Shown here piece by piece: positions 1 through 64,000 of a stretch of DNA of 64,000 nucleotides; position 1 is the stretch's first letter; each line of letters starts with the position of its first letter. This DNA comes from Lysobacter sp. Root690 (GTDB lineage: Bacteria > Pseudomonadota > Gammaproteobacteria > Xanthomonadales > Xanthomonadaceae): the NCBI RefSeq assembly GCF_001427785.1, contig NZ_LMHM01000018.1:385309-449308 (forward strand). The letters are read 5' to 3'. The notes beneath the pieces were generated by a model. The model was not told where the DNA came from and did no database searches. It saw nothing but the letters and a program-made list of their open reading frames with translations. A program made the translations under genes and the position numbers.

Positions 1-364
1 TGCGCCGGGCCAAAGCTAAAAATCACAGCAAAGCAAACGGCCAGAGAAAAAAGCCAAAGCAAAGAAGCAAGGCCGAGATTCGGCAGCATAAGAACCGATA
101 AGCATATGGGTACGGTTTGATGCCGTGAACATGGTCACATTGAGCAAGAGGGTCGCGAGTCGATAGCAACGCGAGTCGCTAAGCGATTCCTAATCGGAAC
201 GACAAACTCAGATCGACGCGTAAAGGGCGCATCAGCACAGACGAAAAATCGTCACCAGTCCGTCAGCGATCGGCTCAAGCAGGACTCAGGAATCGATCCG
301 ATACGGACATACGCCATCGATGCCGACACACCCAACGCGGAATTCACACGCGAAGCGACAACCG
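1..364. other. Left-edge stretch without a supported gene
   Basis: This stretch is less GC-rich than the rest of the window. It lies downstream of hda, which is transcribed leftward, and its open frames are short and not protein-like. I see no RNA gene, no clear terminator and no repeat here. It may contain the 3' or 5' flank of a gene beyond the window edge. Confidence 0.5.
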
Positions 365-1093
365 TCAGTTATCGAGCTCAAGCGTCTGCCGCAAAAACGG
401 CACCGTGATCCGCCGCTGCGCCGCCAGCGAAGCCCGATCGAGCTTATCGAGCAACGCGGTCAAACCACCGAGATCGCGATCGACCCGCTTCAGCATCCAG
501 TCCAGCGCCGCCTCTTCCAGGGCCAACCCGCGCCGCTGCGCGCGCTGGCGCAGCACCTCGCCGCGACCGGCGTCGTCGAGCGGGGTCAGCACGATGCGCG
601 TGCATTGCGACAAACGCGAACGCAGGTCGGGCAAGACCAGGGACAACTCGTCGGGATTCTCGCGCGCGGCGTAGATGATCGCGATGCCGGCCTGACGCGC
701 GCGGTTGTGGGTGTCGAACAAGGCGACTTCGTCGTCGCGGTCGCCCGCGATCGCTTCGATGCCGTCCAACGCCAGCAGGTCGTTGCCTTCCAGCGCGTGC
801 AGCGCTTCGCGCAAGCGCCCGGCCGCGGCGGCCAGCGGCACATAGGCGGCGCGGCGGCCGGCGGTTTCGGCCGCGGCGCAGGCGCCGAGCAATAGATGAG
901 TCTTGCCGACGCCGGCCGGCCCGGCCAGATACACCCAGTCGGCGCCGGTGGGATCGGCGTAACCGACGGTTTCGTGGGTGTGCGTCGCCAGCGCGCGCAG
1001 CTGCGCGATCGCGCCCGCGGGCGCATCCACATACGTGTCCAGGCTCTGATCCGGCGGATAACGCAGGGACAGCGGCAACTGCGGGACGCTCAC
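365..1093 (-). CDS. hda: DnaA regulatory inactivator Hda
   Basis: Hda is a AAA+ protein related to DnaA. It binds the DNA-loaded beta clamp and stimulates hydrolysis of DnaA-bound ATP, which limits re-initiation of replication. The 242-residue product has a clamp-binding motif QLPLSL at residues 5-10, a Walker A (GPAGVGKT, about 58-65), a Walker B (LLALD, about 106-110) and an arginine-containing LRSRLSQ segment typical of the family. The start is a GTG whose bases overlap the upstream stop (GTGA), so it is translationally coupled to the permease gene. An hda-perM-DUF2066 order next to purM is known from Pseudomonas. The family call is secure; the exact role in this organism is inferred. Confidence 0.93.
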   Translation of the reverse strand: MSVPQLPLSLRYPPDQSLDTYVDAPAGAIAQLRALATHTHETVGYADPTGADWVYLAGPAGVGKTHLLLGACAAAETAGRRAAYVPLAAAAGRLREALHALEGNDLLALDGIEAIAGDRDDEVALFDTHNRARQAGIAIIYAARENPDELSLVLPDLRSRLSQCTRIVLTPLDDAGRGEVLRQRAQRRGLALEEAALDWMLKRVDRDLGGLTALLDKLDRASLAAQRRITVPFLRQTLELDN

Positions 1094-2298
1094 TGCGGTG
1101 CGCGCTCCGTGGACACGTCGGCGGCGGGCGCGGCGCGGCTGTCGTCGCTCGGCGCCGACGCGGCGGCGCGCGGCGACACCGGGTTGGAGGCCGGGTCGAG
1201 CAGGATGGTCGGATGATCGCCGGCGTACAGACGGCTGTGGGTGTAGCGCTCCTGCGCATAGCGCAGCAGCACGTTCGCCACCGCCGCCACCGGCAGCGCC
1301 AGCAGCATGCCGAGGAAACCGAACAAGGTGCCGCCGGCGAGCACGGCGAAGATCACCGCGACCGGATGCAGGCCGATGCGGTCGCCCACCAGCTTCGGGG
1401 TCAGCCAATAGCTTTCGACCACCTGGCCCACGCCGAACACAGCAAGCACGCCGGCCACGTATTTCCAGTCGCCGTACTGCACCAGCGCGGCGATCACGCC
1501 GAGGATGATGCCGCTGGCCGGGCCGAGGTAAGGCACGAAGGTCAGCAGGCCGGCGATGATGCCAATCAAAATACCCAGGTCCAGACCGACCGCCCACAGA
1601 CCGATGCCGTACATCACGCCGAGCGTGATCATCACCAGGAACTGGCCGCGCAGGAACGCGCCGAGCACGTCGCTCGAGGCCTTGGCAAGACGGCTCGCGG
1701 TGGCCAGGTGATCGCGCGGGATCAGCGAGGCGACCCGCTCGACCAGCACGTCCCAGTCGCGCAGGAAGAAGAACGTCAGCACCGGCAGCAGCGCGATGTT
1801 GGCGATCATCGCCATCACCGCGAAGCCCGAACGCGACAGATAACCCAGCATCGTGGTCGCCACGCCGCCGGCGCGTTCCCAGTTGCTGCGCACCAGTTCG
1901 ATCAGGTGGTTGAGGTCGAGCCAGGCGCTGATCTCGAAACCGGTGCGCTGCTCCAGCCACGGAATCGCGGTGGCGGTGAACCAGTCGCGGTAACTCGGCA
2001 GCGACACGATCAGGGTGGTGATCTGGCGCTCGATCAGCGGCACCAGGATCAGCAGCACCAGCACCACCAGCAGCGCCATCAGCGCGAACACCAGGATCAC
2101 CGAGGTGTTGCGCGAACGGCCGGTGCGTTCGAGCCGGTCGACCAGCGGGTCGCCGAGCCAGCCGAGCATCGCGGCGATCACGAACGGGGTCAGCACCGGG
2201 GCCAGCACCCACAACAGCCAGCACGCGCCGACGCCAAGCGCCGTCCATTGCAGGCGACGCAGGAACAGCGCGATGTCTTCCAGAGGGGTGCGCTCCAT
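1090..2298 (-). CDS. AI-2E / PerM family inner-membrane permease
   Basis: This is a 402-residue polytopic membrane protein of the AI-2E transporter (PerM/YhhT) superfamily. Several hydrophobic segments are visible: near residues 20-45 (ACWLLWVLAPVLTPFVIAAM), 65-85, 150-180 and 215-345. They include the family's characteristic C-terminal pattern with VPYLGP, YWLTPKLVGD and HP. The last 30 residues are a polar, alanine-rich tail. The ATG follows the DUF2066 stop after two bases and the gene overlaps hda, so the three form one leftward operon. Family members have been linked to efflux of quorum signals or ions, but the substrate cannot be read from sequence. Confidence 0.88.
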   Translation of the reverse strand: MERTPLEDIALFLRRLQWTALGVGACWLLWVLAPVLTPFVIAAMLGWLGDPLVDRLERTGRSRNTSVILVFALMALLVVLVLLILVPLIERQITTLIVSLPSYRDWFTATAIPWLEQRTGFEISAWLDLNHLIELVRSNWERAGGVATTMLGYLSRSGFAVMAMIANIALLPVLTFFFLRDWDVLVERVASLIPRDHLATASRLAKASSDVLGAFLRGQFLVMITLGVMYGIGLWAVGLDLGILIGIIAGLLTFVPYLGPASGIILGVIAALVQYGDWKYVAGVLAVFGVGQVVESYWLTPKLVGDRIGLHPVAVIFAVLAGGTLFGFLGMLLALPVAAVANVLLRYAQERYTHSRLYAGDHPTILLDPASNPVSPRAAASAPSDDSRAAPAADVSTERAPQ

Positions 2299-2300
2299 GA

Positions 2301-3377
2301 TCAATGCAACTGGAACACGGGCGGCTGACCTTCCAGACCGTCCAGCTGCACCAGGGTGTCGCCGGCGTCGGTCATGCGCTTGAGGCCGGGCAGGCCGGAC
2401 AGCAGTTCCAGGTCGTACTCCAGGGAATCGGGGGTGGCGCGGATCGGAGTGATCTTGCGGATCACCGCCAGGCCTTGCAGGTAGCCGGCCAGGCGGATGT
2501 AGTCGTCGGCGCTGCGCACGCCGCTGAACACCACGCGGTAAGTGCCCGGCGGACCGGCCACGCTGCGCTTGGCGTAGCGCTTCATCAATGCATCGGCCGC
2601 GCCGTCGGCGCCGCCGCTCATGACCTTGCGCGCGTCGGGGTCGCTGTTGGACCAGCTGGCCAGCACCTTGCCGCCGTCGACAAAGCTCCAGTCGCCTTTC
2701 CAGCCGCCGCTCTTGACCCGGTAGATCTTGCCGATCAGCTGCATCGGCGGGCTGTAGCGCGCCGAGACGCGCGCGACCGCGGCCGCGTCGCCGCGCCAGA
2801 TCGCGCCGACGCTGGCCTGTTCGGCCGCGTTGCCGGTCGGCAGGCCGAGCTTGTAACCACGTTCGATCGCGCGATTGAGCGCGGCGCGCGCGGCGTTGGC
2901 CTGGGCCAGACCGACCAGGCGCGGACCGCTGCCGTCGTCGATCGCCATCCACAGCACCGGCTTGGGCCGCGGCTGCGGCCAGATCGGCAGGCCGAGGGTC
3001 GAGGCCAGGCCTTCGACCTTGGCCTGATCGAAATTGACGATCAAGGTGGTCTGGAAGGTCGGCGCGCCGGTGGACTGGGACACGCCCTCGTCCTGGCGGT
3101 AGTCGTAACCGGTGACGTAATCCTTGGCCCGGCGCAGTTCCTGGCCGACACCCGGCCGGCCGGCCGCACCGCGGTCGCCGGACAGCTTGCCCAGCACCTG
3201 GGCCAGCGCGCGCGCCATGGCGCCGTTGCGCTCGGCCTCGCCCTGCCCGGCCACCGGCACTTCGGCCGAGTAGGCGCCGTCGGCCTGGGCACGATCGCCC
3301 TCGACCCGCTGGGCGGCCGCGGCGAAACTCGCCAGCAGCAACGTTGCGACCATCAAAACCCGGATTGCCTTGCCCAT
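2301..3377 (-). CDS. Secreted DUF2066 domain protein
   Basis: The 358-residue product starts with a signal peptide (charged GKAIR, hydrophobic VLMVATLLLASFAAAA, then QRVEG), so it is probably periplasmic. The rest matches the DUF2066 family, which has no assigned biochemical role and is commonly encoded beside hda/perM and purM. I chose the ATG at 3377 because TTAGGG sits six bases upstream. An ATG two codons earlier (3383) touches that ribosome-binding sequence and is less likely. It is the first gene of the leftward operon and diverges from purM. DUF2066 assignment is by recognised sequence and context. Confidence 0.8.
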   Translation of the reverse strand: MGKAIRVLMVATLLLASFAAAAQRVEGDRAQADGAYSAEVPVAGQGEAERNGAMARALAQVLGKLSGDRGAAGRPGVGQELRRAKDYVTGYDYRQDEGVSQSTGAPTFQTTLIVNFDQAKVEGLASTLGLPIWPQPRPKPVLWMAIDDGSGPRLVGLAQANAARAALNRAIERGYKLGLPTGNAAEQASVGAIWRGDAAAVARVSARYSPPMQLIGKIYRVKSGGWKGDWSFVDGGKVLASWSNSDPDARKVMSGGADGAADALMKRYAKRSVAGPPGTYRVVFSGVRSADDYIRLAGYLQGLAVIRKITPIRATPDSLEYDLELLSGLPGLKRMTDAGDTLVQLDGLEGQPPVFQLH

Positions 3378-3889
3378 CGCCATCCCTAACTGTTGTTGAA
3401 AAGCGCGCATCCCGCCCGCGTCCCAGGTCGCGGGTCGGCCACGGCGCGGATCGTCCGCGTGCGTGGCCCACCCGTCACCGGATGCGCGGACCACCGCCAA
3501 TGCGATCGTCCCCGCCCCGCCGCCGCGTCCTGCGTCGGTCCGGCGATCGCGCATGCGCGACGCCGACGGTGCTCAAGGTTCGAAATGGTGCCGCAGTGGC
3601 GTCGGCGCGTCCATTCGCATGCCTGAACGGCCGAATGGGCGGCGTACAAGCGCGGCGATGAGGGCGGGATTGCGCGAAAGTCCGGTCGACCGGGCCGCGC
3701 GTTGCTGGGCTCGTCTCTATTCAAACACGTGCGGAGCAATCGCGAATCTTGTGCCCGTGGGGCCCCTGCCGGGCGGGGTTGGAGCGAGCCGGACGGTTCC
3801 GGCTTCTGAAACGACCGGGCGGGTGTGACGGCCGGGCTGCGGTTGCCTGCTAAAATCTCTCGTTTCCTTCCGCGACCGCCGGGGCCGCC
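3378..3889. other. Divergent intergenic region between the DUF2066 operon and purM
   Basis: About 510 bases separate two divergently transcribed genes. It must carry both promoters. A TAAAAT-like element at about 3850-3855 lies 35 bases before the purM start and is the best -10 candidate. Open frames here are long only because of GC-rich composition and show no protein family features. No repeat of the families found elsewhere is present. Confidence 0.45.
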
Positions 3890-4954
3890 GTGACCGCATC
3901 TTCTTCCGACACCACCCCCAAGCCGCTGACCTACCGCGACGCGGGCGTCGATATCGACGCCGGCAACGAGGTGGTCGAACGCATCAAACCGCTGGTCAAG
4001 CGCAGCTTCCGACCCGAGGTGATGGGCGGCCTGGGCGGCTTCGGCGCCCTGTTCGACCTGTCCGGCAAATACCGCGAGCCGGTGCTTGTCTCGGGCACCG
4101 ACGGCGTCGGCACCAAGCTCAAGCTGGCCCAGCAGCTGGGCCGTCACGACACCATCGGCATCGATCTGGTTGGCATGTGCGTCAACGACGTGCTGGTGCA
4201 GGGCGCTGAGCCGCTGTTCTTCCTCGATTACTTCGCCACCGGCAAGCTCGACGTGGACACCACGGTCGCCGTGGTCGGCGGCATAGCGCGCGGCTGCGAA
4301 CTGGCCGGCTGCGCGCTGATCGGCGGCGAAACCGCCGAGATGCCCGACATGTACCCGCCGGGCGAATACGACTTGGCCGGCTTCACCGTCGGCGCGGTCG
4401 AAAAGTCGCAGATCCTCGACGGCTCGCGCGTGAGCAAGGGCGACGTGCTGATCGGCATAGCCTCCAGCGGCCCGCATTCGAACGGTTACTCGCTGATCCG
4501 CCGGATCTTCGACCGCGCCGGCCGTCCGGGCGACGTCGCCGTCGGCGGCGTGCGCCTGATCGACGCGCTGATGGAGCCGACCGCGCTGTACGTCAAGCCG
4601 ATCCTGGAACTGCTGCGCGCCAACGGCGGCGAACACCGCATCCACGCCATGGCCCACATCACCGGCGGCGGCCTGACCGAGAACATCATCCGGGTGATCC
4701 CGGCCGGGCTCGGCCTCGACATCCGCACCGCGACCTGGCAACTGCCGCCGGTGTTCGACTGGCTGCAGCGCGAAGGCGCGGTGCCGCGCGAGGAAATGTG
4801 GCGCACCTTCAACTGCGGCATCGGCTTCGTGCTGGTGGTGCCCGAGGACGCGGTCGCCGCGACCCAGGCCGATCTGGCCCGCCTGGGCCTGTCGCATTGG
4901 CGCATCGGTGAAGTCGTCGCGCACGGCGAAGGCGAGCGCGTCCACATCGGATGA
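3890..4954 (+). CDS. purM: Phosphoribosylformylglycinamidine cyclo-ligase
   Basis: PurM catalyses the ATP-dependent closure of the imidazole ring that gives aminoimidazole ribonucleotide, the fifth step of purine synthesis, in the cytoplasm. The 354-residue length is normal. Diagnostic segments are visible: SGTDGVGTK at residues 68-76, the [11 protein letters not shown] loop near 145 and ITGGGLTEN in the C-terminal half. Translation begins at a GTG. In many gammaproteobacteria purN follows directly; here the next gene is a DUF2238 protein overlapping by four bases, and purN lies 18.4 kb away. Confidence 0.96.
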
Positions 4955-5577
4955 CCACCGCCACGCAGGGACGCATGAGTCCGACCAAGAAGGTCGCCCT
5001 GGGCATCGTGCTGGCGGTATTCGCCGCCAGCTGGATCGCGCCCAAGAGCCCGTTCGAGCAGGCCATGCACAGCGTGCTGACCGTGATCGGCCTGCTGTGG
5101 CTGTGGCGGCACGACCGCCGCTGGCCGCTGCGCGACGGCCATTTCGTCGCGATCTGCGTGTTCATGACCGCGCACTGCATCGCCGCGCGCTGGCTGTATT
5201 CGTACGTGCCTTACGATCAGTGGATTCAGTGGCTGACCGGCGGCTGGTCGCTGGACAAGGCGTTCGGTTTCGAACGCAATCACTTCGACCGGCTGATCCA
5301 TTTCCTCTATGGCGTGTGTTTCGCGCCGGCGGTGCGCGAGTACTTCCGGCAACGCTGGCCGGCGCTGTCGGCGCGTCAGGCCTTCGTGCTCGCGGTCGCC
5401 GCGATCATGTGCACCAGCCTGATCTACGAATGGATCGAATGGGCCATCGCGCTGACCATGTCGCCGGAGGACGCGGAGTCCTACAACGGCCAGCAGGGCG
5501 ATATCTGGGACGCGCACACCGACATGTTCCTGGCCACCCTGGGTTCGCTGGCGGCGTGGCCGCGCGGCCGCCGCTGA
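4951..5577 (+). CDS. DUF2238 (YjdF-like) inner-membrane protein
   Basis: The 208-residue product has about five to six hydrophobic helices. It shows the conserved polar signatures of the DUF2238/YjdF family: [12 protein letters not shown] near the centre, EWIEW, and a C-terminal [14 protein letters not shown] segment rich in acidic and histidine residues inside the membrane region. Function is unknown in the family. The ATG at 4951 overlaps the purM stop (ATGA), suggesting coupled translation; an alternative ATG lies at 4975. It marks the left edge of the block that separates purM from purN. Confidence 0.8.
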
Positions 5578-5705
5578 ACCCGCCGGCCGCGCCGGCCTGA
5601 CTCGACGCACGCCGCGGCTTGGCGCAGCATGGCCGCGAGTAGCGCGGTCCGGCCCCAGCCCCGGCCGCGCGCCCGCAACGCGCCACACAGGAGATCCACC
5701 GCGTC

Positions 5706-6185
5706 ATGGACCACGCCCCTATTCCAGCCGAGCCGCACGCCCTTCCGGCCACGGCATCGGTCGCCGCCGATCCGTCCGCGCAGGACCTCGCCCATCTCGA
5801 CACGATCGGAATTCTCTATTACGTCCTCGCCGGCATCACCGCTGTGTTCGCACTGTTTCCGGTGATCCATCTGATCGTCGGCATCAGCATGCTCACTCTC
5901 CCGGCGCAGCCTGGACAGCCGGCGCACCAGGCCGCGTTCATTGCTTGGTTGTTCATCGGCGTGGCGGTATCGCTGATCGGCTTCGGCATGATCCTGGCGG
6001 TGCTGTTCCTGATGGTCGCGCGCAGGCTGCGGCAACGGCGCGGCTATATGTTCTGCGTGGTCGCCAGCGCCGTGAGTTGCCTGTCGATGCCGTTCGGCAC
6101 GGCGCTGGGCGTGTTCGCCCTGATCGTGCTGACCAAGGCGCCGATCAAGGCTTTGTTCGAATCCGCGCCCGCCGGCGCGAAGTAA
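5706..6185 (+). CDS. Small membrane protein, paralogue 1 of 3
   Basis: This 159-residue protein has a proline/alanine-rich soluble N-terminus and hydrophobic segments at roughly residues 38-68, 80-107 and 114-142. It shares with the genes at 6264 and 6895 the order HL-x-ILYYVxAGxxA, an RRLRQRRG/RLSQRR loop and the C-terminal motif MPFGTALGVFALIVL. I do not recognise a named family with certainty; such small xanthomonad membrane proteins are usually unannotated. The three copies arose by tandem duplication. Confidence 0.75.
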   Translation: MDHAPIPAEPHALPATASVAADPSAQDLAHLDTIGILYYVLAGITAVFALFPVIHLIVGISMLTLPAQPGQPAHQAAFIAWLFIGVAVSLIGFGMILAVLFLMVARRLRQRRGYMFCVVASAVSCLSMPFGTALGVFALIVLTKAPIKALFESAPAGAK

Positions 6186-6263
6186 CGCCCGATTCGCATC
6201 CCGATCGGCGGCGCGAACGCCGCCGACACTTCAACCACCGCATCCAACCCAGGGGATCCTGTG

Positions 6264-6713
6264 ATGTCCGACTACCAGCCCGTTTCGTCGCAACCGTATT
6301 CGCCGCCGCCCGCCGCCAATCCCGACGATGCCTCGCATCTGCAGATTCTGGCGATCTTCTACTACGTGTTCGCCGGACTGAATGCGTTTTCGGTGGTGTT
6401 GATGGCGTTCTACGGCGTGCTGATGGGCGCGGTGTTCAGCGCCGCGCCGGACAGCGGCCCCAATGCCGACATGGATGCCATGCTGCCGATGGTCATCGGC
6501 TTTTTCGTCTTCCTTACCGTGCTTTGCCTGCTGTTCGCGGTGCTGCACTTCATGGTCGGCCAGCGCCTGCGCCAGCGCCGTGGCCACAAGTTCTGCCAGA
6601 TCGTCGCCGCGGTGACCTGCCTGTCGATTCCGTTCGGCACCGCGCTGGGCGTGTTCACCCTGATCGTGCTCAATCGTCCGTCGGTGCGCGCACTGTTCGG
6701 CGAGCGAGCCTGA
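6264..6713 (+). CDS. Small membrane protein, paralogue 2 of 3
   Basis: The 149-residue product parallels its neighbours: an N-terminus rich in Pro, Ser and Gln, the segment HLQILAIFYYVFAGLNA, two further hydrophobic helices, an RLRQRRGHK loop and a C-terminal IPFGTALGVFTLIVLN followed by RPSVRALF. The ATG at 6264 is preferred over the GTG at 6261 because AGGGGAT precedes it at suitable distance. The stop overlaps the start of the small gene at 6713 (TGATG), so this part of the cluster is co-translated. Confidence 0.75.
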   Translation: MSDYQPVSSQPYSPPPAANPDDASHLQILAIFYYVFAGLNAFSVVLMAFYGVLMGAVFSAAPDSGPNADMDAMLPMVIGFFVFLTVLCLLFAVLHFMVGQRLRQRRGHKFCQIVAAVTCLSIPFGTALGVFTLIVLNRPSVRALFGERA

Positions 6714-6895
6714 TGAGCGACGGCGCGCCCGCCGCCATCGCATTGTCCGACGGGCAGTTGCGCGCCTGGGTGGAGCAGGACAACGCGATTCATATCAAGG
6801 CGGTGAGCGGAGCGGGCGATCCGGTCGAGCTGTCGGATCGCGAGGTCGCCGCGCTGATCGATTTCCTGCGGGCGTATCTGCGCGCGGCCGGCTGA
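6713..6895 (+). CDS. Small 60-residue soluble protein between the membrane paralogues
   Basis: This short gene encodes 60 residues with no hydrophobic segment. The product has ALSDGQLRAWVEQDNAI and the amphipathic ELSDREVAALIDFLRAYL near its end. It is supported by TGATG overlaps on both sides, with the stop of the gene ending at 6713 and the start of the gene at 6895. That is strong evidence that it is translated as part of the operon. No family is recognised. A regulatory or accessory role for the membrane paralogues is conjecture. Confidence 0.65.
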   Translation: MSDGAPAAIALSDGQLRAWVEQDNAIHIKAVSGAGDPVELSDREVAALIDFLRAYLRAAG

Positions 6896-7368
6896 TGCCG
6901 CGCATCGACAACGACTCGCCCCTTCCGATGAACGTTCCGATCCCCGCGAGCCACGAACCGATGACGATGGAAGACCCGCGCGACGCGTCGCAACTGCGGA
7001 CGCTGAGCATCCTGTATTACGTTTTCTCCGCCTTCAATCTGCTGCCGCTGCTGATCGGCGCGCTGTATGCGTTCATGGGCATCGGCCTGCTCAACGGCAC
7101 GTTGCCGGCCGATACCGCGACCCAGGACACCGCATCGGGCTGGGTGCTGCTGGGCCTGGCGGTGGCGATGCTGTTCATCGGAATCGTCGGCGGCATCCTG
7201 ACCTTGATGGCCGCGCGACGCCTGAGCCAGCGGCGCAGCCTGACCCTGTGCATCGTCGTCGCCGCGATGTCGTGCATGCAGATTCCATTCGGCACCGCGC
7301 TGGGCGTATTCACCCTGATCGTGTTAAACCGACCGTCGGTGAAAGCGATGTTCGCGGGGCGAACCTGA
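6895..7368 (+). CDS. Small membrane protein, paralogue 3 of 3
   Basis: The 157-residue product is the third paralogue, with a polar N-terminus, the QLRTLSILYYVFSAFN segment, two more hydrophobic helices, RRLSQRRS and a C-terminal IPFGTALGVFTLIVLN followed by RPSVKAMF. The C-terminal motif is almost identical to paralogue 2, so those two are closer to each other than to paralogue 1. Its start overlaps the preceding small gene by one base. Function unknown. Confidence 0.75.
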   Translation: MPRIDNDSPLPMNVPIPASHEPMTMEDPRDASQLRTLSILYYVFSAFNLLPLLIGALYAFMGIGLLNGTLPADTATQDTASGWVLLGLAVAMLFIGIVGGILTLMAARRLSQRRSLTLCIVVAAMSCMQIPFGTALGVFTLIVLNRPSVKAMFAGRT

Positions 7369-7436
7369 GCCCGGGACGATCACCGTTTCACCTTCCGCCG
7401 AGGGCGGAATGCATTATTCATAGAGAGGATTACACG

Positions 7437-7850
7437 ATGAGCGCTTGGGGTTTCACCACATTCGACAACGACGACGCGGCCGACTGGCTGGACGAACTGA
7501 GCGATCACCAGAGCCTGGCGCTGGTGCGCGAAACCATCGCCGCGGTGCTGGAGCTCGAGCCGGATGAGGAAGTGGACGCGCCCCTGGCGTCCGCGGCGCT
7601 GGCCGCGAGCGAACTGATCGCCGCCGCGATCGGCCGGCCCTCGGGCGCGGCGCGCAAGCAGGAAGAGCTGATGATCTGGATCTCGAAAATGCGTCCCTCG
7701 CCCGATGCGGCGCTGATCGCCGATGCGCTCGGCGCGATCGATCGCATCCTCGGCCCGCATTCGGAACTGCGCGAATTGTGGGAGGAAAGCGACGACTACG
7801 CGGCATGGACCGACGATGTGACGCAGCTGCGGGCGCGTTTGGCGTTTTGA
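7437..7850 (+). CDS. DUF4259-type protein
   Basis: The 137-residue product opens with MSAWGFTTFDNDDAADWLDE, which matches the start typical of DUF4259 proteins (GAWG-x-FDND-AADW). It continues as an acidic helical protein with LAASELIAAAIGR and a C-terminal LRELWEESDDYAAW. A good ribosome-binding site (GAGAGG) lies eight bases before the ATG. The family is often found near polymorphic-toxin or defence genes, but no function is established. It is cytoplasmic by composition. Confidence 0.75.
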   Translation: MSAWGFTTFDNDDAADWLDELSDHQSLALVRETIAAVLELEPDEEVDAPLASAALAASELIAAAIGRPSGAARKQEELMIWISKMRPSPDAALIADALGAIDRILGPHSELRELWEESDDYAAWTDDVTQLRARLAF

Positions 7851-8016
7851 TGCGACGGGCATCGTCGATGCCCGATGTCGTCGAGGCCATCACGGAACTA
7901 GAGGTCTTTAGGTGAGTGGGGCTTTCGCCCCCGACACTTTTCGATGGGACGAAGTTGTTTTGCGGCGGGCGCGAAACCGGCCGCACGGCCATCCTGGCCA
8001 GAAAACGGAGCCGTCG

Positions 8017-8448
8017 ATGGACTCAGTGATCCTGTATTTCGGTCAGGCCGATTGCGAACAGATCGAAGACGCGGTCCGAGCCTTCGAATTCAATCGCGAT
8101 GGCTCCAGCGAAACCATCCGCTCGGGTGAACGATATTGCTATTTCGAGCGCTACTCGGAACAAGAACAGCTTGCCGAGTACGAATCCGCCGAACGCGAAG
8201 CGCTGGTGGCCTTGCTCGGCGGCACGCCCCGTAGCGCCTTTTGCCTGTCCGCGCGGCATGGCGAGAATGCGCGCCTGGCGTTGGAAGTCGCGGGCGACTT
8301 GATGCAGCGTTTCCAACCCAGCCTGCTCGATGACGATCACGACGGGCTGTGGCTGGCGCCGGTGGTAAGCGCATGCCTGCAGGCCAGCGCCACGTCCGAT
8401 CTGTATGACTTGCCGCGGTTCGGTGCTATGTCGCGCGGCGAGGGCTGA
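8017..8448 (+). CDS. Unrecognised 143-residue soluble protein
   Basis: I do not recognise this family. The product begins MDSVILYFGQADCEQIEDAV, is acidic, and has no signal peptide or membrane segment. I take the ATG at 8017 because AACGGAG lies seven bases upstream; an upstream in-frame start at 7912 would add an arginine-rich leader that is unlike protein. It follows the DUF4259 gene on the same strand after 166 bases and may be part of the same small accessory unit. Confidence 0.6.
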   Translation: MDSVILYFGQADCEQIEDAVRAFEFNRDGSSETIRSGERYCYFERYSEQEQLAEYESAEREALVALLGGTPRSAFCLSARHGENARLALEVAGDLMQRFQPSLLDDDHDGLWLAPVVSACLQASATSDLYDLPRFGAMSRGEG

Positions 8449-8521
8449 TCCAAGATCGTCCGCCGGCCCGAACCTGGCCGCCCTCGCCCGCTCGCGCCGG
8501 CGTCGGCCCCGGGGCCGACGC

Positions 8522-8532
8522 ACTAGACAGGT
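8522..8532 (+). promoter_or_regulatory. Putative GntR operator, site 1 (ACTAGACAGGT)
   Basis: One of three exact copies of this 11-mer in the window. It lies 84 bases before the start of the phosphonatase-like gene. A TGTAATAA stretch follows at about 8553 and could be a -10 element. The CTAGAC core resembles half of the sites bound by HutC-subfamily GntR regulators; the regulator encoded at 18435 is the natural candidate. Confidence 0.6.
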
Positions 8533-8616
8533 TCACCCACTTGTCCCCGCGCTGTAATAACCGGGTTGCGCACGCCGCCCATGCTGGACGCCTGTTCCCC
8601 AGTGCGTCCCGCCGCG

Positions 8617-9330
8617 ATGACCTTCCGCCTTGCCCTGTTCGATATCGCCGGCACCACCGTGTCGGATCCCGGCTTCGTCGCCCAAGCATTCGTCGGCGCG
8701 ATGAGCGCCGCCGGCCACCCCATCGATCACGAGGCCTGCCGGCCGCTGATGGGCTATCCCAAGCCGCTGGCGATCGCGCGATTGCTTCTGGCACAAGCCG
8801 ATGACCCGCGGATCGCGCCGATCCACGCCGACTTCGTCCAGCGCATGCTGGTGTGCTATCGCGAATGGCCCGGCATCGAGCCGCTGCCCGGCGCCGAGTC
8901 GGTGTTCGCGGTGCTGCGCGCGAACGGCATCCAGGTCGCGCTCAACACCGGGTTTTCGCGCGACATCGCCGACGCCATCGTCGAGCGTCTGCAGTGGTCG
9001 CGGCGCATCGATGCGCTGATCGCCAGCGACGAAGTCACGCAAGGCCGGCCGGCGCCGGACATGATCCACGCGCTGATGCAGCGCCTGCGCATCGACGATC
9101 CGGCCCAGGTGGTGAAGATCGGCGATACCGAAGTCGATATCGGCGAAGGCCGCGCGGCCCAGGTCGGCCTGGTGGTCGCGGTCACCACCGGCGCGTTCAC
9201 CCGCGCCGAACTCGAACCGTACGCGCCCGACCGCATCATCGACGGCTTGTTCGAACTGCCGGCCCTGCTGGGGCTGGACGTGTCGGACTTGGATCAGTCC
9301 ACCCGCGACACCCGCCACGCCGCGGCATGA
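8617..9330 (+). CDS. Phosphonatase-like HAD hydrolase
   Basis: This 237-residue HAD-superfamily protein resembles phosphonoacetaldehyde hydrolase (phosphonatase). That enzyme cleaves the C-P bond of phosphonoacetaldehyde to acetaldehyde and phosphate. The first motif is FDIAGTTVSD, with the alanine after the nucleophilic Asp region as in PhnX. The cap contains LMGYPK, which aligns with the MGLLK of PhnX whose lysine forms the Schiff base. The last HAD motif is KIGDTEVDIGEG. The ATG at 8617 gives the canonical start just before the catalytic strand. The stop overlaps the transporter gene (ATGA). The operator at 8522 ties it to the GntR regulon. Confidence 0.85.
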   Translation: MTFRLALFDIAGTTVSDPGFVAQAFVGAMSAAGHPIDHEACRPLMGYPKPLAIARLLLAQADDPRIAPIHADFVQRMLVCYREWPGIEPLPGAESVFAVLRANGIQVALNTGFSRDIADAIVERLQWSRRIDALIASDEVTQGRPAPDMIHALMQRLRIDDPAQVVKIGDTEVDIGEGRAAQVGLVVAVTTGAFTRAELEPYAPDRIIDGLFELPALLGLDVSDLDQSTRDTRHAAA

Positions 9331-10622
9331 ACGCGCTGCGCGCTCCGTCCAGCGAACGCGCGCGCCAGTGGCAGGTCACCCTGCTCGCCGGCGGCGCGGC
9401 CCTGGTCACCTACGCCTGCATGTACGCGTTCCGCAAACCGTTCGCGGCCGCGTCGTTCGCCGGGCATCCGCTGTTCGGCGTCGACTACAAAGTCTGGCTG
9501 GTGGTCGCGCAGATCCTGGGCTACATGTGCAGCAAGTTCGTCGGCATCGGCGTAATCGGCGGGCTGCGCCGCGAACACCGCGCGCGTCTGCTGCTGAGCC
9601 TGATTGGCATCGCCTGGCTGGCGCTGCTGGGGTTCGCGCTGACGCCCGCGCCCTGGAACATCCCGTTCCTGTTTCTCAACGGCCTGCCGCTGGGCATGGT
9701 CTGGGGACTGGTGTTCAGTTACCTGGAAGGCCGCCGCACCACCGAGGCGATGGGCGCGATCCTCGCCTCGAGTTTCATCATGGCCTCGGGCGTGGTCAAA
9801 AGCGTCGGCAAGTGGTTGTTGCTGTCGGGCGTGAATGAATTCTGGATGCCGTTCGTGACCGGCCTGCTGTTTCTGCCGCTGCTGCTGATCGCGGTGCATT
9901 TTCTTGAACGCGTGCCCGAGCCCGACGCCGACGACCGGCGCGAACGCAGCGAACGCCAGCCGATGAGCCGCGCCGAACGCCTCGCCTTCGTACGCGCCTT
10001 CCTGCCAGGGCTGGTGCTGATGATCGGCTGCTATGTCGCGCTGACCGTGGTGCGCGATTTTCGCGACAACTTCGAAGCCGAGTTGTTCGCCGACCTGGGC
10101 TACGGCGGCAATGCCGGCGTGTTCGCCCTGATCGAAACGCCGATCGCGGTGGCGGTGTTGGCGTTGACCGCGGGACTGACCTGGTTCCGCGACAACCTGC
10201 GCGGCCTGATGGCCTTGCACGGGCTGATGTTCGCCGGCCTCGCAGTAGCGGGCATCAGCACGCTCGCTTTCCGCGCCGGCACGCTGCCGCCGTTGTGGTG
10301 GCTGGCCCTGGTCGGCTTCGGTCTGTATCTGGCCTACGTGCCGTTCAACTGCGTGTTCTACGAGCGCTTGATTGCGACGTTCCGGGTCGCCGGCAACGTC
10401 GGGTTCCTGATGTACCTGTCCGATGCCTTCGGCTACCTGGGCAGCGTCGCGGTGCTGTTGACCAAGGAATTTTCCGGCGTGCAGCTGTCGTGGACCCAGT
10501 TCTTCGCCCAGATCGTGCTGGCGCTGGCGGTGATCGGCGGCGCATGCCTGATCGCCTCGGCGCTGTATTTCCATCATCGCGTCACCCGCCGCGTCGCCGC
10601 GTCGGCGCTCGCGCCCGTCTGA
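9327..10622 (+). CDS. DUF5690 / MFS-type transporter of the phosphonate cluster
   Basis: This 431-residue integral membrane protein has about 12 hydrophobic helices and an early YACMYAFRKPFAAASF segment. That segment resembles organophosphate:phosphate antiporters, and the overall match is to DUF5690 proteins. It starts inside the stop of the phosphonatase-like gene and precedes the FAD oxidoreductase by 18 bases. An inner-membrane importer for a phosphonate such as 2-aminoethylphosphonate or an N-alkyl derivative is the simplest reading. The substrate is inferred from context only. Confidence 0.8.
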   Translation: MNALRAPSSERARQWQVTLLAGGAALVTYACMYAFRKPFAAASFAGHPLFGVDYKVWLVVAQILGYMCSKFVGIGVIGGLRREHRARLLLSLIGIAWLALLGFALTPAPWNIPFLFLNGLPLGMVWGLVFSYLEGRRTTEAMGAILASSFIMASGVVKSVGKWLLLSGVNEFWMPFVTGLLFLPLLLIAVHFLERVPEPDADDRRERSERQPMSRAERLAFVRAFLPGLVLMIGCYVALTVVRDFRDNFEAELFADLGYGGNAGVFALIETPIAVAVLALTAGLTWFRDNLRGLMALHGLMFAGLAVAGISTLAFRAGTLPPLWWLALVGFGLYLAYVPFNCVFYERLIATFRVAGNVGFLMYLSDAFGYLGSVAVLLTKEFSGVQLSWTQFFAQIVLALAVIGGACLIASALYFHHRVTRRVAASALAPV

Positions 10623-10640
10623 GTCTTTCGAAGCCATCGC

Positions 10641-11834
10641 ATGAACGCTCCTTCCGCTCTCGTCATCGGCGCCGGCATCGTCGGCCTGTCCATCGCCCGC
10701 GCGCTCGCCGTGCGCGGCCACCGCGTCACCGTGCTGGAGCGCTACGATCGCGCGGTCGGCGCATCGGTGCGCAACTTCGGCATGATCTGGCCGATCGGCG
10801 TGCCCAACGGCGCGGCCTACGAACGCGCGCTGCGTTCGCGCGCGATCTGGCAAGAACTGATCGAACAGGCGCGGCTGTGGCACGACCCCTGCGGCTCGCT
10901 GCATCTGGCCTATGCGCAGGACGAATGGGAGGTGCTGGCGCAGTACGCGCAGGCCAATCGCACCCGGCGGCCGTGCAGTCTGCTCGATCGCGATGCGGCC
11001 CTGGCGCGTTCGCCGGCCTTGGTGAGCGAAGGTCTGCGCGGCGCGCTGTTCAACCAAGACGAGATGATCGTCGATCCGCGCGAGGCGCTGCGCACGATCC
11101 CGGCGTATCTGCACGAACGCCACGGCGTCGAGTTCCATTGGCGCACGCCGGTGACCGCGGTCGAAACCGGCCGCGCGTGGTCGGGCACGCGGCGTTTCGA
11201 CGCCGATCAAGTGTTCGTGTGCAGCGGTCCGGAGTTCGAACAGTTGTATCCGCAGCTGTATGCCGCCGCGCCGCTGACCCGCTGCAAACTGCAGATGATG
11301 CGTCTGGCGCCGCAACCCGACGGCTTCCGCCTCGGCGCCGCGCTGTGCGGCGGCTTGTCGCTGGTGCATTACGCCGGTTTCCAGCAAGCCGCCGACGTGG
11401 CCCCGCTGCGCGCGCGTTACGAAGCCGAATTCGGCGACCTGATCGAACTGGGCATCCATGTGATGGCGGCGCAGAACGGCCACGGCGAGATCACCGTCGG
11501 CGATTCGCACGCCTACGCCCACACCCACGACCCGTTCGACGAACAGGCGATCAACAGCAAGGTGCTCGACTACCTCGCCCGCTTCGCGCGCCTGCCCGAC
11601 CCGCGCGTGATCCAGACCTGGCACGGCATCTACCCCAAGCTGACCGACGGCAGCAGCGAGTTCGTCGCGCAAGCCGCGCCCGGCGTGACCATCGTCAACG
11701 CGGTCGGCGGCGGCGGGCTGGGGATGACCTTGAGTTTCGGCCTGGCCGAGGAGATCGTCGATGGCCGCTATGCGGCCGGGAATGGGGAGTCGGGAATCGG
11801 GAATCGGAAAAGCGGGTCGCCGGCGGCCGGGTGA
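10641..11834 (+). CDS. FAD-dependent oxidoreductase of the phosphonatase cluster (TIGR03364-like)
   Basis: The 397-residue product has an N-terminal dinucleotide-binding motif (VIGAGIVGLSIARALA, residues 8-23). It shows the glycine-oxidase/DAO fold pattern and a C-terminal NAVGGGGLGMTLSFGLAE. Relatives of this type sit beside phosphonatase genes and are thought to oxidise aminophosphonates to phosphonoacetaldehyde, which the hydrolase would then cleave. The last 20 or so residues (after GRYA) are read from a gggaatcggg-type intergenic repeat, so the native C-terminus was probably extended by repeat insertion. The gene follows the transporter after 18 bases and ends the unit. Confidence 0.82.
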   Translation: MNAPSALVIGAGIVGLSIARALAVRGHRVTVLERYDRAVGASVRNFGMIWPIGVPNGAAYERALRSRAIWQELIEQARLWHDPCGSLHLAYAQDEWEVLAQYAQANRTRRPCSLLDRDAALARSPALVSEGLRGALFNQDEMIVDPREALRTIPAYLHERHGVEFHWRTPVTAVETGRAWSGTRRFDADQVFVCSGPEFEQLYPQLYAAAPLTRCKLQMMRLAPQPDGFRLGAALCGGLSLVHYAGFQQAADVAPLRARYEAEFGDLIELGIHVMAAQNGHGEITVGDSHAYAHTHDPFDEQAINSKVLDYLARFARLPDPRVIQTWHGIYPKLTDGSSEFVAQAAPGVTIVNAVGGGGLGMTLSFGLAEEIVDGRYAAGNGESGIGNRKSGSPAAG

Positions 11835-12091
11835 GGCCGGGAATCGGGAATGGAGAGTCGCGAATCGTAAGAGCGGTTCGCTGGCGGCTAGAAGCAGGCG
11901 TCGGAATCCGGACGAATTCGGCTTTGGCTTCGGCTTTAACCGATTCCCGGCTCCCGATTCCCCATTCCCGACTCTATCCAAGCGTAAGAGGCAGTTCGCC
12001 GGCGGCCGCAAGGAAATGCAGGAATCCAGACACGTCGGCGCCGGCTCTAACCGATTCCCGACTCCCGATTCCCCATTCCCGGCCCCAACCA
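11776..12091. repeat. gggaatcggg-family intergenic repeats, inverted arrangement
   Basis: Two forward tracts of the type GGGAATCGGGAATCGG (about 11776-11815 and 11832-11870) face two reverse tracts of the type CGATTCCCGACTCCCGATTC (about 11937-11980 and 12050-12091). The same family appears around murA/ibaG and between kdsD and kdsC. The forward tract supplies the stop codon of the FAD oxidoreductase. The transcript could fold back over about 300 bases. Confidence 0.8.
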
Positions 12092-12459
12092 TCCAAGCGC
12101 GGGCTATGGCGTCCTGATCCGCCATAGCCCGCTGCGCCCGGTCCGCTGGCTCCCCCAACCGGACCAGCCGCTTCCCGCCAGCGGCCGCGCATGGCGCGGC
12201 GCTACCGACCGCCTCGACGTCCGTGTCGATGCGGGGCGGGCGGCATTTCCCTATGCCTTTACCGGTCCGTCGCACTGGCGCCCGGCCTCCGTCCGTGAGG
12301 CCCACAGGGGAGCCACGGAACGCCTGCGCCTGGTCCGACGGACCTGAACCTCGTTGCCGACCTCGGCGACGGCGCGCCGCCGGGTCCGCGGATCCGCCGC
12401 ACCGCGCCACGACCGGGAGCGTGCCGTTCGTGACGCGATGCGGTGGAAATCTCCGACGG
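12092..12459. other. Intergenic stretch with a possible protein remnant
   Basis: No complete gene is supported. One rightward frame, open from about 12096 to a TGA at 12345-12347, reads like protein in its second half (RLDVRVDAGRAAFPYAF and SHWRPASVREAH). It has no start codon and begins inside the repeat. It may be the tail of a lost gene. The rest is ordinary GC-rich spacer. Confidence 0.3.
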
Positions 12460-12984
12460 CTAGCGGCCGCCGCCTTGACCTTCGACGATCGCGCCGGGCA
12501 TGGCCTCGATGGTCTTGATCAGCAGTTCCTGTTCACGGCTGAACTCGTTTATGCGGTAGCGCTCGCGCAGCTCGCGCACGCCGACTTCGTAGTTGCGCAC
12601 CGCTTCGGTCGACCAGTTGTGCCGGACTCCGGTGCCGAGGCTGCCGGGATTGGCGATGGCATAACCGTGGAAGCCCGTGTGCTCACGGCACAAGCCGACG
12701 CCTGGGTTCGGGTTGAACTGCCAACCGTTGGCCATGAAGGCGAAGTACAAGTCCATGCAGCCTTGTTGGGTATAGGCGACGATGAAGTGATAGTCGTCGT
12801 AGCCGGCGCCATCCCAGTGCCGCAGGTAAGCGCCGTAACCGTAGAAACCGCCGCCAGGCGAGACGGTCCGCGGGCCGTTATTGTCGACGGTGAGCCCGCC
12901 GACCAGGCGCGCCTGAACCGGCGCGGCGGGAATCGCGAACAGCGCGGTGACCAGCGCGGCGGACAGCAACCAGTGGCGGATCAT
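12460..12984 (-). CDS. Secreted protein of unknown function, 174 residues
   Basis: The product starts with a signal peptide (MIRHWLLSAALVTALFAIPA, cleavage likely after VQA). It continues as a small aromatic-rich mature domain containing GGGFYGYGAYLRHWDG, YTQQGCMDLYFAF and NPGVGLCREH, with two cysteines that could pair. The C-terminus is helical. I do not recognise the family. The ATG at 12984 is chosen for the signal peptide and an upstream GAGGT. The open frame continues upstream to 13266, but that part has no coding character. Confidence 0.6.
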   Translation of the reverse strand: MIRHWLLSAALVTALFAIPAAPVQARLVGGLTVDNNGPRTVSPGGGFYGYGAYLRHWDGAGYDDYHFIVAYTQQGCMDLYFAFMANGWQFNPNPGVGLCREHTGFHGYAIANPGSLGTGVRHNWSTEAVRNYEVGVRELRERYRINEFSREQELLIKTIEAMPGAIVEGQGGGR

Positions 12985-13393
12985 CGGAATGGCGACCTCG
13001 TGAGATGGATCGACCGCGTCGGCCGGCGCGGGTACCGAGTCCGGTCCCCGCGCGCCGACGCGCCCCTGTCGACGATGCCCCGTCGCCACATCGGCCGCGG
13101 CGGCCGGGAGGGGCCAAGCGCGGCGAACGGTGCAACGGGGACGCATTCCATTTACCGCCCTGGCACGCGGATTTGCGAGGAACGATCCGGGACGGAATCG
13201 GGACACGGCGGGAAGATTTCGCCGCGCCGCGGCCCTGTCATCGCGGCCGATCGCCAACCTGATCACAGCTCATTCGGGCCTGCGTCTGATTCGTGCCGAA
13301 ACGTTCCCGCTTTGTGCCCGTGAATTGCTTGGACCCGGTGGCGCGCGGTTCGTAGGCTGGCCGCTCCTGATGCACTCGCCACAGGGGGCGATC
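12985..13393. other. Divergent intergenic region between two small secreted-protein genes
   Basis: About 410 bases lie between the leftward gene ending at 12984 and the rightward gene at 13394. It must hold both promoters. A TGGCAC...TTTGC stretch at 13161-13176 looks like a sigma-54 promoter but its spacing is one base too long. No repeat or RNA is apparent. Confidence 0.4.
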
Positions 13394-13828
13394 ATGCGTA
13401 CGACACTCAAGAGTTTGGTTCTGGCCGCGGCATTGGTCTGCGGCAGCGCGAGCGCGCACAACACCGACGGCACCTGCGGCGTGGAAGGCGCGCAGATGGT
13501 GGTGGTCGGATCGTTCAGATTCACCTCGCGCGACCTGATGGCCTACGCCGAGCAGAGCCAGGCCGGCGGCGGCGTGTGCACGCCCAAGAGCTGCGGCATC
13601 GTCGACGATCATTGGTCGGTCGCGACCAAGCGTTCGTTCGATTACTGCGAACAGATCGCGCCGGGCAGCGTGGCGCTGGTGACCTCGCCGGCCAGCTACA
13701 ACGACCCGCAGTTGCACCACACCGCCTACAGCTTCGGCCCGGGCACGCCCGATCTGCAGGGCGTGTGCATGATCTGCAGGCTCCCGTCGCCCAGCAGTCC
13801 GATCAAGTTGCCGGCGCGCAGCCCGTAA
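13394..13828 (+). CDS. Small cysteine-containing secreted protein
   Basis: The 144-residue product has a clear signal peptide (MRTTLKSLVLAAALVCGSAS followed by AHN). The mature part has six cysteines (TCGVE, VCTPK, SCGI, DYCEQ and VCMIC), likely forming disulfides in the periplasm or outside. No family is recognised. I start at the ATG at 13394 rather than the upstream in-frame ATG at 13373 because it places the charged residues directly before the hydrophobic core. It stands alone. Confidence 0.6.
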   Translation: MRTTLKSLVLAAALVCGSASAHNTDGTCGVEGAQMVVVGSFRFTSRDLMAYAEQSQAGGGVCTPKSCGIVDDHWSVATKRSFDYCEQIAPGSVALVTSPASYNDPQLHHTAYSFGPGTPDLQGVCMICRLPSPSSPIKLPARSP

Positions 13829-13912
13829 CCGCGGGTCGATCGACCCCGCGAACACCGAGTAAACCGCGCCGCCACCCGCTGGTGGGTCAACCGCTGTCGG
13901 GGCAGGGAACGC

Positions 13913-16132
13913 TCACACCAGCGCGTGGCGTCGCGTATAGGCCAGCACGGCGTCGACATGGCGCTGCAGTTCGCCGCGCACCGATTCGTCCAGGCTGCAT
14001 TCGGCCAGCACGTAATAGCCCGAGCGCAGCACGTCGCGCCAACGCGGCTGGCGCGGCAGCTTGGACAGACTCAGGTAGCGCTCCATAGCACGCGCGCGCA
14101 GACGGCCATCGTCGACGGTGACCCGCCAGATTCGGCTTTTCTCGGCCAGTTCCAGCCGGCCCTGGCCGGTGCTGCGTTCCCAGGCTTCGACCACCGCCAG
14201 CATCAACTCGACCAGCGCGCGCCGGAACGACTGGCGCAGTTCGTCGTCGTCGGCCAGCGCCGGCGGCTCGGTGCTGAGCGGCTCCACGCTCAGCGCTTCG
14301 TGTTCGACGCCGTCGGCCCCGGCCGAAGCGACGCCGGTGGCCGAGGCGGCCGGTTTGAGACCGAGCACGATCAGGCCCTCGCCCTGCCCGCTTTCGCTGA
14401 GCTGGGCGCTGAGGGCATCGCGGCGGGCGCCGAGGCGAAAATCGAAGCGCTGCGAGGCCGAGGATTCGTCCAGCCGCTCCAGTGCCTGGGCGAAACGGTG
14501 CGCGCCCGATTCGTCCAGCAGTTCGCCGAACGCGCGTCCCGACAACGCGCTGGCGCCGGGATGCTGTAGCAATTCGCCGGCGCTGCGATTGGCCGCGAGC
14601 ACATGCCCGGCGACATCCAGGATCAGCACCGCGTCGTCGCGGCTGTCCAACGCGGCCTGCAGGCGCGCGCGATCGACGCCGAGATCGGCGGCGGCGCGGC
14701 GGTAGTACTCGACCTCCTCGGCCAGACGCGCGCGCCGCGCCGCTTCGGCCACCCGCACCCGGTGCTGGCGGCGCAGGAAGAACACGGTCAGCCCGAGCAA
14801 GGCCGCCAGCGCCGAGACCACGGTCAGCCACAGCGCCAGGGTGCGCTGCTTCAGGCTCAGCGCGCGGACTTGGTTCTCGGTGGCCAGCGCGGCGATGGTG
14901 CGGTCGCGCTCGGCGGTCTCGAAGCGCAGCTGCAGCCACTTCATCTCGCGGTCGTAGCGCGCCTCGCGCAGCGCGCGCGCGGCGGCTTCGGAATCGCGCA
15001 ACGCAGCCAGCGCGCGCGGCCATTCGCCCTGGGCCTCGAAGTCGTCGGCCAGTTCGGCCAGCAACGCGGGCCGGTCGCTGTCCTGCGGCGCCAACGCGGC
15101 CAGCGCGGCCTGCACCCGGACCTGCGCGGCGCGCGCCTGCCCGCGCAGGCGGTCGCCGCGCGCGGCCTGCAATTGCAGCGGCGCCGGCACCGCGGTGCCG
15201 GCCTGCGCGGCGATCGCCAGACCGCTGTCGGTCCAGCGCTTGGCCTGGGTCAGGTCGCCGCGGGCGATCGCGGCGCGGCCGAGTTCGGCGTGTACCCGCA
15301 GCAGATAGGTACGGTCGCCGGCCTTGTCGAGCTCGCCGCGCGCCTGTTCCAGCAGGGTCTGGCCGCGGCCGATCTGGCCGGCGTCGAGCGCCAGTACGCC
15401 CTGGCTGGCGAGCACGTGCGCGGCTTCGGTGGCGTTGCCGGCGCGCAGGAATTCGGCGCGGGCCTGATCGTAATGGCGCACCGCGGCGTCGGTATCGCCG
15501 AAGTCGCGGTACAGGTCGGCGATGTTGTTCAAGGCCGGGCCCGAATCGCGTTCGGGCAGGCTGCGCTGCAGTTCCAGGCTCGACATCAGCGCCTGCAGCG
15601 CGCCGCGGTAATCGCCGAGCCGGCGCAGGGTCGAGCCGATGTTGTTCCAGATCTTCGACTGGGCCGGGCGGTCTTCACGATGCTGGGCCAGTTGCAATGC
15701 CTGCTTGAACTTGGCCAGCGCCTCGACCTGACATTCGTTGCGGTAGTCGATCACCCCGCGGCGCCGCAGCAATTCGTATTCGAGCGCGCCGCCGGCCTGG
15801 CCGCCGGCGCTGGCCTGGGCGCAGTCCAGCGCCGCCGAGGCCTGAACAAAGTCGCTGCGATGCTGGAATTCGATGCTGCGCGCGTACAGCGCTTCCAGCA
15901 TCGAGGCCTCGCCGCGGCCGGGTTCGATACCGAAACGGCGCTGGCATTCGGCCGGCGCAGGCAGTGGCACCGCGGGCGCCGGCAGGCAGCGCGACGAGGA
16001 ATCGACGGGCGCGGCGGCACCGGCGCCTGGCGCCATGTCCGACCCCGCCGCGGGGCCCATCGCCGCCACCGCCAACGACCAACTTCCCGCCCACACCGCA
16101 ACCACCCAACGCTTCGCCCTGTGTTCGCCCAC
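13913..16132 (-). CDS. Membrane-anchored TPR and PAS-like sensor protein
   Basis: The 739-residue protein has an N-terminal hydrophobic stretch, a run of tetratricopeptide-like repeats (about residues 75-400, with examples such as WNNIGSTLRRLGDY and LNNIADLYRDFGD) and one membrane helix at about 431-454. A coiled segment follows, then a PAS-like domain (about 490-590, VLILDVAGHVLAAN) and a conserved-looking 110-residue C-terminal domain with IWRVTVDDGRLRARAMERYL. No kinase H-box or output enzyme is visible, so the effector role of the C-terminal domain is unknown. The layout suggests that periplasmic TPRs sense and a cytoplasmic part responds. It is monocistronic. Confidence 0.7.
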   Translation of the reverse strand: MGEHRAKRWVVAVWAGSWSLAVAAMGPAAGSDMAPGAGAAAPVDSSSRCLPAPAVPLPAPAECQRRFGIEPGRGEASMLEALYARSIEFQHRSDFVQASAALDCAQASAGGQAGGALEYELLRRRGVIDYRNECQVEALAKFKQALQLAQHREDRPAQSKIWNNIGSTLRRLGDYRGALQALMSSLELQRSLPERDSGPALNNIADLYRDFGDTDAAVRHYDQARAEFLRAGNATEAAHVLASQGVLALDAGQIGRGQTLLEQARGELDKAGDRTYLLRVHAELGRAAIARGDLTQAKRWTDSGLAIAAQAGTAVPAPLQLQAARGDRLRGQARAAQVRVQAALAALAPQDSDRPALLAELADDFEAQGEWPRALAALRDSEAAARALREARYDREMKWLQLRFETAERDRTIAALATENQVRALSLKQRTLALWLTVVSALAALLGLTVFFLRRQHRVRVAEAARRARLAEEVEYYRRAAADLGVDRARLQAALDSRDDAVLILDVAGHVLAANRSAGELLQHPGASALSGRAFGELLDESGAHRFAQALERLDESSASQRFDFRLGARRDALSAQLSESGQGEGLIVLGLKPAASATGVASAGADGVEHEALSVEPLSTEPPALADDDELRQSFRRALVELMLAVVEAWERSTGQGRLELAEKSRIWRVTVDDGRLRARAMERYLSLSKLPRQPRWRDVLRSGYYVLAECSLDESVRGELQRHVDAVLAYTRRHALV

Positions 16133-16309
16133 GCCCCGCTCCCGGCTGCCGCAGAGCGCAGCTTTGCCGATCCTGGCGCGGAGCGAAAGCGAGGGTTGCG
16201 CTGGTTCCGCCTTGGCCGCCGCTCCAGACCGGCCATTCCGCGCAGGCCGTCACAGTCGCGACGGCCTGCGCGGGCGGTGCGGATCGAACCGATCCGCACC
16301 GCTACAGCC

Positions 16310-18334
16310 TCAACGCTCCAGGCTCAGATGCACCCGATCGGCGAACGCGTCGCCGTTCGCATTGGCATGCTCGAAACGGATTTCGACCTCGGCCCATTGC
16401 GCGTCCTTCGGCACCGCGCCAGTGAACTCATAGTTGCGCAGCGCGCCGCTGCCGCCGGCCGGCGCGAGTTCGAACGCGCTGCCGGCGTACAGCGCCTGCA
16501 GCCCCGGCCAGTTCGACGCGTTGATCGCGGCCGGATAACCGGCGTCGGCGCGATCGAGCACACGGTCGTAACGCAGATACTCGCCCGGCTTGAACAGATA
16601 CGACTTGCCGCTGGCGAAATTCAGCGCGCCCGACCAGTACGCCGGCCAGTAACCCGTGCCCGGCCAGGTGCTTTCCGACAGATACGCCGGGTAATAGGCA
16701 TCGGCGCGATCGCTGTCGAGGTTGTAGCGGATGTACTGATCGCCCTTGAACAGATACAGCTTGGTGCGGCTGACGAACATCGCCGCGTCGAGATCGCGCG
16801 CGCCGCCGGCGAATTTCTCCAGACCCGGCCAATGACCGGCGATCGGCAGGGGATAACCCGGATCGGCCGTGCCCGCGGCGAGGTCGTAGCGCAGGTATTG
16901 CGCGTCCTTGAAGAAATACACCTTGCCGTTGCCGGCCTCGAACACCGCATCGAGATCGCGCGCGCCGCCGGCGAACCGATCCAGGCCCGGCCATTGCGTC
17001 GTGATCGGTTGCGGATAACCGCTGGCGACACGATCGGCGGCGATGTCGTACTTGTAGTAATCGCCGCCGCGGAACACATGCCCGGTGCCGCCGGCGCCGA
17101 AGCTCGCCATCCCTCGCAGGTCGTAGAAACGCAGCAGCACCCGCGCGCGATGGCCGCTGGCGGCGCCGAGGTCGGCCGACAGCTTGAAGCGCGCTTGGGT
17201 CAGATCCAGACCACGCAGATCGACGCGCTGGCTCAGCGTATTGCTCTTGCCGGTATCGCGACCGATAAACAGATTGCGCCCGGCGCCGGCCAGCGGCGCC
17301 GGCAACCACGTGTAGCGCGCGTACTCGACGACCTGCCCGCCGCGGCCCTTGCGCCAACCCGGCACGTCACTGTCGTAGCCGCGATCCTGGCGACCGACGG
17401 AATATTCCGCGTCACCGTTGGCGAGCAGATTGACCCCGAACGTCGGCGCGGCCTCGCGCGCGGGACGCTGGATCGGCCGGCCGTCCAGACCCGCGGGAAT
17501 CGCCAATCCCAGATGCGCGAGGATACTCGGCGCGACATCGACCTGGCGCGGCGCCAACCGCAACGGCTCCAGACCGAGTTTCGGCACCGACTCGCCGCTG
17601 AAGGCGATCAGCGTCTTGCGGTCTTCCGGCGTGTTGTGGCCGTGATGAATCGAACCGCCGTGGTCGGTGCCGACGATGATCAGCCAATCTTCGTTGGCAT
17701 AGTTCGGCCGCGCGCGCAGCGCGGTCATCAGCTTGCCGATGGATGCATCGACGCCGCGGATCGCATTGGTGTAACCGCTCGCATCGCGATTGAAATAGCT
17801 GCCGGCATGACCGGCGCCGTCGGGTTCGTTGAAGTCGAGCAGCAGCACGTCCGGACCGGCGGCCTGACCGAGCAGTTGCAGCGCCTTGCTCAACACGTTG
17901 GCATCGCTGCCAGCGTCGTAAACCGTGTCCACGCCGGTCCACGGCAGCTGCGTCGCCAACGGCGACCACGCCAGCGCGGCGGCGGTGTTCTTGGTCGGCG
18001 CGATGCGTTCGATCCGGCTCAGCACGTCCGGCCAGTCGGCGTAGTTCTTGCCGCTGAAACTGTTGTCGTAAACGCCGTGCTTGTCGCGCTCCACGCCGGT
18101 GAACAACGACGACCAACCGGTGCCGCTGATCGCGGTGTCGGCAGTGAGTCCTTCGCGACTGAGGTAGCCGTCGGCGACCAATGCATCGAGATTCGGCGTG
18201 GCGACCGTGCCGTAGACATCGCCGCGAAAACCGTCGGTGCCGATGAACAACACCTTGGGCGTCTTCGCCAGGGCCGGCGCAGCGAGCGCGCAGGCCAGGG
18301 CTAACGTGGTGAAACGCAAACTGCGACGGGACAT
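16310..18334 (-). CDS. Secreted alkaline-phosphatase-superfamily phosphodiesterase with four hemopexin repeats
   Basis: After a signal peptide (to about residue 23) the 674-residue product has a type I phosphodiesterase / phosphonoacetate-hydrolase-like domain. Visible elements are the metal motif TDGFRGD (residues 33-39), a nucleophile region around Ser70-Thr72 (ISGTGWSS), LDFNEPDGAGH and GTDHGG. From about residue 425 four hemopexin-type repeats follow, each with a pattern like YLFKGDQYIRYN...ADAGYP...WPGL. This is an unusual fusion in bacteria. It lies 100 bases downstream of, and on the same strand as, the GntR regulator, so it is probably in the phosphonate regulon. It is probably exported, to liberate phosphate or a phosphonate from a larger molecule. 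Confidence 0.8.
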   Translation of the reverse strand: MSRRSLRFTTLALACALAAPALAKTPKVLFIGTDGFRGDVYGTVATPNLDALVADGYLSREGLTADTAISGTGWSSLFTGVERDKHGVYDNSFSGKNYADWPDVLSRIERIAPTKNTAAALAWSPLATQLPWTGVDTVYDAGSDANVLSKALQLLGQAAGPDVLLLDFNEPDGAGHAGSYFNRDASGYTNAIRGVDASIGKLMTALRARPNYANEDWLIIVGTDHGGSIHHGHNTPEDRKTLIAFSGESVPKLGLEPLRLAPRQVDVAPSILAHLGLAIPAGLDGRPIQRPAREAAPTFGVNLLANGDAEYSVGRQDRGYDSDVPGWRKGRGGQVVEYARYTWLPAPLAGAGRNLFIGRDTGKSNTLSQRVDLRGLDLTQARFKLSADLGAASGHRARVLLRFYDLRGMASFGAGGTGHVFRGGDYYKYDIAADRVASGYPQPITTQWPGLDRFAGGARDLDAVFEAGNGKVYFFKDAQYLRYDLAAGTADPGYPLPIAGHWPGLEKFAGGARDLDAAMFVSRTKLYLFKGDQYIRYNLDSDRADAYYPAYLSESTWPGTGYWPAYWSGALNFASGKSYLFKPGEYLRYDRVLDRADAGYPAAINASNWPGLQALYAGSAFELAPAGGSGALRNYEFTGAVPKDAQWAEVEIRFEHANANGDAFADRVHLSLER

Positions 18335-18434
18335 TGCGAGGCTCCTGCGGTGAAGGGAGCCGCGAGCCTAGGCCACGTCTGCGCGCGCGCATGTGACCCA
18401 AACCGCGCAACGCGCGCGGCCGGGCCGCTGTCTG

Positions 18435-19286
18435 TCACGTTTCGGTCATCACCATCAACTGGACCCAGTCGCCGGCGAACGAAGTCACCCCGAACTGCAC
18501 CGGCACGCCCTGCGCATCGACATTGAGCGAATGCACGCACAGCACCGGTCGTCGCGTCGATTGCCCGAGCACGCGCGCGACTTCGGCGCCGGGCAAGCGC
18601 GCCATCACCGAAGTGTGCTTGCGCAGATAGTCGTGAACGCCGAATTCGGCCAGGGTGCGGGTCACCGACAACTGCTCGGCGAACACCCGGTCCAGGCCCG
18701 GAAAACGCGAGGCCGGAAACCACGCCTCGCTGTGATCCACGGTGCGGCCTTCGACTTCGCTGGAATACACCACGCGATGCACGCGTTCGCCCGAGATCAA
18801 TCCCAGCGAACGCGCGACCTGACGCGGCGGCGTCTGCAATCCGGTTTCGATCAGGCGGTAACGGCTTTCGACGTTGAGATCGTGCATCGCCTTGCCGAAC
18901 CGCGTACGGCGGCCGATCGGGTAGTGATACGGATGCTCCTGGACGAAACTGCCGCGGCCGGTTTCGGTGCGCAGGAAGCCGCGTTCCTCCAGCGCTTCGA
19001 TCGCGCGCCGCACGGTGTGGCGGTTGACGCCGAAACGCTTGGCCAGATCGAACGCCGACGGCAGACGGTCGCCTTCGCTGAGCGCGCCGGAGCGGATCTG
19101 CTTGAGCAGGGCGGTTTCGATCTGCTGCCACAGCGGTTGCGCGGCATCGCGTTGGGTCAGGTTCTCGCTCGCGCCAGCGGGCGTCGCTTCGACCTCGGGC
19201 GGATCGACCGACACCTTCGCGGCATTGCGCCCCTGCTTGAGCCCGGCCTGCTTCAACTCAGTGTGTTTGAACCCAGTGGCTGTCAC
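18435..19286 (-). CDS. GntR/HutC-type regulator with UTRA domain, PhnF-like
   Basis: The 283-residue product has a winged helix (about residues 50-115: PLWQQIETALLKQI, LPSAFDLAKRFGVNRHTVRR) and a C-terminal UTRA ligand-binding domain, as in PhnF. I choose the GTG at 19286 because GGAGG lies just upstream. The longer open frame to 19370 would run through the ACTAGACAGGT operator. With this start the operator is 25 bases upstream, which suggests autoregulation. The divergent gene is phnM-like, and the phosphodiesterase gene follows downstream. Direct binding to the operator is inferred. Confidence 0.85.
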   Translation of the reverse strand: MTATGFKHTELKQAGLKQGRNAAKVSVDPPEVEATPAGASENLTQRDAAQPLWQQIETALLKQIRSGALSEGDRLPSAFDLAKRFGVNRHTVRRAIEALEERGFLRTETGRGSFVQEHPYHYPIGRRTRFGKAMHDLNVESRYRLIETGLQTPPRQVARSLGLISGERVHRVVYSSEVEGRTVDHSEAWFPASRFPGLDRVFAEQLSVTRTLAEFGVHDYLRKHTSVMARLPGAEVARVLGQSTRRPVLCVHSLNVDAQGVPVQFGVTSFAGDWVQLMVMTET

Positions 19287-19310
19287 ACAACCTCCATCTG
19301 CGCTTGCTTG

Positions 19311-19321
19311 ACTAGACAGGT
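19311..19321 (+). promoter_or_regulatory. Putative GntR operator, site 2 (ACTAGACAGGT)
   Basis: Exact copy of the 11-mer, in the 122-base divergent region between the regulator and the phnM-like gene. It lies 25 bases before the regulator start and 87 before the phnM start. Here the upstream flank gives TTGACTAG, so the site could overlap a -35 box. One protein bound here could control both directions. Confidence 0.65.
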
Positions 19322-19408
19322 CGGGTACCGCACCCGTGGCCATGAGAGCGCGTATGCGTTGCACGGCCATGACAAATTCCGCCCTTCCGCTACCGGACGC
19401 CCACCGCG

Positions 19409-20545
19409 ATGCCCGACCTGTTGCTCGACAACGCCCGCCTGGTCCTGCCCGACGCGATCGTGCATGGCCATCTGCGCATCGCCGACGGCGCGATCATCGA
19501 GATCGGCGAAGGCCGGATCGCGCACGCCGCGGCGATCGACTGCGACGGCGATTACCTGCTGCCCGGCCTGGTCGAGCTGCACACCGACAATCTGGAAAAG
19601 CACCTGCTGCCACGCCCGGGCGCGCATTGGCCGGCCGCCGCCGCGCTGCGCGCGCACGACGCGCAACTGCTCGCCGCCGGCATCACCACCGCGCTCAACG
19701 CGATCTCGGTCGGCGAAGAGGACGCCGAGGAAGCGGTCGATCCGCTGCAAGTGTTGACCGCGCTCGCCGCTGCGCGCGCCGCCGACACCCTGCGCATCGA
19801 ACACGCCGTGCATCTGCGCTGCGAATTGCCTTGCCCCGATCTGGCCGAGCGTTTGCAGCCCCTGCTCGCGACGCCCGCGCTGCGTCTGCTGTCGTTGATG
19901 GATCACACCCCGGGTCAGCGCCAGTTTCACGATCTCGAGCGTTACCGTGCCTACAGCGCGCGTCACGGCAACGCCCGCGACGACGACCAGTTCGACGCGC
20001 GCGTGCGTCATCTGCAGGATTTGCAGCGCCGCCACGCCGACAGCAACCGACGAAGGGTCATCGCCTTGGCGCTCGAACTCGGGTTGCCGCTGGCGAGCCA
20101 TGACGATTCAGAACTGATCCACATCGCCGAAGCGGTCGAGGCGAACGCCTGCATCGCCGAATTTCCGGTCAACCTCGCCACCGCGGTCGCCGCGCACGCG
20201 GCCGGCCTGCAGGTGTTGGCCGGCGCACCGAACCTCGTGCGTGGCGGTTCGCACAGCGGCAACGTCGCCGCGGCCGACCTCGCCCGCGCCGGCGTGCTCG
20301 ATGCGCTGTCGTCTGACTACGTCCCCGGCAGTTTGTTGTTGGCCGCGTTCCAGCTTGGCGCTTGGGAATCGATCGGTTTAGCGCGCGCGGTAGCGATGGT
20401 CACGCGAACGCCGGCGCGCGCGATCGGTTATGACGATCGCGGCGAGATTGCGACGGGGCAGCGCGCGGATTTGCTGCGCGTGCGCGTGGTCGATGGATTG
20501 CCGCAGGTCGAGGCGGTTTGGGTGCGGGGTGAGCGGCGGTATTGA
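19409..20545 (+). CDS. phnM: PhnM-like amidohydrolase (ribosyl-phosphonate triphosphate diphosphatase family)
   Basis: The 378-residue protein carries the PhnM signature GLVELHTDNLEKH at residues 53-65, with metal-binding His and Asp. It also has LMDHTPGQRQF, SHDDSE, APNLVRGGSHSGN and SSDYVPGSLL in order, all typical of PhnM. In the C-P lyase pathway PhnM hydrolyses the triphosphate of 5-triphosphoribosyl-phosphonate. None of phnG-L is in this window, so either the other genes are elsewhere or this copy acts in another pathway. It is divergent from the GntR gene and shares its operator. The family is certain; the role here is open. Confidence 0.85.
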   Translation: MPDLLLDNARLVLPDAIVHGHLRIADGAIIEIGEGRIAHAAAIDCDGDYLLPGLVELHTDNLEKHLLPRPGAHWPAAAALRAHDAQLLAAGITTALNAISVGEEDAEEAVDPLQVLTALAAARAADTLRIEHAVHLRCELPCPDLAERLQPLLATPALRLLSLMDHTPGQRQFHDLERYRAYSARHGNARDDDQFDARVRHLQDLQRRHADSNRRRVIALALELGLPLASHDDSELIHIAEAVEANACIAEFPVNLATAVAAHAAGLQVLAGAPNLVRGGSHSGNVAAADLARAGVLDALSSDYVPGSLLLAAFQLGAWESIGLARAVAMVTRTPARAIGYDDRGEIATGQRADLLRVRVVDGLPQVEAVWVRGERRY

Positions 20546-20576
20546 GGGCAGCCTTCGCCCGCACCGCTGCGCTTGT

Positions 20577-20715
20577 CTCCCTCTCCCGCGTGTGGCGACC
20601 GAAGGAAGTGCAGAGCTGAGAGGGCTGGGGTGAGGGCACGAAAGCTATCGATGCATCCACCGCAACCCGTACACCCTCACCCTAGCCCTCTCCCGCAAGC
20701 GGGAGAGGGAACCGA
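20577..20715. repeat. ccctctcccgcaagcgggaga-family repeats
   Basis: Two members face each other in the gap after phnM. About 20577-20638 contains GCGACCGAAGGAAGTGCAGA and AGAGGGCTGGGGTGAGGG. About 20671-20715 contains CACCCTCACCCTAGCCCTCT followed by CCCGCAAGCGGGAGAGGG. The CCCGCAAGCGGG core folds as a short hairpin. The family recurs at 23185-23298 and 25683-25863. Confidence 0.8.
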
Positions 20716-20756
20716 GCGCGCTCGAAACAACCTGAACCCGCCTCCCCGAACGACCC

Positions 20757-20767
20757 ACTAGACAGGT
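20757..20767 (+). promoter_or_regulatory. Putative GntR operator, site 3 (ACTAGACAGGT)
   Basis: Third exact copy, 97 bases before the chosen start of the TonB-dependent receptor and just downstream of the intergenic repeats. A GTTGTAAT stretch near 20813-20820 resembles the GCTGTAAT seen after site 1. It points to co-regulation of the receptor with the phosphonate genes. Confidence 0.6.
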
Positions 20768-20864
20768 ACGCCACGCGGTCCGTCCCGCGCGCGCAAGCCT
20801 TCATCTGCGACCGTTGTAATGCCGCCATCACGCCGCACCGTGGCGCGCAATGCACGAGACCCCG

Positions 20865-23183
20865 ATGAATACCCCGATCCACACGCCCCTGGCGCTGGCC
20901 CTGCTCGCCGCGCTGTCGATGACGACGCTCGCGCCGATCGCGCAGGCCGCAACCGCGCCGGCCGCCAACGCCGATGCTGCCGCGCCCCACGCCGACGACA
21001 CCCACGCCACCGCCAACCTCGCCGCCAGCGGCGCTCCGCTCGACAGCGGCGCCGGCGACCCGGCCACGCTCGACACGATCTCGGTGGTCGGTCATCGCGA
21101 AACCCGTCAGGTCCAACGCATCGGCAAGGCCGAACTGCAGGCCGTCGCGCTCGGCACCAACCCGGTCAAGGTGCTGGAGAAACTGCCCGGCGTGCATTTC
21201 GTATCGTCCGATCCGTGGGGCAGCTACGAATGGTCGAACCGCATCGCGATCCGCGGTTTCGCCCAGAACCAACTGGGCTACGCGCTCGACGACATCCCGC
21301 TCGGCGATAACAGCTACGCCAACAACAACGGCCTGTCGCCCAATCGCGCGATCCTGCCGGAGAACATCGCCGAACTCGAACTCGCCCAGGGCGCCGGCGC
21401 GCTGCGGATTCCGTCGACCAGCAATCTCGGCGGCGCGCTGCTGTTGCACTCCTCGGATCCGCAAAGTCAGTTCGGCGCGCGCGCCAACTTCGCCTACGGT
21501 GACAACGCGACGATGCGCGCCTTCGTCCGCGTCGACACCGGCGAGTACAACGGCTTCAGCGCTTACGTGTCAGGCATGAACAATCAGGCCGACCGCTGGA
21601 AAGGCGCCGGCGTGCAGGAACAACGTCAGTTCAACGGCAAGGCCGTGTATCAATGGGACAGCGGCCGCATCGCGGCATGGCTGTCGACCTCGCGCCGCAA
21701 CGAAACCGACGACCCGGATCTGTCGCTCGACCTGATCCGTCGCTGCGGGTACGACTGGGACAATTACGCGCCCGACTGGCAGCGCGCCCTGGCCGCCGCC
21801 AACGGCAAGTTCAGCGGCTGCGTGACCACCAAGGACGATGCGTACTACCTCGCGCGCGGCCTGCGCAATGACGATCTGGCCAGCATTTCGGGCGAATTCG
21901 ATCTCAGCGAAAACCTGCGCTTGGACGCGACCGCCTATTACCACCGCAACGAAGGCCAGGGCCACTGGTTCACCCCGTACATCAGTTCGCCCACGATTCC
22001 GATGGCGCTGCGCATCACCAGTTACGACATCGAACGCAGCGGCGTGAACGCGCGTGCGACCTATCAGTTGGAGCATCACACCCTCGAAGGCGGGGTGTGG
22101 TTCGAAGACAGCGTGCACGGCGCCGGCCGCAGTTTCGTCAACATCGCCGGGCCGATCGACGATGAGCGTTTCTTCGATCAGAGCGAATTCGCCCAGCGCC
22201 TGTTCCGTCAGCGCTTCGACACCCGCACCCGGCAGTGGTTCGTGCAGGACACGATGCGCTGGTTCGATGAGCGCCTGACCGTCAGCGCCGGCTTCAAGGG
22301 CCAGGACGTGGTCACTGACGGTACCGTGGTGGTCGCCGGCCGCGCCGGCGGACGCTTGCGCACCCGCGACAACTTCCTGCCGCAGCTCGGTGTGTCGTGG
22401 AGCTTGAACGACCACAGCGACGTGTTCGCCAACTACGCCGAAAACCAGGCCGCGTTCCGGCCCGGCGTCAACGGCGCCTGGTCGCTGACCCAGGCTTCGT
22501 TCGACCTGAGCCGCGCCAGCGCCAAGCCTGAACAGTCGAAGACTCTGGAACTGGGCTGGCGTTACGGCGACGACCACTACCAAGTGTCGACGACCTTGTA
22601 CGGCGTCAACTTCGACGATCGCCAATTGGTGATCGTGCCCTGCCCGGGCGTGGTCAGCTGTCCGAACCAGTTCGCCAACGTCGGCAAGGCGCGCACGCTC
22701 GGCGGCGAGTTCGCCTTCGTGTGGACGCCGACCGCGCAGTTCCGCTGGCTCGCCAGCTACGCCTACAACGATTCGCAGTACCGGTCGAATTATCTGAGCA
22801 GCGGCAAGCTGGTCGAGGTGCGCGGCAAGCAGATGGTGGATACGCCGAAGCAGTTGTTCGCGACCGAAGTCAGCTACGGCGTGGGCGAGGTCGAGTTGCG
22901 CCTGGGCGGCAAGTACACCGGCCAGCGTTACTACACCTACAGCAACGACGCCGGCACCGACGCGTTCTGGCTGTGGGACGCGGGGGTGAGCTGGCAGCGC
23001 AAGGACGTGGGCCAGATTCAATCGCTGCGGGTCGGGCTCAATGTCTACAACCTGCTCGACAAGACCTACATCGCCACGCTCGGCAGCAACGGGTTTCGCG
23101 ATTACGACCCGAAGGGGACGTTCCAGACTTTGCTGACCGGTGCGCCGCGGCAGTGGTTCGTTTCGGTTGAGGCGAAGTTCTGA
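20865..23183 (+). CDS. TonB-dependent outer-membrane receptor
   Basis: The product is 772 residues with a signal peptide, a TonB-box-like DTISVVG near residue 70, a plug domain (VLEKLPGVHF, IRGFAQNQLGYALDD) and a 22-strand-type barrel ending in F as expected for outer-membrane insertion. Four cysteines in the barrel region form two close sets (RRCGYD/SGCVTT and VPCPG/SCPNQ). I use the ATG at 20865; an in-frame ATG at 20850 is also possible. The upstream operator puts it in the GntR regulon, so it may take up a phosphonate or phosphate-bearing compound. The ligand is unknown. Confidence 0.85.
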   Translation: MNTPIHTPLALALLAALSMTTLAPIAQAATAPAANADAAAPHADDTHATANLAASGAPLDSGAGDPATLDTISVVGHRETRQVQRIGKAELQAVALGTNPVKVLEKLPGVHFVSSDPWGSYEWSNRIAIRGFAQNQLGYALDDIPLGDNSYANNNGLSPNRAILPENIAELELAQGAGALRIPSTSNLGGALLLHSSDPQSQFGARANFAYGDNATMRAFVRVDTGEYNGFSAYVSGMNNQADRWKGAGVQEQRQFNGKAVYQWDSGRIAAWLSTSRRNETDDPDLSLDLIRRCGYDWDNYAPDWQRALAAANGKFSGCVTTKDDAYYLARGLRNDDLASISGEFDLSENLRLDATAYYHRNEGQGHWFTPYISSPTIPMALRITSYDIERSGVNARATYQLEHHTLEGGVWFEDSVHGAGRSFVNIAGPIDDERFFDQSEFAQRLFRQRFDTRTRQWFVQDTMRWFDERLTVSAGFKGQDVVTDGTVVVAGRAGGRLRTRDNFLPQLGVSWSLNDHSDVFANYAENQAAFRPGVNGAWSLTQASFDLSRASAKPEQSKTLELGWRYGDDHYQVSTTLYGVNFDDRQLVIVPCPGVVSCPNQFANVGKARTLGGEFAFVWTPTAQFRWLASYAYNDSQYRSNYLSSGKLVEVRGKQMVDTPKQLFATEVSYGVGEVELRLGGKYTGQRYYTYSNDAGTDAFWLWDAGVSWQRKDVGQIQSLRVGLNVYNLLDKTYIATLGSNGFRDYDPKGTFQTLLTGAPRQWFVSVEAKF

Positions 23184-23184
23184 C

Positions 23185-23298
23185 GGGGCCCTCACCCCGG
23201 CCCTCTCCCGCAAGCGGGAGAGGGAGAAAAGCGTAAAAACCGATCGCCGGCTTTAGCCCCTCTCCCGCTTGCGGGAGAGGGGTTGGGGTGAGGGCCGC
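23185..23298. repeat. Paired ccctctcccgcaagcgggaga-family repeats before purN
   Basis: The tract begins GGCCCTCACCCCGGCCCTCT followed by CCCGCAAGCGGGAGAGGG. After a short AT-richer spacer it closes with CCCTCTCCCGCTTGCGGGAG followed by AGGGGTTGGGGTGAGGGCC. The two halves are inverted and could make a long stem at the right edge of the accessory block. It ends about 55 bases before purN. Confidence 0.85.
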
Positions 23299-23353
23299 CA
23301 TCCACGCAGCCCAGATCGCCTAAAATACCGGTCCGCTCCCGACCGCAGCCCGC

Positions 23354-24037
23354 ATGCCCCAGCCGCTCCCCCGCATCGCCGTCCTCGCATCGGGCCGCGG
23401 CAGCAACCTGCAGGCCGTGCTCGACGCCATCGCCGCCGGCACCCTCGCGGCCGAGGTCGTCGGCGTGTTCTCCGACAAACCCGGCGCGGCCGCCCTGCAA
23501 CGGGTCGCGCAGCCGCTGCGCTGGTCGGCCAGCCCCAAGACCTACCCCAATCGCGACGCCTTCGACGCCGATCTCGCCAAAGCGGTCGCGACGGTGCGTC
23601 CGGACTGGGTCCTCTGCGCCGGCTACCTCCGCATCCTCGGCAGCGCCTTCGTCGAACGCTTCCGCGGCCGCACCATCAACATCCATCCCTCGCTGCTGCC
23701 CAAGTTCCGCGGCCTGCACACCCATGCGCGGGCAATCGAGGAAGGCGAACGCGAACACGGCGCAAGCGTGCATTTCGTGATCCCCGAGCTCGATGCCGGT
23801 GGCGTGATCGCACACGCCGTGGTCGCGATCGATGCCGGCGATACACCCGAATCCCTGTCGGCGCGCGTACTCGGTGTGGAACATCCGTTGTTGCTAGCGG
23901 TGATGAGACTGGCCGTCGATGGCCGTCTGGCTGAACACGGCGCAACCGTGGCCCTCGACGGTCATCCGCTATTTACGCCGCTGCGTTTAGATTTCGCCGG
24001 CCGATTGACCCATCCGGCGACCGGCATCGCGGCCTGA
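23354..24037 (+). CDS. purN: Phosphoribosylglycinamide formyltransferase
   Basis: PurN transfers a formyl group from 10-formyl-tetrahydrofolate to GAR in the third step of purine synthesis. The 227-residue product has the N-terminal LASGRGSNLQAV motif, CAGYLRIL, and the catalytic stretch INIHPSLLPKFRG with Asn and His. The conserved Asp follows in ELDAGGVI. It has its own promoter candidate (TAAAAT near 23321). It is followed by DUF3108 genes as in Pseudomonas, but is separated from purM. Confidence 0.95.
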   Translation: MPQPLPRIAVLASGRGSNLQAVLDAIAAGTLAAEVVGVFSDKPGAAALQRVAQPLRWSASPKTYPNRDAFDADLAKAVATVRPDWVLCAGYLRILGSAFVERFRGRTINIHPSLLPKFRGLHTHARAIEEGEREHGASVHFVIPELDAGGVIAHAVVAIDAGDTPESLSARVLGVEHPLLLAVMRLAVDGRLAEHGATVALDGHPLFTPLRLDFAGRLTHPATGIAA

Positions 24038-24128
24038 ACGCCGCGGCCCGCGCGCCGAATACGTCGGGTTCCACCACGCACTCCTAATCCCTGCGCCCTT
24101 GCGCGCCCCAGGACTCGCCCGCGTCGTC

Positions 24129-24848
24129 ATGAAGTCCCTCCTGCCCCTGCTTTTGGCCACGCTGACCGGCGCGGCCCTCCCCGGCAGCGCGTTCGCGCTG
24201 GAACCGTTCGTGGCCAATTACCAGGTCTTCAACGGCGGCAAGGCGCTCGGCGACGCGACCATGCAGGTCAAGCCCGAGGGCGGCCACTGGCGCATCGACC
24301 TCGACATCCGCGCCGAGCACGGCATGATGGGCATGACCGGCGCGGCCGCGCAGCAGAGCACGCTGTTCGATCTGGTCGGCGAGACCTACCGGCCGTTGAG
24401 CCAGACCATGGTGCGCAAGGTGTTGTTCTCCAAGCGGATCATCACCGGCACCTACGACTGGACCCAGCATGCCGCGCAATGGACCGGCGACATCAAGGAG
24501 CACCGGCGCAAGCCGATCGCCTTGCAGGACGGGGACATGAGCGGCCTGCTGATCAACCTGGCGGTGGTCCGCGACGCCCAGCCCGGCAAGACCCTGAATT
24601 ACCGGTTCGTGGATTCCGGCCGCCTGCGCCCCCATCAATACCTGGTGAGTCAAGACCTGGAAGGGGTCAAGGTCGACGATATGAGCTTCAACGCGATGCG
24701 CGTCAACCGCGTGCAGAGCGGCAACGAGGAAACATCCATTTGGGTGGTCGACGGCGTTCCCACCCCCGTGCGCATCCTGCAGCGCGAAGATGGCCAGGAC
24801 ACTTACGATTTGCGCCTGGTCGAATACAAAGGAGTCAACGGATCATGA
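24129..24848 (+). CDS. Secreted DUF3108 domain protein, copy 1
   Basis: The 239-residue product has a signal peptide ending near AFA|LEPF. The mature protein matches DUF3108: an FVANYQVFNGGKALGDAT strand pattern, YDWTQHAAQWTGD and a C-terminal PVRILQREDGQDTYDLRL. Members are periplasmic, beta-rich and of unknown function, and often lie beside purN. The stop overlaps the next gene by four bases. Copies 1 and 2 are related (YDW...ATWTGDIK and RILQRE shared), so they arose by duplication. Confidence 0.8.
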   Translation: MKSLLPLLLATLTGAALPGSAFALEPFVANYQVFNGGKALGDATMQVKPEGGHWRIDLDIRAEHGMMGMTGAAAQQSTLFDLVGETYRPLSQTMVRKVLFSKRIITGTYDWTQHAAQWTGDIKEHRRKPIALQDGDMSGLLINLAVVRDAQPGKTLNYRFVDSGRLRPHQYLVSQDLEGVKVDDMSFNAMRVNRVQSGNEETSIWVVDGVPTPVRILQREDGQDTYDLRLVEYKGVNGS

Positions 24849-25552
24849 GCCACAGCACCGACCGCACCGTAACGGTACGCACCTTCAAGACCGGCCTGGC
24901 CGTGCTCGCCGCGGCCCTGGCCGTCGTCAGCGCGCCCGCGCTCGCGGTCAAGCCGTTCAGCGCCGACTACTCGGCCAGCTACATGGGCATGCAGGGCAAC
25001 GGCCGCATGACCGTCGCCGCCGAGGGCAACCGCTGGAAGTACAGCCTGTCGATCACCAGCCCGCTGGCCGACCTGCAGCAGTCGACCGTGTTCGAGGACA
25101 GCAACGGCCAGTTGCGCCCGGTCAGCGGCAGCGATTCGAGCAAGGTGCTGACCAAGAAGAAGTCGATCAACGCCAGCTACGACTGGTCGCGCAGCGTCGC
25201 CACCTGGACCGGCGACATCAAGCCCGAGCGCGCCGGTCCGATCAAATTGCAGAGCGGCGACCTCGACGCGCTGCTGGTGAACCTGGCCCTGGTGCGCGAC
25301 GCCAACGCCGGCAAGCCGATGAGCTACCGCATGGTCGAGGACGGCCGGGTCAAGGAACTGAGCTATACGGTGGTCGGCAAGGAAGCGATCACGGTCGGCG
25401 GCAAATCGCAGCAGGCGACCAAGGTCTCGAGCAAGAACGGCGACAAGGAAACCATCGCCTGGGTCGTGCCGGGCATGCCGGTGCCGGCGCGCATTTTGCA
25501 GCGCGAGAACGGCAGTGATGCGATCGATCTGCGAGTGCAGGCGGTGCGTTGA
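24845..25552 (+). CDS. Secreted DUF3108 domain protein, copy 2
   Basis: The 235-residue product is a paralogue of the preceding gene with its own signal peptide (TGLAVLAAALAVVSAPALA). It has FSADYSASYMGMQGNGRMTV, YDWSRSVATWTGDIKPE and PARILQRENGSDAIDLRVQ. ATGA overlap with copy 1 indicates coupled translation. It is followed by a strong intrinsic terminator. Function unknown; a cell-envelope role is plausible from location and family. Confidence 0.8.
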   Translation: MSHSTDRTVTVRTFKTGLAVLAAALAVVSAPALAVKPFSADYSASYMGMQGNGRMTVAAEGNRWKYSLSITSPLADLQQSTVFEDSNGQLRPVSGSDSSKVLTKKKSINASYDWSRSVATWTGDIKPERAGPIKLQSGDLDALLVNLALVRDANAGKPMSYRMVEDGRVKELSYTVVGKEAITVGGKSQQATKVSSKNGDKETIAWVVPGMPVPARILQRENGSDAIDLRVQAVR

Positions 25553-25593
25553 GGCACGATTGCTGCGGCGAAAGGCCGATGCACTGGAGAAAC

Positions 25594-25622
25594 AAAAAGC
25601 CCCGCAGTCGCGGGGCTTTTTT
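25594..25622 (+). terminator. Intrinsic terminator after the DUF3108 pair
   Basis: A perfect AAAAGCCCCGC / GCGGGGCTTTT stem with an AGTC-type loop is followed by a T-run (CTTTTTTATT). It ends the purN-DUF3108 transcription unit. Confidence 0.9.
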
Positions 25623-25682
25623 ATTGCCGAAAACGCAGCTCACTCAACCCTGCCAGCGCTCATCCAAGCAAGCGAACCACAG

Positions 25683-25863
25683 GCTCCCTCTCCCGCTTGC
25701 GGCGACCGAAGGAAGTGCAGAGCTGAGAGGATCGGCGTGAGGGAATGAGCGCCGCAGGCGCGAATGCCATTGCTGTTTCTACAAGCAAGAACAAAAGCAG
25801 AAGCGCCCTCACCCTAGCCCTCTCAGCTCTGCACTTCCTTCGGTCGCCGCAAGCGGTAGAGGG
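25683..25863. repeat. Inverted pair of long-form ccctctcccg repeats
   Basis: One arm (25683-25748) contains GCGACCGAAGGAAGTGCAGA and GCTGAGAGG. The other (25803-25863) contains the reverse complement CCTCTCAGCTCTGCACTTCC and TTCGGTCGC. Together with the terminator they fill the gap between the convergent DUF3108 and murA units. The same long form occurs at 20577. Confidence 0.8.
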
Positions 25864-25948
25864 GATGCTGGGCATTAGGTGCCGTTACCAAGCCGCATCA
25901 ACCCGCTCTTCACGCCCGACACGCAGCAACCACACGCTGCGCACGATG

Positions 25949-27393
<1,445 letters not shown>

Positions 27394-27415
<22 letters not shown>

Positions 27416-27636
27416 TCTTCAGGCGTCAACGTCTTCAACGCCAACGCATGAATCTCGCCGCCCATGCGCTCGCCCAGGGTCGCGTAGACCAGGCGGTGGC
27501 GGGCCAGCGGCAGCTTGCCGCGGAAGGCTTCGGCCACAACCGTGGCCTCGAAATGGACGCCGTCGTCGCCCTGGACCCGCGCTTGCGCGCCGGGCAGGCC
27601 GTTTTCGATCAGGGTGCGGATGGTTTCGGCGTTCAC
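27394..27636 (-). CDS. ibaG: BolA-family protein IbaG
   Basis: This 80-residue protein of the BolA family is the type encoded next to murA (IbaG), which binds iron-sulfur clusters with monothiol glutaredoxin in enterics. It has the BolA fold pattern with LARHRLVYATLGERM and the conserved GEIHALALKTLTPEE end. The final residues AGIGDS come from an intergenic repeat, so the C-terminus is slightly extended. Start is GTG. Confidence 0.88.
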
Positions 27637-27844
27637 GTATCGGGAGCCTTTGGACTGACGGACCGGCGGGGCCGGACGGTGGGCGGAGCGGCGACCGGGC
27701 CGGCCCAGACGCGCTGGACGGGACGGAAGCCTGCTGAATGGGCGATGCCCCGGTCCGGCGCGGATCTGCCGTGGGGCACGGCGCTGGACGGGCGAACCGC
27801 TTAGAATTGACGGATTAGCCTAGCGGAAAGCCCTCCGGTCCGAA

Positions 27845-28885
27845 ATGGCGACCTTCGAAACGGCGATTTCTATGACCAGTCCCGCACCGTCCCTGCTCGA
27901 TCCCAGCGGCGCCACCGAGGCCGGCCTGGCCACCAGCGGCCGGCGCGTGTTCGAGATCGAGGGGCAGGCCCTGGCCGCTGTCGCCGCGCGCATCGATGGC
28001 GACTTCACTGCGGCCTGCAAGCTGATTTTGCGTGCCAAAGGCCGCGTGGTCTGCACCGGGATGGGCAAGTCGGGCCACATCGCGCGCAAGATCGCCGCCA
28101 CCCTGGCCTCGACCGGCACGCCCTCGTTCTACGTCCATCCGGGCGAGGCCGGCCACGGCGACCTGGGCATGATCACCGACACCGACGTGGTCCTGGCCCT
28201 GTCCTACTCGGGCGAAAGCGACGAAGTGCTGATGCTGCTGCCGGTGCTCAAGCGCCAGGGCAATGCAGTGATCGGCATGACCGGGCGGCCGCACTCGACC
28301 CTGGCCCGCGAATCCGACGTCCACCTCGACGTCAGCGTCCCGGCCGAGGCCTGCCCGCTGGCGCTGGCGCCGACCTCCAGCACCACCGCCTCGCTGGCGA
28401 TGGGCGACGCGATCGCGGTCGCGCTGCTCGAGGCGCGCGGCTTCACCGCCGACGACTTCGCCCGCTCGCACCCGGCCGGCGCGCTAGGCCGCCGTCTGCT
28501 GCTGCACATCACCGACGTCATGCATGCCGGCGACGAAGTGCCCACGGTCGGCGCCGACGCCAGCGTCAGCGAGGCCCTGGTCGAGATGAGCCGCAAGCGC
28601 CTGGGCATGACCGCGGTGGTCGACGACGCGCGGCGCCTGATCGGCCTGTACACCGACGGCGACTTGCGCCGCACCCTCGACGACCCCGGCGTGGACCTGC
28701 GCACGACCCATATCAAAGAGGTCATGACCCGCTCGCCCAAGACCATCGGTGCCGACGCGCTCGCCGCCGAAGCCGCGCAGATCATGGAAACGCACAAGAT
28801 CAGCGGCCTGCTGGTCGTGGACACTGAACGCCGCGTGGTCGGTGCCCTGAACATTCACGACTTGTTGCGGGCCAGAGTGGTTTAA
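27845..28885 (+). CDS. kdsD: D-arabinose 5-phosphate isomerase
   Basis: This 346-residue KpsF/GutQ-type enzyme interconverts ribulose 5-phosphate and arabinose 5-phosphate, the first step towards Kdo of LPS. The SIS domain (about 40-190) shows VVCTGMGKSGHIARK, LALSYSGES and APTSSTTASLA. Two CBS domains follow (ITDVMHAGDEVP and IKEVMTRSPKTI). It heads a rightward series with kdsC and lptCAB. The N-terminus may start 27 bases later at a second ATG. Confidence 0.95.
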   Translation: MATFETAISMTSPAPSLLDPSGATEAGLATSGRRVFEIEGQALAAVAARIDGDFTAACKLILRAKGRVVCTGMGKSGHIARKIAATLASTGTPSFYVHPGEAGHGDLGMITDTDVVLALSYSGESDEVLMLLPVLKRQGNAVIGMTGRPHSTLARESDVHLDVSVPAEACPLALAPTSSTTASLAMGDAIAVALLEARGFTADDFARSHPAGALGRRLLLHITDVMHAGDEVPTVGADASVSEALVEMSRKRLGMTAVVDDARRLIGLYTDGDLRRTLDDPGVDLRTTHIKEVMTRSPKTIGADALAAEAAQIMETHKISGLLVVDTERRVVGALNIHDLLRARVV

Positions 28886-28888
28886 CGG

Positions 28889-29000
28889 CCGGGATTGGGG
28901 AATCGGGATTCGGGATTCGCAACAGCGGCTCTCTTGGCCCAGCCCGCATCCCTCGATCTGCTTTCGCTCTTTCGAATCCCAAATCCCGAATCCCCAATCC
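28889..29000. repeat. gggattcggg-family inverted repeat between kdsD and kdsC
   Basis: A GGGATTGGGGAATCGGGATT tract begins right after the kdsD stop, and its inverse (CCCAAATCCCGAATCCCCAA) ends next to the kdsC start. The 110-base element therefore occupies the whole gap and could fold in the mRNA without obvious T-run, so it need not terminate transcription. Confidence 0.8.
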
Positions 29001-29001
29001 C

Positions 29002-29550
29002 GTGCCATACAGCCACCTAAACGACTACCCCGCCGCCATCCGCGAACGCGCCGCGCGCATCCGGCTGGCCTGCTTCGACGTCGACGGCACCCTGACCGAC
29101 GGGCGGCTGACCTTCGACAGCACCGGGCGCGAGTACAAGAGCTTCCATGTCCAGGACGGCCAGGGCTTGGCGCTGCTGCGCAAGGTCGGCATCGCCGTGC
29201 ATTTCGTGACCGCCCGCGGCGGCGCGATCGCCGCCCACCGCGCCGCCGAACTCGGCGCGACCTCGCACGGCGACGTCAAGGACAAGCTGGTCTGCGTCAA
29301 GCTGATCGCCGAAAGCCTGGAGCTCACGCTGGAACAGGTCGCCTTCATGGGCGACGACCTCGCCGATCTGCGGATCCTGCCGCACGTCGGCCTGGCGGTC
29401 GCGCCGGCCAACGCGCACCCGTGGGTGCGCGAGCGGGTGCACTGGCGCACGGTCGCGCGCGGCGGCGAAGGCGCGGCGCGCGAACTGTGCGATCTGCTGC
29501 TGGCGGCGCAAGGCCACGCCGAAGACGCCCTGGCCGGAGCGCTGGGATGA
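29002..29550 (+). CDS. kdsC: 3-deoxy-D-manno-octulosonate 8-phosphate phosphatase
   Basis: KdsC removes phosphate from Kdo 8-phosphate in the cytoplasm. The 182-residue HAD protein has the canonical first motif CFDVDGTLTDG, a VTARGG second motif and GDDLADLRIL as the last motif. It starts at a GTG immediately after the repeat element. The stop overlaps lptC (ATGA). Confidence 0.94.
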   Translation: MPYSHLNDYPAAIRERAARIRLACFDVDGTLTDGRLTFDSTGREYKSFHVQDGQGLALLRKVGIAVHFVTARGGAIAAHRAAELGATSHGDVKDKLVCVKLIAESLELTLEQVAFMGDDLADLRILPHVGLAVAPANAHPWVRERVHWRTVARGGEGAARELCDLLLAAQGHAEDALAGALG

Positions 29551-30110
29551 GCTGGCGCGGCATGCTCACCCTGATCCTGCTCGCCGCCGCCGCGCTCAGC
29601 GGCTGGGCGCTGTGGTCGCAACGCGAAAAGCCGGTATCCGGCCCCACCAGCGCGCGTCCGGACTACGTGCTCAACGATTTCGAAGCGGTCGTGCTGGACA
29701 AGCAGGGCAAGGAATCGTTCACCCTGCGCGCGCCGAAGCTGACCCGCGATCCCAACGTCAAGACCATGGACATCACCACGCCGGTGTTCCTGATCCCGGC
29801 CAAGCCCGGCGCCAACGGCGGGCCGTGGGAAGTGAAGTCGCAGCGCGGCTGGGTCAGCGCCGAGGCCGACGAGGTGCGCCTGCGCGGACAGGTCCATGCC
29901 GACAGCACCAACGCCGAAGGCAAGCCGATCAACATCACCACCGAGGAACTGAACGTGTTCCCCGACGCGAACAAGGCCACTTCGGCCGTCCCGGTCAAGA
30001 TGCTCCAGCCCGGTATTACAATGAACGGCTCGGGATTGCAGGCCGATCTCGAAACCAAGAACGTCATCATTCCCAACGTCAAGGTCCGCTATGAAGCGAA
30101 AGCTCGCTAA
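29547..30110 (+). CDS. lptC: LPS export system protein LptC
   Basis: LptC is a bitopic inner-membrane protein that passes LPS from LptBFG to the LptA bridge. The 187-residue product has one N-terminal membrane helix (residues 7-23) and a periplasmic beta-jellyroll domain. YVLNDFEAV, APKL and the C-terminal PGITMNGSGLQADLETK region match the family. It overlaps kdsC by four bases and lptA by 20. Confidence 0.92.
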   Translation: MSWRGMLTLILLAAAALSGWALWSQREKPVSGPTSARPDYVLNDFEAVVLDKQGKESFTLRAPKLTRDPNVKTMDITTPVFLIPAKPGANGGPWEVKSQRGWVSAEADEVRLRGQVHADSTNAEGKPINITTEELNVFPDANKATSAVPVKMLQPGITMNGSGLQADLETKNVIIPNVKVRYEAKAR

Positions 30111-30618
30111 TTTGCTGGCGCTGTGCCTGGTCGCCGTTGCACTGGCGCCGGCGGTAGCGCTTGCGCGCTCTTCGGATCGCAATCAGCCCACCGACATCGA
30201 CGCCGACAGCAGCAACTGCTCGGTCAGCAACGACACCGCGCCGTGCGTGATGACCGGCAACGTCAAGATCGTCCAGGGCACCTTGGTCATCAACGCCGCC
30301 AAGGCTGATCTCAAGCGCAGCAACGGCGAGGTCACCTCCGTGACCATGACCGGCTCGCAGGTCACGATCAAGCAGCAGCTCGACGACGGTTCGCCGTTCG
30401 CCGGCCGCGCCAACAAGGTCGACTACGACATGCCGAAGGAAATCATCATCCTGACCGGCAACGCCTTCGTCGACAAAGCCGGCGACACGATCAAGAGCGA
30501 ACGCATCGTCTACAACTCCAAGACCGGCCAGATCGAGAGCGGCGGCACCGGCAGCCGCGTCAACATGCGCCTGCAGCCCAAGAGCAAGACCGCCGCGCCG
30601 GCCAAGGGAGGCGGTTGA
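30091..30618 (+). CDS. lptA: LPS transport periplasmic protein LptA
   Basis: LptA forms the periplasmic bridge for LPS. The 175-residue product has a signal peptide ([18 protein letters not shown]) and OstA-type strands ([47 protein letters not shown]). Two cysteines (NCSV, PCVM) close together may pair. It ends one base into lptB (TGATG). Confidence 0.93.
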
Positions 30619-31337
30619 TGCTGGTCGCCCAAGGCCTGCGCAAGGCTTACCGCCAGCGCGAAGTCGTGCGCGACTTCGGCCTGACCCTCGAAGCCGGTGA
30701 AGTGGTCGGCCTGCTCGGCCCCAACGGCGCCGGCAAGACGACGTGCTTCTACATGATCGTCGGCCTGGTGCCGGCCGATGCCGGTTCGATCGTGCTCGAC
30801 GGCAAGGACATCACCGCCGAGCCGATGTACGCGCGCGCCAAGTACGGCGTGGGCTATCTGCCGCAGGAACCCTCCGTCTTCCGCAAGCTCAGCGTCGCCG
30901 ACAACCTGCGCCTGGTGCTGGAACTGCGCGACGACCTCGACCGCGCCGGCATCGAACGCGAACTGGGCAGCCTGATGGACGAACTGCAGGTGACCCACGT
31001 CGCCGACCAGCTCGGTGCCAGCCTGTCCGGCGGCGAACGCCGTCGTGTGGAAATCGCGCGCGCTTTGGCTGCACGCCCGCGCCTGATGCTGCTGGACGAA
31101 CCCTTCGCCGGTGTCGACCCCATTTCGGTCGGCGAGATCCAGCGAATCGTGCGCCACCTCAAGAATCGCGGGATCGGTGTCCTCATCACCGACCACAACG
31201 TGCGCGAAACCTTGGGCATTTGCGATCGTGCGTATATCCTCAACGACGGCGGCGTGCTCGCGCAGGGGGCTCCGGACGCGCTGCTGGCCAATCCCGATGT
31301 CCGTCGCGTCTATTTGGGCGAAACGTTCCGCTTGTAA
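30618..31337 (+). CDS. lptB: LPS export ABC ATPase LptB
   Basis: LptB is the cytoplasmic ATPase of the LptBFG transporter. The 239-residue product has Walker [10 protein letters not shown], a Q-loop (LPQEPSVF), the ABC signature LSGGERRR, Walker [13 protein letters not shown] and the switch His in ITDHNV. I use ATG at 30618 (GGGAGG upstream) rather than TTG at 30615. lptF and lptG are not in this window, as is common. rpoN follows. Confidence 0.95.
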
Positions 31338-31425
31338 CCTGTTGGTTGCCGGGCGCGTAACGACGCCCGCGACGCGCGACTCGGCCGCCGTCTCTGGTCG
31401 CCTATTCAGGTCGCGTCTGCAATCG

Positions 31426-32865
31426 ATGATGAAGCCCCGCCTCCAAGCCTCACTCGGACAACAGCTGGTGATGACGCCGCAATTGCGTCAGGCGATTCGC
31501 CTGCTGCAGTTGTCGGCGGTGGAACTGGAGGCCGAGCTCGCGACCGCCGTGGAAAGCAATCCGCTGCTCGACTGGACCGAACCGTCCGCGGCCGAGGACG
31601 AGCCGCGCGTGGTCGTGCCCAGCGGCGAGGAAGGCGGCGGCAGCGAGGCCGGCAGCAGCACCGAAGCGCCGGTCGCCGAGCCCGAATGGACCATGGACGA
31701 CGGCGAGACCTGGTACGAACGGGTCGGCCCCTCCGATCACGACGAAGACTCGCCCGCGGCCGAACAGGTCGCCGATGCCGAGACCCTGCTCGATCACCTG
31801 CTGTGGCAATTGCATCTGAGCCCGCTGTCGCAGCGCGACCGCAGCATCGGCGTGGCGCTGATCGAAGCGATCGACGACGACGGCTACCTGCGCGAACCGC
31901 TCGATGCGATCGCCGCTTCGCTCGCGCCGGAACTGAGCGTCGGCGAAGACGAGGTGGCCACCGTGCTGCATCAGGTGCAGCGTTTCGATCCGGTCGGCGT
32001 GGCCGCGCGTTCGCTCGGCGAATGCCTCAACCTGCAACTGGGCACCTTGCCCGACGACACCCCGGGCAAGGCGCTGGCCGCGCAGATCGCCAGCGGCCCG
32101 CTCGAACGCCTGCCGCGCGTCGGCGTGGCCGGGCTGGCCAACGAACTCAAGCTCGACACCGCCCAGGTCGACACCGCGGTGCAGTTGCTGCGCTCGCTCG
32201 ACCCGCGTCCGGGCGCGCAGATGGGCGCGATTTCCACCGACACCTACGTCACGCCCGACGTGGTGATCTGGCGTCAGCAAGGTCTGTGGCGGGTCGCGTT
32301 GTCGGAATCGATGCGTCCGCGCATTTCGATCCATCGCGGCTACGAAGGCATGATCCGCCACGCCAGCGCGTCGGATGCGAGTTACCTGCGCGGCCATCTG
32401 CAGGAGGCGCGCTGGCTGCTCAAAAGTCTGGAAGCACGCGGCGATACGTTGCTGAAAGTGGCGCGCTGCCTGCTCAAGCAACAAGCCGCGTTCCTCGAAT
32501 TCGGCGACAGCGCGCTGCGGCCGCTGACCTTGCGCGAAGTCGCCACCGAAGTCGGCCTGCACGAATCCACGGTCTCGCGCGCGATCGCGCGCAAGTACGC
32601 GCGCACGCCGCGCGGCACCATGCCACTGCGCGCGTTCTTCGCCTCGGGCATCGACACCGGTTCCGGCGGCGAAGCGTCCAGCACCGCGATCCAGGCGATG
32701 ATCCGGCGCCTGATCGAAGCGGAGAATCCGCGCAAGCCGCTGTCGGACGCGCGCCTGGCCGAAACCTTGAAAGCTACCGGCGTGCCGGTCGCGCGCCGCA
32801 CCGTCGCCAAGTACCGCGAAGCGATGAGCATTCCGTCCTCGCAGGATCGCGTGCGCATGGCCTGA
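31426..32865 (+). CDS. rpoN: RNA polymerase sigma-54 factor
   Basis: The 479-residue product is sigma-54. The N-terminal region I (LGQQLVMTPQLRQAIRLLQL) interacts with activators. An acidic linker (residues 45-110) follows, then the core-binding domain, the HTH (LTLREVATEVGLHESTVSRA) and the RpoN box ARRTVAKYRE near the end. A second ATG sits one codon downstream. The gene follows lptB by 88 bases and precedes hpf and ptsN, the conserved order for nitrogen-PTS control. Confidence 0.95.
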   Translation: MMKPRLQASLGQQLVMTPQLRQAIRLLQLSAVELEAELATAVESNPLLDWTEPSAAEDEPRVVVPSGEEGGGSEAGSSTEAPVAEPEWTMDDGETWYERVGPSDHDEDSPAAEQVADAETLLDHLLWQLHLSPLSQRDRSIGVALIEAIDDDGYLREPLDAIAASLAPELSVGEDEVATVLHQVQRFDPVGVAARSLGECLNLQLGTLPDDTPGKALAAQIASGPLERLPRVGVAGLANELKLDTAQVDTAVQLLRSLDPRPGAQMGAISTDTYVTPDVVIWRQQGLWRVALSESMRPRISIHRGYEGMIRHASASDASYLRGHLQEARWLLKSLEARGDTLLKVARCLLKQQAAFLEFGDSALRPLTLREVATEVGLHESTVSRAIARKYARTPRGTMPLRAFFASGIDTGSGGEASSTAIQAMIRRLIEAENPRKPLSDARLAETLKATGVPVARRTVAKYREAMSIPSSQDRVRMA

Positions 32866-33286
32866 GGCTCAGGCATGCGCGGCCGTTTTCGCACGGCCGT
32901 AACTTCGGCTTATCTCGACCAGTCACTGCCCGGCCAAGCGTCGGGCCGCGGCCGCGCGCGCCTCGAAAAACTGCGCAATCTTTATCCGCCAAGGCTTGCA
33001 GCGCTCGCTCACCCGATCTCACCGGCCCTGCGCAAACGCCCGACCTTGCCGAGTTGAGCCATTTCAAAACTTTTACATCCCTTGAAAACGCTTGGCCGAT
33101 CAAGCATTTCCGCCCGGGATAAGACCAAAGGGCTACGCCGGCCTCTTGCGCCGCAGGCTCAGCGTGCGATGCTGGACTCCCTGGTCGGTGGTTCAACGGC
33201 CAGGGCGTCACCCGGTTCCGTTTCGGTCCGGCAAGACCGGTCGGAACACGTTTCTGCATTCACCCGCGACGTGAAGGAGGTCCCCG
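32866..33286. other. Intergenic region between rpoN and hpf
   Basis: About 420 bases with no gene. A short GCGGCCGT...ACGGCCG hairpin at 32879-32901 lies just after the rpoN stop but lacks a T-run. The rest includes a less GC-rich stretch around 33058-33110 that may hold the hpf promoter. No sigma-54 -24/-12 element is convincing. Confidence 0.45.
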
Positions 33287-33613
33287 ATGCGTATCGAAAC
33301 CCACGGCCAGCAGATTGAAGTCACCGCTCCGCTGCGTGATTACGTTGAAACCAAGCTGGCCCGTCTGCAACGCCACTACGACCAACCCTTCGACGTGCGA
33401 ATCCAGCTCAGCCTCGACAAGCCCGATCATCGAGCCGAAGCCACCGTCCTGATCGCCGGACGCACCCTGCACTGCGACGCCGCCACCATCGACATGTACG
33501 CCGCGATCGATCTGCTCGCCGACAAACTCGACCGCGCATTGATGAAGCACAAGAGCAAGCAGGTCGATCATCATCGCGGCGAAAGCCTCGCCCGCAGCGG
33601 CGAATTCGGCTGA
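33287..33613 (+). CDS. hpf: Ribosome hibernation promoting factor (short form)
   Basis: HPF binds the 30S decoding region and drives ribosome dimerisation in stationary phase. The 108-residue product is the short form with the N-terminal RIETHGQQIEVTAPLRDYVE and the basic, conserved DMYAAIDLLADKLDRAL. A perfect AAGGAGG lies seven bases before the ATG, suggesting strong translation. It is followed by ptsN after 52 bases. Confidence 0.94.
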   Translation: MRIETHGQQIEVTAPLRDYVETKLARLQRHYDQPFDVRIQLSLDKPDHRAEATVLIAGRTLHCDAATIDMYAAIDLLADKLDRALMKHKSKQVDHHRGESLARSGEFG

Positions 33614-33665
33614 CCCTTCCCGTCCTTCCGCGCCCGCTTTCCGCCAGCCACTCAAGCACGCCGCC

Positions 33666-34130
33666 ATGCCGCTTTACGATTTGTTGAGCGCACAGCGCGT
33701 TGTCATCCTGGAACGACCCGGCGATCGCAACGCAGTGCTTGATACCGCCGCGCAGCTGCTTTGCGAAGGCCATCCGCAAATGACCGCCGCGCTCAGCAAA
33801 GGCCTGCAGGAACGCGAAGCACTGGCCAGTACCGCGATCGGCCATGGCGTGGCCATCCCACACGGCCGCACGCCGCTGTTCGAACACAGCCGTGCGGCCT
33901 TTTTGCGACTCGCGCAACCGGTGGATTTCGGCGCGGCCGACGGCCAGCCGGTGGATCTGGTGCTGGCGATGGCCGTGCCCGAGCATCACGTGCAACAGCA
34001 TCTGCAATTGCTGGCCGAACTGGCCGAACGCTTCGCCGACGAAGCGTTTCGCGAACGATTGCGCGGCGCGCCGAACGAGGCCGAGTTGAGTTATCGGTTG
34101 CTGGATTATTGTCGACGTAGCGCGGCTTGA
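33666..34130 (+). CDS. ptsN: PTS EIIA-Ntr protein
   Basis: The 154-residue product is a PTS fructose/mannitol-type EIIA with the phosphorylated His in IGHGVAIPHGR (about residue 67) and a DLVLAMAVPEHHV strand. With EI and HPr encoded at 38.6-40.6 kb it forms a regulatory phosphorelay. In other proteobacteria its phosphorylation state controls potassium transport, nitrogen metabolism and envelope stress. A 700-base repeat region separates it from hprK. Confidence 0.92.
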   Translation: MPLYDLLSAQRVVILERPGDRNAVLDTAAQLLCEGHPQMTAALSKGLQEREALASTAIGHGVAIPHGRTPLFEHSRAAFLRLAQPVDFGAADGQPVDLVLAMAVPEHHVQQHLQLLAELAERFADEAFRERLRGAPNEAELSYRLLDYCRRSAA

Positions 34131-34181
34131 GTTTCAGGCAACTCGACGCACTACAAGATCGCGTTACCCCAACCTACCGAT

Positions 34182-34800
34182 CCCCCCTTTGCAAAAGGGG
34201 GGCCAGGGGGGATTCGCTTTTGCTTTTGCTTAGCACCTGACTCAAGAGCAAAAGCGAATCCCCCGCGCTGTGGCATCGACTCGACTTCGAACCCACGCCG
34301 GGCGCTCGCCCCCTTTTGCAAAGGGGCATGAGTAACGCGCACGAACGGGCGGATGGGTATCGCGCATCTCAGCGTGAAATCACATGTCTGTCCTCCGCTC
34401 CTGGCTGTTCCCCCCCTTTGTAAAAGGGAGGCAGGGGGATTCGCTTTTGCTCTTGCTTGGCGACTCGCCGAAGAGCAAAAGCGAATCCCCCGCGCTGAGG
34501 TATCGACTCGACTTCGAACCCACGCCGGGCGCTCGCCCCCTTTTACAAAGTGGGCATCAGTAGCGCGCATGAAGGGGCAACCGGTAGCGAGCACCTGGAG
34601 TGAAACAACTTACCTACCTGCCCCGCTCTGGCTGTTCCCCCCTTTGTAAAAGGGGGGTAGGGGGGATTCGCTTTTGCTCTTGCTCAGCACCTCGCCGAAG
34701 AGCAAAAAGCCAGTCCCCCGCGCCACGGTATCGACCGATCTTCGAACCCACCCCGCCCGCTCGCCCCCTTCTACAAAGCGGTCATGGGCAACGCGCACTG
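34182..34800. repeat. Three tandem 227-229 bp repeat units with nested hairpins
   Basis: Units begin at about 34182, 34411 and 34637. Each starts CCCCCCTTTG(C/T)AAAAGGG, then has a long inverted repeat (GATTCGCTTTTGCTCTT and its complement AAGAGCAAAAGCGAATC around a short loop). A conserved TCGACTTCGAACCCACGCCG tract and a closing GCCCCCTTTTRCAAAG follow. Unit 3 is the most diverged. There is no coding sequence. It occupies the entire ptsN-hprK gap (34131-34848). Confidence 0.9.
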
Positions 34801-34848
34801 AGATCTCCCCGATGCGACACCACCGCCCTTTGCTCGTAAACTTGCCCC

Positions 34849-35799
34849 ATGAGCAAAAGCATCCGTGCAGGCGAACTGTTCGAACAGCAGCGCGACCGGC
34901 TGGCGCTGCGCTGGCTGGCCGGCCAACGCGGCGACGGGCGGCTGGTCGAGGCGGTCAATACGGTCGCGCGCCGGCCTTCGCTGGCCGGCTATCTCAACGC
35001 GATCTACCCGAACAAGGTCCAGATCCTCGGCACCGAGGAACTGACCTGGCTGGACGGGCTGGATTCGCGGCTGCGCTGGGAAACGATCGAGAAGATCATC
35101 CAGTTCCGGCCGCTGGCGCTGGTCATCAGCAAGGACCAGCCCTGCCCCGAGGACCTGCGCATCGCCGCGGAGGAAACCGACACCCCGCTGTGGGTGTCGC
35201 CGCGGCGCGGCCACGAGCTGCTCAATCATCTGCAATACCACCTGGCCCGCGCGCTGGCGCCGCAGATCACCCTGCACGGCGTGTTCATGGAGATCTACTC
35301 GATCGGCGTGTTGATCACCGGCGAATCGGGCTCGGGCAAAAGCGAGTTGGCGCTGGAACTGGTGACGCGCGGCCATCGCCTCGTCGCCGACGACGCGCCC
35401 GAGTTCACCCAGATCGCCCCCGACGTGCTCGACGGCACCTGCCCGGACATGCTGCAGGACCTGCTGGAAGTGCGTGGCCTGGGCGTGCTCAATATCCGCC
35501 AGATGTTCGGCGACACCGCGGTCAAGAACAACAAGTACCTGCGCCTGATCGTGCATCTGACCAAGCCGATGAGCGAGCCCAAGCCGGCCGGCATCGAGCG
35601 TCTGACCGGCGACACCGGCCTGCGCCGGGTGCTGGACCTGGACGTGCCGATGATCACCCTGCCGGTCATGCCCGGCCGCAATCTGGCGGTGCTGACCGAA
35701 GCGGCCACGCGCCTGCACAGCCTGCGCATGAAAGGGCTCGACCCGGCCGCGGCCTTCATCGCCCGGCACAGCAACTTCCTGGAGCGCGGCGAATCGTGA
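34849..35799 (+). CDS. hprK: HPr kinase/phosphorylase
   Basis: HprK phosphorylates and dephosphorylates the regulatory serine of HPr. The 316-residue product has the N-terminal domain, Walker [10 protein letters not shown] (about residues 158-166), and the family signature [17 protein letters not shown]. HPr encoded at 38.6 kb keeps the target serine, so the pair is functional on paper. The stop overlaps rapZ (GTGA). Confidence 0.95.
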
Positions 35800-36737
35800 G
35801 CACGACATCCTCCCAAGGCCCCGGCCCGAACACCGCGCCCGCGCTCGAACCCAGCCTGCTCGAACCCAGTATGTTCACCCTGGTGATCGTCAGCGGCATG
35901 TCCGGCTCGGGCAAGTCGGTGGCCTTGAACACTTTCGAGGACCTGGGCTTCTACTGCGTCGACAATCTGCCGGCAGAACTGCTGCCGCAGTTCGTGCAGA
36001 ACGTGATCAAGGCCGAAGACGGCATGCCGACCAAGCTCGCGGTCGGCATCGACGTGCGCAACCGCCACAGCGATCTGGCCAATATTCCGGAATGGCTGTC
36101 GGCGGTCGGCGCGCTCGGCGCCGATCCGAAGCTGGTGTATTTCGAATCCAGCGACGCGGTGCTTCTGAAGCGCTACGCCGACACCCGCCGGCGCCATCCG
36201 CTGAGCCAGTTCGGACTGGCCCTGGCCGATGCGATCTCGCTCGAACGCCAAGTGCTCAAGCCGCTGCGCCAGATCGCCGATGCGATCGTCGACACCAGCG
36301 AGCTCAACATCCATCAGCTGCGCCGCCACGTCATCACCGAATTCGGCCTCGGCGGCGAAGCGGGCATGTCGCTGTTGTTCGAATCCTTCGCTTATCGTCG
36401 CGGCGTGCCGGCCGATGCGGACTTCGTGTTCGATGCGCGCGCATTGCCCAATCCGCACTGGAATCCGGCATTGCGCCCGCTGTCGGGCCGCGACGGCGGC
36501 GTGCGCGACTACATGGAAGCGCAGGCCGACGTGAATCTGTACGTCGAACAGATCAGCCAGTTCCTCGACACCTGGCTTCCGCGCCTGCAGGCCGACAGCA
36601 CCCGCAGCTACGCGACCATCGCCTTCGGCTGCACCGGCGGCCGCCATCGTTCGGTATATCTGGCCGAACGCCTGGCCGAGCACGCGCGCACCCGCGGCTG
36701 GAACGAAGTCGCGGTGCATCATCGCGAGCTGGATTGA
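35796..36737 (+). CDS. rapZ: RNase adapter protein RapZ
   Basis: RapZ binds nucleotides and, in enterics, directs RNase E to the small RNA GlmZ, which controls glucosamine-6-phosphate synthase. The 313-residue product has Walker [26 protein letters not shown] and the C-terminal [14 protein letters not shown]. The GTG overlapping the hprK stop gives a 25-residue leader before MFTLVIV; an internal ATG at 35871 would remove it. It is coupled to hprK. Confidence 0.93.
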
Positions 36738-36991
36738 GGAAAACGCGCGGGTTGCCGCGATCGCGCGGCCCGATAGCTTGAGCGTGCGCACGCGCGTCGC
36801 TCGCGCCGCGCTGCGCGCGCTCATGTGCACACGCAACCGCGGGCTGAATCGTCGATAAGCCGTTCGCCCGCCGCGCGCGTCGACTTACGAAATTTTCCCA
36901 TCGTCATGCCGCGATGCTTGCATGCCGCCACGTAGGGTCGGAATCGCACGGAGACCCGTTCTCCGGCCTTCCCCCGCTACGGAGCCGCGAC

Positions 36992-37396
36992 ATGAATCCC
37001 ATGACCCGCAGCCTCAGCCAGACACTGAGACCGCTGATGAGCGCGTCCCTGCTCGCGCTTGCAAGCCTGAGCCTGAGTTCGACCGCGTTCGCGCAACACA
37101 GCCCGACCACCCCGGCCGATGCGTCGATGCAGCGCACCGAGCCGCCGGTCAACGATCAGCGCGGCGACAGTCGCATTCCGCCCGCGCCCGACAACGCGGT
37201 CGGCACAGCCACCTTCGCCGAACTCGACGCCAACGGCGACGGCAAGATCAGCCGCGACGAGGCCGCGCTAGACGCGTTGCTGGCGGCCAATTTCTCGGTC
37301 CGCGACCTCGACGGCGACGGCGCGCTGTCGCCGAACGAGTACCAGGCCGGGCAGAACAAGCCGGCCGAGCGCGGCAAGGTGGTCGACGAAAAATAA
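36992..37396 (+). CDS. Secreted EF-hand protein
   Basis: The 134-residue product has a signal peptide (to about residue 34, AFAQH) and two EF-hand loops: DANGDGKISRDE and DLDGDGALSPNE. Each has the acidic spacing for calcium. GGAG lies before the ATG. It probably works in the periplasm as a small calcium-binding protein. The lipoprotein gene follows after 72 bases on the same strand, and a terminator closes the pair. Confidence 0.78.
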   Translation: MNPMTRSLSQTLRPLMSASLLALASLSLSSTAFAQHSPTTPADASMQRTEPPVNDQRGDSRIPPAPDNAVGTATFAELDANGDGKISRDEAALDALLAANFSVRDLDGDGALSPNEYQAGQNKPAERGKVVDEK

Positions 37397-37468
37397 CTCC
37401 GCGATGCGAGCCCGCGTTGCCCCATCTCCACACAGCGCTGATCCGATCAGCAAAGGATTCCAACTCCG

Positions 37469-37765
37469 ATGAACATTCCCCTGCCCCGTCCGCGTCCGCT
37501 CGCCGCGGTGCTGAGCGCGCTGCTCGCCGCCGGCCTGCTGAGCGCCTGCAACAAGCCGGCCGAACCGACCGCCGCCGGCCCCGCCGCGACCGCGCCCAGC
37601 GACACCACCGCGCCGGCCACTACGCCGCCCGCCGACACCACGCCTCCGGGCGAGCTGCCGCCGCCGGCCGATACCCCGCCGAACGACATGCCGCCGTCGA
37701 ATCCGCAACCCAACGATCCGAACGCGCCGCCGCCGGCGGACAGCCAGACGCCGCCCAAGCAGTAA
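37469..37765 (+). CDS. Proline-rich small lipoprotein
   Basis: The 98-residue product has a lipoprotein signal (LLAAGLLSAC, cysteine at about 27). The mature part is almost entirely Pro, Ala, Thr, Asp and Asn and is likely unstructured. Such tails can span periplasm or bind the wall. No family is recognised. It follows the EF-hand gene and precedes a strong terminator. Confidence 0.7.
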   Translation: MNIPLPRPRPLAAVLSALLAAGLLSACNKPAEPTAAGPAATAPSDTTAPATTPPADTTPPGELPPPADTPPNDMPPSNPQPNDPNAPPPADSQTPPKQ

Positions 37766-37785
37766 CGACGGTTCGATCCACCCCG

Positions 37786-37815
37786 ACGGGCAGCCACATG
37801 GCTGCCCGTTTTTTA
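37786..37815 (+). terminator. Intrinsic terminator after the EF-hand/lipoprotein pair
   Basis: Perfect ACGGGCAGCCA / TGGCTGCCCGT stem with a 2-base loop followed by TTTTTT. Stops transcription before the PTS genes. Confidence 0.92.
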
Positions 37816-38073
37816 TGCTCGTTCCAAAACCCCGCGGGAAGCCTCTCGGACTGGGCGGCCAGTCCCCATGCATGGACTCGCACATCCAGCCCATATGCAT
37901 CCGACACGCTGTTCCAGTGGCGCAACAACGCCGCCGACCCGCCCGCCAATCCAGCCATGCCCAGGCGCCACGGCGCATTCACCGGACCGACGCCCGCACG
38001 AGAACGCGGCCGGACGCGCAAACACCGCACAGGGAGCTTCCGGCCTGTCACCGTGCTCTGCTAAGTTGGAGCC
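37816..38073. other. Spacer before the PTS genes
   Basis: About 260 bases with no gene (about 308 from the lipoprotein stop, including the terminator). It should contain the promoter for the EIIA-HPr-EI operon. No repeat family member is present. Confidence 0.45.
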
Positions 38074-38466
38074 ATGTCCGTCGGCGTCCTGCTCATCACT
38101 CATTCCGGAATCGGCAGCGCCCTGCTGTCGGTGGCCAACCGTCTGTTGAATCCGCTGCCGCTGCGCACCGAAGCGCTGGAGGTGCCGTTCGATGCCGATC
38201 TGGACAGCCTGCTGCCCGCGGCGAGCGCGGCCCTGCGCCGGGTCGACGACGGCGACGGCGTGCTGGTGCTCACCGATCTGTACGGCGCCTCGCCAAGCAA
38301 CCTGGCCGCGCGGGTCGCGCGCCTGGGCACGCCGGTACGGCGCGTGTCGGCATTGAATCTGCCGATGCTGCTGCGGGTCATGAACTACGCCGAGCTCGAA
38401 CTGGATCAATTGCCCGCGGTCGCCGCGGCCGGCGCCCGTAACGGTGTGATACTCGACGATGCCTGA
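38074..38466 (+). CDS. PTS EIIA component, mannose (ManX) type
   Basis: The 130-residue product is a mannose-family EIIA domain. The phosphorylated His is in LLITHSGIG (about residue 10), and the LTDLYGASPSNLA strand-loop is typical. No EIIB, EIIC or EIID gene is near, so this domain is probably part of a regulatory chain with HPr and EI, as described for related PTS clusters without permease. It precedes ptsH by 132 bases. Confidence 0.9.
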   Translation: MSVGVLLITHSGIGSALLSVANRLLNPLPLRTEALEVPFDADLDSLLPAASAALRRVDDGDGVLVLTDLYGASPSNLAARVARLGTPVRRVSALNLPMLLRVMNYAELELDQLPAVAAAGARNGVILDDA

Positions 38467-38598
38467 GCGCAAGCCCCCGACCACCACACCGTTGGAAGCC
38501 CCCTGTTTGGAAGACCTGAAACCGCATGACGCGACCGCGACAACGCACACCCGCACCGCCACGCACGATGCGTTTGACCATTGCCTGAGGACCCCGAC

Positions 38599-38868
38599 AT
38601 GATCGAACGCGAACTCACCGTTTCCAACCGACTGGGCCTGCACGCCCGCGCCACCGCCAAGCTGGTGCAGGTGCTGTCGGGTTTCCGCAGCAACGCCACG
38701 CTCACCGCCAAGGGCCGCGAGGTCAACGCCAAGAGCATCATGGGCGTGATGCTGCTCGCCGCCGGCCAGGGCACCCACGTCAAACTCCGCGTCGAAGGCG
38801 AGGACGAAGCCAACGCCGCCGAGGCGGTGACGGCGCTGTTCGATCGTCGCTTCGACGAAGACAGCTGA
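38599..38868 (+). CDS. ptsH: Phosphocarrier protein HPr
   Basis: The 89-residue HPr has the active His in LGLHARATAKLV (about residue 15) and the regulatory Ser in NAKSIMGVMLLAA (about 46). It takes phosphate from EI and passes it to EIIA proteins; HprK acts on the serine. TGAGG lies eight bases before the ATG. ptsI follows after 13 bases. Confidence 0.95.
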   Translation: MIERELTVSNRLGLHARATAKLVQVLSGFRSNATLTAKGREVNAKSIMGVMLLAAGQGTHVKLRVEGEDEANAAEAVTALFDRRFDEDS

Positions 38869-38881
38869 GCCGGGGGCGCGC

Positions 38882-40594
38882 ATGCGGCAGCTATTCCAAG
38901 GTCACGGCGCATCCAGAGGCAGCGCGCTCGGTCGCGCCCGGGTCCGCCTGCCGCATGCACTGGAAGTCGCCGAGGAGCGCATCGGCGCCGATCAGGTCGA
39001 AACCGAACTCGCGCGCCTGCACACCGCGATCGACATCGTGCGCAGCGAGATGCACGCGCTGCGCGATCGCCTGCACGGCGCGCTCGCGCATGAGGTCGGC
39101 GAATTCCTCGACCTGCACACGCTGCTGCTCGATGACCCCGAACTGTTGCAGGGCCTGGACGAACTGATCCGCACCGGCCATTACGCCGCCGACTACGCCC
39201 TGCGCCTGCAACGCGACCGCATCGCCTCGGTGTTCGAGGCGATGGACGACGCGTATTTCCGCAGCCGCGTGGACGATATCGATCAGGTGATCGGACGCAT
39301 CCATGCGGCGTTGCATCGCCGCGATCACGACACCTCCGGCGTGGCCGGCGAGATTTTGGTCACCGACAACGTCGCGCCGGCCGAACTGGCGCAGTTGCAG
39401 GCGCAAGGGGTCATGGCGATCGTCACCGCCGCCGGCAGCACCCTGTCGCACAGCGCGATCCTGGCGCGCAGCCTGCATCTGCCGCTGATCGTCGGCACCG
39501 CGCATGCGCTGCTGAAGATCAACGACGGCGATGCGCTGGTGGTCGACGGCAGCACCGGCACGGTGATCCTCGAACCCAACGCCGAGGACCTGCGCGCGCA
39601 CCGCGCGCGCACCCGCGAGCTGGCGCGCGAACGCAAGCAGTTGCACCGCCTGCGCCGCGAACCCACCCGCACCCTCGACGGCGTCGACATCAAGCTGTAC
39701 GCCAACGCCGAATCGCGCGAGGACGTGGCCGAGGCGCACGCGCTCGGCGCGGCCGGCGTGGGCCTGTACCGCACCGAATTCCTGTTCCTGCAGCGCAACG
39801 AACTGCCCGACGAGGACGAACAGTTCCGCGTCTACCGCGACGTCGTGCTCGGCATGACCGGCCGCACCGTCACCATCCGCACCCTCGACCTGGGCGCCGA
39901 CAAGGCCGACAAGACCGGCCTGGCGCTGCGCGACGAACCCAACCCGGCGCTCGGCGTGCGCGGCGTGCGCCTGTCGATGGCGCGCGAAGGCCTGCTCGAA
40001 ACTCAATTGCGCGCGATCCTGCGCGCCTCGGGCTACGGCCCGGTGCGGATCCTGGTGCCGATGATCAGCTCGACCGAGGAAGTCAGCACGGTCCGCAAGC
40101 TGCTCAAGAAAGTCGGCGCCGACCTGCGCAAGCAAGGCCACGAGATCGCCGAGCACACCCCGCTGGGCGCGATGATCGAAGTGCCGGCCGCTGCGATCGC
40201 CCTGCCCGGCTTCATCGGCCTGATCGATTTCCTGTCGATCGGCACCAACGATCTGGTCCAGTACCTGCTCGCGGTCGATCGCAACAACGAAGCGCTCAGC
40301 GATCTGTACACCCCGCTGCATCCGGCGGTGCTGCGGGTGATCCGCGACGTGATCCGGCTGGCCAAGGCGCGCGGCAAACCGGTCGCGGTGTGCGGCGAAA
40401 TGGCCGGCGATTCCAACTTCGCGCCGCTGCTGCTGGCGCTGGGGCTGGAAGAATTCAGCCTGCATCCGGCGACCTTGCTGGAACTGCGCCGGGCGATCCG
40501 CGGCCTCGATCTGGAATCGCTGCGCAAGCGCGCACCCGCGCTGTTGCGGGCCAAGGACCGCGCCGGCATCGAAGCCTGGCTCAACAAGTCCTGA
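38882..40594 (+). CDS. ptsI: PTS enzyme I
   Basis: Enzyme I autophosphorylates with PEP and phosphorylates HPr. The 570-residue product is normal in length. The active His is in TLSHSAILARS (about residue 190). The PEP-binding barrel shows GLYRTEFLF, FLSIGTNDLVQYLLAVDR and the active Cys in VAVCGEMAGD near residue 505. It is not fused to a GAF domain, so it is the sugar-type EI rather than EI-Ntr. Confidence 0.95.
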   Translation: MRQLFQGHGASRGSALGRARVRLPHALEVAEERIGADQVETELARLHTAIDIVRSEMHALRDRLHGALAHEVGEFLDLHTLLLDDPELLQGLDELIRTGHYAADYALRLQRDRIASVFEAMDDAYFRSRVDDIDQVIGRIHAALHRRDHDTSGVAGEILVTDNVAPAELAQLQAQGVMAIVTAAGSTLSHSAILARSLHLPLIVGTAHALLKINDGDALVVDGSTGTVILEPNAEDLRAHRARTRELARERKQLHRLRREPTRTLDGVDIKLYANAESREDVAEAHALGAAGVGLYRTEFLFLQRNELPDEDEQFRVYRDVVLGMTGRTVTIRTLDLGADKADKTGLALRDEPNPALGVRGVRLSMAREGLLETQLRAILRASGYGPVRILVPMISSTEEVSTVRKLLKKVGADLRKQGHEIAEHTPLGAMIEVPAAAIALPGFIGLIDFLSIGTNDLVQYLLAVDRNNEALSDLYTPLHPAVLRVIRDVIRLAKARGKPVAVCGEMAGDSNFAPLLLALGLEEFSLHPATLLELRRAIRGLDLESLRKRAPALLRAKDRAGIEAWLNKS

Positions 40595-40655
40595 CCTGAG
40601 CCCGCCGCGCGATGCGCGCGGCCCTCGCACCGCACGCGACAACCTCCGTGAACGA

Positions 40656-40682
40656 AAACGGGCCCGAAGGCCCGTTTGCGTT
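40656..40682 (+). terminator. Terminator-like hairpin after ptsI
   Basis: AAACGGGCC / GGCCCGTTT stem with CGAA loop, followed by GCGTT. It lies between convergent ptsI and the DUF5648 gene and could act in both directions (AAA/TTT within the stem). Confidence 0.75.
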
Positions 40683-40702
40683 GCATCTCACTGCATCGGC
40701 GC

Positions 40703-41932
40703 TTACTGCCAGGTCACATTGAGATTGCTGAAGTAGATCGAGTAATCGTTGAGGGCCATCGTCGCCGGCACGATGAAATAGCCGGTGTCGCCGCTCGGGA
40801 AGGTGTAGTTCTTGCCAGTGAACAGCGCACCGCCGTTGACCACGTCGCTGGCGACCTGGGCGATGATCAAACCGCTCGGGCTGATCGTATGCACGGTGTA
40901 ACTGATCATGCCGCTGTCGGTGACCGCGATGCGGAAGCGATAGGTCTGGTTGTTGAGCATGTTGCCCTGTCCGTTACAGGGCGACAGGTTGTTGCCGGTG
41001 GGCCAGAACGCTTCCACCCGCACATTGAGACCGCACGACGAGGCGCCGATGATGATACCCAGCGCGTGATGGTTGTTGGCCGGGTTGGAAACGTTGTCGA
41101 TATTGCTCAGATCGATGTTCCAGTGTCCGTGCAGACCGATCGCGATGTGTTCCTGCTGACCGGCGCTGAACAGGTCCGGACTGAACAGATCGAAGCTCAT
41201 GACCTGGGTGGTCGTGCCGGCCGGCTTGGTGGTCGAGTTGACGAACTTGTAACCGTTGTAGCCGTCACGGAACGATGCGCCGCCCGGGCATTGCGCGCCC
41301 GCCGCGCAACGGCGGGTCATGACGTGGCCACCGGTGAAGGTCGGAAATCCGCCGATGAACTGCGCGTTGATCGTCCACTTGGGCACATAGCCTTCGAGGT
41401 GATCGAGCGTCCAGCCTTGATTGATCAGTGCGTTCTTGTCGGTCTCGGTAATGACGAACTTGTGCTGCAAATCGTTGTTGGCACCGTTGAACTTGACCAG
41501 GCGATACAACGGATGCATCCCGGCGAGCAACTGCGGCGCCAGATTGTCGACCAGCGACTTGGGATAGATGTAACCGGCGATGCCCTGGTAGGTGTAGCCA
41601 CCGTTGACGACGTTGCTCAGGTCCTGCGGGTACTGGTCGGGGGTGATGTAGACGTGCTCGGTGCTGGGCGCGCCCTTCCAGTAGCGGTGCAGCGGGATCG
41701 TATGCGCCTGCGGGGTTTGTTCGATGTAGAACGGGGTGCCCTGGCTGGTGTAGCCGTTGGCCAGCGAGTCGTAGGATTCGGGGTAGTTGGTCGTATAGAA
41801 GTAGTCGGTGATGGTCGGGTTGTAGGACAGGTACACGGCGGCGTACGCCGGACGCGGGACATAGGCCGTCGCCGAGGCGAGCAGCGGAGCCCCGAGCAGC
41901 AGAGCGGCGGCGATCAACAAAAGCTTGTTCAT
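40703..41932 (-). CDS. Secreted protein with DUF5648-like repeats and a lectin-like C-terminal half
   Basis: The 409-residue product has a signal peptide (LLLIAAALLLGAPLLASA). Three imperfect repeats of about 45 residues follow, with the DUF5648 pattern: VYLSYNPTITDYFYTT, LHRYWKGAPSTEHVYIT and LYRLVKFNGANNDLQHKFVI, each ending in a GY-x-x-QG-type strand. The C-terminal half (about 190-409) is beta-rich with four cysteines (RRCAAGAQC; SSCGLN...SPCNG) and resembles a carbohydrate-binding jellyroll. It is probably secreted and may bind sugars or surfaces. The function is unknown. Confidence 0.72.
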   Translation of the reverse strand: MNKLLLIAAALLLGAPLLASATAYVPRPAYAAVYLSYNPTITDYFYTTNYPESYDSLANGYTSQGTPFYIEQTPQAHTIPLHRYWKGAPSTEHVYITPDQYPQDLSNVVNGGYTYQGIAGYIYPKSLVDNLAPQLLAGMHPLYRLVKFNGANNDLQHKFVITETDKNALINQGWTLDHLEGYVPKWTINAQFIGGFPTFTGGHVMTRRCAAGAQCPGGASFRDGYNGYKFVNSTTKPAGTTTQVMSFDLFSPDLFSAGQQEHIAIGLHGHWNIDLSNIDNVSNPANNHHALGIIIGASSCGLNVRVEAFWPTGNNLSPCNGQGNMLNNQTYRFRIAVTDSGMISYTVHTISPSGLIIAQVASDVVNGGALFTGKNYTFPSGDTGYFIVPATMALNDYSIYFSNLNVTWQ

Positions 41933-42424
41933 GACATCGTCCTTAGGCAGTGATTCGAATCGGCGACCGGCCGGTTCGAGATGGATGAGCAGGTGTCTTC
42001 AATGACGGTGGGCAACTGGGCGGGTCCCTCCCGGGCAAGGCCTCATCGGCGGCGCGCATCTGGGCTGCCTCACATGACTCGGAAAAGGGGAGCGGACCGG
42101 CTCATCGTTCTGGCGAGATTTTTCGCTTGAGGCGCCGACCGGATGAATGCGATCACTCAACGCGTGCCGGCATGGCGATGCGACCGCCGCGAACGTCGGC
42201 GTTCTGCGTCGACAGGCAGGCCTGGATCGCGCACGCGGCCCAAGTGCTCGACGCAGCCACCTGCGCGGGGCGCGCAACCGCCCGCGCCCGCGCGTCGTCA
42301 CCCTGCATAGCGCGCCCGCCTTCTAGACTGGGCTTTGACAGCGCCACAAGAGATAATGGCGGGGTGATCGTTTGACCCCCGCCGGCTTCGTGGCCGCGTC
42401 CGTCACCCGCCAGGAAGTACCGCA
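41933..42424. other. Divergent intergenic region upstream of mgtE
   Basis: About 490 bases contain no supported gene. It separates the leftward secreted-protein gene and mgtE. I looked for a magnesium-sensing leader and could not identify one by eye; a covariance-model search for the M-box would settle it. AGGAAG at 42413-42418 serves the TTG start of mgtE. Confidence 0.45.
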
Positions 42425-43786
42425 TTGGCCGAAGCCGTCCGCCACGACAAGACCGCACGTCAGCTGCGCCTGCTTTCCGACGCGCTCGACAGCGGTCGGC
42501 TGGGTCCGGTGCGGCGGCTGGTCAACACCCTGTCGCCGGCCGAAATCGGCAACCTGCTCGAATCGCTGCCCCCAGGCAAGCGCGTCATCGTCTGGGGCCT
42601 GGTCGATCCTGAGGACGACGGCGAGGTCCTGGTCCACGTCGGCGAGGAAGTGCGCGAGAGCCTGCTCGCGGACATGGACACCGACGAAATCGTCGCCGCG
42701 GTCGAAGACCTCGACATCGACGACTTGGCCGACCTGGTCGAAGACCTGCCCGACACGGTCATCGACGAAGTGCTCAAGTCGATGGACCGCGAGAACCGCG
42801 AGCGGCTCGAGCAGGTTCTGTCGTACCCGGAAGACACCGCCGGCCGCCTGATGAATCCCGACGTGGTGACGGTGCGCGCCGACACCACCATCGACGTGGT
42901 GCTGCGCTACCTGCGCCTGCGCGGCGAACTGCCCGAACATACCGATCATCTGTACGTGGTCAGCCGCCGCCATCAATACCTGGGCCGCATCGCCCTGGCC
43001 GCGCTGCTCACCCACGAACCCGGCAGCGCGATCAATAAACTGATCGACGACGAACAGCCCGCGATCGACGTCGGCGAAACCGCCAGCGAAGTCGCGCGCC
43101 AGTTCTCCGATCACGACTGGATCAGCGCCCCGGTCGTCGACGACAACAACATCTTGCTCGGCCGCATCACCATCGATGACGTGGTCGACATCATCCGCGA
43201 AGAGGCCGAACACCAGGCCCTCAGCGCGGCCGGCCTGGACGAGGACGAAGACCTGTTCAGCCCGGTGCGGCGCGCGTTCCGCCGCCGCCTGATCTGGCTG
43301 TCGATCAATCTGTGCACCGCGTTCCTGGCCTCCAGCGTGGTCGGCCAGTTCGAAGACTCCATCGCCAAGCTGGTCGCGCTGGCCGCGCTGATGCCGATCG
43401 TCGCCGGCATGGGCGGCAACGCCGGCACCCAGGTGCTCGCGCTGATGATCCGCGGCCTCGCCCTGGGCCAGATCGGCGCGTCCAACCTCGGCGTGCTGCT
43501 GCGCAAGGAACTCGCGGTCGCGCTGATCAACGGTCTGGTGCTGGGCATCATCCTCGGCGTGGTGGTGCTGATCTGGTTCCGCCAGCCCGGCCTGTCGCTG
43601 GTGATCGGCGCCGCGCTGACCATCAACATGCTGACCGCAGCCGCCGGCGGCGTGCTGGTGCCGATCACCCTCAAGCGACTGGGCTTCGATCCCGCGCTGG
43701 CCGGCGGCGTCATGCTGACCACGCTGACCGACGTGATGGGCTTCCTGAGCTTCCTGGGGTTGGCGACGCTCATCTTGTTGCATTGA
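42425..43786 (+). CDS. mgtE: Magnesium transporter MgtE
   Basis: The 453-residue protein has the cytoplasmic MgtE N-domain with repeated acidic helices (residues 30-130), two CBS domains (MNPDVVTVRADTTI and DHDWISAPVVDDNN), a connecting helix and five membrane helices. These include the pore signature GNAGTQVLALMIRG and a C-terminal TLTDVMGFLSFLGLA. Start is TTG. MgtE commonly follows ptsI in this lineage. Confidence 0.95.
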   Translation: MAEAVRHDKTARQLRLLSDALDSGRLGPVRRLVNTLSPAEIGNLLESLPPGKRVIVWGLVDPEDDGEVLVHVGEEVRESLLADMDTDEIVAAVEDLDIDDLADLVEDLPDTVIDEVLKSMDRENRERLEQVLSYPEDTAGRLMNPDVVTVRADTTIDVVLRYLRLRGELPEHTDHLYVVSRRHQYLGRIALAALLTHEPGSAINKLIDDEQPAIDVGETASEVARQFSDHDWISAPVVDDNNILLGRITIDDVVDIIREEAEHQALSAAGLDEDEDLFSPVRRAFRRRLIWLSINLCTAFLASSVVGQFEDSIAKLVALAALMPIVAGMGGNAGTQVLALMIRGLALGQIGASNLGVLLRKELAVALINGLVLGIILGVVVLIWFRQPGLSLVIGAALTINMLTAAAGGVLVPITLKRLGFDPALAGGVMLTTLTDVMGFLSFLGLATLILLH

Positions 43787-43903
43787 GGCCACCGGCTTCG
43801 ATCGGCGCGATGTGGTGCAAACGACGACGCGGCCTCGCGAACCGAGCGAATCGCGCTATTGATCGAAACTCCGAACTCATCATTCCGCGCGCGCTCTTCA
43901 AAA

Positions 43904-43990
43904 CCGTCATCCCCGCGAAGGCGGGGATCCAGGGCTTCACCGCGACAGCACTCTGAAGTCTCTGGATCCCCGCCTTCGCGGGGATGACGG
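43904..43990. repeat. 87-bp inverted repeat with 29-bp perfect arms
   Basis: The left arm reads CCGTCATCCCCGCGAAGGCG followed by GGGATCCAG. The right arm is its exact complement, around a 29-base centre. This is the well-known xanthomonad gtcatcccc intergenic palindrome. It lies between mgtE and the next gene (gap 43787-44092, otherwise empty). Confidence 0.92.
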
Positions 43991-44092
43991 AAACAAGAAC
44001 GTTCGAATCATCGCGTCGCGCAATCGTCGCAACCACTCGCACCCGGACCAACGGCATCGCCGCCCGCAAAGCCGCGTACTAAGCTTGCGCGC

Positions 44093-44785
44093 ATGTTTCA
44101 ATCCGACACTCTCGAACACGCAGTCGACCTGCAGGCGCGCAGCTACGCTCTGCTGCGATGGATGGCCGACGGCATCCAGCGCGGCTTCATCGCATTCGAC
44201 GCCGCCCACGCCTACGCCGACGATCCCCGCGCCGCCGCCGCATGGATCGAACACCACTACGCCGAATTCCCGCCCGACGCGCGCCCGCGGCGCGAGCATC
44301 TGAGCGAATTCTGCAACCTGTTCGCCAGCTATCTGAGCGACGGCCATCGCTTGGTCGCCGAGCCGGGCCTGCGTCGGTATTCGCCGGACGCGCATTGTTT
44401 CTGCCAGATGTGCAGCTGGTTCATCCACGCACCGAGCCTGCGCTCGCGCCCGCTAAGCAGCGGCGATCAGCGCCGCGCCGACCGACGCATGCGCGACTGC
44501 CTCGATGCCCTGGCTCTCGAACACGAACGCCTGCTCGAAGACGCCGAAGTGAGCGCGTTGATGCGCGACGCCGACCTGCGCGAAGCCCTGGCCCTGTACG
44601 CCTACACCGAAACCCTGCTGCGCCGTCTGCAAGGCTGGAGCGTCGAAAACGGCGTACCGCTGGCGCTGTGGCGTCGCTTCGCCTGGACCGCGAACAGCGC
44701 GCCGAAGCGCAAGTTCCAACTCAGCGCCGAAGCGATCCTGGCGGCGCAGCGCCTGTTGCATGAACGTCTGGCCGCGCCGGTCTGA
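44093..44785 (+). CDS. Unrecognised 230-residue protein, probably metal-binding
   Basis: I do not recognise a family. The product is helical, cytoplasmic and arginine-rich, with a cluster YSPDAHCFCQMCSWFIH (His, three Cys, His) near residue 105 that could bind metal. The C-terminal half has YTETLLRRLQGWSVENG and APKRKFQLSAE. It starts at an ATG just after the inverted-repeat gap and stands alone. Confidence 0.65.
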   Translation: MFQSDTLEHAVDLQARSYALLRWMADGIQRGFIAFDAAHAYADDPRAAAAWIEHHYAEFPPDARPRREHLSEFCNLFASYLSDGHRLVAEPGLRRYSPDAHCFCQMCSWFIHAPSLRSRPLSSGDQRRADRRMRDCLDALALEHERLLEDAEVSALMRDADLREALALYAYTETLLRRLQGWSVENGVPLALWRRFAWTANSAPKRKFQLSAEAILAAQRLLHERLAAPV

Positions 44786-44909
44786 ATCGGCCGCGCCGTT
44801 GCGGATCGCGGCCCATTGCCGCGACTGATCAACGAGAGTCAACCGGCATGCGCTTGAATCGTTGACGCCCCCAACCGATGATGCGGATATCCCGCCCCGG
44901 AGGATGCCG

Positions 44910-45758
44910 ATGCGCCGTTGCCGCCCGCTGCGATTCGCCGCCGCGCTGTTGTGCTCCGCTTCGATCGCGCTGATCGCCGCGTGCAGCCATGCGCCGTCGC
45001 CGCGAACCCCGCCCCCGGAGCCCACCGCCATGACCGACTCACGCGAACACGGCCGTTTCCTCAGTCGCGAACTGGTGCTCGACCACGGCGTCGTGCATCG
45101 CTATCAAGTGTTCGTGCCCTCGCTCAAGGCCGGCGGCGAACGGCCCGCGCTGATCGTGTTCCTGCATGGCTCGGGCGAACGCGGCGACGACAACCGCAAG
45201 CAGGTCGAGGTCGGGCTCGGCCCGATCATCCGCGAGCGCATGGACGACTTCCCGGCGATCGTGGTGTTCCCGCAGATGCATACCGACCAGATCGACGCCG
45301 ACCGTTTCGCCGGCACCGTGCTGAAAATTCTCGACCGCGCCGAGGCTGAGTTCAACGCCGATCCCAAGCGCATCGTGCTGACCGGCCTGTCGATGGGCGG
45401 CTATGCGAGCTACGAACTGGCCCTGATGCAACCCGACCGCTTCGCCGCGGTGGTGCCGATCTGCGGCGGCTACGACCCGCCGAAAGCCTACGACGCCGAA
45501 CGCATCGCCGCGCTGGGCGGCGCCCTGGACCTGGACGCCGCCGCGCGCAAGCTGCGCGGCATCCCGTTCTGGATCTTCCATGGCGCGCAGGACGACGTGG
45601 TACCGCCGCGTTACTCGCGCGACATGAGCGCCGCGCTGAAACGCGCCGGCGCCGACGTGCGCTACACCGAATTCCCCGACGCCGACCACAATTCCTGGGA
45701 CCCGGCGTATTCGACGGCTGAGTTGTGGCCGTGGTTGTTTGCGCAGCGCCGGCCGTGA
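44910..45758 (+). CDS. Alpha/beta-hydrolase lipoprotein (esterase/phospholipase type)
   Basis: The 282-residue product has a lipoprotein signal with cysteine in SIALIAAC and then an alpha/beta-hydrolase fold. The oxyanion loop is LHGSGERGDD, the nucleophile GLSMGGYAS (about Ser166), the acid in GAQDDVVPP and the His in DADHNSWDP. It resembles dienelactone hydrolase/carboxylesterase lipoproteins. ATG 44910 is chosen because GGAGG is six bases upstream; ATG 44904 touches it. It is anchored in the envelope; the substrate is unknown. Confidence 0.82.
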   Translation: MRRCRPLRFAAALLCSASIALIAACSHAPSPRTPPPEPTAMTDSREHGRFLSRELVLDHGVVHRYQVFVPSLKAGGERPALIVFLHGSGERGDDNRKQVEVGLGPIIRERMDDFPAIVVFPQMHTDQIDADRFAGTVLKILDRAEAEFNADPKRIVLTGLSMGGYASYELALMQPDRFAAVVPICGGYDPPKAYDAERIAALGGALDLDAAARKLRGIPFWIFHGAQDDVVPPRYSRDMSAALKRAGADVRYTEFPDADHNSWDPAYSTAELWPWLFAQRRP

Positions 45759-45955
45759 GTACTTGCTTTGATCGGGTATACGCAGCGCTGTTTCAGCGGG
45801 ACAAGAAATAATTCATCCGAGCAGACTTGCACATTCGATGCGGTGCCGAGGCAAGCCGAAGACCACTAAAAGGCCGCCTATTGTTTCGCCATGATTCCAT
45901 CTAACATTTCGTTATCGCCGATCTTTATTCGCTGACGACTAACGCTGGATTGCAG

Positions 45956-46864
45956 ATGAATCGGGGGCATGCAATTAAAGACGCACTGATGATCGGCGGC
46001 CAGGTCATGTTGTCCTGCGCATTATCTTCATGCGCCACCACGCAGCCAGCCACGAAGGTTGCAGACGGTGGCCTGTTGCTCGACGCCCTGACCGCCATCA
46101 CTACCCAGCGCGGCGACGGCTTCGACGACATCGTCAAGGCCTTGCGCAAGAACGGCGAGTTAAAGGCCAGCGAAGGCCCCGTCACGCTGGCGGACGGCAC
46201 CCGGCTATCGAAGTGGGCAACCCACGAGAAAAACGGCGGCGTCACCAGTCTGACACTGACGGTTGCGCCATCGGACTGTATCGCTCTGAACGAGGTCGTA
46301 GCCAAGACCTATGCGAGACTCGCGTTCGCGCACGGCGACGGTTTCGCTTTCGAAGCGATCGGTGTGCGCGGCGGGTTCTCGGCTCACGACCATGACAGGG
46401 CTTGCCTGGGGCATCTCACCCTCAACCGCGCTACGCCCGCCGAATCGCAATCCGACGAAGCCGAGCGAGCCACCGGTCGCGTCGCCTTTTCGCGGGTGCT
46501 GGATCTGCTTTTATCGAGCGAGCCCGCCGATCTGGAAAAAGCTTCGGCCGAACTGGAACAGTCGCGCAACTCCGGGCTGGAAAGCGCGAACAAAGCCTCC
46601 GGCGACGCGCAACTGCTCCGGCTTCGTTCGCATTCCGCGGGCGGCAAAATTTTCGGAATCAGCCTGACCCTGGCGGCGAAGCCGTGCTTCCCGATCGATC
46701 AGGCGGCCGCCCGTACCGATGCCCGCGCGTTCCCGAGGCAAGACCAGGCCGTCGTATACGAGGCGCATTCACCGGGAAGCTTTACGACGATCTATCCCCA
46801 TGCGCTTGATGGCGCTTGCATGGGCAGCTTCGTTCACTATCGCCAGGAGATGAAACGGCGATGA
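45956..46864 (+). CDS. Putative lipoprotein of unknown function
   Basis: The 302-residue product has a lipoprotein-like signal (MIGGQVMLSCALSSCATT) with the lipobox cysteine at about residue 26. The mature part contains two similar blocks of about 110 residues, each ending in a Cys-containing CLGHLTLN / CMGSFVHY strand. This suggests an internal duplication. No family is recognised. Confidence 0.6.
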   Translation: MNRGHAIKDALMIGGQVMLSCALSSCATTQPATKVADGGLLLDALTAITTQRGDGFDDIVKALRKNGELKASEGPVTLADGTRLSKWATHEKNGGVTSLTLTVAPSDCIALNEVVAKTYARLAFAHGDGFAFEAIGVRGGFSAHDHDRACLGHLTLNRATPAESQSDEAERATGRVAFSRVLDLLLSSEPADLEKASAELEQSRNSGLESANKASGDAQLLRLRSHSAGGKIFGISLTLAAKPCFPIDQAAARTDARAFPRQDQAVVYEAHSPGSFTTIYPHALDGACMGSFVHYRQEMKRR

Positions 46865-46996
46865 GCTTGCCCGGCGTTGAAAGAGTCCAGCGGAGACGGA
46901 TGCACACGGTTTACCGGGTGAAGGCGTACCGGCAATCAGCAGCCACCATCACATGCATCTTCGGTGTCACCGCTTGCCTTCGCTTTTATTAAGGGA

Positions 46997-47023
46997 GCGC
47001 GGGGGATTTGCTATCCCCCGCGC
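46997..47023 (-). terminator. Perfect hairpin downstream of the yjdM-like gene
   Basis: GCGCGGGGGAT / ATCCCCCGCGC stem with a five-base loop, directly after the stop of the leftward gene at 47026. The following leftward sequence (CTCCCTTAATAAAAG) has no long T-run, so termination may be weak or may serve the rightward lipoprotein gene. Confidence 0.55.
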
Positions 47024-47025
47024 CG

Positions 47026-47250
47026 CTACGCCTTCTTCAAAAACTCAGTCCGCAACACCAGTCCCTTGACCTTGTCGACATTGCACTCGATCTCGTCTTC
47101 CTCGTCGGTCAGGCGGATGTTCTTGCACAGAGTGCCGCGCTTGAGCGTCACCGAGGTGCCTTTCACTTTCAGGTCCTTGATCAGCAGCACCGAATCGCCA
47201 TCGGCGAGCACGGTGCCGTTGCTGTCTTTCACGATCATGTCGATATCCAA
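47026..47250 (-). CDS. YjdM/PhnA-type domain protein lacking the zinc ribbon
   Basis: The 74-residue product matches the C-terminal domain of YjdM (old name PhnA): VKDSNGTVLADGDSV, IKDLKVKGTSVTLKRGT and the end LRTEFLKK. The N-terminal zinc-ribbon of the 111-residue enterobacterial protein is absent. The start is either TTG 47250 or ATG 47238. Despite the old name this family is not an established phosphonate enzyme. It lies just downstream of pyrB on the same strand. Confidence 0.8.
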   Translation of the reverse strand: MDIDMIVKDSNGTVLADGDSVLLIKDLKVKGTSVTLKRGTLCKNIRLTDEEDEIECNVDKVKGLVLRTEFLKKA

Positions 47251-47282
47251 GTAAGCCGTCGCATCGCGCCGATGCGACGAAG

Positions 47283-48215
47283 TCAGCCCTTCAGCAGGGT
47301 TTCCAGCACCGCCATCCGCATCGCCACGCCGTTGGCGACCTGAGTCAGGATCAGCGACTGCGGACCATCAGCCACTTCATCGGTGATCTCGACACCGCGG
47401 TTCATCGGCCCGGGATGCATCACCACCGCATCGGCGGCGGCGCGGCGCAGGCGCGTCGCGGTCAGGCCGTAATCGCGGTGGTAATCGTCCAGCGACGCGA
47501 CCAGGCCTTCTTCCATGCGTTCGCGTTGCAGACGCAGCATCATCACCGCGTCCACGCCGTCGAGCGCGGCATCGAAATCCTGGGTGACCACGCAGCCGTC
47601 CAGGGTGCCGTCGTCGGGCAGCAGCGAGGCCGGGCCGCACACACGGATCTCGCCGGCGCCCAGCGCGCGCAGCGCCTGCAGGTCCGAACGCGCCACGCGC
47701 GAATGCTTGACGTCGCCGATCAGCGCCACGCGCAGCGCGGAAAAATCCACGCCCTTGGCCTGGCGCAGGGTCAGCATGTCGAGCAGGCCCTGGGTCGGGT
47801 GCGCGCTGCGTCCGTCGCCGGCATTGATCAGGCAGGTGCCTTCGCGCGCCTGCTCGGCGAGCGCGGCGACCGCGCCGTCCTCGCGATGGCGAATGACGAA
47901 ACCGCGCACGCCCATCGCTTCGATGTTCTTGAGCGTGTCCAGCGCGGTCTCGCCCTTGCTGGTCGAGGAGGTCGACGCGTCGAAATTCAGCACATGCGCG
48001 CCGAGTTGCTGCGCGGCCAATTGAAAGCTCAGGCGGGTGCGCGTGGACGGTTCGAAAAACAGCGTACACACCGCGATGCCGGCCAGCGCGCGGCTGTCGT
48101 AGTGGCCTTCGGCGAAGGCCTGCGCGCGGATCAACAAGGCGTCGAGCGATGCGCGCGTGCTGTCGCGCAGGCTCAGCAGATGGCGCGAACCGGCGGGGGA
48201 AACGGAGGAGTTCAT
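47283..48215 (-). CDS. pyrB: Aspartate carbamoyltransferase catalytic subunit
   Basis: PyrB joins carbamoyl phosphate and aspartate in pyrimidine synthesis. The 310-residue product has the carbamoyl-phosphate site FFEPSTRTRLSF (about residues 53-64), HPTQGLLDMLTL, and HPGPMNRGVEI near the end. No pyrI regulatory subunit is adjacent. It follows ruvX on the same strand after 31 bases, a conserved yqgE-ruvX-pyrB order. Confidence 0.95.
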   Translation of the reverse strand: MNSSVSPAGSRHLLSLRDSTRASLDALLIRAQAFAEGHYDSRALAGIAVCTLFFEPSTRTRLSFQLAAQQLGAHVLNFDASTSSTSKGETALDTLKNIEAMGVRGFVIRHREDGAVAALAEQAREGTCLINAGDGRSAHPTQGLLDMLTLRQAKGVDFSALRVALIGDVKHSRVARSDLQALRALGAGEIRVCGPASLLPDDGTLDGCVVTQDFDAALDGVDAVMMLRLQRERMEEGLVASLDDYHRDYGLTATRLRRAAADAVVMHPGPMNRGVEITDEVADGPQSLILTQVANGVAMRMAVLETLLKG

Positions 48216-48246
48216 GGGAGCGGACTGATAAGTGCGGGCGGTTGGA

Positions 48247-48735
48247 TCAGGGCGGAAGCAGGTCGATATCGGTGGCGTCGCCGGGCGAAGCCGCCCAGCG
48301 CTCGACGATCACCGCCGCGGCCACCGCATCCAGGGCTTCGGCGTCGCGGCGGCGCTTGCGGCCTTCGGCGCGATCGGCGGCGAAACGGTGCGCGGCCTCG
48401 ACCGAGCTGGAACGCTCGTCGACCATCACCACCGGCAGTTTGTAGCGCTGGCGCAGTTGCCGCGCGAAGCTCAGCGCGCGCAAGCGCGCGGGCTGATCGC
48501 CACCTTCCAGCGTCATCGGATCGCCGACGATCAGTCCGTCGGGGCGCCATTCCTTGAGCACGCGATCGATCGCGCCCCAATCCGGGCCGCCGCCGTGTAC
48601 ATCGATCACCGCCAGCGCGCGCGCGCCATAGCCGAACGCGCTGCCCACCGCGACCCCGATCCGGCGCGAACCGACATCGAATCCGAGCACGGTGCCGTCG
48701 CTGCGGATGGTCGAATGGCTCGCGTCCGAGCTCAT
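48247..48735 (-). CDS. ruvX: Putative pre-16S rRNA nuclease / Holliday junction resolvase YqgF
   Basis: This 162-residue RNase-H-fold protein has [15 protein letters not shown] (first catalytic Asp), [22 protein letters not shown] and the final [10 protein letters not shown] with acidic residues. In E. coli the protein takes part in 16S rRNA 5' processing. The ATG overlaps the stop of yqgE (ATGA). Confidence 0.92.
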
Positions 48736-49298
48736 GCGTGCCCGGCGTAATCGGCCAGATGGGCGAGATCGACGCCGATGCGCCCCGCCGCGGCCTGCCA
48801 GCGCGCGTCCAGCGGCAATTCGAACAGCAGCTCGGCGTCGGCCGGCGCGGTCAGCCAATCGTTCTCGGTGATTTCGTGTTCGAGCTGGCCCGATCCCCAA
48901 CCGGCGCAACCCAGCGCGACCACGGCGTTGTCCGGGCCTTCGCCGGCGGCCATGGCCTCGAGGATATCGCGCGAGGTGGTCAGGTACAGGCCGCTGCCGA
49001 TGACCAAGGTCGAATCCCAGCGGGTGCCGCCGTCGTGCAGGACGAAGCCGCGCTCGGGATGGACCGGGCCACCGGCCAGCACGACCTGCGCGCGCAGCGA
49101 TTCGTCGCCGCCGTCCACGCCCATCTGTCCGAACACTTCGCCTAGCGTGTATTCGGACGGACGATTGACCACGATGCCCATGGCACCGTCGTCGTCGTGT
49201 TGGCAGATCAAGGCGACGCTGCGCGAAAAATTGGTATCGGCCAGCGCGGACAGCGCGATCAGGACCTGATTGGCAAGGGGAGTCGGCATCACGGGCAT
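48732..49298 (-). CDS. YqgE/AlgH family protein
   Basis: The 188-residue product matches the UPF0301 (YqgE/AlgH) family, with [32 protein letters not shown] and [15 protein letters not shown]. No enzymatic activity is established. An alternative start at the second Met (MPTPLANQ) would be three residues shorter. First gene of the yqgE-ruvX-pyrB operon. Confidence 0.9.
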
Positions 49299-49598
49299 GA
49301 CCCCATTCTAACGTGCCGGGCGCGGCTGCGGGCCGTGAAAACGGGTGCTCGCGCGCAGCTTCGGGTTCGGCCGCGGGCCGATGTCCGCCCCGAGCGGGAT
49401 CTGGCCCGATCCGGTCGAATCCGGCCAGGCCTTGATAGACCGCGCCCGAGCGGCGCGTGAGCCGGCGTGAGCGACCGGCGTTCAGCCGCGCGGCGGTCCG
49501 CGGCCCACCGCCGATCCGCGCCGCCACTGGATTCGCCCGCGCGCCGCGCCGACAATCCAGTGCCGCGCCGGTTCGAGCGCGCTCCTTCGAGGCTTTCA
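49299..49598. other. Divergent GC-rich spacer between yqgE and tag
   Basis: 300 bases with the two divergent promoters. Open frames across it (including an upstream in-frame extension of tag to 49467) are arginine-rich and lack protein character. No repeats. Confidence 0.45.
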
Positions 49599-50378
49599 AT
49601 GTCGGGCTACTGCAACATCGCCCCAAACCATCCCGTCCATGGCGAGTACCACGACCGCGAGTACGGTTTCCCGCAACGCGACGAATCGGACCTGTTCGAG
49701 CGCCTGATCCTGGAAATCAACCAGGCCGGGCTGAGCTGGGAAACCATCCTGCGCAAGCGCGAGGGCTTCCGCCGCGCCTACGACGGCTTCGCGGTCGACA
49801 AGGTCGCCGCGTACGGACAGGCCGAGCGCCTGCGCCTGCTCGAGGACGCCGGGATCATCCGCAACCGGCTCAAGGTCGATGCGGCGATCCACAACGCCCA
49901 GGTGATCCAGGGCCTGCGCGCCGGCCACGGCGGCTTTGCCCAATGGCTGGACGCGCATCAACTGCTCGACGGCCGGCCGCGCGAGAAGGCCGACTGGATC
50001 AAGCTGTTCAAGAAGACCTTCCGTTTCACCGGCGGCGAGATCACCAACGAATTCCTGATGAGCCTGAGCTACCTGCCCGGCGCGCATCGCGAAAGCTGTC
50101 CGGCTTATCAGCGCATCGACAAGCTCAAGCCGTATTGGCGCCGTGCGCGCGAACAAGCCGCGGCACTGAAGCCCGCTTCGAAGTCCGCGGGAACGACTGC
50201 GGGAAAAGCCGGCGAGACGAAGGCCGCGCCCACCAAGACCGTCAACAAAACTGTCGCCAAGAAGAACGTCAGCAAGCCGGCACCAGCCAAGAAAGCAGCC
50301 GCCAAACCAGCGGCAAGCAAGAAACCCGCCGCAAAGAAAACCGCGAGCGCCAAGCCTGCGGCGAAGAAAACCCGCTGA
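49599..50378 (+). CDS. tag: DNA-3-methyladenine glycosylase I with a histone-H1-like tail
   Basis: Tag excises 3-methyladenine from DNA. The first 190 residues show the family features: zinc ligands in MSGYCN and HRESCPAY, EINQAGLSWETILRKREGFR, IIRNRLKVDAAIHNAQ and the HhH region. Residues 190-259 are a tail built of Lys, Ala and Pro (repeated PAAKK-like blocks), like bacterial histone-H1 analogues. The normal family length is about 190 residues, so the tail is an addition that probably increases DNA binding. Start ATG at 49599 begins the canonical N-terminus. Confidence 0.9.
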   Translation: MSGYCNIAPNHPVHGEYHDREYGFPQRDESDLFERLILEINQAGLSWETILRKREGFRRAYDGFAVDKVAAYGQAERLRLLEDAGIIRNRLKVDAAIHNAQVIQGLRAGHGGFAQWLDAHQLLDGRPREKADWIKLFKKTFRFTGGEITNEFLMSLSYLPGAHRESCPAYQRIDKLKPYWRRAREQAAALKPASKSAGTTAGKAGETKAAPTKTVNKTVAKKNVSKPAPAKKAAAKPAASKKPAAKKTASAKPAAKKTR

Positions 50379-50481
50379 CCGACACGCCCCTCCCATCGTC
50401 ATGGACGACATCGCGATGCGCGCCGCCCCGGCGCGCGCCGCGCGATGCTTCGCTCACCAAGCTCATCGCAAAGGATTCCGC

Positions 50482-52323
50482 ATGACCCCGCCTCCCGCCC
50501 TGTCCTCCGCCACGCGATCGTTCATCGTCCTGATCGCGCTGTTGCAGGGCCTGCTGCTGTATCTGCTGCGGATCGGCCCGTTCGCCGACAGCGGCCTGGA
50601 AGTGTGCGGCTACGTCATCGTGCTGTCGGTGCCGACGATGATGATCCTGTCGGTGCAGCGCTTGAACGATGCGCGCTTCTGGCAACACGCGGCCGGCATC
50701 GGCGCGATCTATCTGCTGCTGGCGTGGTGGGCCGGCTGGAGCGCGACCGGCGCGCCCGATATCAGCGCCAGCGCGGTGCTGTGGCCGTTCGGCGCGAGTC
50801 TGGCGATCGCCTTGTTCATCGCCCTGCCCTATCTGCAATGCCGTCTGGACAGCGGCCGCTGGCGCGCGTCCTACGATCAACTGTTCGAGCACGGCTGGCA
50901 GAACGCGCTGACCCTGCTGTTGACCGCGGTGTTCGTCGGCATCTGCTGGGCCGTGCTCGGCCTGTGCGCGGTGCTGTTCAAGCTGATCGGCATCCAGTTC
51001 TTCGCCGATCTGTTCACCATGCGCAGCTTCGTCCATCTCGCCAGCGGCATCATGATCGGCCTGGGCGTGCTGGTCGGCCGTACTCAGCAACGGCCGGTGC
51101 AGGTCGCGCGGCAGATTCTGTTCGCGATCTTCAAGGGCCTGCTGCCGCTGGTCGCGGTGATCGCGATCCTGTTCGTGATCAGCCTGCCGTTCACCGGCCT
51201 GGACGCGTTGTGGCGCACCCGTTCGGCGACCTTGATCCTGATGTGTCTGATCGCGGTGATGGTGTTGTTCGTCAACGCGGTCTATCAGGACGGCAGCGGC
51301 GAACCGCCGTACCCGCGCTGGCTGCGGCGGGTGGTCGAAGCGGCGCTGTTGATCCTGCCGATTTACGCGATGCTGGGGTTGTACGCGCTGGCCTTGCGCA
51401 TCGGCCAGTACGGATGGACCGCCGAACGCCTGTGGGCGGTGCTCGCCTCGGTCGTGCTGAGCGCGTACGCGTTCGGTTACGCCTGGGCCGCGCTTCGACC
51501 GCGACTGGGCTGGCTGCACGGGTTGATGCGGGTCAACGTGACCGTCTCGCTGGTGGCGATGGCGTTCGCGGTGGCGGCGAACTCGCTGCTGCTCGACCCG
51601 CACCGCCTGACCGTCAACGATCAACTCGCGCGCCTGCGCGAAGGCCGCACCCCGGCGGAAGAATTCGACCTCAGCCACCTGCGTTTCCAGAACGGCCGCC
51701 GCGGCTACGAGGCGCTGCAAAGCCTGCGCAGCGATCCGCAATTCGCCGGCGATAAGCAAAGCGCCAAGCTCGAACGCGTGCTCAAGATGAAAAATCCGTG
51801 GGAGTACACCATGGACGATCGCGCCCAGGCCCAGGCCGATACCGTCGCGGCCGCGCTGCGGCATATCCAGATCGCGCCAGGCGCCGATCAGCCCGATACG
51901 GTGTGGCTGCAGGCCCTGATCGCGCAACGGCTGCCCACGCCGGACTGCCTGAATGCCGATTCGCAATGCGTGCTGATGACGCCGGACCTCGATCGCAACG
52001 GCCGCAACGATTACCTGCTGTGCAACACCGTGCAATACGGCGCGACCTGCTTCGTCTACAGCCTAGAAGACGGCCTGTGGGACAAGATCGGCCGCAGCTA
52101 TCTGGGCGATCGCGCCGAAACCGTGGCCCCGGCCATGCGCGCGGGCCAAGTCAAGGCGGTGCCGCGCCGCTGGTCGGATTTTCAGTTCGGCGACGACGGC
52201 AAGCTGGTGCAGTTCGAAATGGATTCGGAAGAGGAACGCGCGAAGACGCTGCTGGCGATGAAGTCGGACAAGACCGCAGCGCCGGTCGCGGCGGACAAGA
52301 AGCCAACGACGGACTCGCACTGA
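50482..52323 (+). CDS. DUF4153-type polytopic membrane protein
   Basis: The 613-residue product has about 11-12 hydrophobic helices in residues 10-390 and matches DUF4153 proteins (LLLTAVFVGICWAVLGLCAV and LFKLIGI region). A soluble C-terminal domain of about 220 residues has DLSHLRFQNGRRGYEALQSL and two Cys pairs. The latter part, DLDRNGRNDYLLC, resembles a calcium-loop sequence. AAAGGA lies before the ATG. It is convergent with the Rieske gene, 20 bases apart. Function unknown. Confidence 0.75.
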   Translation: MTPPPALSSATRSFIVLIALLQGLLLYLLRIGPFADSGLEVCGYVIVLSVPTMMILSVQRLNDARFWQHAAGIGAIYLLLAWWAGWSATGAPDISASAVLWPFGASLAIALFIALPYLQCRLDSGRWRASYDQLFEHGWQNALTLLLTAVFVGICWAVLGLCAVLFKLIGIQFFADLFTMRSFVHLASGIMIGLGVLVGRTQQRPVQVARQILFAIFKGLLPLVAVIAILFVISLPFTGLDALWRTRSATLILMCLIAVMVLFVNAVYQDGSGEPPYPRWLRRVVEAALLILPIYAMLGLYALALRIGQYGWTAERLWAVLASVVLSAYAFGYAWAALRPRLGWLHGLMRVNVTVSLVAMAFAVAANSLLLDPHRLTVNDQLARLREGRTPAEEFDLSHLRFQNGRRGYEALQSLRSDPQFAGDKQSAKLERVLKMKNPWEYTMDDRAQAQADTVAAALRHIQIAPGADQPDTVWLQALIAQRLPTPDCLNADSQCVLMTPDLDRNGRNDYLLCNTVQYGATCFVYSLEDGLWDKIGRSYLGDRAETVAPAMRAGQVKAVPRRWSDFQFGDDGKLVQFEMDSEEERAKTLLAMKSDKTAAPVAADKKPTTDSH

Positions 52324-52343
52324 ACTAAGCCCAGGCACCGGCC

Positions 52344-53354
52344 TTACAGCAGGATCCGCACCTCGCGGGCTTGCTCCTCGGCCGGTGCCTCGCCGGTCTG
52401 CCAGAACGCCTCAACCCAAGGCCGCACCAGATCGAGTTGCGTGGAGGCGCCGCGCGCGCCGGGAAAGCGCCGCATATTGGCCGACTGCATCGCCAGCATG
52501 CGCGCGTCCTGATCGTTGACGCGCTTGAGGAACGGCCACACCAGACGACGCACCAGCCATGCGGGCGCCCAGCGGTTTTCCACGTGCAAGGTCGCGAATA
52601 CCGAAGTGATATCGCGGGTCTGCGGGGTGAAATGCAGGCTGATGCGGACGATTCCGCCGTTGACGTAGCGGTACTCGATCTGCGCACTGCCCGGTGCGTC
52701 GAAGATGGCCTGCTCGCTTTCGCGCGGCGATTCGAACAGGCGGTACAACAGACCCGATTGCTGCGGCTGATCGCGATAGATCACCCTGAAGCCGGCATCA
52801 TCGGATTCGAACCGCGCCGTCATCGGCTGCCGTTCGCCGCTGCGCACCAGGCCGGGATGAATCCAGTGCGTATGCATCGGATCGAGGAAGTTCTCGATCG
52901 CGTCGACGACATGCGCCTGCCACTGGGTCTGCCACAGGAAACGCCGCGAACCCTCGGAGTTCTCGTTCAACATGCGCGGCAACGCGCCTTCGTCGCGCCC
53001 GTCCAGCCGCAGCCAGATCAGGCCGTCATGCTCGCGCGCCGCGATGTTGCGCACCCGCACCTGTGGCAGCGGACAGTCCCCCGGCATGCCGGGGATTTCG
53101 CACAAGCGGCCATCGGCGTCGAAGCGCCAGCCGTGGTACGGACAGGCGATTCCCGACTCAGTAACGGTCCCGGCCGACAATGGCGCGTGCCGATGCGGGC
53201 AGCGATCCTCCAACGCGAACAGTCGCCCATCGCGCGCCCGGCCGAGCACGACCGCGCGATCGAGCACGGTCACCGCCACCGGCTTGTGGCCGAGGCGGTC
53301 CGCGCACAGCGCGGGAAACCAGCGTGCGTAATGCGAGGCATGCCAGGTCGTCAT
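52344..53354 (-). CDS. Rieske non-heme iron oxygenase
   Basis: The 336-residue product has a Rieske [2Fe-2S] site (CPHRH...CPYHGW, about residues 52-74) and a mononuclear iron site in the catalytic domain (ENFLDPMHTHWIH, about 154-166, His-His with a downstream Asp). It resembles vanillate-demethylase/phenylpropionate-dioxygenase-like aromatic or aliphatic hydroxylases. It is encoded 79 bases downstream of a GNAT-like gene and an ATP-grasp gene on the same strand, so it probably oxidises their product. A reductase partner is not encoded nearby. Confidence 0.88.
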   Translation of the reverse strand: MTTWHASHYARWFPALCADRLGHKPVAVTVLDRAVVLGRARDGRLFALEDRCPHRHAPLSAGTVTESGIACPYHGWRFDADGRLCEIPGMPGDCPLPQVRVRNIAAREHDGLIWLRLDGRDEGALPRMLNENSEGSRRFLWQTQWQAHVVDAIENFLDPMHTHWIHPGLVRSGERQPMTARFESDDAGFRVIYRDQPQQSGLLYRLFESPRESEQAIFDAPGSAQIEYRYVNGGIVRISLHFTPQTRDITSVFATLHVENRWAPAWLVRRLVWPFLKRVNDQDARMLAMQSANMRRFPGARGASTQLDLVRPWVEAFWQTGEAPAEEQAREVRILL

Positions 53355-53433
53355 GCTCCGATTATCCCGCGATTTGCCGTTGCCGCGCAGATTGTCCGTC
53401 CAGTCTGCGCAGGCGCGGGTCGACCCACCGCCC

Positions 53434-54546
53434 TCACAACTCGAACCTGCGCATGATCGGCACCCCGGCTCGCCGCGTCAGCGCCGAGATGATCGTCAGA
53501 ATACGCCGCGTGTGGCGAGGTAAATGCCGCATGTACACCGCGCTGTACTCGATGCTCGGTACACCACCGCGCAGGCGCTTGAACCCCGCCGCGCCCGCGC
53601 TGAAGTTGATGTCGAAGCCGTCGGCGATCGCGTGTTCGAACGTGCAGGCCGTCAGCAATCGATACAGCCCCATGCGCTGCGGCAAGTCAGTGTCGTAACC
53701 GACGATCGGCGTGGTCAGGGTGTGGCCCTGACGGAACTGTCCGGCGATGCAGAGCAGGCGACCGGCGTCGTCGCGATAGCCGTCGAATTCCAGCAGACCG
53801 GCGCGATGCCACTGGCGCATGAATTGCGCGTTGTAATGCGGGTTGCAACGCGAATACTTGTCCATGTACAGCCGCTCGTACAACTCGGCGATGCGCGGGT
53901 AGTCGGCATCGACGATATCGCCATTGCGCGCGCGGCCGGGCTGTTTCGCGGCCAGTTTCAGATCGACCTTCAGATTGTGCCGCTCGCGCGCCAGACGCGC
54001 GACGTCGTGGAACAGATACACCTGCCGGCTCGGGATCAGCGCGAACCCCAGCCGTTCGCACTCGGCCAGCCAGTCGCGATGCTCGACATCGTTGAGCGAA
54101 CGCAGCCAGATCGCGTGCCCGGGCCAGCGCGCCAGCGACTGTTGCAACAGCTTCGCCAGCGGCACGCTCTGCAAGGGCGGATACAGATTGGTCGACAACA
54201 GCCAGTTGTTGATCGCAACCGCGCGATCGATCCGCGCCGACTCCAGCCAGGCCTTGCTGCCGCGGCCCAGCAGGTTCAACGCCGGCGACAGCCAACGCGG
54301 CGCGTAGCGGATCGCCTCTTCGAGTGCGTAGTTGCCATAGGTCGTATGCGGCGAACAGACCCAGGCATTGTCGGCCTGTGCATCGTTCACCGTGACCGGA
54401 AATATCACCTCACCCGCCGTCAGCATTTCGACTTGGGTGTGCAGGTTGGCTGCGAAGGCGGCCGATGGCGCCTTCGCGTGAATCCGCGCGAACGCCTGCG
54501 CGCGCGCGTTGAACGATTCGATCCCGCTGGACGCCGAGGGCTTCAT
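53434..54546 (-). CDS. GNAT/FemAB-like acyltransferase
   Basis: The 370-residue product resembles GNAT/FemAB-type acyl- or aminoacyl-transferases, with an N-terminal half of about 180 residues and a C-terminal half containing YPRIAELYERLYMDKYS, DDAGRLLCIAGQF and DINFSAGAAGFKRLRGG. The last motif is typical of this group. There is no membrane helix. Its ATG overlaps the stop of the ATP-grasp gene (ATGA), so the two are produced together. The acceptor is unknown; a small metabolite or amino acid is the simplest guess. Confidence 0.72.
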   Translation of the reverse strand: MKPSASSGIESFNARAQAFARIHAKAPSAAFAANLHTQVEMLTAGEVIFPVTVNDAQADNAWVCSPHTTYGNYALEEAIRYAPRWLSPALNLLGRGSKAWLESARIDRAVAINNWLLSTNLYPPLQSVPLAKLLQQSLARWPGHAIWLRSLNDVEHRDWLAECERLGFALIPSRQVYLFHDVARLARERHNLKVDLKLAAKQPGRARNGDIVDADYPRIAELYERLYMDKYSRCNPHYNAQFMRQWHRAGLLEFDGYRDDAGRLLCIAGQFRQGHTLTTPIVGYDTDLPQRMGLYRLLTACTFEHAIADGFDINFSAGAAGFKRLRGGVPSIEYSAVYMRHLPRHTRRILTIISALTRRAGVPIMRRFEL

Positions 54547-55700
54547 AGCTCCGGCAAAGGCTCGCCGTCCCACTCGATATCGCGCGTCGCCGCCTCGCGC
54601 AGATTGCAGCCCTGGCGCAAGGCGATCGCCGCGTACGAGCCCATGTCGACCAGACCGCCGAGCGGCGGGCGTCGATCGCCCGGCAACGCCAGCACATCGT
54701 CGGCGCGCCGATAATCGCGCCACCATGTCCGCACGTTGCCCTGCGCGATCGCCTGCAGCAAACCCGCGCTGACCATCACCCCGGCCAGCATCTTCGGCTT
54801 ATGCAGACCGGGCTCGATGCACTCCATGATGTCGCCCATCAGTGCCGCGGGCAGCGCGTCGTCGTCGGCGAACAGGTGCACGCCGCTGGTCGCGCGCGGA
54901 TTGCATTCCAGCACGGTGGCCAGGCCGTCGTCGCCGACGATCCAATCGAAGGAGATCTGTCCGGTGAAGCCGATCTTGGCCACGAAGCGTTCGACGAAGC
55001 CACGAATCGCCGCGTTCGGGCTCGGCTCGAAATAGAAACTGGAACTGCGCCGCAATCGGTAGCTTGGGCGGTACACCGAATGCGCGAGCAAGCGGCCGCG
55101 GTCGGCGACGCTGTACGAGCACAGCTCGGTGCCGTGGTAATAGCGCTGCGCCACCCAATCCTGCGCCAATCCCAGCGGCGCCGCATCGGCCGGCATGCCG
55201 CGCGGATACAGCCGCACGTGCACGCCGAAACGCGAGTACTCGGGCTTGAGCACCAGCGGCCCACCGGCGGCCCATGCGCGCGCTTCGTCGATGCGGGTGA
55301 CGATCGCGCTGTCGGGCACGTTGGCGCCGCAGTCGCGCGCCAGCTCGAGGAAGTGGCGCTTGCTGTGCAGCGCGCGCAGGGTTTCGAAATCGTCGGCCAG
55401 CACCCGCACGCGATCGGGCAAGGCCGAGCGATAGCGCGAAAGGAAGAACACTTCCTCGCAGGTCGGCACGATCAGATCGATGCTTTCGGCGGCGACGATG
55501 CGCGCCAACGCCGCGACGAATTCGCCGGCGCGCGAACGCGGCGGCGGCAGTCGATGCGCGCGCGTCACCGAGCGCGACCACGCGCTCAAGCGACAGGACA
55601 CGCTGTCGGCGACATGGACGCTCCATCCCGCGCGATCGAATCGACGCGCCAGCTCCAGCGCCGCGGGGGCTCGGGGGCCCAATATGAGTACCTTGGCCAT
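54543..55700 (-). CDS. ATP-grasp carboxylate-amine ligase
   Basis: The 385-residue product has an N-terminal Rossmann-like domain (KVLILGPRAPAALELARRF) and an ATP-grasp domain (about 110-310) with LHSKRHFLELA, GPLVLKPEYS (ATP Lys), and the metal site FDWIVGDDGLATVLECNPRA. It resembles ligases that join a carboxylate to an amine. It is the first gene of the leftward ATP-grasp/GNAT/Rieske unit. The open frame continues upstream to 56147 but shows no protein character there. Confidence 0.82.
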   Translation of the reverse strand: MAKVLILGPRAPAALELARRFDRAGWSVHVADSVSCRLSAWSRSVTRAHRLPPPRSRAGEFVAALARIVAAESIDLIVPTCEEVFFLSRYRSALPDRVRVLADDFETLRALHSKRHFLELARDCGANVPDSAIVTRIDEARAWAAGGPLVLKPEYSRFGVHVRLYPRGMPADAAPLGLAQDWVAQRYYHGTELCSYSVADRGRLLAHSVYRPSYRLRRSSSFYFEPSPNAAIRGFVERFVAKIGFTGQISFDWIVGDDGLATVLECNPRATSGVHLFADDDALPAALMGDIMECIEPGLHKPKMLAGVMVSAGLLQAIAQGNVRTWWRDYRRADDVLALPGDRRPPLGGLVDMGSYAAIALRQGCNLREAATRDIEWDGEPLPEL

Positions 55701-56208
55701 GCGTCGTTCGATCCGGCGATGCGCCGACCTCGTTGCCCTCTCGCGTTGCGGTGTCGTCGTTGCAATCGGGTTATTAGGCATCACCGCCGGAGCAAAGGGA
55801 ACGTGGCGGGCATCGCGACGGCTTGCCGATCGGGTCGGTCGGTCGCGATCGCTGCATGCATGGTGGCTTGCGGCGCTTCGCGCGGATCGGCGATCGCGCC
55901 CGACGCGGGGCGTCAAGCTTGAACCGCGCGAGGCGATCAGCTTGCGCGCGCTGACGCGGGAACGGTTCGAGTAAGTGACTGCGACGCGGGCATGCGTCCG
56001 ACGATCCGGGGTCGGACGACAGTCGCCGGGCCGCGAACCGGCCTCGCCTCGGCGCCAGCCACCGCCGGCATCGCCAGACGACCCGGTCAAGCCCCGGCTA
56101 GGGCAGCCCCCAGGTTTCTGCGCCCCCCGCGGCTTGCTACGGTGCACTGACTGAAACCGTTTTCATCAGGGCTGATTCTCACGGGACCCCATCCCAAGGA
56201 GCACTCTC
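55701..56208. other. Divergent spacer upstream of the ligase operon and the beta-rich gene
   Basis: About 510 bases with no supported gene. It must contain both promoters. A GTTATTAGG stretch near 55770 is the most AT-rich part. CCAAGGAGCA just before 56209 is the ribosome-binding site of the next gene. Confidence 0.45.
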
Positions 56209-57132
56209 ATGGCAGACGCAAGTTCCGGAGTCTCGGGCTCCTCGCAGAATTCTTCGGCCTCCGCTCAACAGAGCCAGGCCGCCAACGAAGCCGCCGAAGC
56301 GCAACGCGCCGCCGAAGCCGCCGCGGCCGCAGCAGCGGTCAACGCCACGCCGACGCCCGCGCTGACCACGGTCGAAGCCGCGCCGGTAGACCTGAGCGTG
56401 CCGATGAGCGCGCTGTCGCAACTCAACGCAATGCAGGTCAACACCCCCGCGCTCGACTTCTCCTCACTGACGACACTGGGCGGCGTCCCCACCAACGCCA
56501 CCTACGCCGATGTTGCCCTCTCCGCGCTCGCCACCCCGACGACGACGGTGGAAGAGTTCAACGCCTTCTCGCCGGCCTTCAGCATCGACGGCTTCAACGC
56601 CGCCGACATCGCCAATACCGACATCAGCAACGTCGGCATCAACCTCGGCCTGAGCTACACCGGCTCGCTCGACGCGACCATGAACGCCCGCTTCGGCCTG
56701 GACCCGGCCAACGTCACCGTGAGCGGCAGCATCGGCTACAGCAACGACCTGAGCAGCTTCAACCTCAGCGCCACCGCCGGCCCGTTCGGCAGCGCGGCCC
56801 AACCCAACTACGGCGCGACCGTCAAAGGCAGCCTCGACCTGGGCAACCTCAACGCCTTCGACTTCAGCGGCACCGCGAACTTCAACGCCCAGGGCTTCCA
56901 GAACGGCAACGTCAGCCTGGGCCTGACCCGCGACTTCTCCGAAAACCTCAGTGGCTATGCGCGCGGGACGGTGGGCTTTGGTCGCGATGGCGTCAGCAAT
57001 GTCACTGGCGAGACCGGGCTCAACTACAACCAGGGCGGCACGTCGCTGGGGCTGACGGGGCGCGGGAGCGTGGATACGAATACCGGGGCATTCACCGGGT
57101 ATGTCGGGGCTCGGGTTGGAATCAGGTTTTGA
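56209..57132 (+). CDS. Beta-rich repetitive protein of unknown function
   Basis: The 307-residue product has no signal peptide. Residues 1-50 are rich in Ser, Ala, Gln and Glu (QQSQAANEAAEAQRAAEAAA). The rest is Asn/Gly/Ser/Thr-rich with alternating hydrophobic residues that suggest about 14 beta strands (SIGYSNDLSSFNLSATAG, VGFGRDGVSNVTGETGL). It ends in GARVGIRF, a terminal phenylalanine as in outer-membrane barrels. AAGGAG precedes the ATG. The last 62 residues and 3' flank are duplicated at 59846-60085. I do not recognise the family. Export by a non-Sec route is possible but not shown. Confidence 0.6.
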   Translation: MADASSGVSGSSQNSSASAQQSQAANEAAEAQRAAEAAAAAAAVNATPTPALTTVEAAPVDLSVPMSALSQLNAMQVNTPALDFSSLTTLGGVPTNATYADVALSALATPTTTVEEFNAFSPAFSIDGFNAADIANTDISNVGINLGLSYTGSLDATMNARFGLDPANVTVSGSIGYSNDLSSFNLSATAGPFGSAAQPNYGATVKGSLDLGNLNAFDFSGTANFNAQGFQNGNVSLGLTRDFSENLSGYARGTVGFGRDGVSNVTGETGLNYNQGGTSLGLTGRGSVDTNTGAFTGYVGARVGIRF

Positions 57133-57224
57133 TTGATTACCGCAGCGATTGATATTGCGATATCGCAAAACTCGCCTTGACCTCAGACTCTTACCTACCC
57201 TATCCCTATTTAGCTAGTCACATG

Positions 57225-57545
57225 TTAGGTATAGGGGTCAAAATCGAAAGAAGCACCAATACTCGCAATTTTATTGATCGTGTTTTTTGACAAATGCACA
57301 GAAGGACGGATATAGACATCCTCCGCCGACAAGACCAAAGAGATTTGGGGATCATCCCCGAGACCGACTCCCTTTGCCTTCATATCGACTAGGTCACGCA
57401 CCACAAAATCAATCAACTGAGATATGCAAGTATCGATTTCATCAAGATTGAAATAATCAAATTCTTTAGATGCAATTATCTCATCGAGACCATTGCCGAG
57501 CTTCTCACCAATAACTCTTACAAGCACCTTCGTCTTCATTTCCAT
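57225..57545 (-). CDS. Small acidic protein, candidate orphan immunity protein
   Basis: The 106-residue product is acidic and lacks a signal peptide (DEIIASKEFDYFNLDEIDTC, LSAEDVYIRPSVHLSK). It lies at the far end of a leftward series of small genes downstream of the Rhs gene, in AT-richer DNA than the flanks. Polymorphic-toxin immunity proteins are often of this size and composition. No family is recognised and no cognate toxin for it is in the window. Confidence 0.5.
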   Translation of the reverse strand: MEMKTKVLVRVIGEKLGNGLDEIIASKEFDYFNLDEIDTCISQLIDFVVRDLVDMKAKGVGLGDDPQISLVLSAEDVYIRPSVHLSKNTINKIASIGASFDFDPYT

Positions 57546-57630
57546 CTGTAAGGGGTTTCCTCAACTATCGGACCTCTACATCCGTGGGCCTTGACCACAA
57601 CACGACCATCCTTACAGCCACCAGCCAACA

Positions 57631-57676
57631 GGGGTCGGAGTGGACTCTTTCGAAAGTCCACTCCGACTCCTATTTT
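57631..57676. repeat. Palindromic element copy A
   Basis: Left arm GGGGTCGGAGTGGACTC, centre TTTCGAAAG, right arm TCCACTCCGACTCC, followed by TATTTTAC. One of six related palindromes in the 57.6-60.2 kb segment. It lies between the genes at 57225 and 57693. Confidence 0.85.
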
Positions 57677-57692
57677 ACAAGCGGCGACTCAA

Positions 57693-58073
57693 TCATAGAT
57701 GCCGAGCACACTCATCGCGCCATCGAAAATAGATATCCGTGGGGAAAAGCTTATCGGTCTTGAACGATTGCTCCACCGGAACATATCCATGGCAACCGCG
57801 GTAATCCAGCTCCACCAATACCTGATTCGGCGCACCACTCCGCGCCGAGAGCACTAATGTTTTCGCATCTCTTCGCCAAACACCTCGCACCTCACGCTCT
57901 GGGCAAATATCACAATTCTCCTTCGAAACATACGTACCGTCTTTATGCAGCTCGAAGGAACTTGTGACCCCACGGCCTCGCACCCAGACTTCACCACGCT
58001 GCTCTTTAATAGAGCATGACGCGACTAAAATAATCATCAACGCAATCAAGAAATTAATGTAACGAAACTTCAT
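57693..58073 (-). CDS. Small lipoprotein, candidate orphan immunity protein
   Basis: The 126-residue product has a lipoprotein signal (INFLIALMIILVASC) and a mature part with four further cysteines (NCDICPE, GCHGY, ECARH) and beta-rich character. AGGTGG lies seven bases before the ATG. It is AT-rich compared with housekeeping genes. Its place in the series below the Rhs gene, with palindromes on both sides, suggests an immunity cassette; function is unproven. Confidence 0.55.
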   Translation of the reverse strand: MKFRYINFLIALMIILVASCSIKEQRGEVWVRGRGVTSSFELHKDGTYVSKENCDICPEREVRGVWRRDAKTLVLSARSGAPNQVLVELDYRGCHGYVPVEQSFKTDKLFPTDIYFRWRDECARHL

Positions 58074-58154
58074 GCAGCACCACCTGACAGCTTCCGTAGA
58101 GTTCCATTCGCCATGTACGGCATGTTTCTTGCGGTATCACGGATTGCCCAGCAA

Positions 58155-58234
58155 ACAGGGGCAGGAATGGGCTTTTTCGAAAATCCACTCTGCCCCCTAT
58201 TCCGGCGAGTGGACTTGTCCGAAAGTCCACTCGC
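58155..58234. repeat. Palindromic element copies B1 and B2
   Basis: Two adjacent copies. B1 (about 58157-58200) is GGGGCAGGAATGGGC, TTTTTCGAAA, ATCCACTCTGCCCC, then CTATTCC. B2 (about 58204-58234) is GGCGAGTGGACTT / AAGTCCACTCGCC around GTCCGA. They lie between the genes at 57693 and 58356. Confidence 0.85.
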
Positions 58235-58355
58235 CCCCTGAATTCCCGCGCATGGCTGAACAAACCGAGCATACGCTCACGTCCATCGTCAGCAATGACG
58301 CTCCATTCTCGTCGCGGCAAAAAGCAGCGGCGGCAGAAGGATGAACTAGTTCTCG

Positions 58356-58694
58356 CTAAAGCCCATCAATAATTTCCAGGAGCTCCCCCGAGTCGTCATA
58401 GCTATAGAATTTTTCATCTCCTATCGCGCCCAAGCATCCTTCGTCGACCAGAGAGACTCGCGTCGCCGCTACCGACCACCCTTTCGGCGTCTTAGCCACT
58501 ATGTAATCACATCCTTCAGAGGTTCCGGCACAAAACCTCGCTGATTCGGCCATAGCCTTTTTAGCAACGACCAACGCATCGCCCTTTAAGCCCGAAGGAG
58601 AGACTCGACCACCGCACGGAATATTTTTCGGTGAGCAGCCTACGACACCCAAAAGCAACAACGTCCAACTTCGGTTTAGCCAAACATTACTCAT
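58356..58694 (-). CDS. Small lipoprotein, candidate orphan immunity protein
   Basis: The 112-residue product has a lipoprotein signal ending LLLLGVVGCSPKN. The mature part contains four more cysteines (PCGGR, RFCAGTSEGC, GCLGA) and an acidic C-terminus (SYDDSGELLEIIDGL). I start at ATG 58694, since the GTG two codons upstream has no better ribosome-binding site. It is in the same leftward series; no palindrome separates it from the membrane-protein gene above it. Confidence 0.55.
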   Translation of the reverse strand: MSNVWLNRSWTLLLLGVVGCSPKNIPCGGRVSPSGLKGDALVVAKKAMAESARFCAGTSEGCDYIVAKTPKGWSVAATRVSLVDEGCLGAIGDEKFYSYDDSGELLEIIDGL

Positions 58695-58785
58695 AGTCAC
58701 GGAGCCCGCCAGGACACGTACTGTTTCGCCACTGAATCAGTCAAAGCTACAACAGATAGCTGAATGAAGACATCTCACATGATGT

Positions 58786-59163
58786 TCACCGGGCATGCTT
58801 ATGGCGAACGGCTAACCAGCAATGTAGCGTTACAGGATTAAAAACCAAGAAAACAAGCAGAAACCACTTATTAATTAAAACAAGCAGCAGCGAAGAATAA
58901 GAAACCCCGACCACAAAAGGAAGAGCCCTAAACATTCTTGGCATAAGAACGCACAGGAAAACTTCCAGTACGACCGATATTAGCGAGAACGCCAAGGCGA
59001 CTAAAGGGGAAAAAATCAAAAACATCATTGGCGACATCTCTGGCCTTAAATCCATCCAGAAATAATAAACAACCCTGATCACCGAAAAAGCGATCGCCGA
59101 GGCAGCCGCGCCTAAGGCGACTAACCCATAATACTTCAATCCTGCACCCCTCACTTTCTGCAC
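58786..59163 (-). CDS. Small membrane protein, candidate orphan immunity protein
   Basis: The 125-residue product has three to four hydrophobic helices (about 13-33, 43-72 and 82-115). The start is uncertain: GTG at 59163, a second GTG three codons later, or a TTG after GGGGTGCAGG. Membrane immunity proteins are known for pore-forming or envelope-targeted toxins. It may form one cassette with the lipoprotein gene at 58356. No family is recognised. Confidence 0.5.
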   Translation of the reverse strand: MQKVRGAGLKYYGLVALGAAASAIAFSVIRVVYYFWMDLRPEMSPMMFLIFSPLVALAFSLISVVLEVFLCVLMPRMFRALPFVVGVSYSSLLLVLINKWFLLVFLVFNPVTLHCWLAVRHKHAR

Positions 59164-59206
59164 TCATACATCGAAAACATACCGGCACACTCCAATCGAA
59201 AATATG

Positions 59207-59252
59207 GATCGAAGTAGACTTTTCGAAAGTCCACTCAGACCCTTATCTTGGA
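59207..59252. repeat. Palindromic element copy C
   Basis: GGATCGAAGTAGACT, TTTCGAAAG, TCCACTCAGACCC, then TTATCTTG. The left arm is more diverged than in the other copies. It lies between the genes at 58786 and 59281. Confidence 0.75.
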
Positions 59253-59280
59253 AGCGCAAAGTTTCAATCCGACCTACTCT

Positions 59281-59691
59281 CTAGATGGCTTCACGATCAA
59301 GCTGTTTCGGCTTGATCGCTTCCCAGAAGAGCCACGGCTGATCCAAGCAAGCTGGAACGGTTATATCGAATGACACCATTCCATTCGCTGGCGCTCGTCC
59401 TCTGTCGGCTAGCTCTTCTTCCTGAAAATAAATTGGATAACGGCGCCCCTTCCACTCCGACGGCGACAGGACATCAAATTGTGTCGAAGAAAAATCGACT
59501 CCAAATCCATCGAAATCCATATGCAGAACGTTTTCCTTCGTCTCACTTATAGTGCCGGCCAGAAAAATTTTCTGACCAGAATCCGTTGGTGGCATATCCC
59601 GGCAACGGTAAGGAGTAAGAGTGGCGCCACTCGAATGCGCACAGCTTGACAATGAAAATAAAAACAAGCAGAGAAAAATATTATTATTCAT
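59281..59691 (-). CDS. Small lipoprotein, candidate orphan immunity protein
   Basis: The 136-residue product begins MNNNIFLCLFLFSLSSCAHS, a lipoprotein signal with lipobox LSSC. A beta-rich mature part follows with FLAGTISETKENVLHMDFDG, YFQEEELADRG and two cysteines. ATG at 59691 is preferred because GGAG lies five bases upstream; the frame continues to 59742. It is in the leftward immunity-like series with copy D upstream. Confidence 0.55.
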   Translation of the reverse strand: MNNNIFLCLFLFSLSSCAHSSGATLTPYRCRDMPPTDSGQKIFLAGTISETKENVLHMDFDGFGVDFSSTQFDVLSPSEWKGRRYPIYFQEEELADRGRAPANGMVSFDITVPACLDQPWLFWEAIKPKQLDREAI

Positions 59692-59798
59692 ACATACTCC
59701 GACATTAACCGAAGCCGTGAATGTCATTGTAAGGGATAGCAACGAGATTGACTAGGCATGTCCGGCCCCGGGTCTTTAGGCACGCCCAGTCCAGAAAA

Positions 59799-59848
59799 TA
59801 GAGGTCTGAATGGACTTTTTCGAATGTTCACTCCGCCCCCTATTTTGA
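59799..59848. repeat. Palindromic element copy D
   Basis: ATAGAGGTCTGAATGGACTT, TTTCGAA, TGTTCACTCCGCCCCC, then TATTTTGAAA. Its right end directly abuts the duplicated 3' fragment of the beta-rich gene. Confidence 0.8.
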
Positions 59849-60085
59849 AACCTAAGCGGCTATGCGCGTGGCACCGTGGGCTTTGGTCGCGATGGCGCCA
59901 GCAATGTCACCGGCGAGACCAGCCTCAACTACAACCAGGGCGTGACATCGCTGGGGTTGACGGGGCGTGTAAGTGTGGATACGAATACCGGGGATTACAC
60001 CGGATACGTTGGAGCGCGGGCTGGGATCAAGTTTTGACTGATCGTCGCGGCGATTGATATAGCGCTGTCGGGAAACTCAATCTGA
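59846..60085 (+). pseudogene. Displaced duplicate of the 3' end of the beta-rich gene
   Basis: This stretch matches about 56938-57160 closely: the last about 60 codons of the gene at 56209 (SGYARGTVGFGRDGASNVTG, LNYNQGVTSLGLTG, ending GARAGIKF and a TGA at 60035-60037) plus about 45 bases of 3' flank with GCGATTGATAT. No start or 5' part is present. It is therefore an orphan 3' end, and the two copies bracket the small-gene array. Confidence 0.88.
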
Positions 60086-60149
60086 TTCCGACCTTCTTGT
60101 TCTCACGACCTTTGCGGCGTGAGATCGACCGTTCGCTTCAGCAAGCGAA

Positions 60150-60196
60150 TAGGGGCAAGAGAGAACTTCTCCGAAAGTCCACTCTGCCTCTCTTTC
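60150..60196. repeat. Palindromic element copy E
   Basis: ATAGGGGCAAGAGAGAACTT, CTCCGAAAG, TCCACTCTGCCTC, then TCTTTCGC. It lies between the displaced 3' end and the gene at 60349 and is the copy closest to the Rhs gene. Confidence 0.8.
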
Positions 60197-60348
60197 GCAG
60201 ACCTTCTTTCGCTATGGATTACCGGCCCACTTGTGTGAGTGCGGACGGATATCAGGCTGTAGATACCTGCGTGCCGCGCTTGATTACACGGCGTGACTGG
60301 ACAGTCTGAGCTACACCCAGTAGAAGCAAAGAAGCGCGCCACTAAAGC

Positions 60349-60648
60349 TCACTGGCCTTTATCGATATGAACCACCCGCAATTTAGAATTAAAAACCACC
60401 GAATAGCCGAATCCCGGAGGACGAGGCACGTTAACCGGTGTACTGGAAGGAACCGCCGTCCAATATATAATTTCGCCGCAATCAACCCTATCCAGCAGCA
60501 GATAACTGCTTAAACCTTTCTTCTCCAGCTCAGCCCTGACCATCTCGGGAACTGATCTTTCCACACCAACACTCGATACGCATTCCTCGGATTGTGCGCA
60601 TCCGATTGCCGAGATCAAAAGGAAATTTACCAGCCATATGCGTCGCAT
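60349..60648 (-). CDS. Small lipoprotein overlapping the Rhs gene, likely cognate immunity
   Basis: The 99-residue product has a lipoprotein signal (WLVNFLLISAIGCAQSE) and a short mature part with two more cysteines (ECVSS, DCGEII) and a proline stretch. AGAGGAAG lies before the ATG, which is 22 bases inside the 3' end of the Rhs gene. Such overlap is normal for a cognate immunity gene. A lipid-anchored immunity protein would fit a toxin acting in the periplasm. Function is inferred from position. Confidence 0.65.
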   Translation of the reverse strand: MRRIWLVNFLLISAIGCAQSEECVSSVGVERSVPEMVRAELEKKGLSSYLLLDRVDCGEIIYWTAVPSSTPVNVPRPPGFGYSVVFNSKLRVVHIDKGQ

Positions 60649-63600
60649 CTATAGCGCTTCCTCTCCGAGCTTGCCACCCTGAGCTGGCTTTCGATATGGC
60701 TCTTACACGGCGGGCATTGTCCTTCACTAGTAGCTTCGAGCTTTTTCAGACAGGATGCACCGATTTTGTATGCCCTGCACTCAGTCTCAGCATTAGCTAT
60801 AATAAAAGCATCGTAAGCGAAATCTACCGGATATGGCGCAGCACCCTTTGGGCGATTTTTACATACGCTACCGAATTTAGCCTGCAAAAAACGTCTATGT
60901 TCGTTTTCGTGTAATTGCGTACACTGCCGCCCACATGTGTTGTCGCAGTTTGAAACGACGAGACCACCCTTGCCATCACAATATGTCAAACCATAGTTAC
61001 CACCACAATTGGCCGTTGGAAAAACAACCTCCAACCCTAAAGGATCCACCCATAGCACCGGGTTTGAAATGGCATAAGCGTAGGTACTGACACCACCTCT
61101 CAATCCGATAGGATCACTCTGGATATAACGACCGCCAGCTGACTCATAGTCACGATAATAGTTGTAACTTAGGCGACTTAACGAATCGTATCGCTGCCCC
61201 GGAAGCCGCATATCGAGCACAAGTGCAATGCCGTCCAAATCCGGATCTTGATTCGGCGCACTGTCGCCAAACGCCTCGCCCTTCAAATCCCAGCTCCAGA
61301 CCGCCACATTCCGAACCGGATCGATCACCATCCGCGGTGTACCCAAGTGATCGGGTTCGATGTAGTGCAGCGCCTGCTGCGCGCCGTTACCGGCCCACAG
61401 GCCAACCGGCAGATCATCCATCCAGATCGCCTGCTGGATCACATTGCCATTGTCGTCGTACTCGCCCAACCACTGGCCAAATTCGCTATAGACCACATGG
61501 CGATCATTGGCAGCGGTGTACTTACGAACCTGCTCGCCCTTGCCGTTATATACATAGGTTTGAATCAGGGTCGCACCCTGCTTGAGTTCGCTGCTACGGC
61601 CAGCGTCGCTGTAAATGAAGCTGTTCACACCGATCTGGATGGAATTGCCGCTGGCGTCATAGGTCCGCGGACTGTCCGGACCGGCCTGTGTCAGGCGGTG
61701 GCTGTCGGTCGGGTAGGTATAAGTCTTGCTGCCGCTTGCCGTAGTTATGCTCTGGCGGTTACCGGTGGCGTCATAGGTATACGCCTCGATCGCCGTATTG
61801 GTCGGCCCATCGCGCAACGCGGTCAAACGATTTAGTGCGTCGTAGCCGAAGGTCAACCACGTATTGGTCGCGCCAGCGGGCGTGAGCTTGTCGATATTGC
61901 CGACCGCATCGAAGCCAAAACCGACCGACAGACCGCCGGCGGACGGATCGACGACGGCCGAGGTGCGGTAATCCAGATCGACCGGCCGCGCGAAAGTACG
62001 GCCGTTGCCGTAGGTCCAACCCGCGGTCGGGCCGAACGGGTGATACGTGGCCTGGCTCAGCAGCACTTCGGTCGTCGCGCCCGCAACCGCGCGCTTGGTG
62101 TCGATCTGGCTGATGCGACCCTGCGCGTCGCGCTGATAGGTCACGACCGCGCCGTCGGGATAAGTCAGGCTGCTCAACTGCCCCGCCAGCGTGTACGCAT
62201 AGCGCACCACGAACACTTTGCCGTTGGTGGTCTGCACCTTGCGGACCGTGCGGCCGAAGCGGTCGTAGCAGTACTGGGTGCTGCCGCTCGCATCGGTGAT
62301 CAGCGACAAGCGGCCCTTGGCGAAGGTCTCGCCCGCGGCGCAAACGGTGGGCACGGCGTCGTACTCGTAACCCACGTTGAGGCTGGTGGTCGGGTACGCG
62401 ACCGCGATCGGCCGATTGAGCGCGTCGTAGCTGTAGGTGCGCGTGATGTTGCGCGCGTCGGTTTCGGTCTTGCGATTGCCGGCGCTGTCGTAGGTATAGG
62501 TCGACACGCCGGTATCGGGACTGGTCAGCTGCACCTGATCGCCGAAGCCGTTGTAGGCATACGTGGTGTCGAGATTCTTCGGATCGGTGACCTTGGTCAG
62601 GCGATCCAGCGCGTCGTACTTGAACTCGGTCTTGGCGTTGATGCCGCCGACGTCCTGCAATGTCTTGGCCAGGCGATTGAGCGGATCGTAATCGTTGTCG
62701 ACCTTGCGGCCCAAGGCGTCGGTGGTGACATCGCCATTGCCGCTGGCGTCGTAGGTGAAGCCGGTCGGGTGATCGTAGGCCGTCTTGGCGGTTTTCAGCT
62801 GACCGAGCTGGTTGTAGATCCGCGACAGCGTGCGCTTCAACGCGCCATTGCTGTCGCGGGTGTCTTCCTTGGTCCGCGCGCCGGCGGCGTCGAGCGTGTA
62901 GTGGATGCGGTTGCCGACGTTGTCGTAGATATCGGTCAGACGGTGCGCCGCGTCGTACTCGTAGCGGATGAAGGCGCCGTCGGGCTGGATGACTTTCTTG
63001 ACCTGTCCGATGAGGTCGTACTCATAGCGGATGATCACGTCATCGGTTTCGGAACCGGCGTCGGGGCCGCGCATCTTCGTGCTGGCCAACCAGCCGCGCG
63101 GCAGGTACTCCATATCGGTGACGACACCGTTGGCGTCCTTGCTGGAAAGCAGACGGCCGCTGTAGTCGTAGCGCAGGAACTCGGTAACGTGTCCCAGCGA
63201 GTTGGTGATCTTCCACAGATCGCCTTTGCGGTAGGCACATGTGGCCGGCGACGTGGCGCAGGTGGCGTCATCGCTGGCGTAATAGGTGTAGCTGGCGATG
63301 TCGTTCACATCGGCGCGAGGGCCGTCGACCGATTTGATCGAGCCCACGACCGGGCAGATGCCGGCCGTCACGTCGCTGGGATCGCAGTACGCGGTGGTTA
63401 CGGTTCGCTCGGCCGCGGTGGCTGGATCGACCTGGGTCGATGTCAGGGCCTGACCGCGACCGTTGTAGGTCCACTTCGACTTGGCTACCAACGCATTGGT
63501 GTTGTCCAGAATGCGTCGCTCGCTCGGCAGCGAATAGGACGGAACCCAATCCGTCTGCGTGGTACGGGTAAACGCCGTTACGTTGCCATTTCCAGAAGCC

Positions 63601-64000
63601 AGCCCGGTCTTACGAGTTAGCTCGTGAAAATGATCGTAGGTGTACTGGGTCCGCATGCCACGTGCGTCCTCGCTCCATTGCCGACGGTTGCCGCTATAGA
63701 ACGCCGTATCGGTTCCGGCCACGGAGCCGTCGGTGACGGACATCGCGACCTTGGTCGGCTGACGAAAAATCTCCGTGGAGAAGGTATAGGCCTTGGTCGA
63801 TCCCGTCGGCAGCGTCACCGTGGTTCCACCCGAAGCACCATAAGTTAGCGTGACTTTGCCAGCGCCATCCGCGTGATCGCTGACCACGACACGGCCGAAT
63901 TCGTCGTAATCGTAGGTCGCGTAGCGCTGCCCGTTCTCGTCGATGACGCCGGTCAGATGATGGCTGAAGTTGACTGGATTGCATCCCGGCACCGTGGTGC
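60627..64000 (-). CDS. Rhs-repeat polymorphic toxin with HExxH metallopeptidase-like tip (5' end outside window)
   Basis: At least 1124 residues are present; the N-terminus lies beyond the window edge. The bulk is YD/Rhs repeats (YDYDEFGRVV, YTYDHFHELTRKTG, RYDYSGRLLSSKD, KYDALDRLTKVTD), which form the encapsulating shell. The core ends with the usual Rhs boundary RYIQSDPIGLRGG...NPVLWVDPLGL at about 61031-61120. The 134 residues after DPLGL are AT-richer and cysteine-rich (about 13 Cys). They contain QLHENEHRRFLQ (HENEH at 60897-60911, matching HExxH), with a possible third ligand Glu in ETECRAY. Tips of this kind are replaceable toxin domains. The overlapping lipoprotein gene is the likely antidote. 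Confidence 0.88.
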   Translation of the reverse strand, partial: TTVPGCNPVNFSHHLTGVIDENGQRYATYDYDEFGRVVVSDHADGAGKVTLTYGASGGTTVTLPTGSTKAYTFSTEIFRQPTKVAMSVTDGSVAGTDTAFYSGNRRQWSEDARGMRTQYTYDHFHELTRKTGLASGNGNVTAFTRTTQTDWVPSYSLPSERRILDNTNALVAKSKWTYNGRGQALTSTQVDPATAAERTVTTAYCDPSDVTAGICPVVGSIKSVDGPRADVNDIASYTYYASDDATCATSPATCAYRKGDLWKITNSLGHVTEFLRYDYSGRLLSSKDANGVVTDMEYLPRGWLASTKMRGPDAGSETDDVIIRYEYDLIGQVKKVIQPDGAFIRYEYDAAHRLTDIYDNVGNRIHYTLDAAGARTKEDTRDSNGALKRTLSRIYNQLGQLKTAKTAYDHPTGFTYDASGNGDVTTDALGRKVDNDYDPLNRLAKTLQDVGGINAKTEFKYDALDRLTKVTDPKNLDTTYAYNGFGDQVQLTSPDTGVSTYTYDSAGNRKTETDARNITRTYSYDALNRPIAVAYPTTSLNVGYEYDAVPTVCAAGETFAKGRLSLITDASGSTQYCYDRFGRTVRKVQTTNGKVFVVRYAYTLAGQLSSLTYPDGAVVTYQRDAQGRISQIDTKRAVAGATTEVLLSQATYHPFGPTAGWTYGNGRTFARPVDLDYRTSAVVDPSAGGLSVGFGFDAVGNIDKLTPAGATNTWLTFGYDALNRLTALRDGPTNTAIEAYTYDATGNRQSITTASGSKTYTYPTDSHRLTQAGPDSPRTYDASGNSIQIGVNSFIYSDAGRSSELKQGATLIQTYVYNGKGEQVRKYTAANDRHVVYSEFGQWLGEYDDNGNVIQQAIWMDDLPVGLWAGNGAQQALHYIEPDHLGTPRMVIDPVRNVAVWSWDLKGEAFGDSAPNQDPDLDGIALVLDMRLPGQRYDSLSRLSYNYYRDYESAGGRYIQSDPIGLRGGVSTYAYAISNPVLWVDPLGLEVVFPTANCGGNYGLTYCDGKGGLVVSNCDNTCGRQCTQLHENEHRRFLQAKFGSVCKNRPKGAAPYPVDFAYDAFIIANAETECRAYKIGASCLKKLEATSEGQCPPCKSHIESQLRVASSERKRYRCDAYGW

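What the first reader, a model, noticed from the sequence alone, without database searches (positions are those of the whole stretch)
57631..60196. Repeated palindrome punctuating the immunity-like cassettes
Six copies of a 40-45 bp palindrome share the consensus GRGTGGACTTTTTCGAAAGT followed by CCACTCNGCCCC and CTATTTT. They occur only in the intervals between the small genes and next to the displaced gene end, not elsewhere in the window. They lack T-runs on the strand of the genes, so they are poor terminators for those genes. They could be recombination or insertion sites that allow cassettes to be added, or processing/attenuation hairpins that set the expression of each cassette.
Basis: partly seen in the sequence, partly recalled or inferred. 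Interest (0 to 1): 0.88.

Follow-up and report, generated by a model that had tools for sequence, protein, structure and literature searches.

The report
Mobile palindromes in toxin-immunity gene arrays
The six repeated palindromes look like shrunken, partly decayed copies of a small bacterial jumping gene that often sits among genes for bacterial toxins and protection against them, and seams where such gene arrays were rearranged fall on these palindromes more often than chance would give.

Summary
The six palindromes are real. They are decayed miniature copies of a mobile element with inverted ends AAACAGGGGTCAGAGTG. Larger copies (836-861 bp where both ends are kept) encode an IS200-like (Y1/HUH) transposase; three, partly broken or unreadable, lie about 160 kb away on the same contig. 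In relatives the miniatures are visibly its left and right ends fused. The end motif GGGGTCAG fits GGGGWSAS, published for TIRYT elements. The genus is Lysobacter. The element is low-copy and clustered: 18 of 37 cluster regions hold an Rhs-type gene against 1 of 37 arbitrary regions (not GC-matched). Others lie beside GmrSD, nSTAND/Mrr or T4SS-effector genes or no clear neighbour, so it is not confined to immunity loci, and most Rhs loci lack it. Homology blocks end at palindrome edges 14 times against 3.4 expected. The displaced gene end in the window begins at the edge of palindrome 5. In another Lysobacter the second copy of a 0.95-kb block with two small genes is bounded on both sides by the element's ends. 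Best reading: mobile-element ends serving as breakpoints when immunity arrays are built and rearranged. Transposase-driven cassette movement is plausible, unproven; termination was not shown.

The parts
57627..57676 (.). palindrome c1, about 16 bp past the stop of the small gene 57693-58073
58154..58203 (.). palindrome c2
58204..58240 (.). palindrome c3, abutting c2 (shorter arms)
59201..59252 (.). palindrome c4 (diverged, loop one base shorter)
59797..59846 (.). palindrome c5; its outer edge is the junction to the displaced gene end
60147..60197 (.). palindrome c6 (decayed); a homologous relic lies at the same place in G003
56209..57132 (+). conserved gene of unknown function, convergent to the Rhs gene; the array lies between them
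59848..60078 (+). displaced copy of the 3' end of gene 56209-57132 and its downstream bases (84% to 56943-57173); begins at the edge of c5
57225..57545 (-). small gene, immunity-like by position only (no family above cut-off)
57693..58073 (-). small gene; a homologue (54% identical) directly follows an Rhs gene in G001
58356..58700 (-). small gene; a homologue (56% identical) lies next to the same conserved gene in G014, without palindrome there
58786..59163 (-). small gene, hydrophobic product, immunity-like by position only
59281..59742 (-). small gene, immunity-like by position only (start uncertain)
60349..60648 (-). small gene next to the Rhs tip, presumed cognate immunity
60627..63992 (-). 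3' two thirds of an Rhs toxin gene; the gene runs out of the window (1655 codons in all)

Best explanation
Each palindrome is a miniature, non-autonomous copy of a TIRYT-type element: a Y1 (HUH) transposase gene between inverted ends AAACAGGGGTCAGAGTG...; in the miniature the left end is fused to the right end, which makes a near-perfect hairpin when young. Shown: the relation of miniatures to full elements in relatives, the clustering near Rhs-type and some other conflict genes, the excess of homology-block ends at palindrome edges. Inferred: the transposase placed them there; because the ends are cleavage and hairpin sites, they later acted as breakpoints at which blocks carrying immunity genes were added, duplicated or joined to other DNA. 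In the window an array block (57.18-59.85 kb) was added between the conserved gene and the Rhs gene; its left side rests on homology within the conserved gene and its right side is the edge of palindrome 5, leaving the older gene end displaced. No host function of the hairpins is needed; effects on RNA may be by-products.
For: Y1_Tnp genes at C18:279-282k carry the arms. Of the 10 of 37 cluster regions with a transposase hit, six (L067, L072, L075, L083, L084, L094) hold in all nine copies with an arm on each side in inverted orientation, some of them truncated, damaged or with unread bases; four (L060, L064, L070, L086) have arms on one side only. Miniatures of G006 and G015 (74-78 bp) consist of the element's left and right ends; one 50-bp miniature of G003 does so clearly, others with changes (judged by eye). 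NCBIfam's best model is REP-associated tyrosine transposase. Rhs-type gene in 18 of 37 cluster regions against 1 of 37 control regions; transposase in 10 of 37 against 0 of 37. 14 of 360 homology-block ends at arm edges against 3.4 (sd 1.8) with shifted positions, maximum 12 in 2000. Window junction at c5, with the G003 orthologue lacking the block. G015: 0.95-kb block duplicated, second copy bounded by element ends on both sides. G004: about 30 bp of the same conserved gene (25 of 30 identical) trapped between two palindromes and abutting one.
Against: The element is not confined to immunity loci and most Rhs loci seen lack it, so arrays can form without it (G001, G009 and G014 have no arm at 1 mismatch or fewer). 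Case regions are AT-richer than the controls (58% against 68% GC in the central 6 kb), so part of the association may be a preference for accessory islands; an insertion-sequence control was not possible because DDE_Tnp_1 was found in only 2 of 20 genomes. The 14 ends come from 10 regions and are not independent. Both-sided block bounding was seen once. No movement was observed, no clean empty site was found. The window copies are decayed and no full element lies in the array.
Confidence: 0.68

Rival explanations
1. Passive clutter: the miniature elements insert wherever AT-rich accessory DNA tolerates them, and immunity arrays are such DNA. They play no part in cassette gain; seams coincide with them only because repeats and hairpins mark generally unstable DNA.
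For: Clusters also lie beside GmrSD, nSTAND/Mrr, T4SS-effector (XVIPCD), HNH and peptide synthetase genes. Case regions are AT-rich. Genomes without the arm also hold immunity homologues beside Rhs or the conserved gene.
Against: Seams fall within 10 bp of the outer edges more often than at shifted positions, and one duplicated block ends at element ends on both sides.
Confidence: 0.35
2. Array growth by homology-facilitated illegitimate recombination of incoming DNA, as proposed for Vibrio cholerae immunity arrays, with palindromes as break-prone hairpins (for example cut by SbcCD, recalled) and no role for the transposase.
For: In the window the left junction is homologous and the right one is not. 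Two seams lie in short matches shared by target and element end (L059, GAAAAC; L084, TTGGGCTCC). The Vibrio paper describes displaced 3' ends and recombination without specific integration sites (PMC5361080, passages).
Against: It does not by itself explain why transposase copies lie in 10 of 37 cluster regions.
Confidence: 0.4
3. RNA hairpins that end, process or protect the transcripts of each cassette.
For: All six fold well as RNA. REP sequences are reported to act on RNA (recalled; also titles in a reference list seen).
Against: No terminator-like site at any palindrome; no palindrome between two adjacent small genes; orthologous loci without palindromes at 3 mismatches or fewer (G003, G009, G014; G003 keeps a decayed relic of c6); no Rfam match.
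Confidence: 0.12
4. Integron-like attC sites of a site-specific recombinase.
For: Hairpin sites between small genes resemble integron cassettes in layout.
Against: No Rfam match; the repeats are ends of a Y1-transposase element; no integrase among the families shown for the neighbours scanned (one search showed 25 of 37 families).
Confidence: 0.02

Closest known systems
TIRYT / TIRtron elements (Di Nocera et al. 2013, PMC3733652; probably subclass 2.1 of Quentin et al. 2018, PMC6006769)
   Same: Y1/HUH transposase gene between terminal inverted repeats; end motif GGGGTCAG fits GGGGWSAS; solo ends occur as dimers and clusters, as the 2013 paper reports for other species (passages).
   Different: No HTH domain was detected at the C-terminus, which subclass 2.1 members are said to have. 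A link to toxin or immunity genes is not in the 2013 paper: 'toxin' and 'Rhs' occur 0 times in its main text, 'immunity' once, in a reference.
REP / REPIN sequences with RAYT transposases (PMC2817692, passages; PMC3116915, listing only)
   Same: Palindromic, non-autonomous, linked to a related transposase; may accumulate near the transposase gene.
   Different: No GTAG-type tag; tens of arms per genome rather than more than 100; transposase scores below the NCBIfam RAYT cut-off (63.3-69.5 against 80 bits).
T6SS immunity gene arrays of Vibrio cholerae (PMC5361080, passages)
   Same: Arrays of orphan immunity genes with displaced 3' ends left by additions.
   Different: There recombination is described as without specific integration sites; here seams tend to lie on mobile palindromes. 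The displaced end in the window belongs to a convergent neighbour gene, not to the effector.
Orphan Rhs tips and immunity genes
   Same: Rhs core, variable tip, small immunity genes downstream.
   Different: Ordinary in themselves; here interspersed with a repeat family.

Membership tests
TIRYT / TIRtron | IS200-like Y1 transposase with HUH and catalytic tyrosine motifs | tested here: met
   Y1_Tnp above cut-off in the three relatives' copies scanned and four hits in this genome (two of them at the arms); NHVH and YIELNP seen in the ORFs; motif meaning from PMC6006769 passages
TIRYT / TIRtron | gene flanked by inverted repeats | tested here: met
   nine copies in six of the 10 regions with a hit have an arm on both sides; L060, L064, L070 and L086 have arms on one side only
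TIRYT / TIRtron | end motif GGGGWSAS | tested here: met
   GGGGTCAG in the arms; motif from PMC3733652
TIRYT / TIRtron | C-terminal HTH domain (reported for subclass 2.1 of PMC6006769, not a stated part of the TIRYT definition) | tested here: not met
   no HTH model up to E 10 in the three proteins scanned, though HMMER's filters drop most weak matches. So it is not filed as a subclass 2.1 member; the paper says subclass 2.1 only probably equals TIRYT
TIRYT / TIRtron | transposase cuts these ends | not testable with these tools
   needs biochemistry
REP with RAYT | GT[AG]G tag at the hairpin foot | tested here: not met
   no such tag at the foot of the arms printed (read by eye)
REP with RAYT | transposase in NCBIfam NF047646 | tested here: not met
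   four proteins, 63.3-69.5 bits, cut-off 80
REP with RAYT | high copy number (more than 100 per genome, abstract) | tested here: not met
   30 arms in this genome at 2 mismatches or fewer; 1 to 22 arms at 1 mismatch or fewer in the 10 of 20 genus genomes that have any
intrinsic terminator | GC hairpin followed by a T-run on the gene strand | tested here: not met
   four-T run in 2 of 6 only
integron attC | attC match and integrase | tested here: not met
   no Rfam match; no integrase among families shown for scanned neighbours; the whole genome was not searched for an integrase
immunity gene array | small genes homologous to genes directly downstream of polymorphic toxins | tested here: met
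   57693-58073 has a homologue directly after an Rhs gene in G001; shown for one of six genes. SUKH, CdiI_4, CdiA_C and EndoU matches occur among 97 small ORFs of clusters
immunity gene array | protection against the cognate toxin | not testable with these tools
   needs a bench test

The most novel reading that the evidence does not exclude
A single-strand (HUH) transposase family serves as a cassette builder for bacterial conflict loci: its ends and solo hairpins bound blocks of immunity and defence genes, which are copied, added and reshuffled between arrays, an integron-like role without an integron.
Probability: 0.22. Interest if true: 0.85.

Novelty: new variant of a known kind. Interest (0 to 1): 0.6.

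Why it matters
How orphan immunity genes are gathered into arrays is open; the Vibrio work describes recombination without specific integration sites. Here a defined mobile repeat marks some of the seams, so the question becomes testable by strain comparison and transposase assays. It would also give a role to TIRYT transposases: only 2 papers in the library searched use the names TIRYT or TIRtron.

Tried and rejected
Rfam at gathering thresholds: nothing. BLAST of the array against plasmids: nothing. Intrinsic terminators: none at the palindromes. Integron attC: rejected (and the element's own transposase). The control by another insertion-sequence family failed for lack of copies (2 of 20 genomes). 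The transposase against solved structures: nothing. An exact two-arm pattern in genome contigs gave 2 stretches only: one in Lysobacter sp. Root916, whose contig has the same length as G012 contig 11, and one in a Gemmatimonadetes MAG; exact matching misses decayed copies, and records near the window's genome may be left out there. The end motif searched in PMC gave 18 papers, none by its title on bacterial repeats. Clean empty sites of single palindromes were not found: of the 14 seams two had a match that resumed on the other side, both within larger rearrangements. Covariation of the hairpins was not tested. No strain-level comparison was possible.

Literature on a link between REP/RAYT/TIRYT elements and immunity arrays: 238 papers with two of three terms; order puts three-term papers first and none of the 20 listed has all three; 363 papers, 10 listed; 7; 9; 2; 20, 15 listed. 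None of the listings shows such a link; one paper holding both tyrosine transposase and immunity gene (PMC3390384) treats them in separate sections (passages). Passages were read of PMC6006769 (and section 20), PMC2817692, PMC3733652, PMC5361080 and PMC3390384; PMC3116915 was seen only in listings. The library holds open-access papers only.

Rows dropped: of 121 small ORFs of 18 clusters 97 were scanned, and of 136 ORFs of the other 19 clusters 53; transposases and doubtful overlapping ORFs were left out by hand, not by a fixed rule. Homology blocks under 180 bp, blocks overlapping the transposase and ends near region borders were left out.
Full report
What is there. The region 57.1-60.7 kb lies between a conserved gene of unknown function (56209-57132, +) and the 3' end of an Rhs toxin gene (from 60627, -). 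It holds six small genes on the minus strand, six palindromes and a displaced copy of the 3' end of the conserved gene. The palindromes are real (4 of 6 found at 3 mismatches or fewer against 0.02 expected; folding z-scores -2.9 to -7.7). They are imperfect; in the relative G004 the same kind of element is a perfect hairpin of -51.6 kcal/mol.

Whole-genome view. The window lies in a 6.3-Mb genome. The outer arm AAAYAGGGGKCAGAGTG occurs 30 times at 2 mismatches or fewer, with 0 for the reversed control: 11 arms at C1:538-544k, 6 at C12:518-626k, 2 at C13:808k, 7 at C18:279-282k and 4 in the window array. The inner stem differs between clusters while the outer arm is kept. The C12 arms are solitary, without a partner arm. 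In the genus, 10 of 20 genomes have the arm at 1 mismatch or fewer; in a sample of the family, 62 of 198 genomes from 26 of 54 genera; the reversed control is 0 in every listed genome. The genus is Lysobacter: one relative, G012, has a contig of the same length (415,160) as one of Lysobacter sp. Root916 holding the same pattern.

What the palindrome is. At C18:279-282k the arms flank genes for an IS200-like Y1 transposase. In the cluster regions fetched from the genus, 10 of 37 hold a relative of this transposase, 0 of 37 control regions do. Nine copies in six of these ten regions have arms on both sides in inverted orientation; some are truncated, damaged or have unread bases; four regions have arms on one side only. 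Longer units with both ends measure 836-861 bp. The miniature palindromes are made of the two ends of this element: in G006 and G015 the 74-78-bp ones carry about 28 bases of the left end and about 50 of the right end; a 50-bp one of G003 joins a left end ...AGAGTGGACTTTCCTTAG to a right end AAAGTCCACTCTGACCCC..., those of G004 are similar with changes (judged by eye). So they are non-autonomous derivatives, and the window's copies are older, decayed ones; c6 has a homologous relic at the same place in G003.

Name. Di Nocera et al. 2013 (PMC3733652, passages) call Y1 transposases with terminal inverted repeats TIRYTs, report a shared motif GGGGWSAS in some of the repeats, and say that many TIR elements occur as dimers or clusters. 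GGGGTCAG fits. Quentin et al. 2018 (PMC6006769, section on subclass 2.1) equate TIRYTs probably with subclass 2.1, whose members carry a C-terminal HTH; I found none by Pfam. The RAYT equivalog of NCBIfam is the best match but below its cut-off in four of four proteins, and there is no GTAG tag. I therefore file the element under TIRYT by its ends and transposase, leave the subclass open, and do not call it a REP.

Where it sits. I grouped the arms by hand into 36 clusters and added the window's own, which is too decayed for that search: 37 regions of 20 kb. With the same tblastn queries, 15 of 37 hold an Rhs core and 18 of 37 an Rhs core or a large Rhs-type C-terminal part (17 of 36 without the window); of 37 regions at round coordinates fetched without looking, 1 did. 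A nineteenth (L078, an SpvB/TcdB-like protein with an RHS repeat) was recognised by Pfam, which was not run on the controls; the Fisher test printed uses 19 and is for that reason not relied on. By number, 69 of 127 arms at 2 mismatches or fewer in the 37 regions lie in those 19. In this genome 3 of 8 clusters, the window's included, lie within 10 kb of one of 12 Rhs loci seen, which cover 4.6% of the genome with that margin; in G004 4 of 7, 10 loci, 4.2%. Those extents were entered by hand and the Rhs lists are capped (150 of 448 and 474 candidates scored), so the true cover is somewhat larger. The other clusters lie beside GmrSD-type genes (L061, L088), an nSTAND/Mrr gene (L069), T4SS effector genes with XVIPCD (L061, L068), an HNH gene (L091), a UvrD/DUF2290 pair (L077), a peptide synthetase gene (L076), or genes without a clear role; OLD-like or AAA genes flank two of the Rhs clusters (L075, L086). 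The two largest clusters without a recognised toxin are L084 (G015, 13 arms) and L088 (this genome, 11 arms).

Of 97 small ORFs near palindromes in 18 clusters picked as toxin-associated, few match Pfam at all: SUKH, CdiI_4, CdiA_C, EndoU, DUF6959 and some housekeeping families. That set wrongly included L076 (peptide synthetase) and L084 (no toxin recognised). Among 53 ORFs of the other 19 clusters PADLOC lists 114 families, of which 25 are shown, each matching two members, many of them models of AAA ATPases (GajA, PtuA, AriA, Old); which members is not told.

The small genes. For one of six the immunity role is supported by context: a homologue of 57693-58073 (54% identical) directly follows an Rhs gene in G001. 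A homologue of 58356-58700 (56%) lies beside the conserved gene in G014, where no Rhs gene was seen in the stretch listed. Both genomes have no arm at 1 mismatch or fewer. The palindrome is therefore not needed for such genes.

Seams. In G003 the conserved gene is followed by the sequence that in the window lies at 59847-60196, then a small region and the Rhs gene; the block 57.18-59.85 kb is missing. In the window the displaced gene end begins at the outer edge of c5. In G004, about 30 bases of the same conserved gene (25 of 30 identical) lie between two palindromes and abut one. A general count: among 360 distinct ends of homology blocks within 3 kb of an arm (transposase matches excluded), 14 lie within 10 bp of an arm edge; shifting the ends gives 3.4 on average (sd 1.8, maximum 12 in 2000). 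They come from 10 regions, four of them from L084 alone. Examples are a displaced Rhs fragment (L059), a displaced toxin fragment (L078, 8 bp from the arm), a 281-bp fragment beside a peptide synthetase operon (L076) and tandem copies (L081). In G015 a block of about 0.95 kb with part of the transposase gene and two small genes occurs twice, 96-98% identical, the first copy with about 100 extra bases of end-like sequence; the second copy begins at one element end (within a short shared match) and stops at another.

How it most likely works. Shown: element identity, clustering, excess of seams at the edges. Inferred: the transposase inserted the elements; later breaks or strand transfers at the hairpin ends joined array blocks to new places, with homology on the other side where available. 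Whether the transposase itself or a hairpin nuclease made the seams cannot be told from sequence. A terminator role is not supported, and RNA processing is untested.

Novelty. The element is a new member of a described class. Its concentration near toxin/immunity loci and the seams at its edges were not found in the listings, which cover open-access papers only.

Noticed in passing
L008 519950, L009 545181, L011 626007 (own genome, C12): Solitary arms followed by a partly shared 40-60 base stretch (TTTCAAAGG...CGAAATACCA) and no partner arm nearby: perhaps ends of another, longer element of the same class.
   Followed up: no
L076 2736-3016 and 10586-10865 (G012): A 281-bp duplicate abuts a palindrome beside a peptide synthetase operon, the same layout as in the window but without a recognised toxin gene.
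   Followed up: partly
window 60627-61070: The variable tip of the Rhs protein holds HENEH beside cysteines, like a metallopeptidase motif; the G001 tip (L058) has HESSH. Motif reading is by eye.
   Followed up: no
L051 4518-5313 (G014): Two small immunity-like genes remain beside the conserved gene although no Rhs gene was seen next to them in the listed stretch.
   Followed up: partly
L133 3130-3199: A 70-bp palindrome with both arms exact in a Gemmatimonadetes MAG contig, far from Lysobacter.
   Followed up: no
L050 (reverse strand) about 4160-4760; L067 6280-7242 with L094 12609-13571: Near the arrays: a stretch rich in repeated CTTGCG-like words in G004, and a block 85% alike between G004 and this genome.
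   Followed up: no
genus genomes: DDE_Tnp_1 transposases were found in only 2 of 20 genomes of the genus.
   Followed up: no
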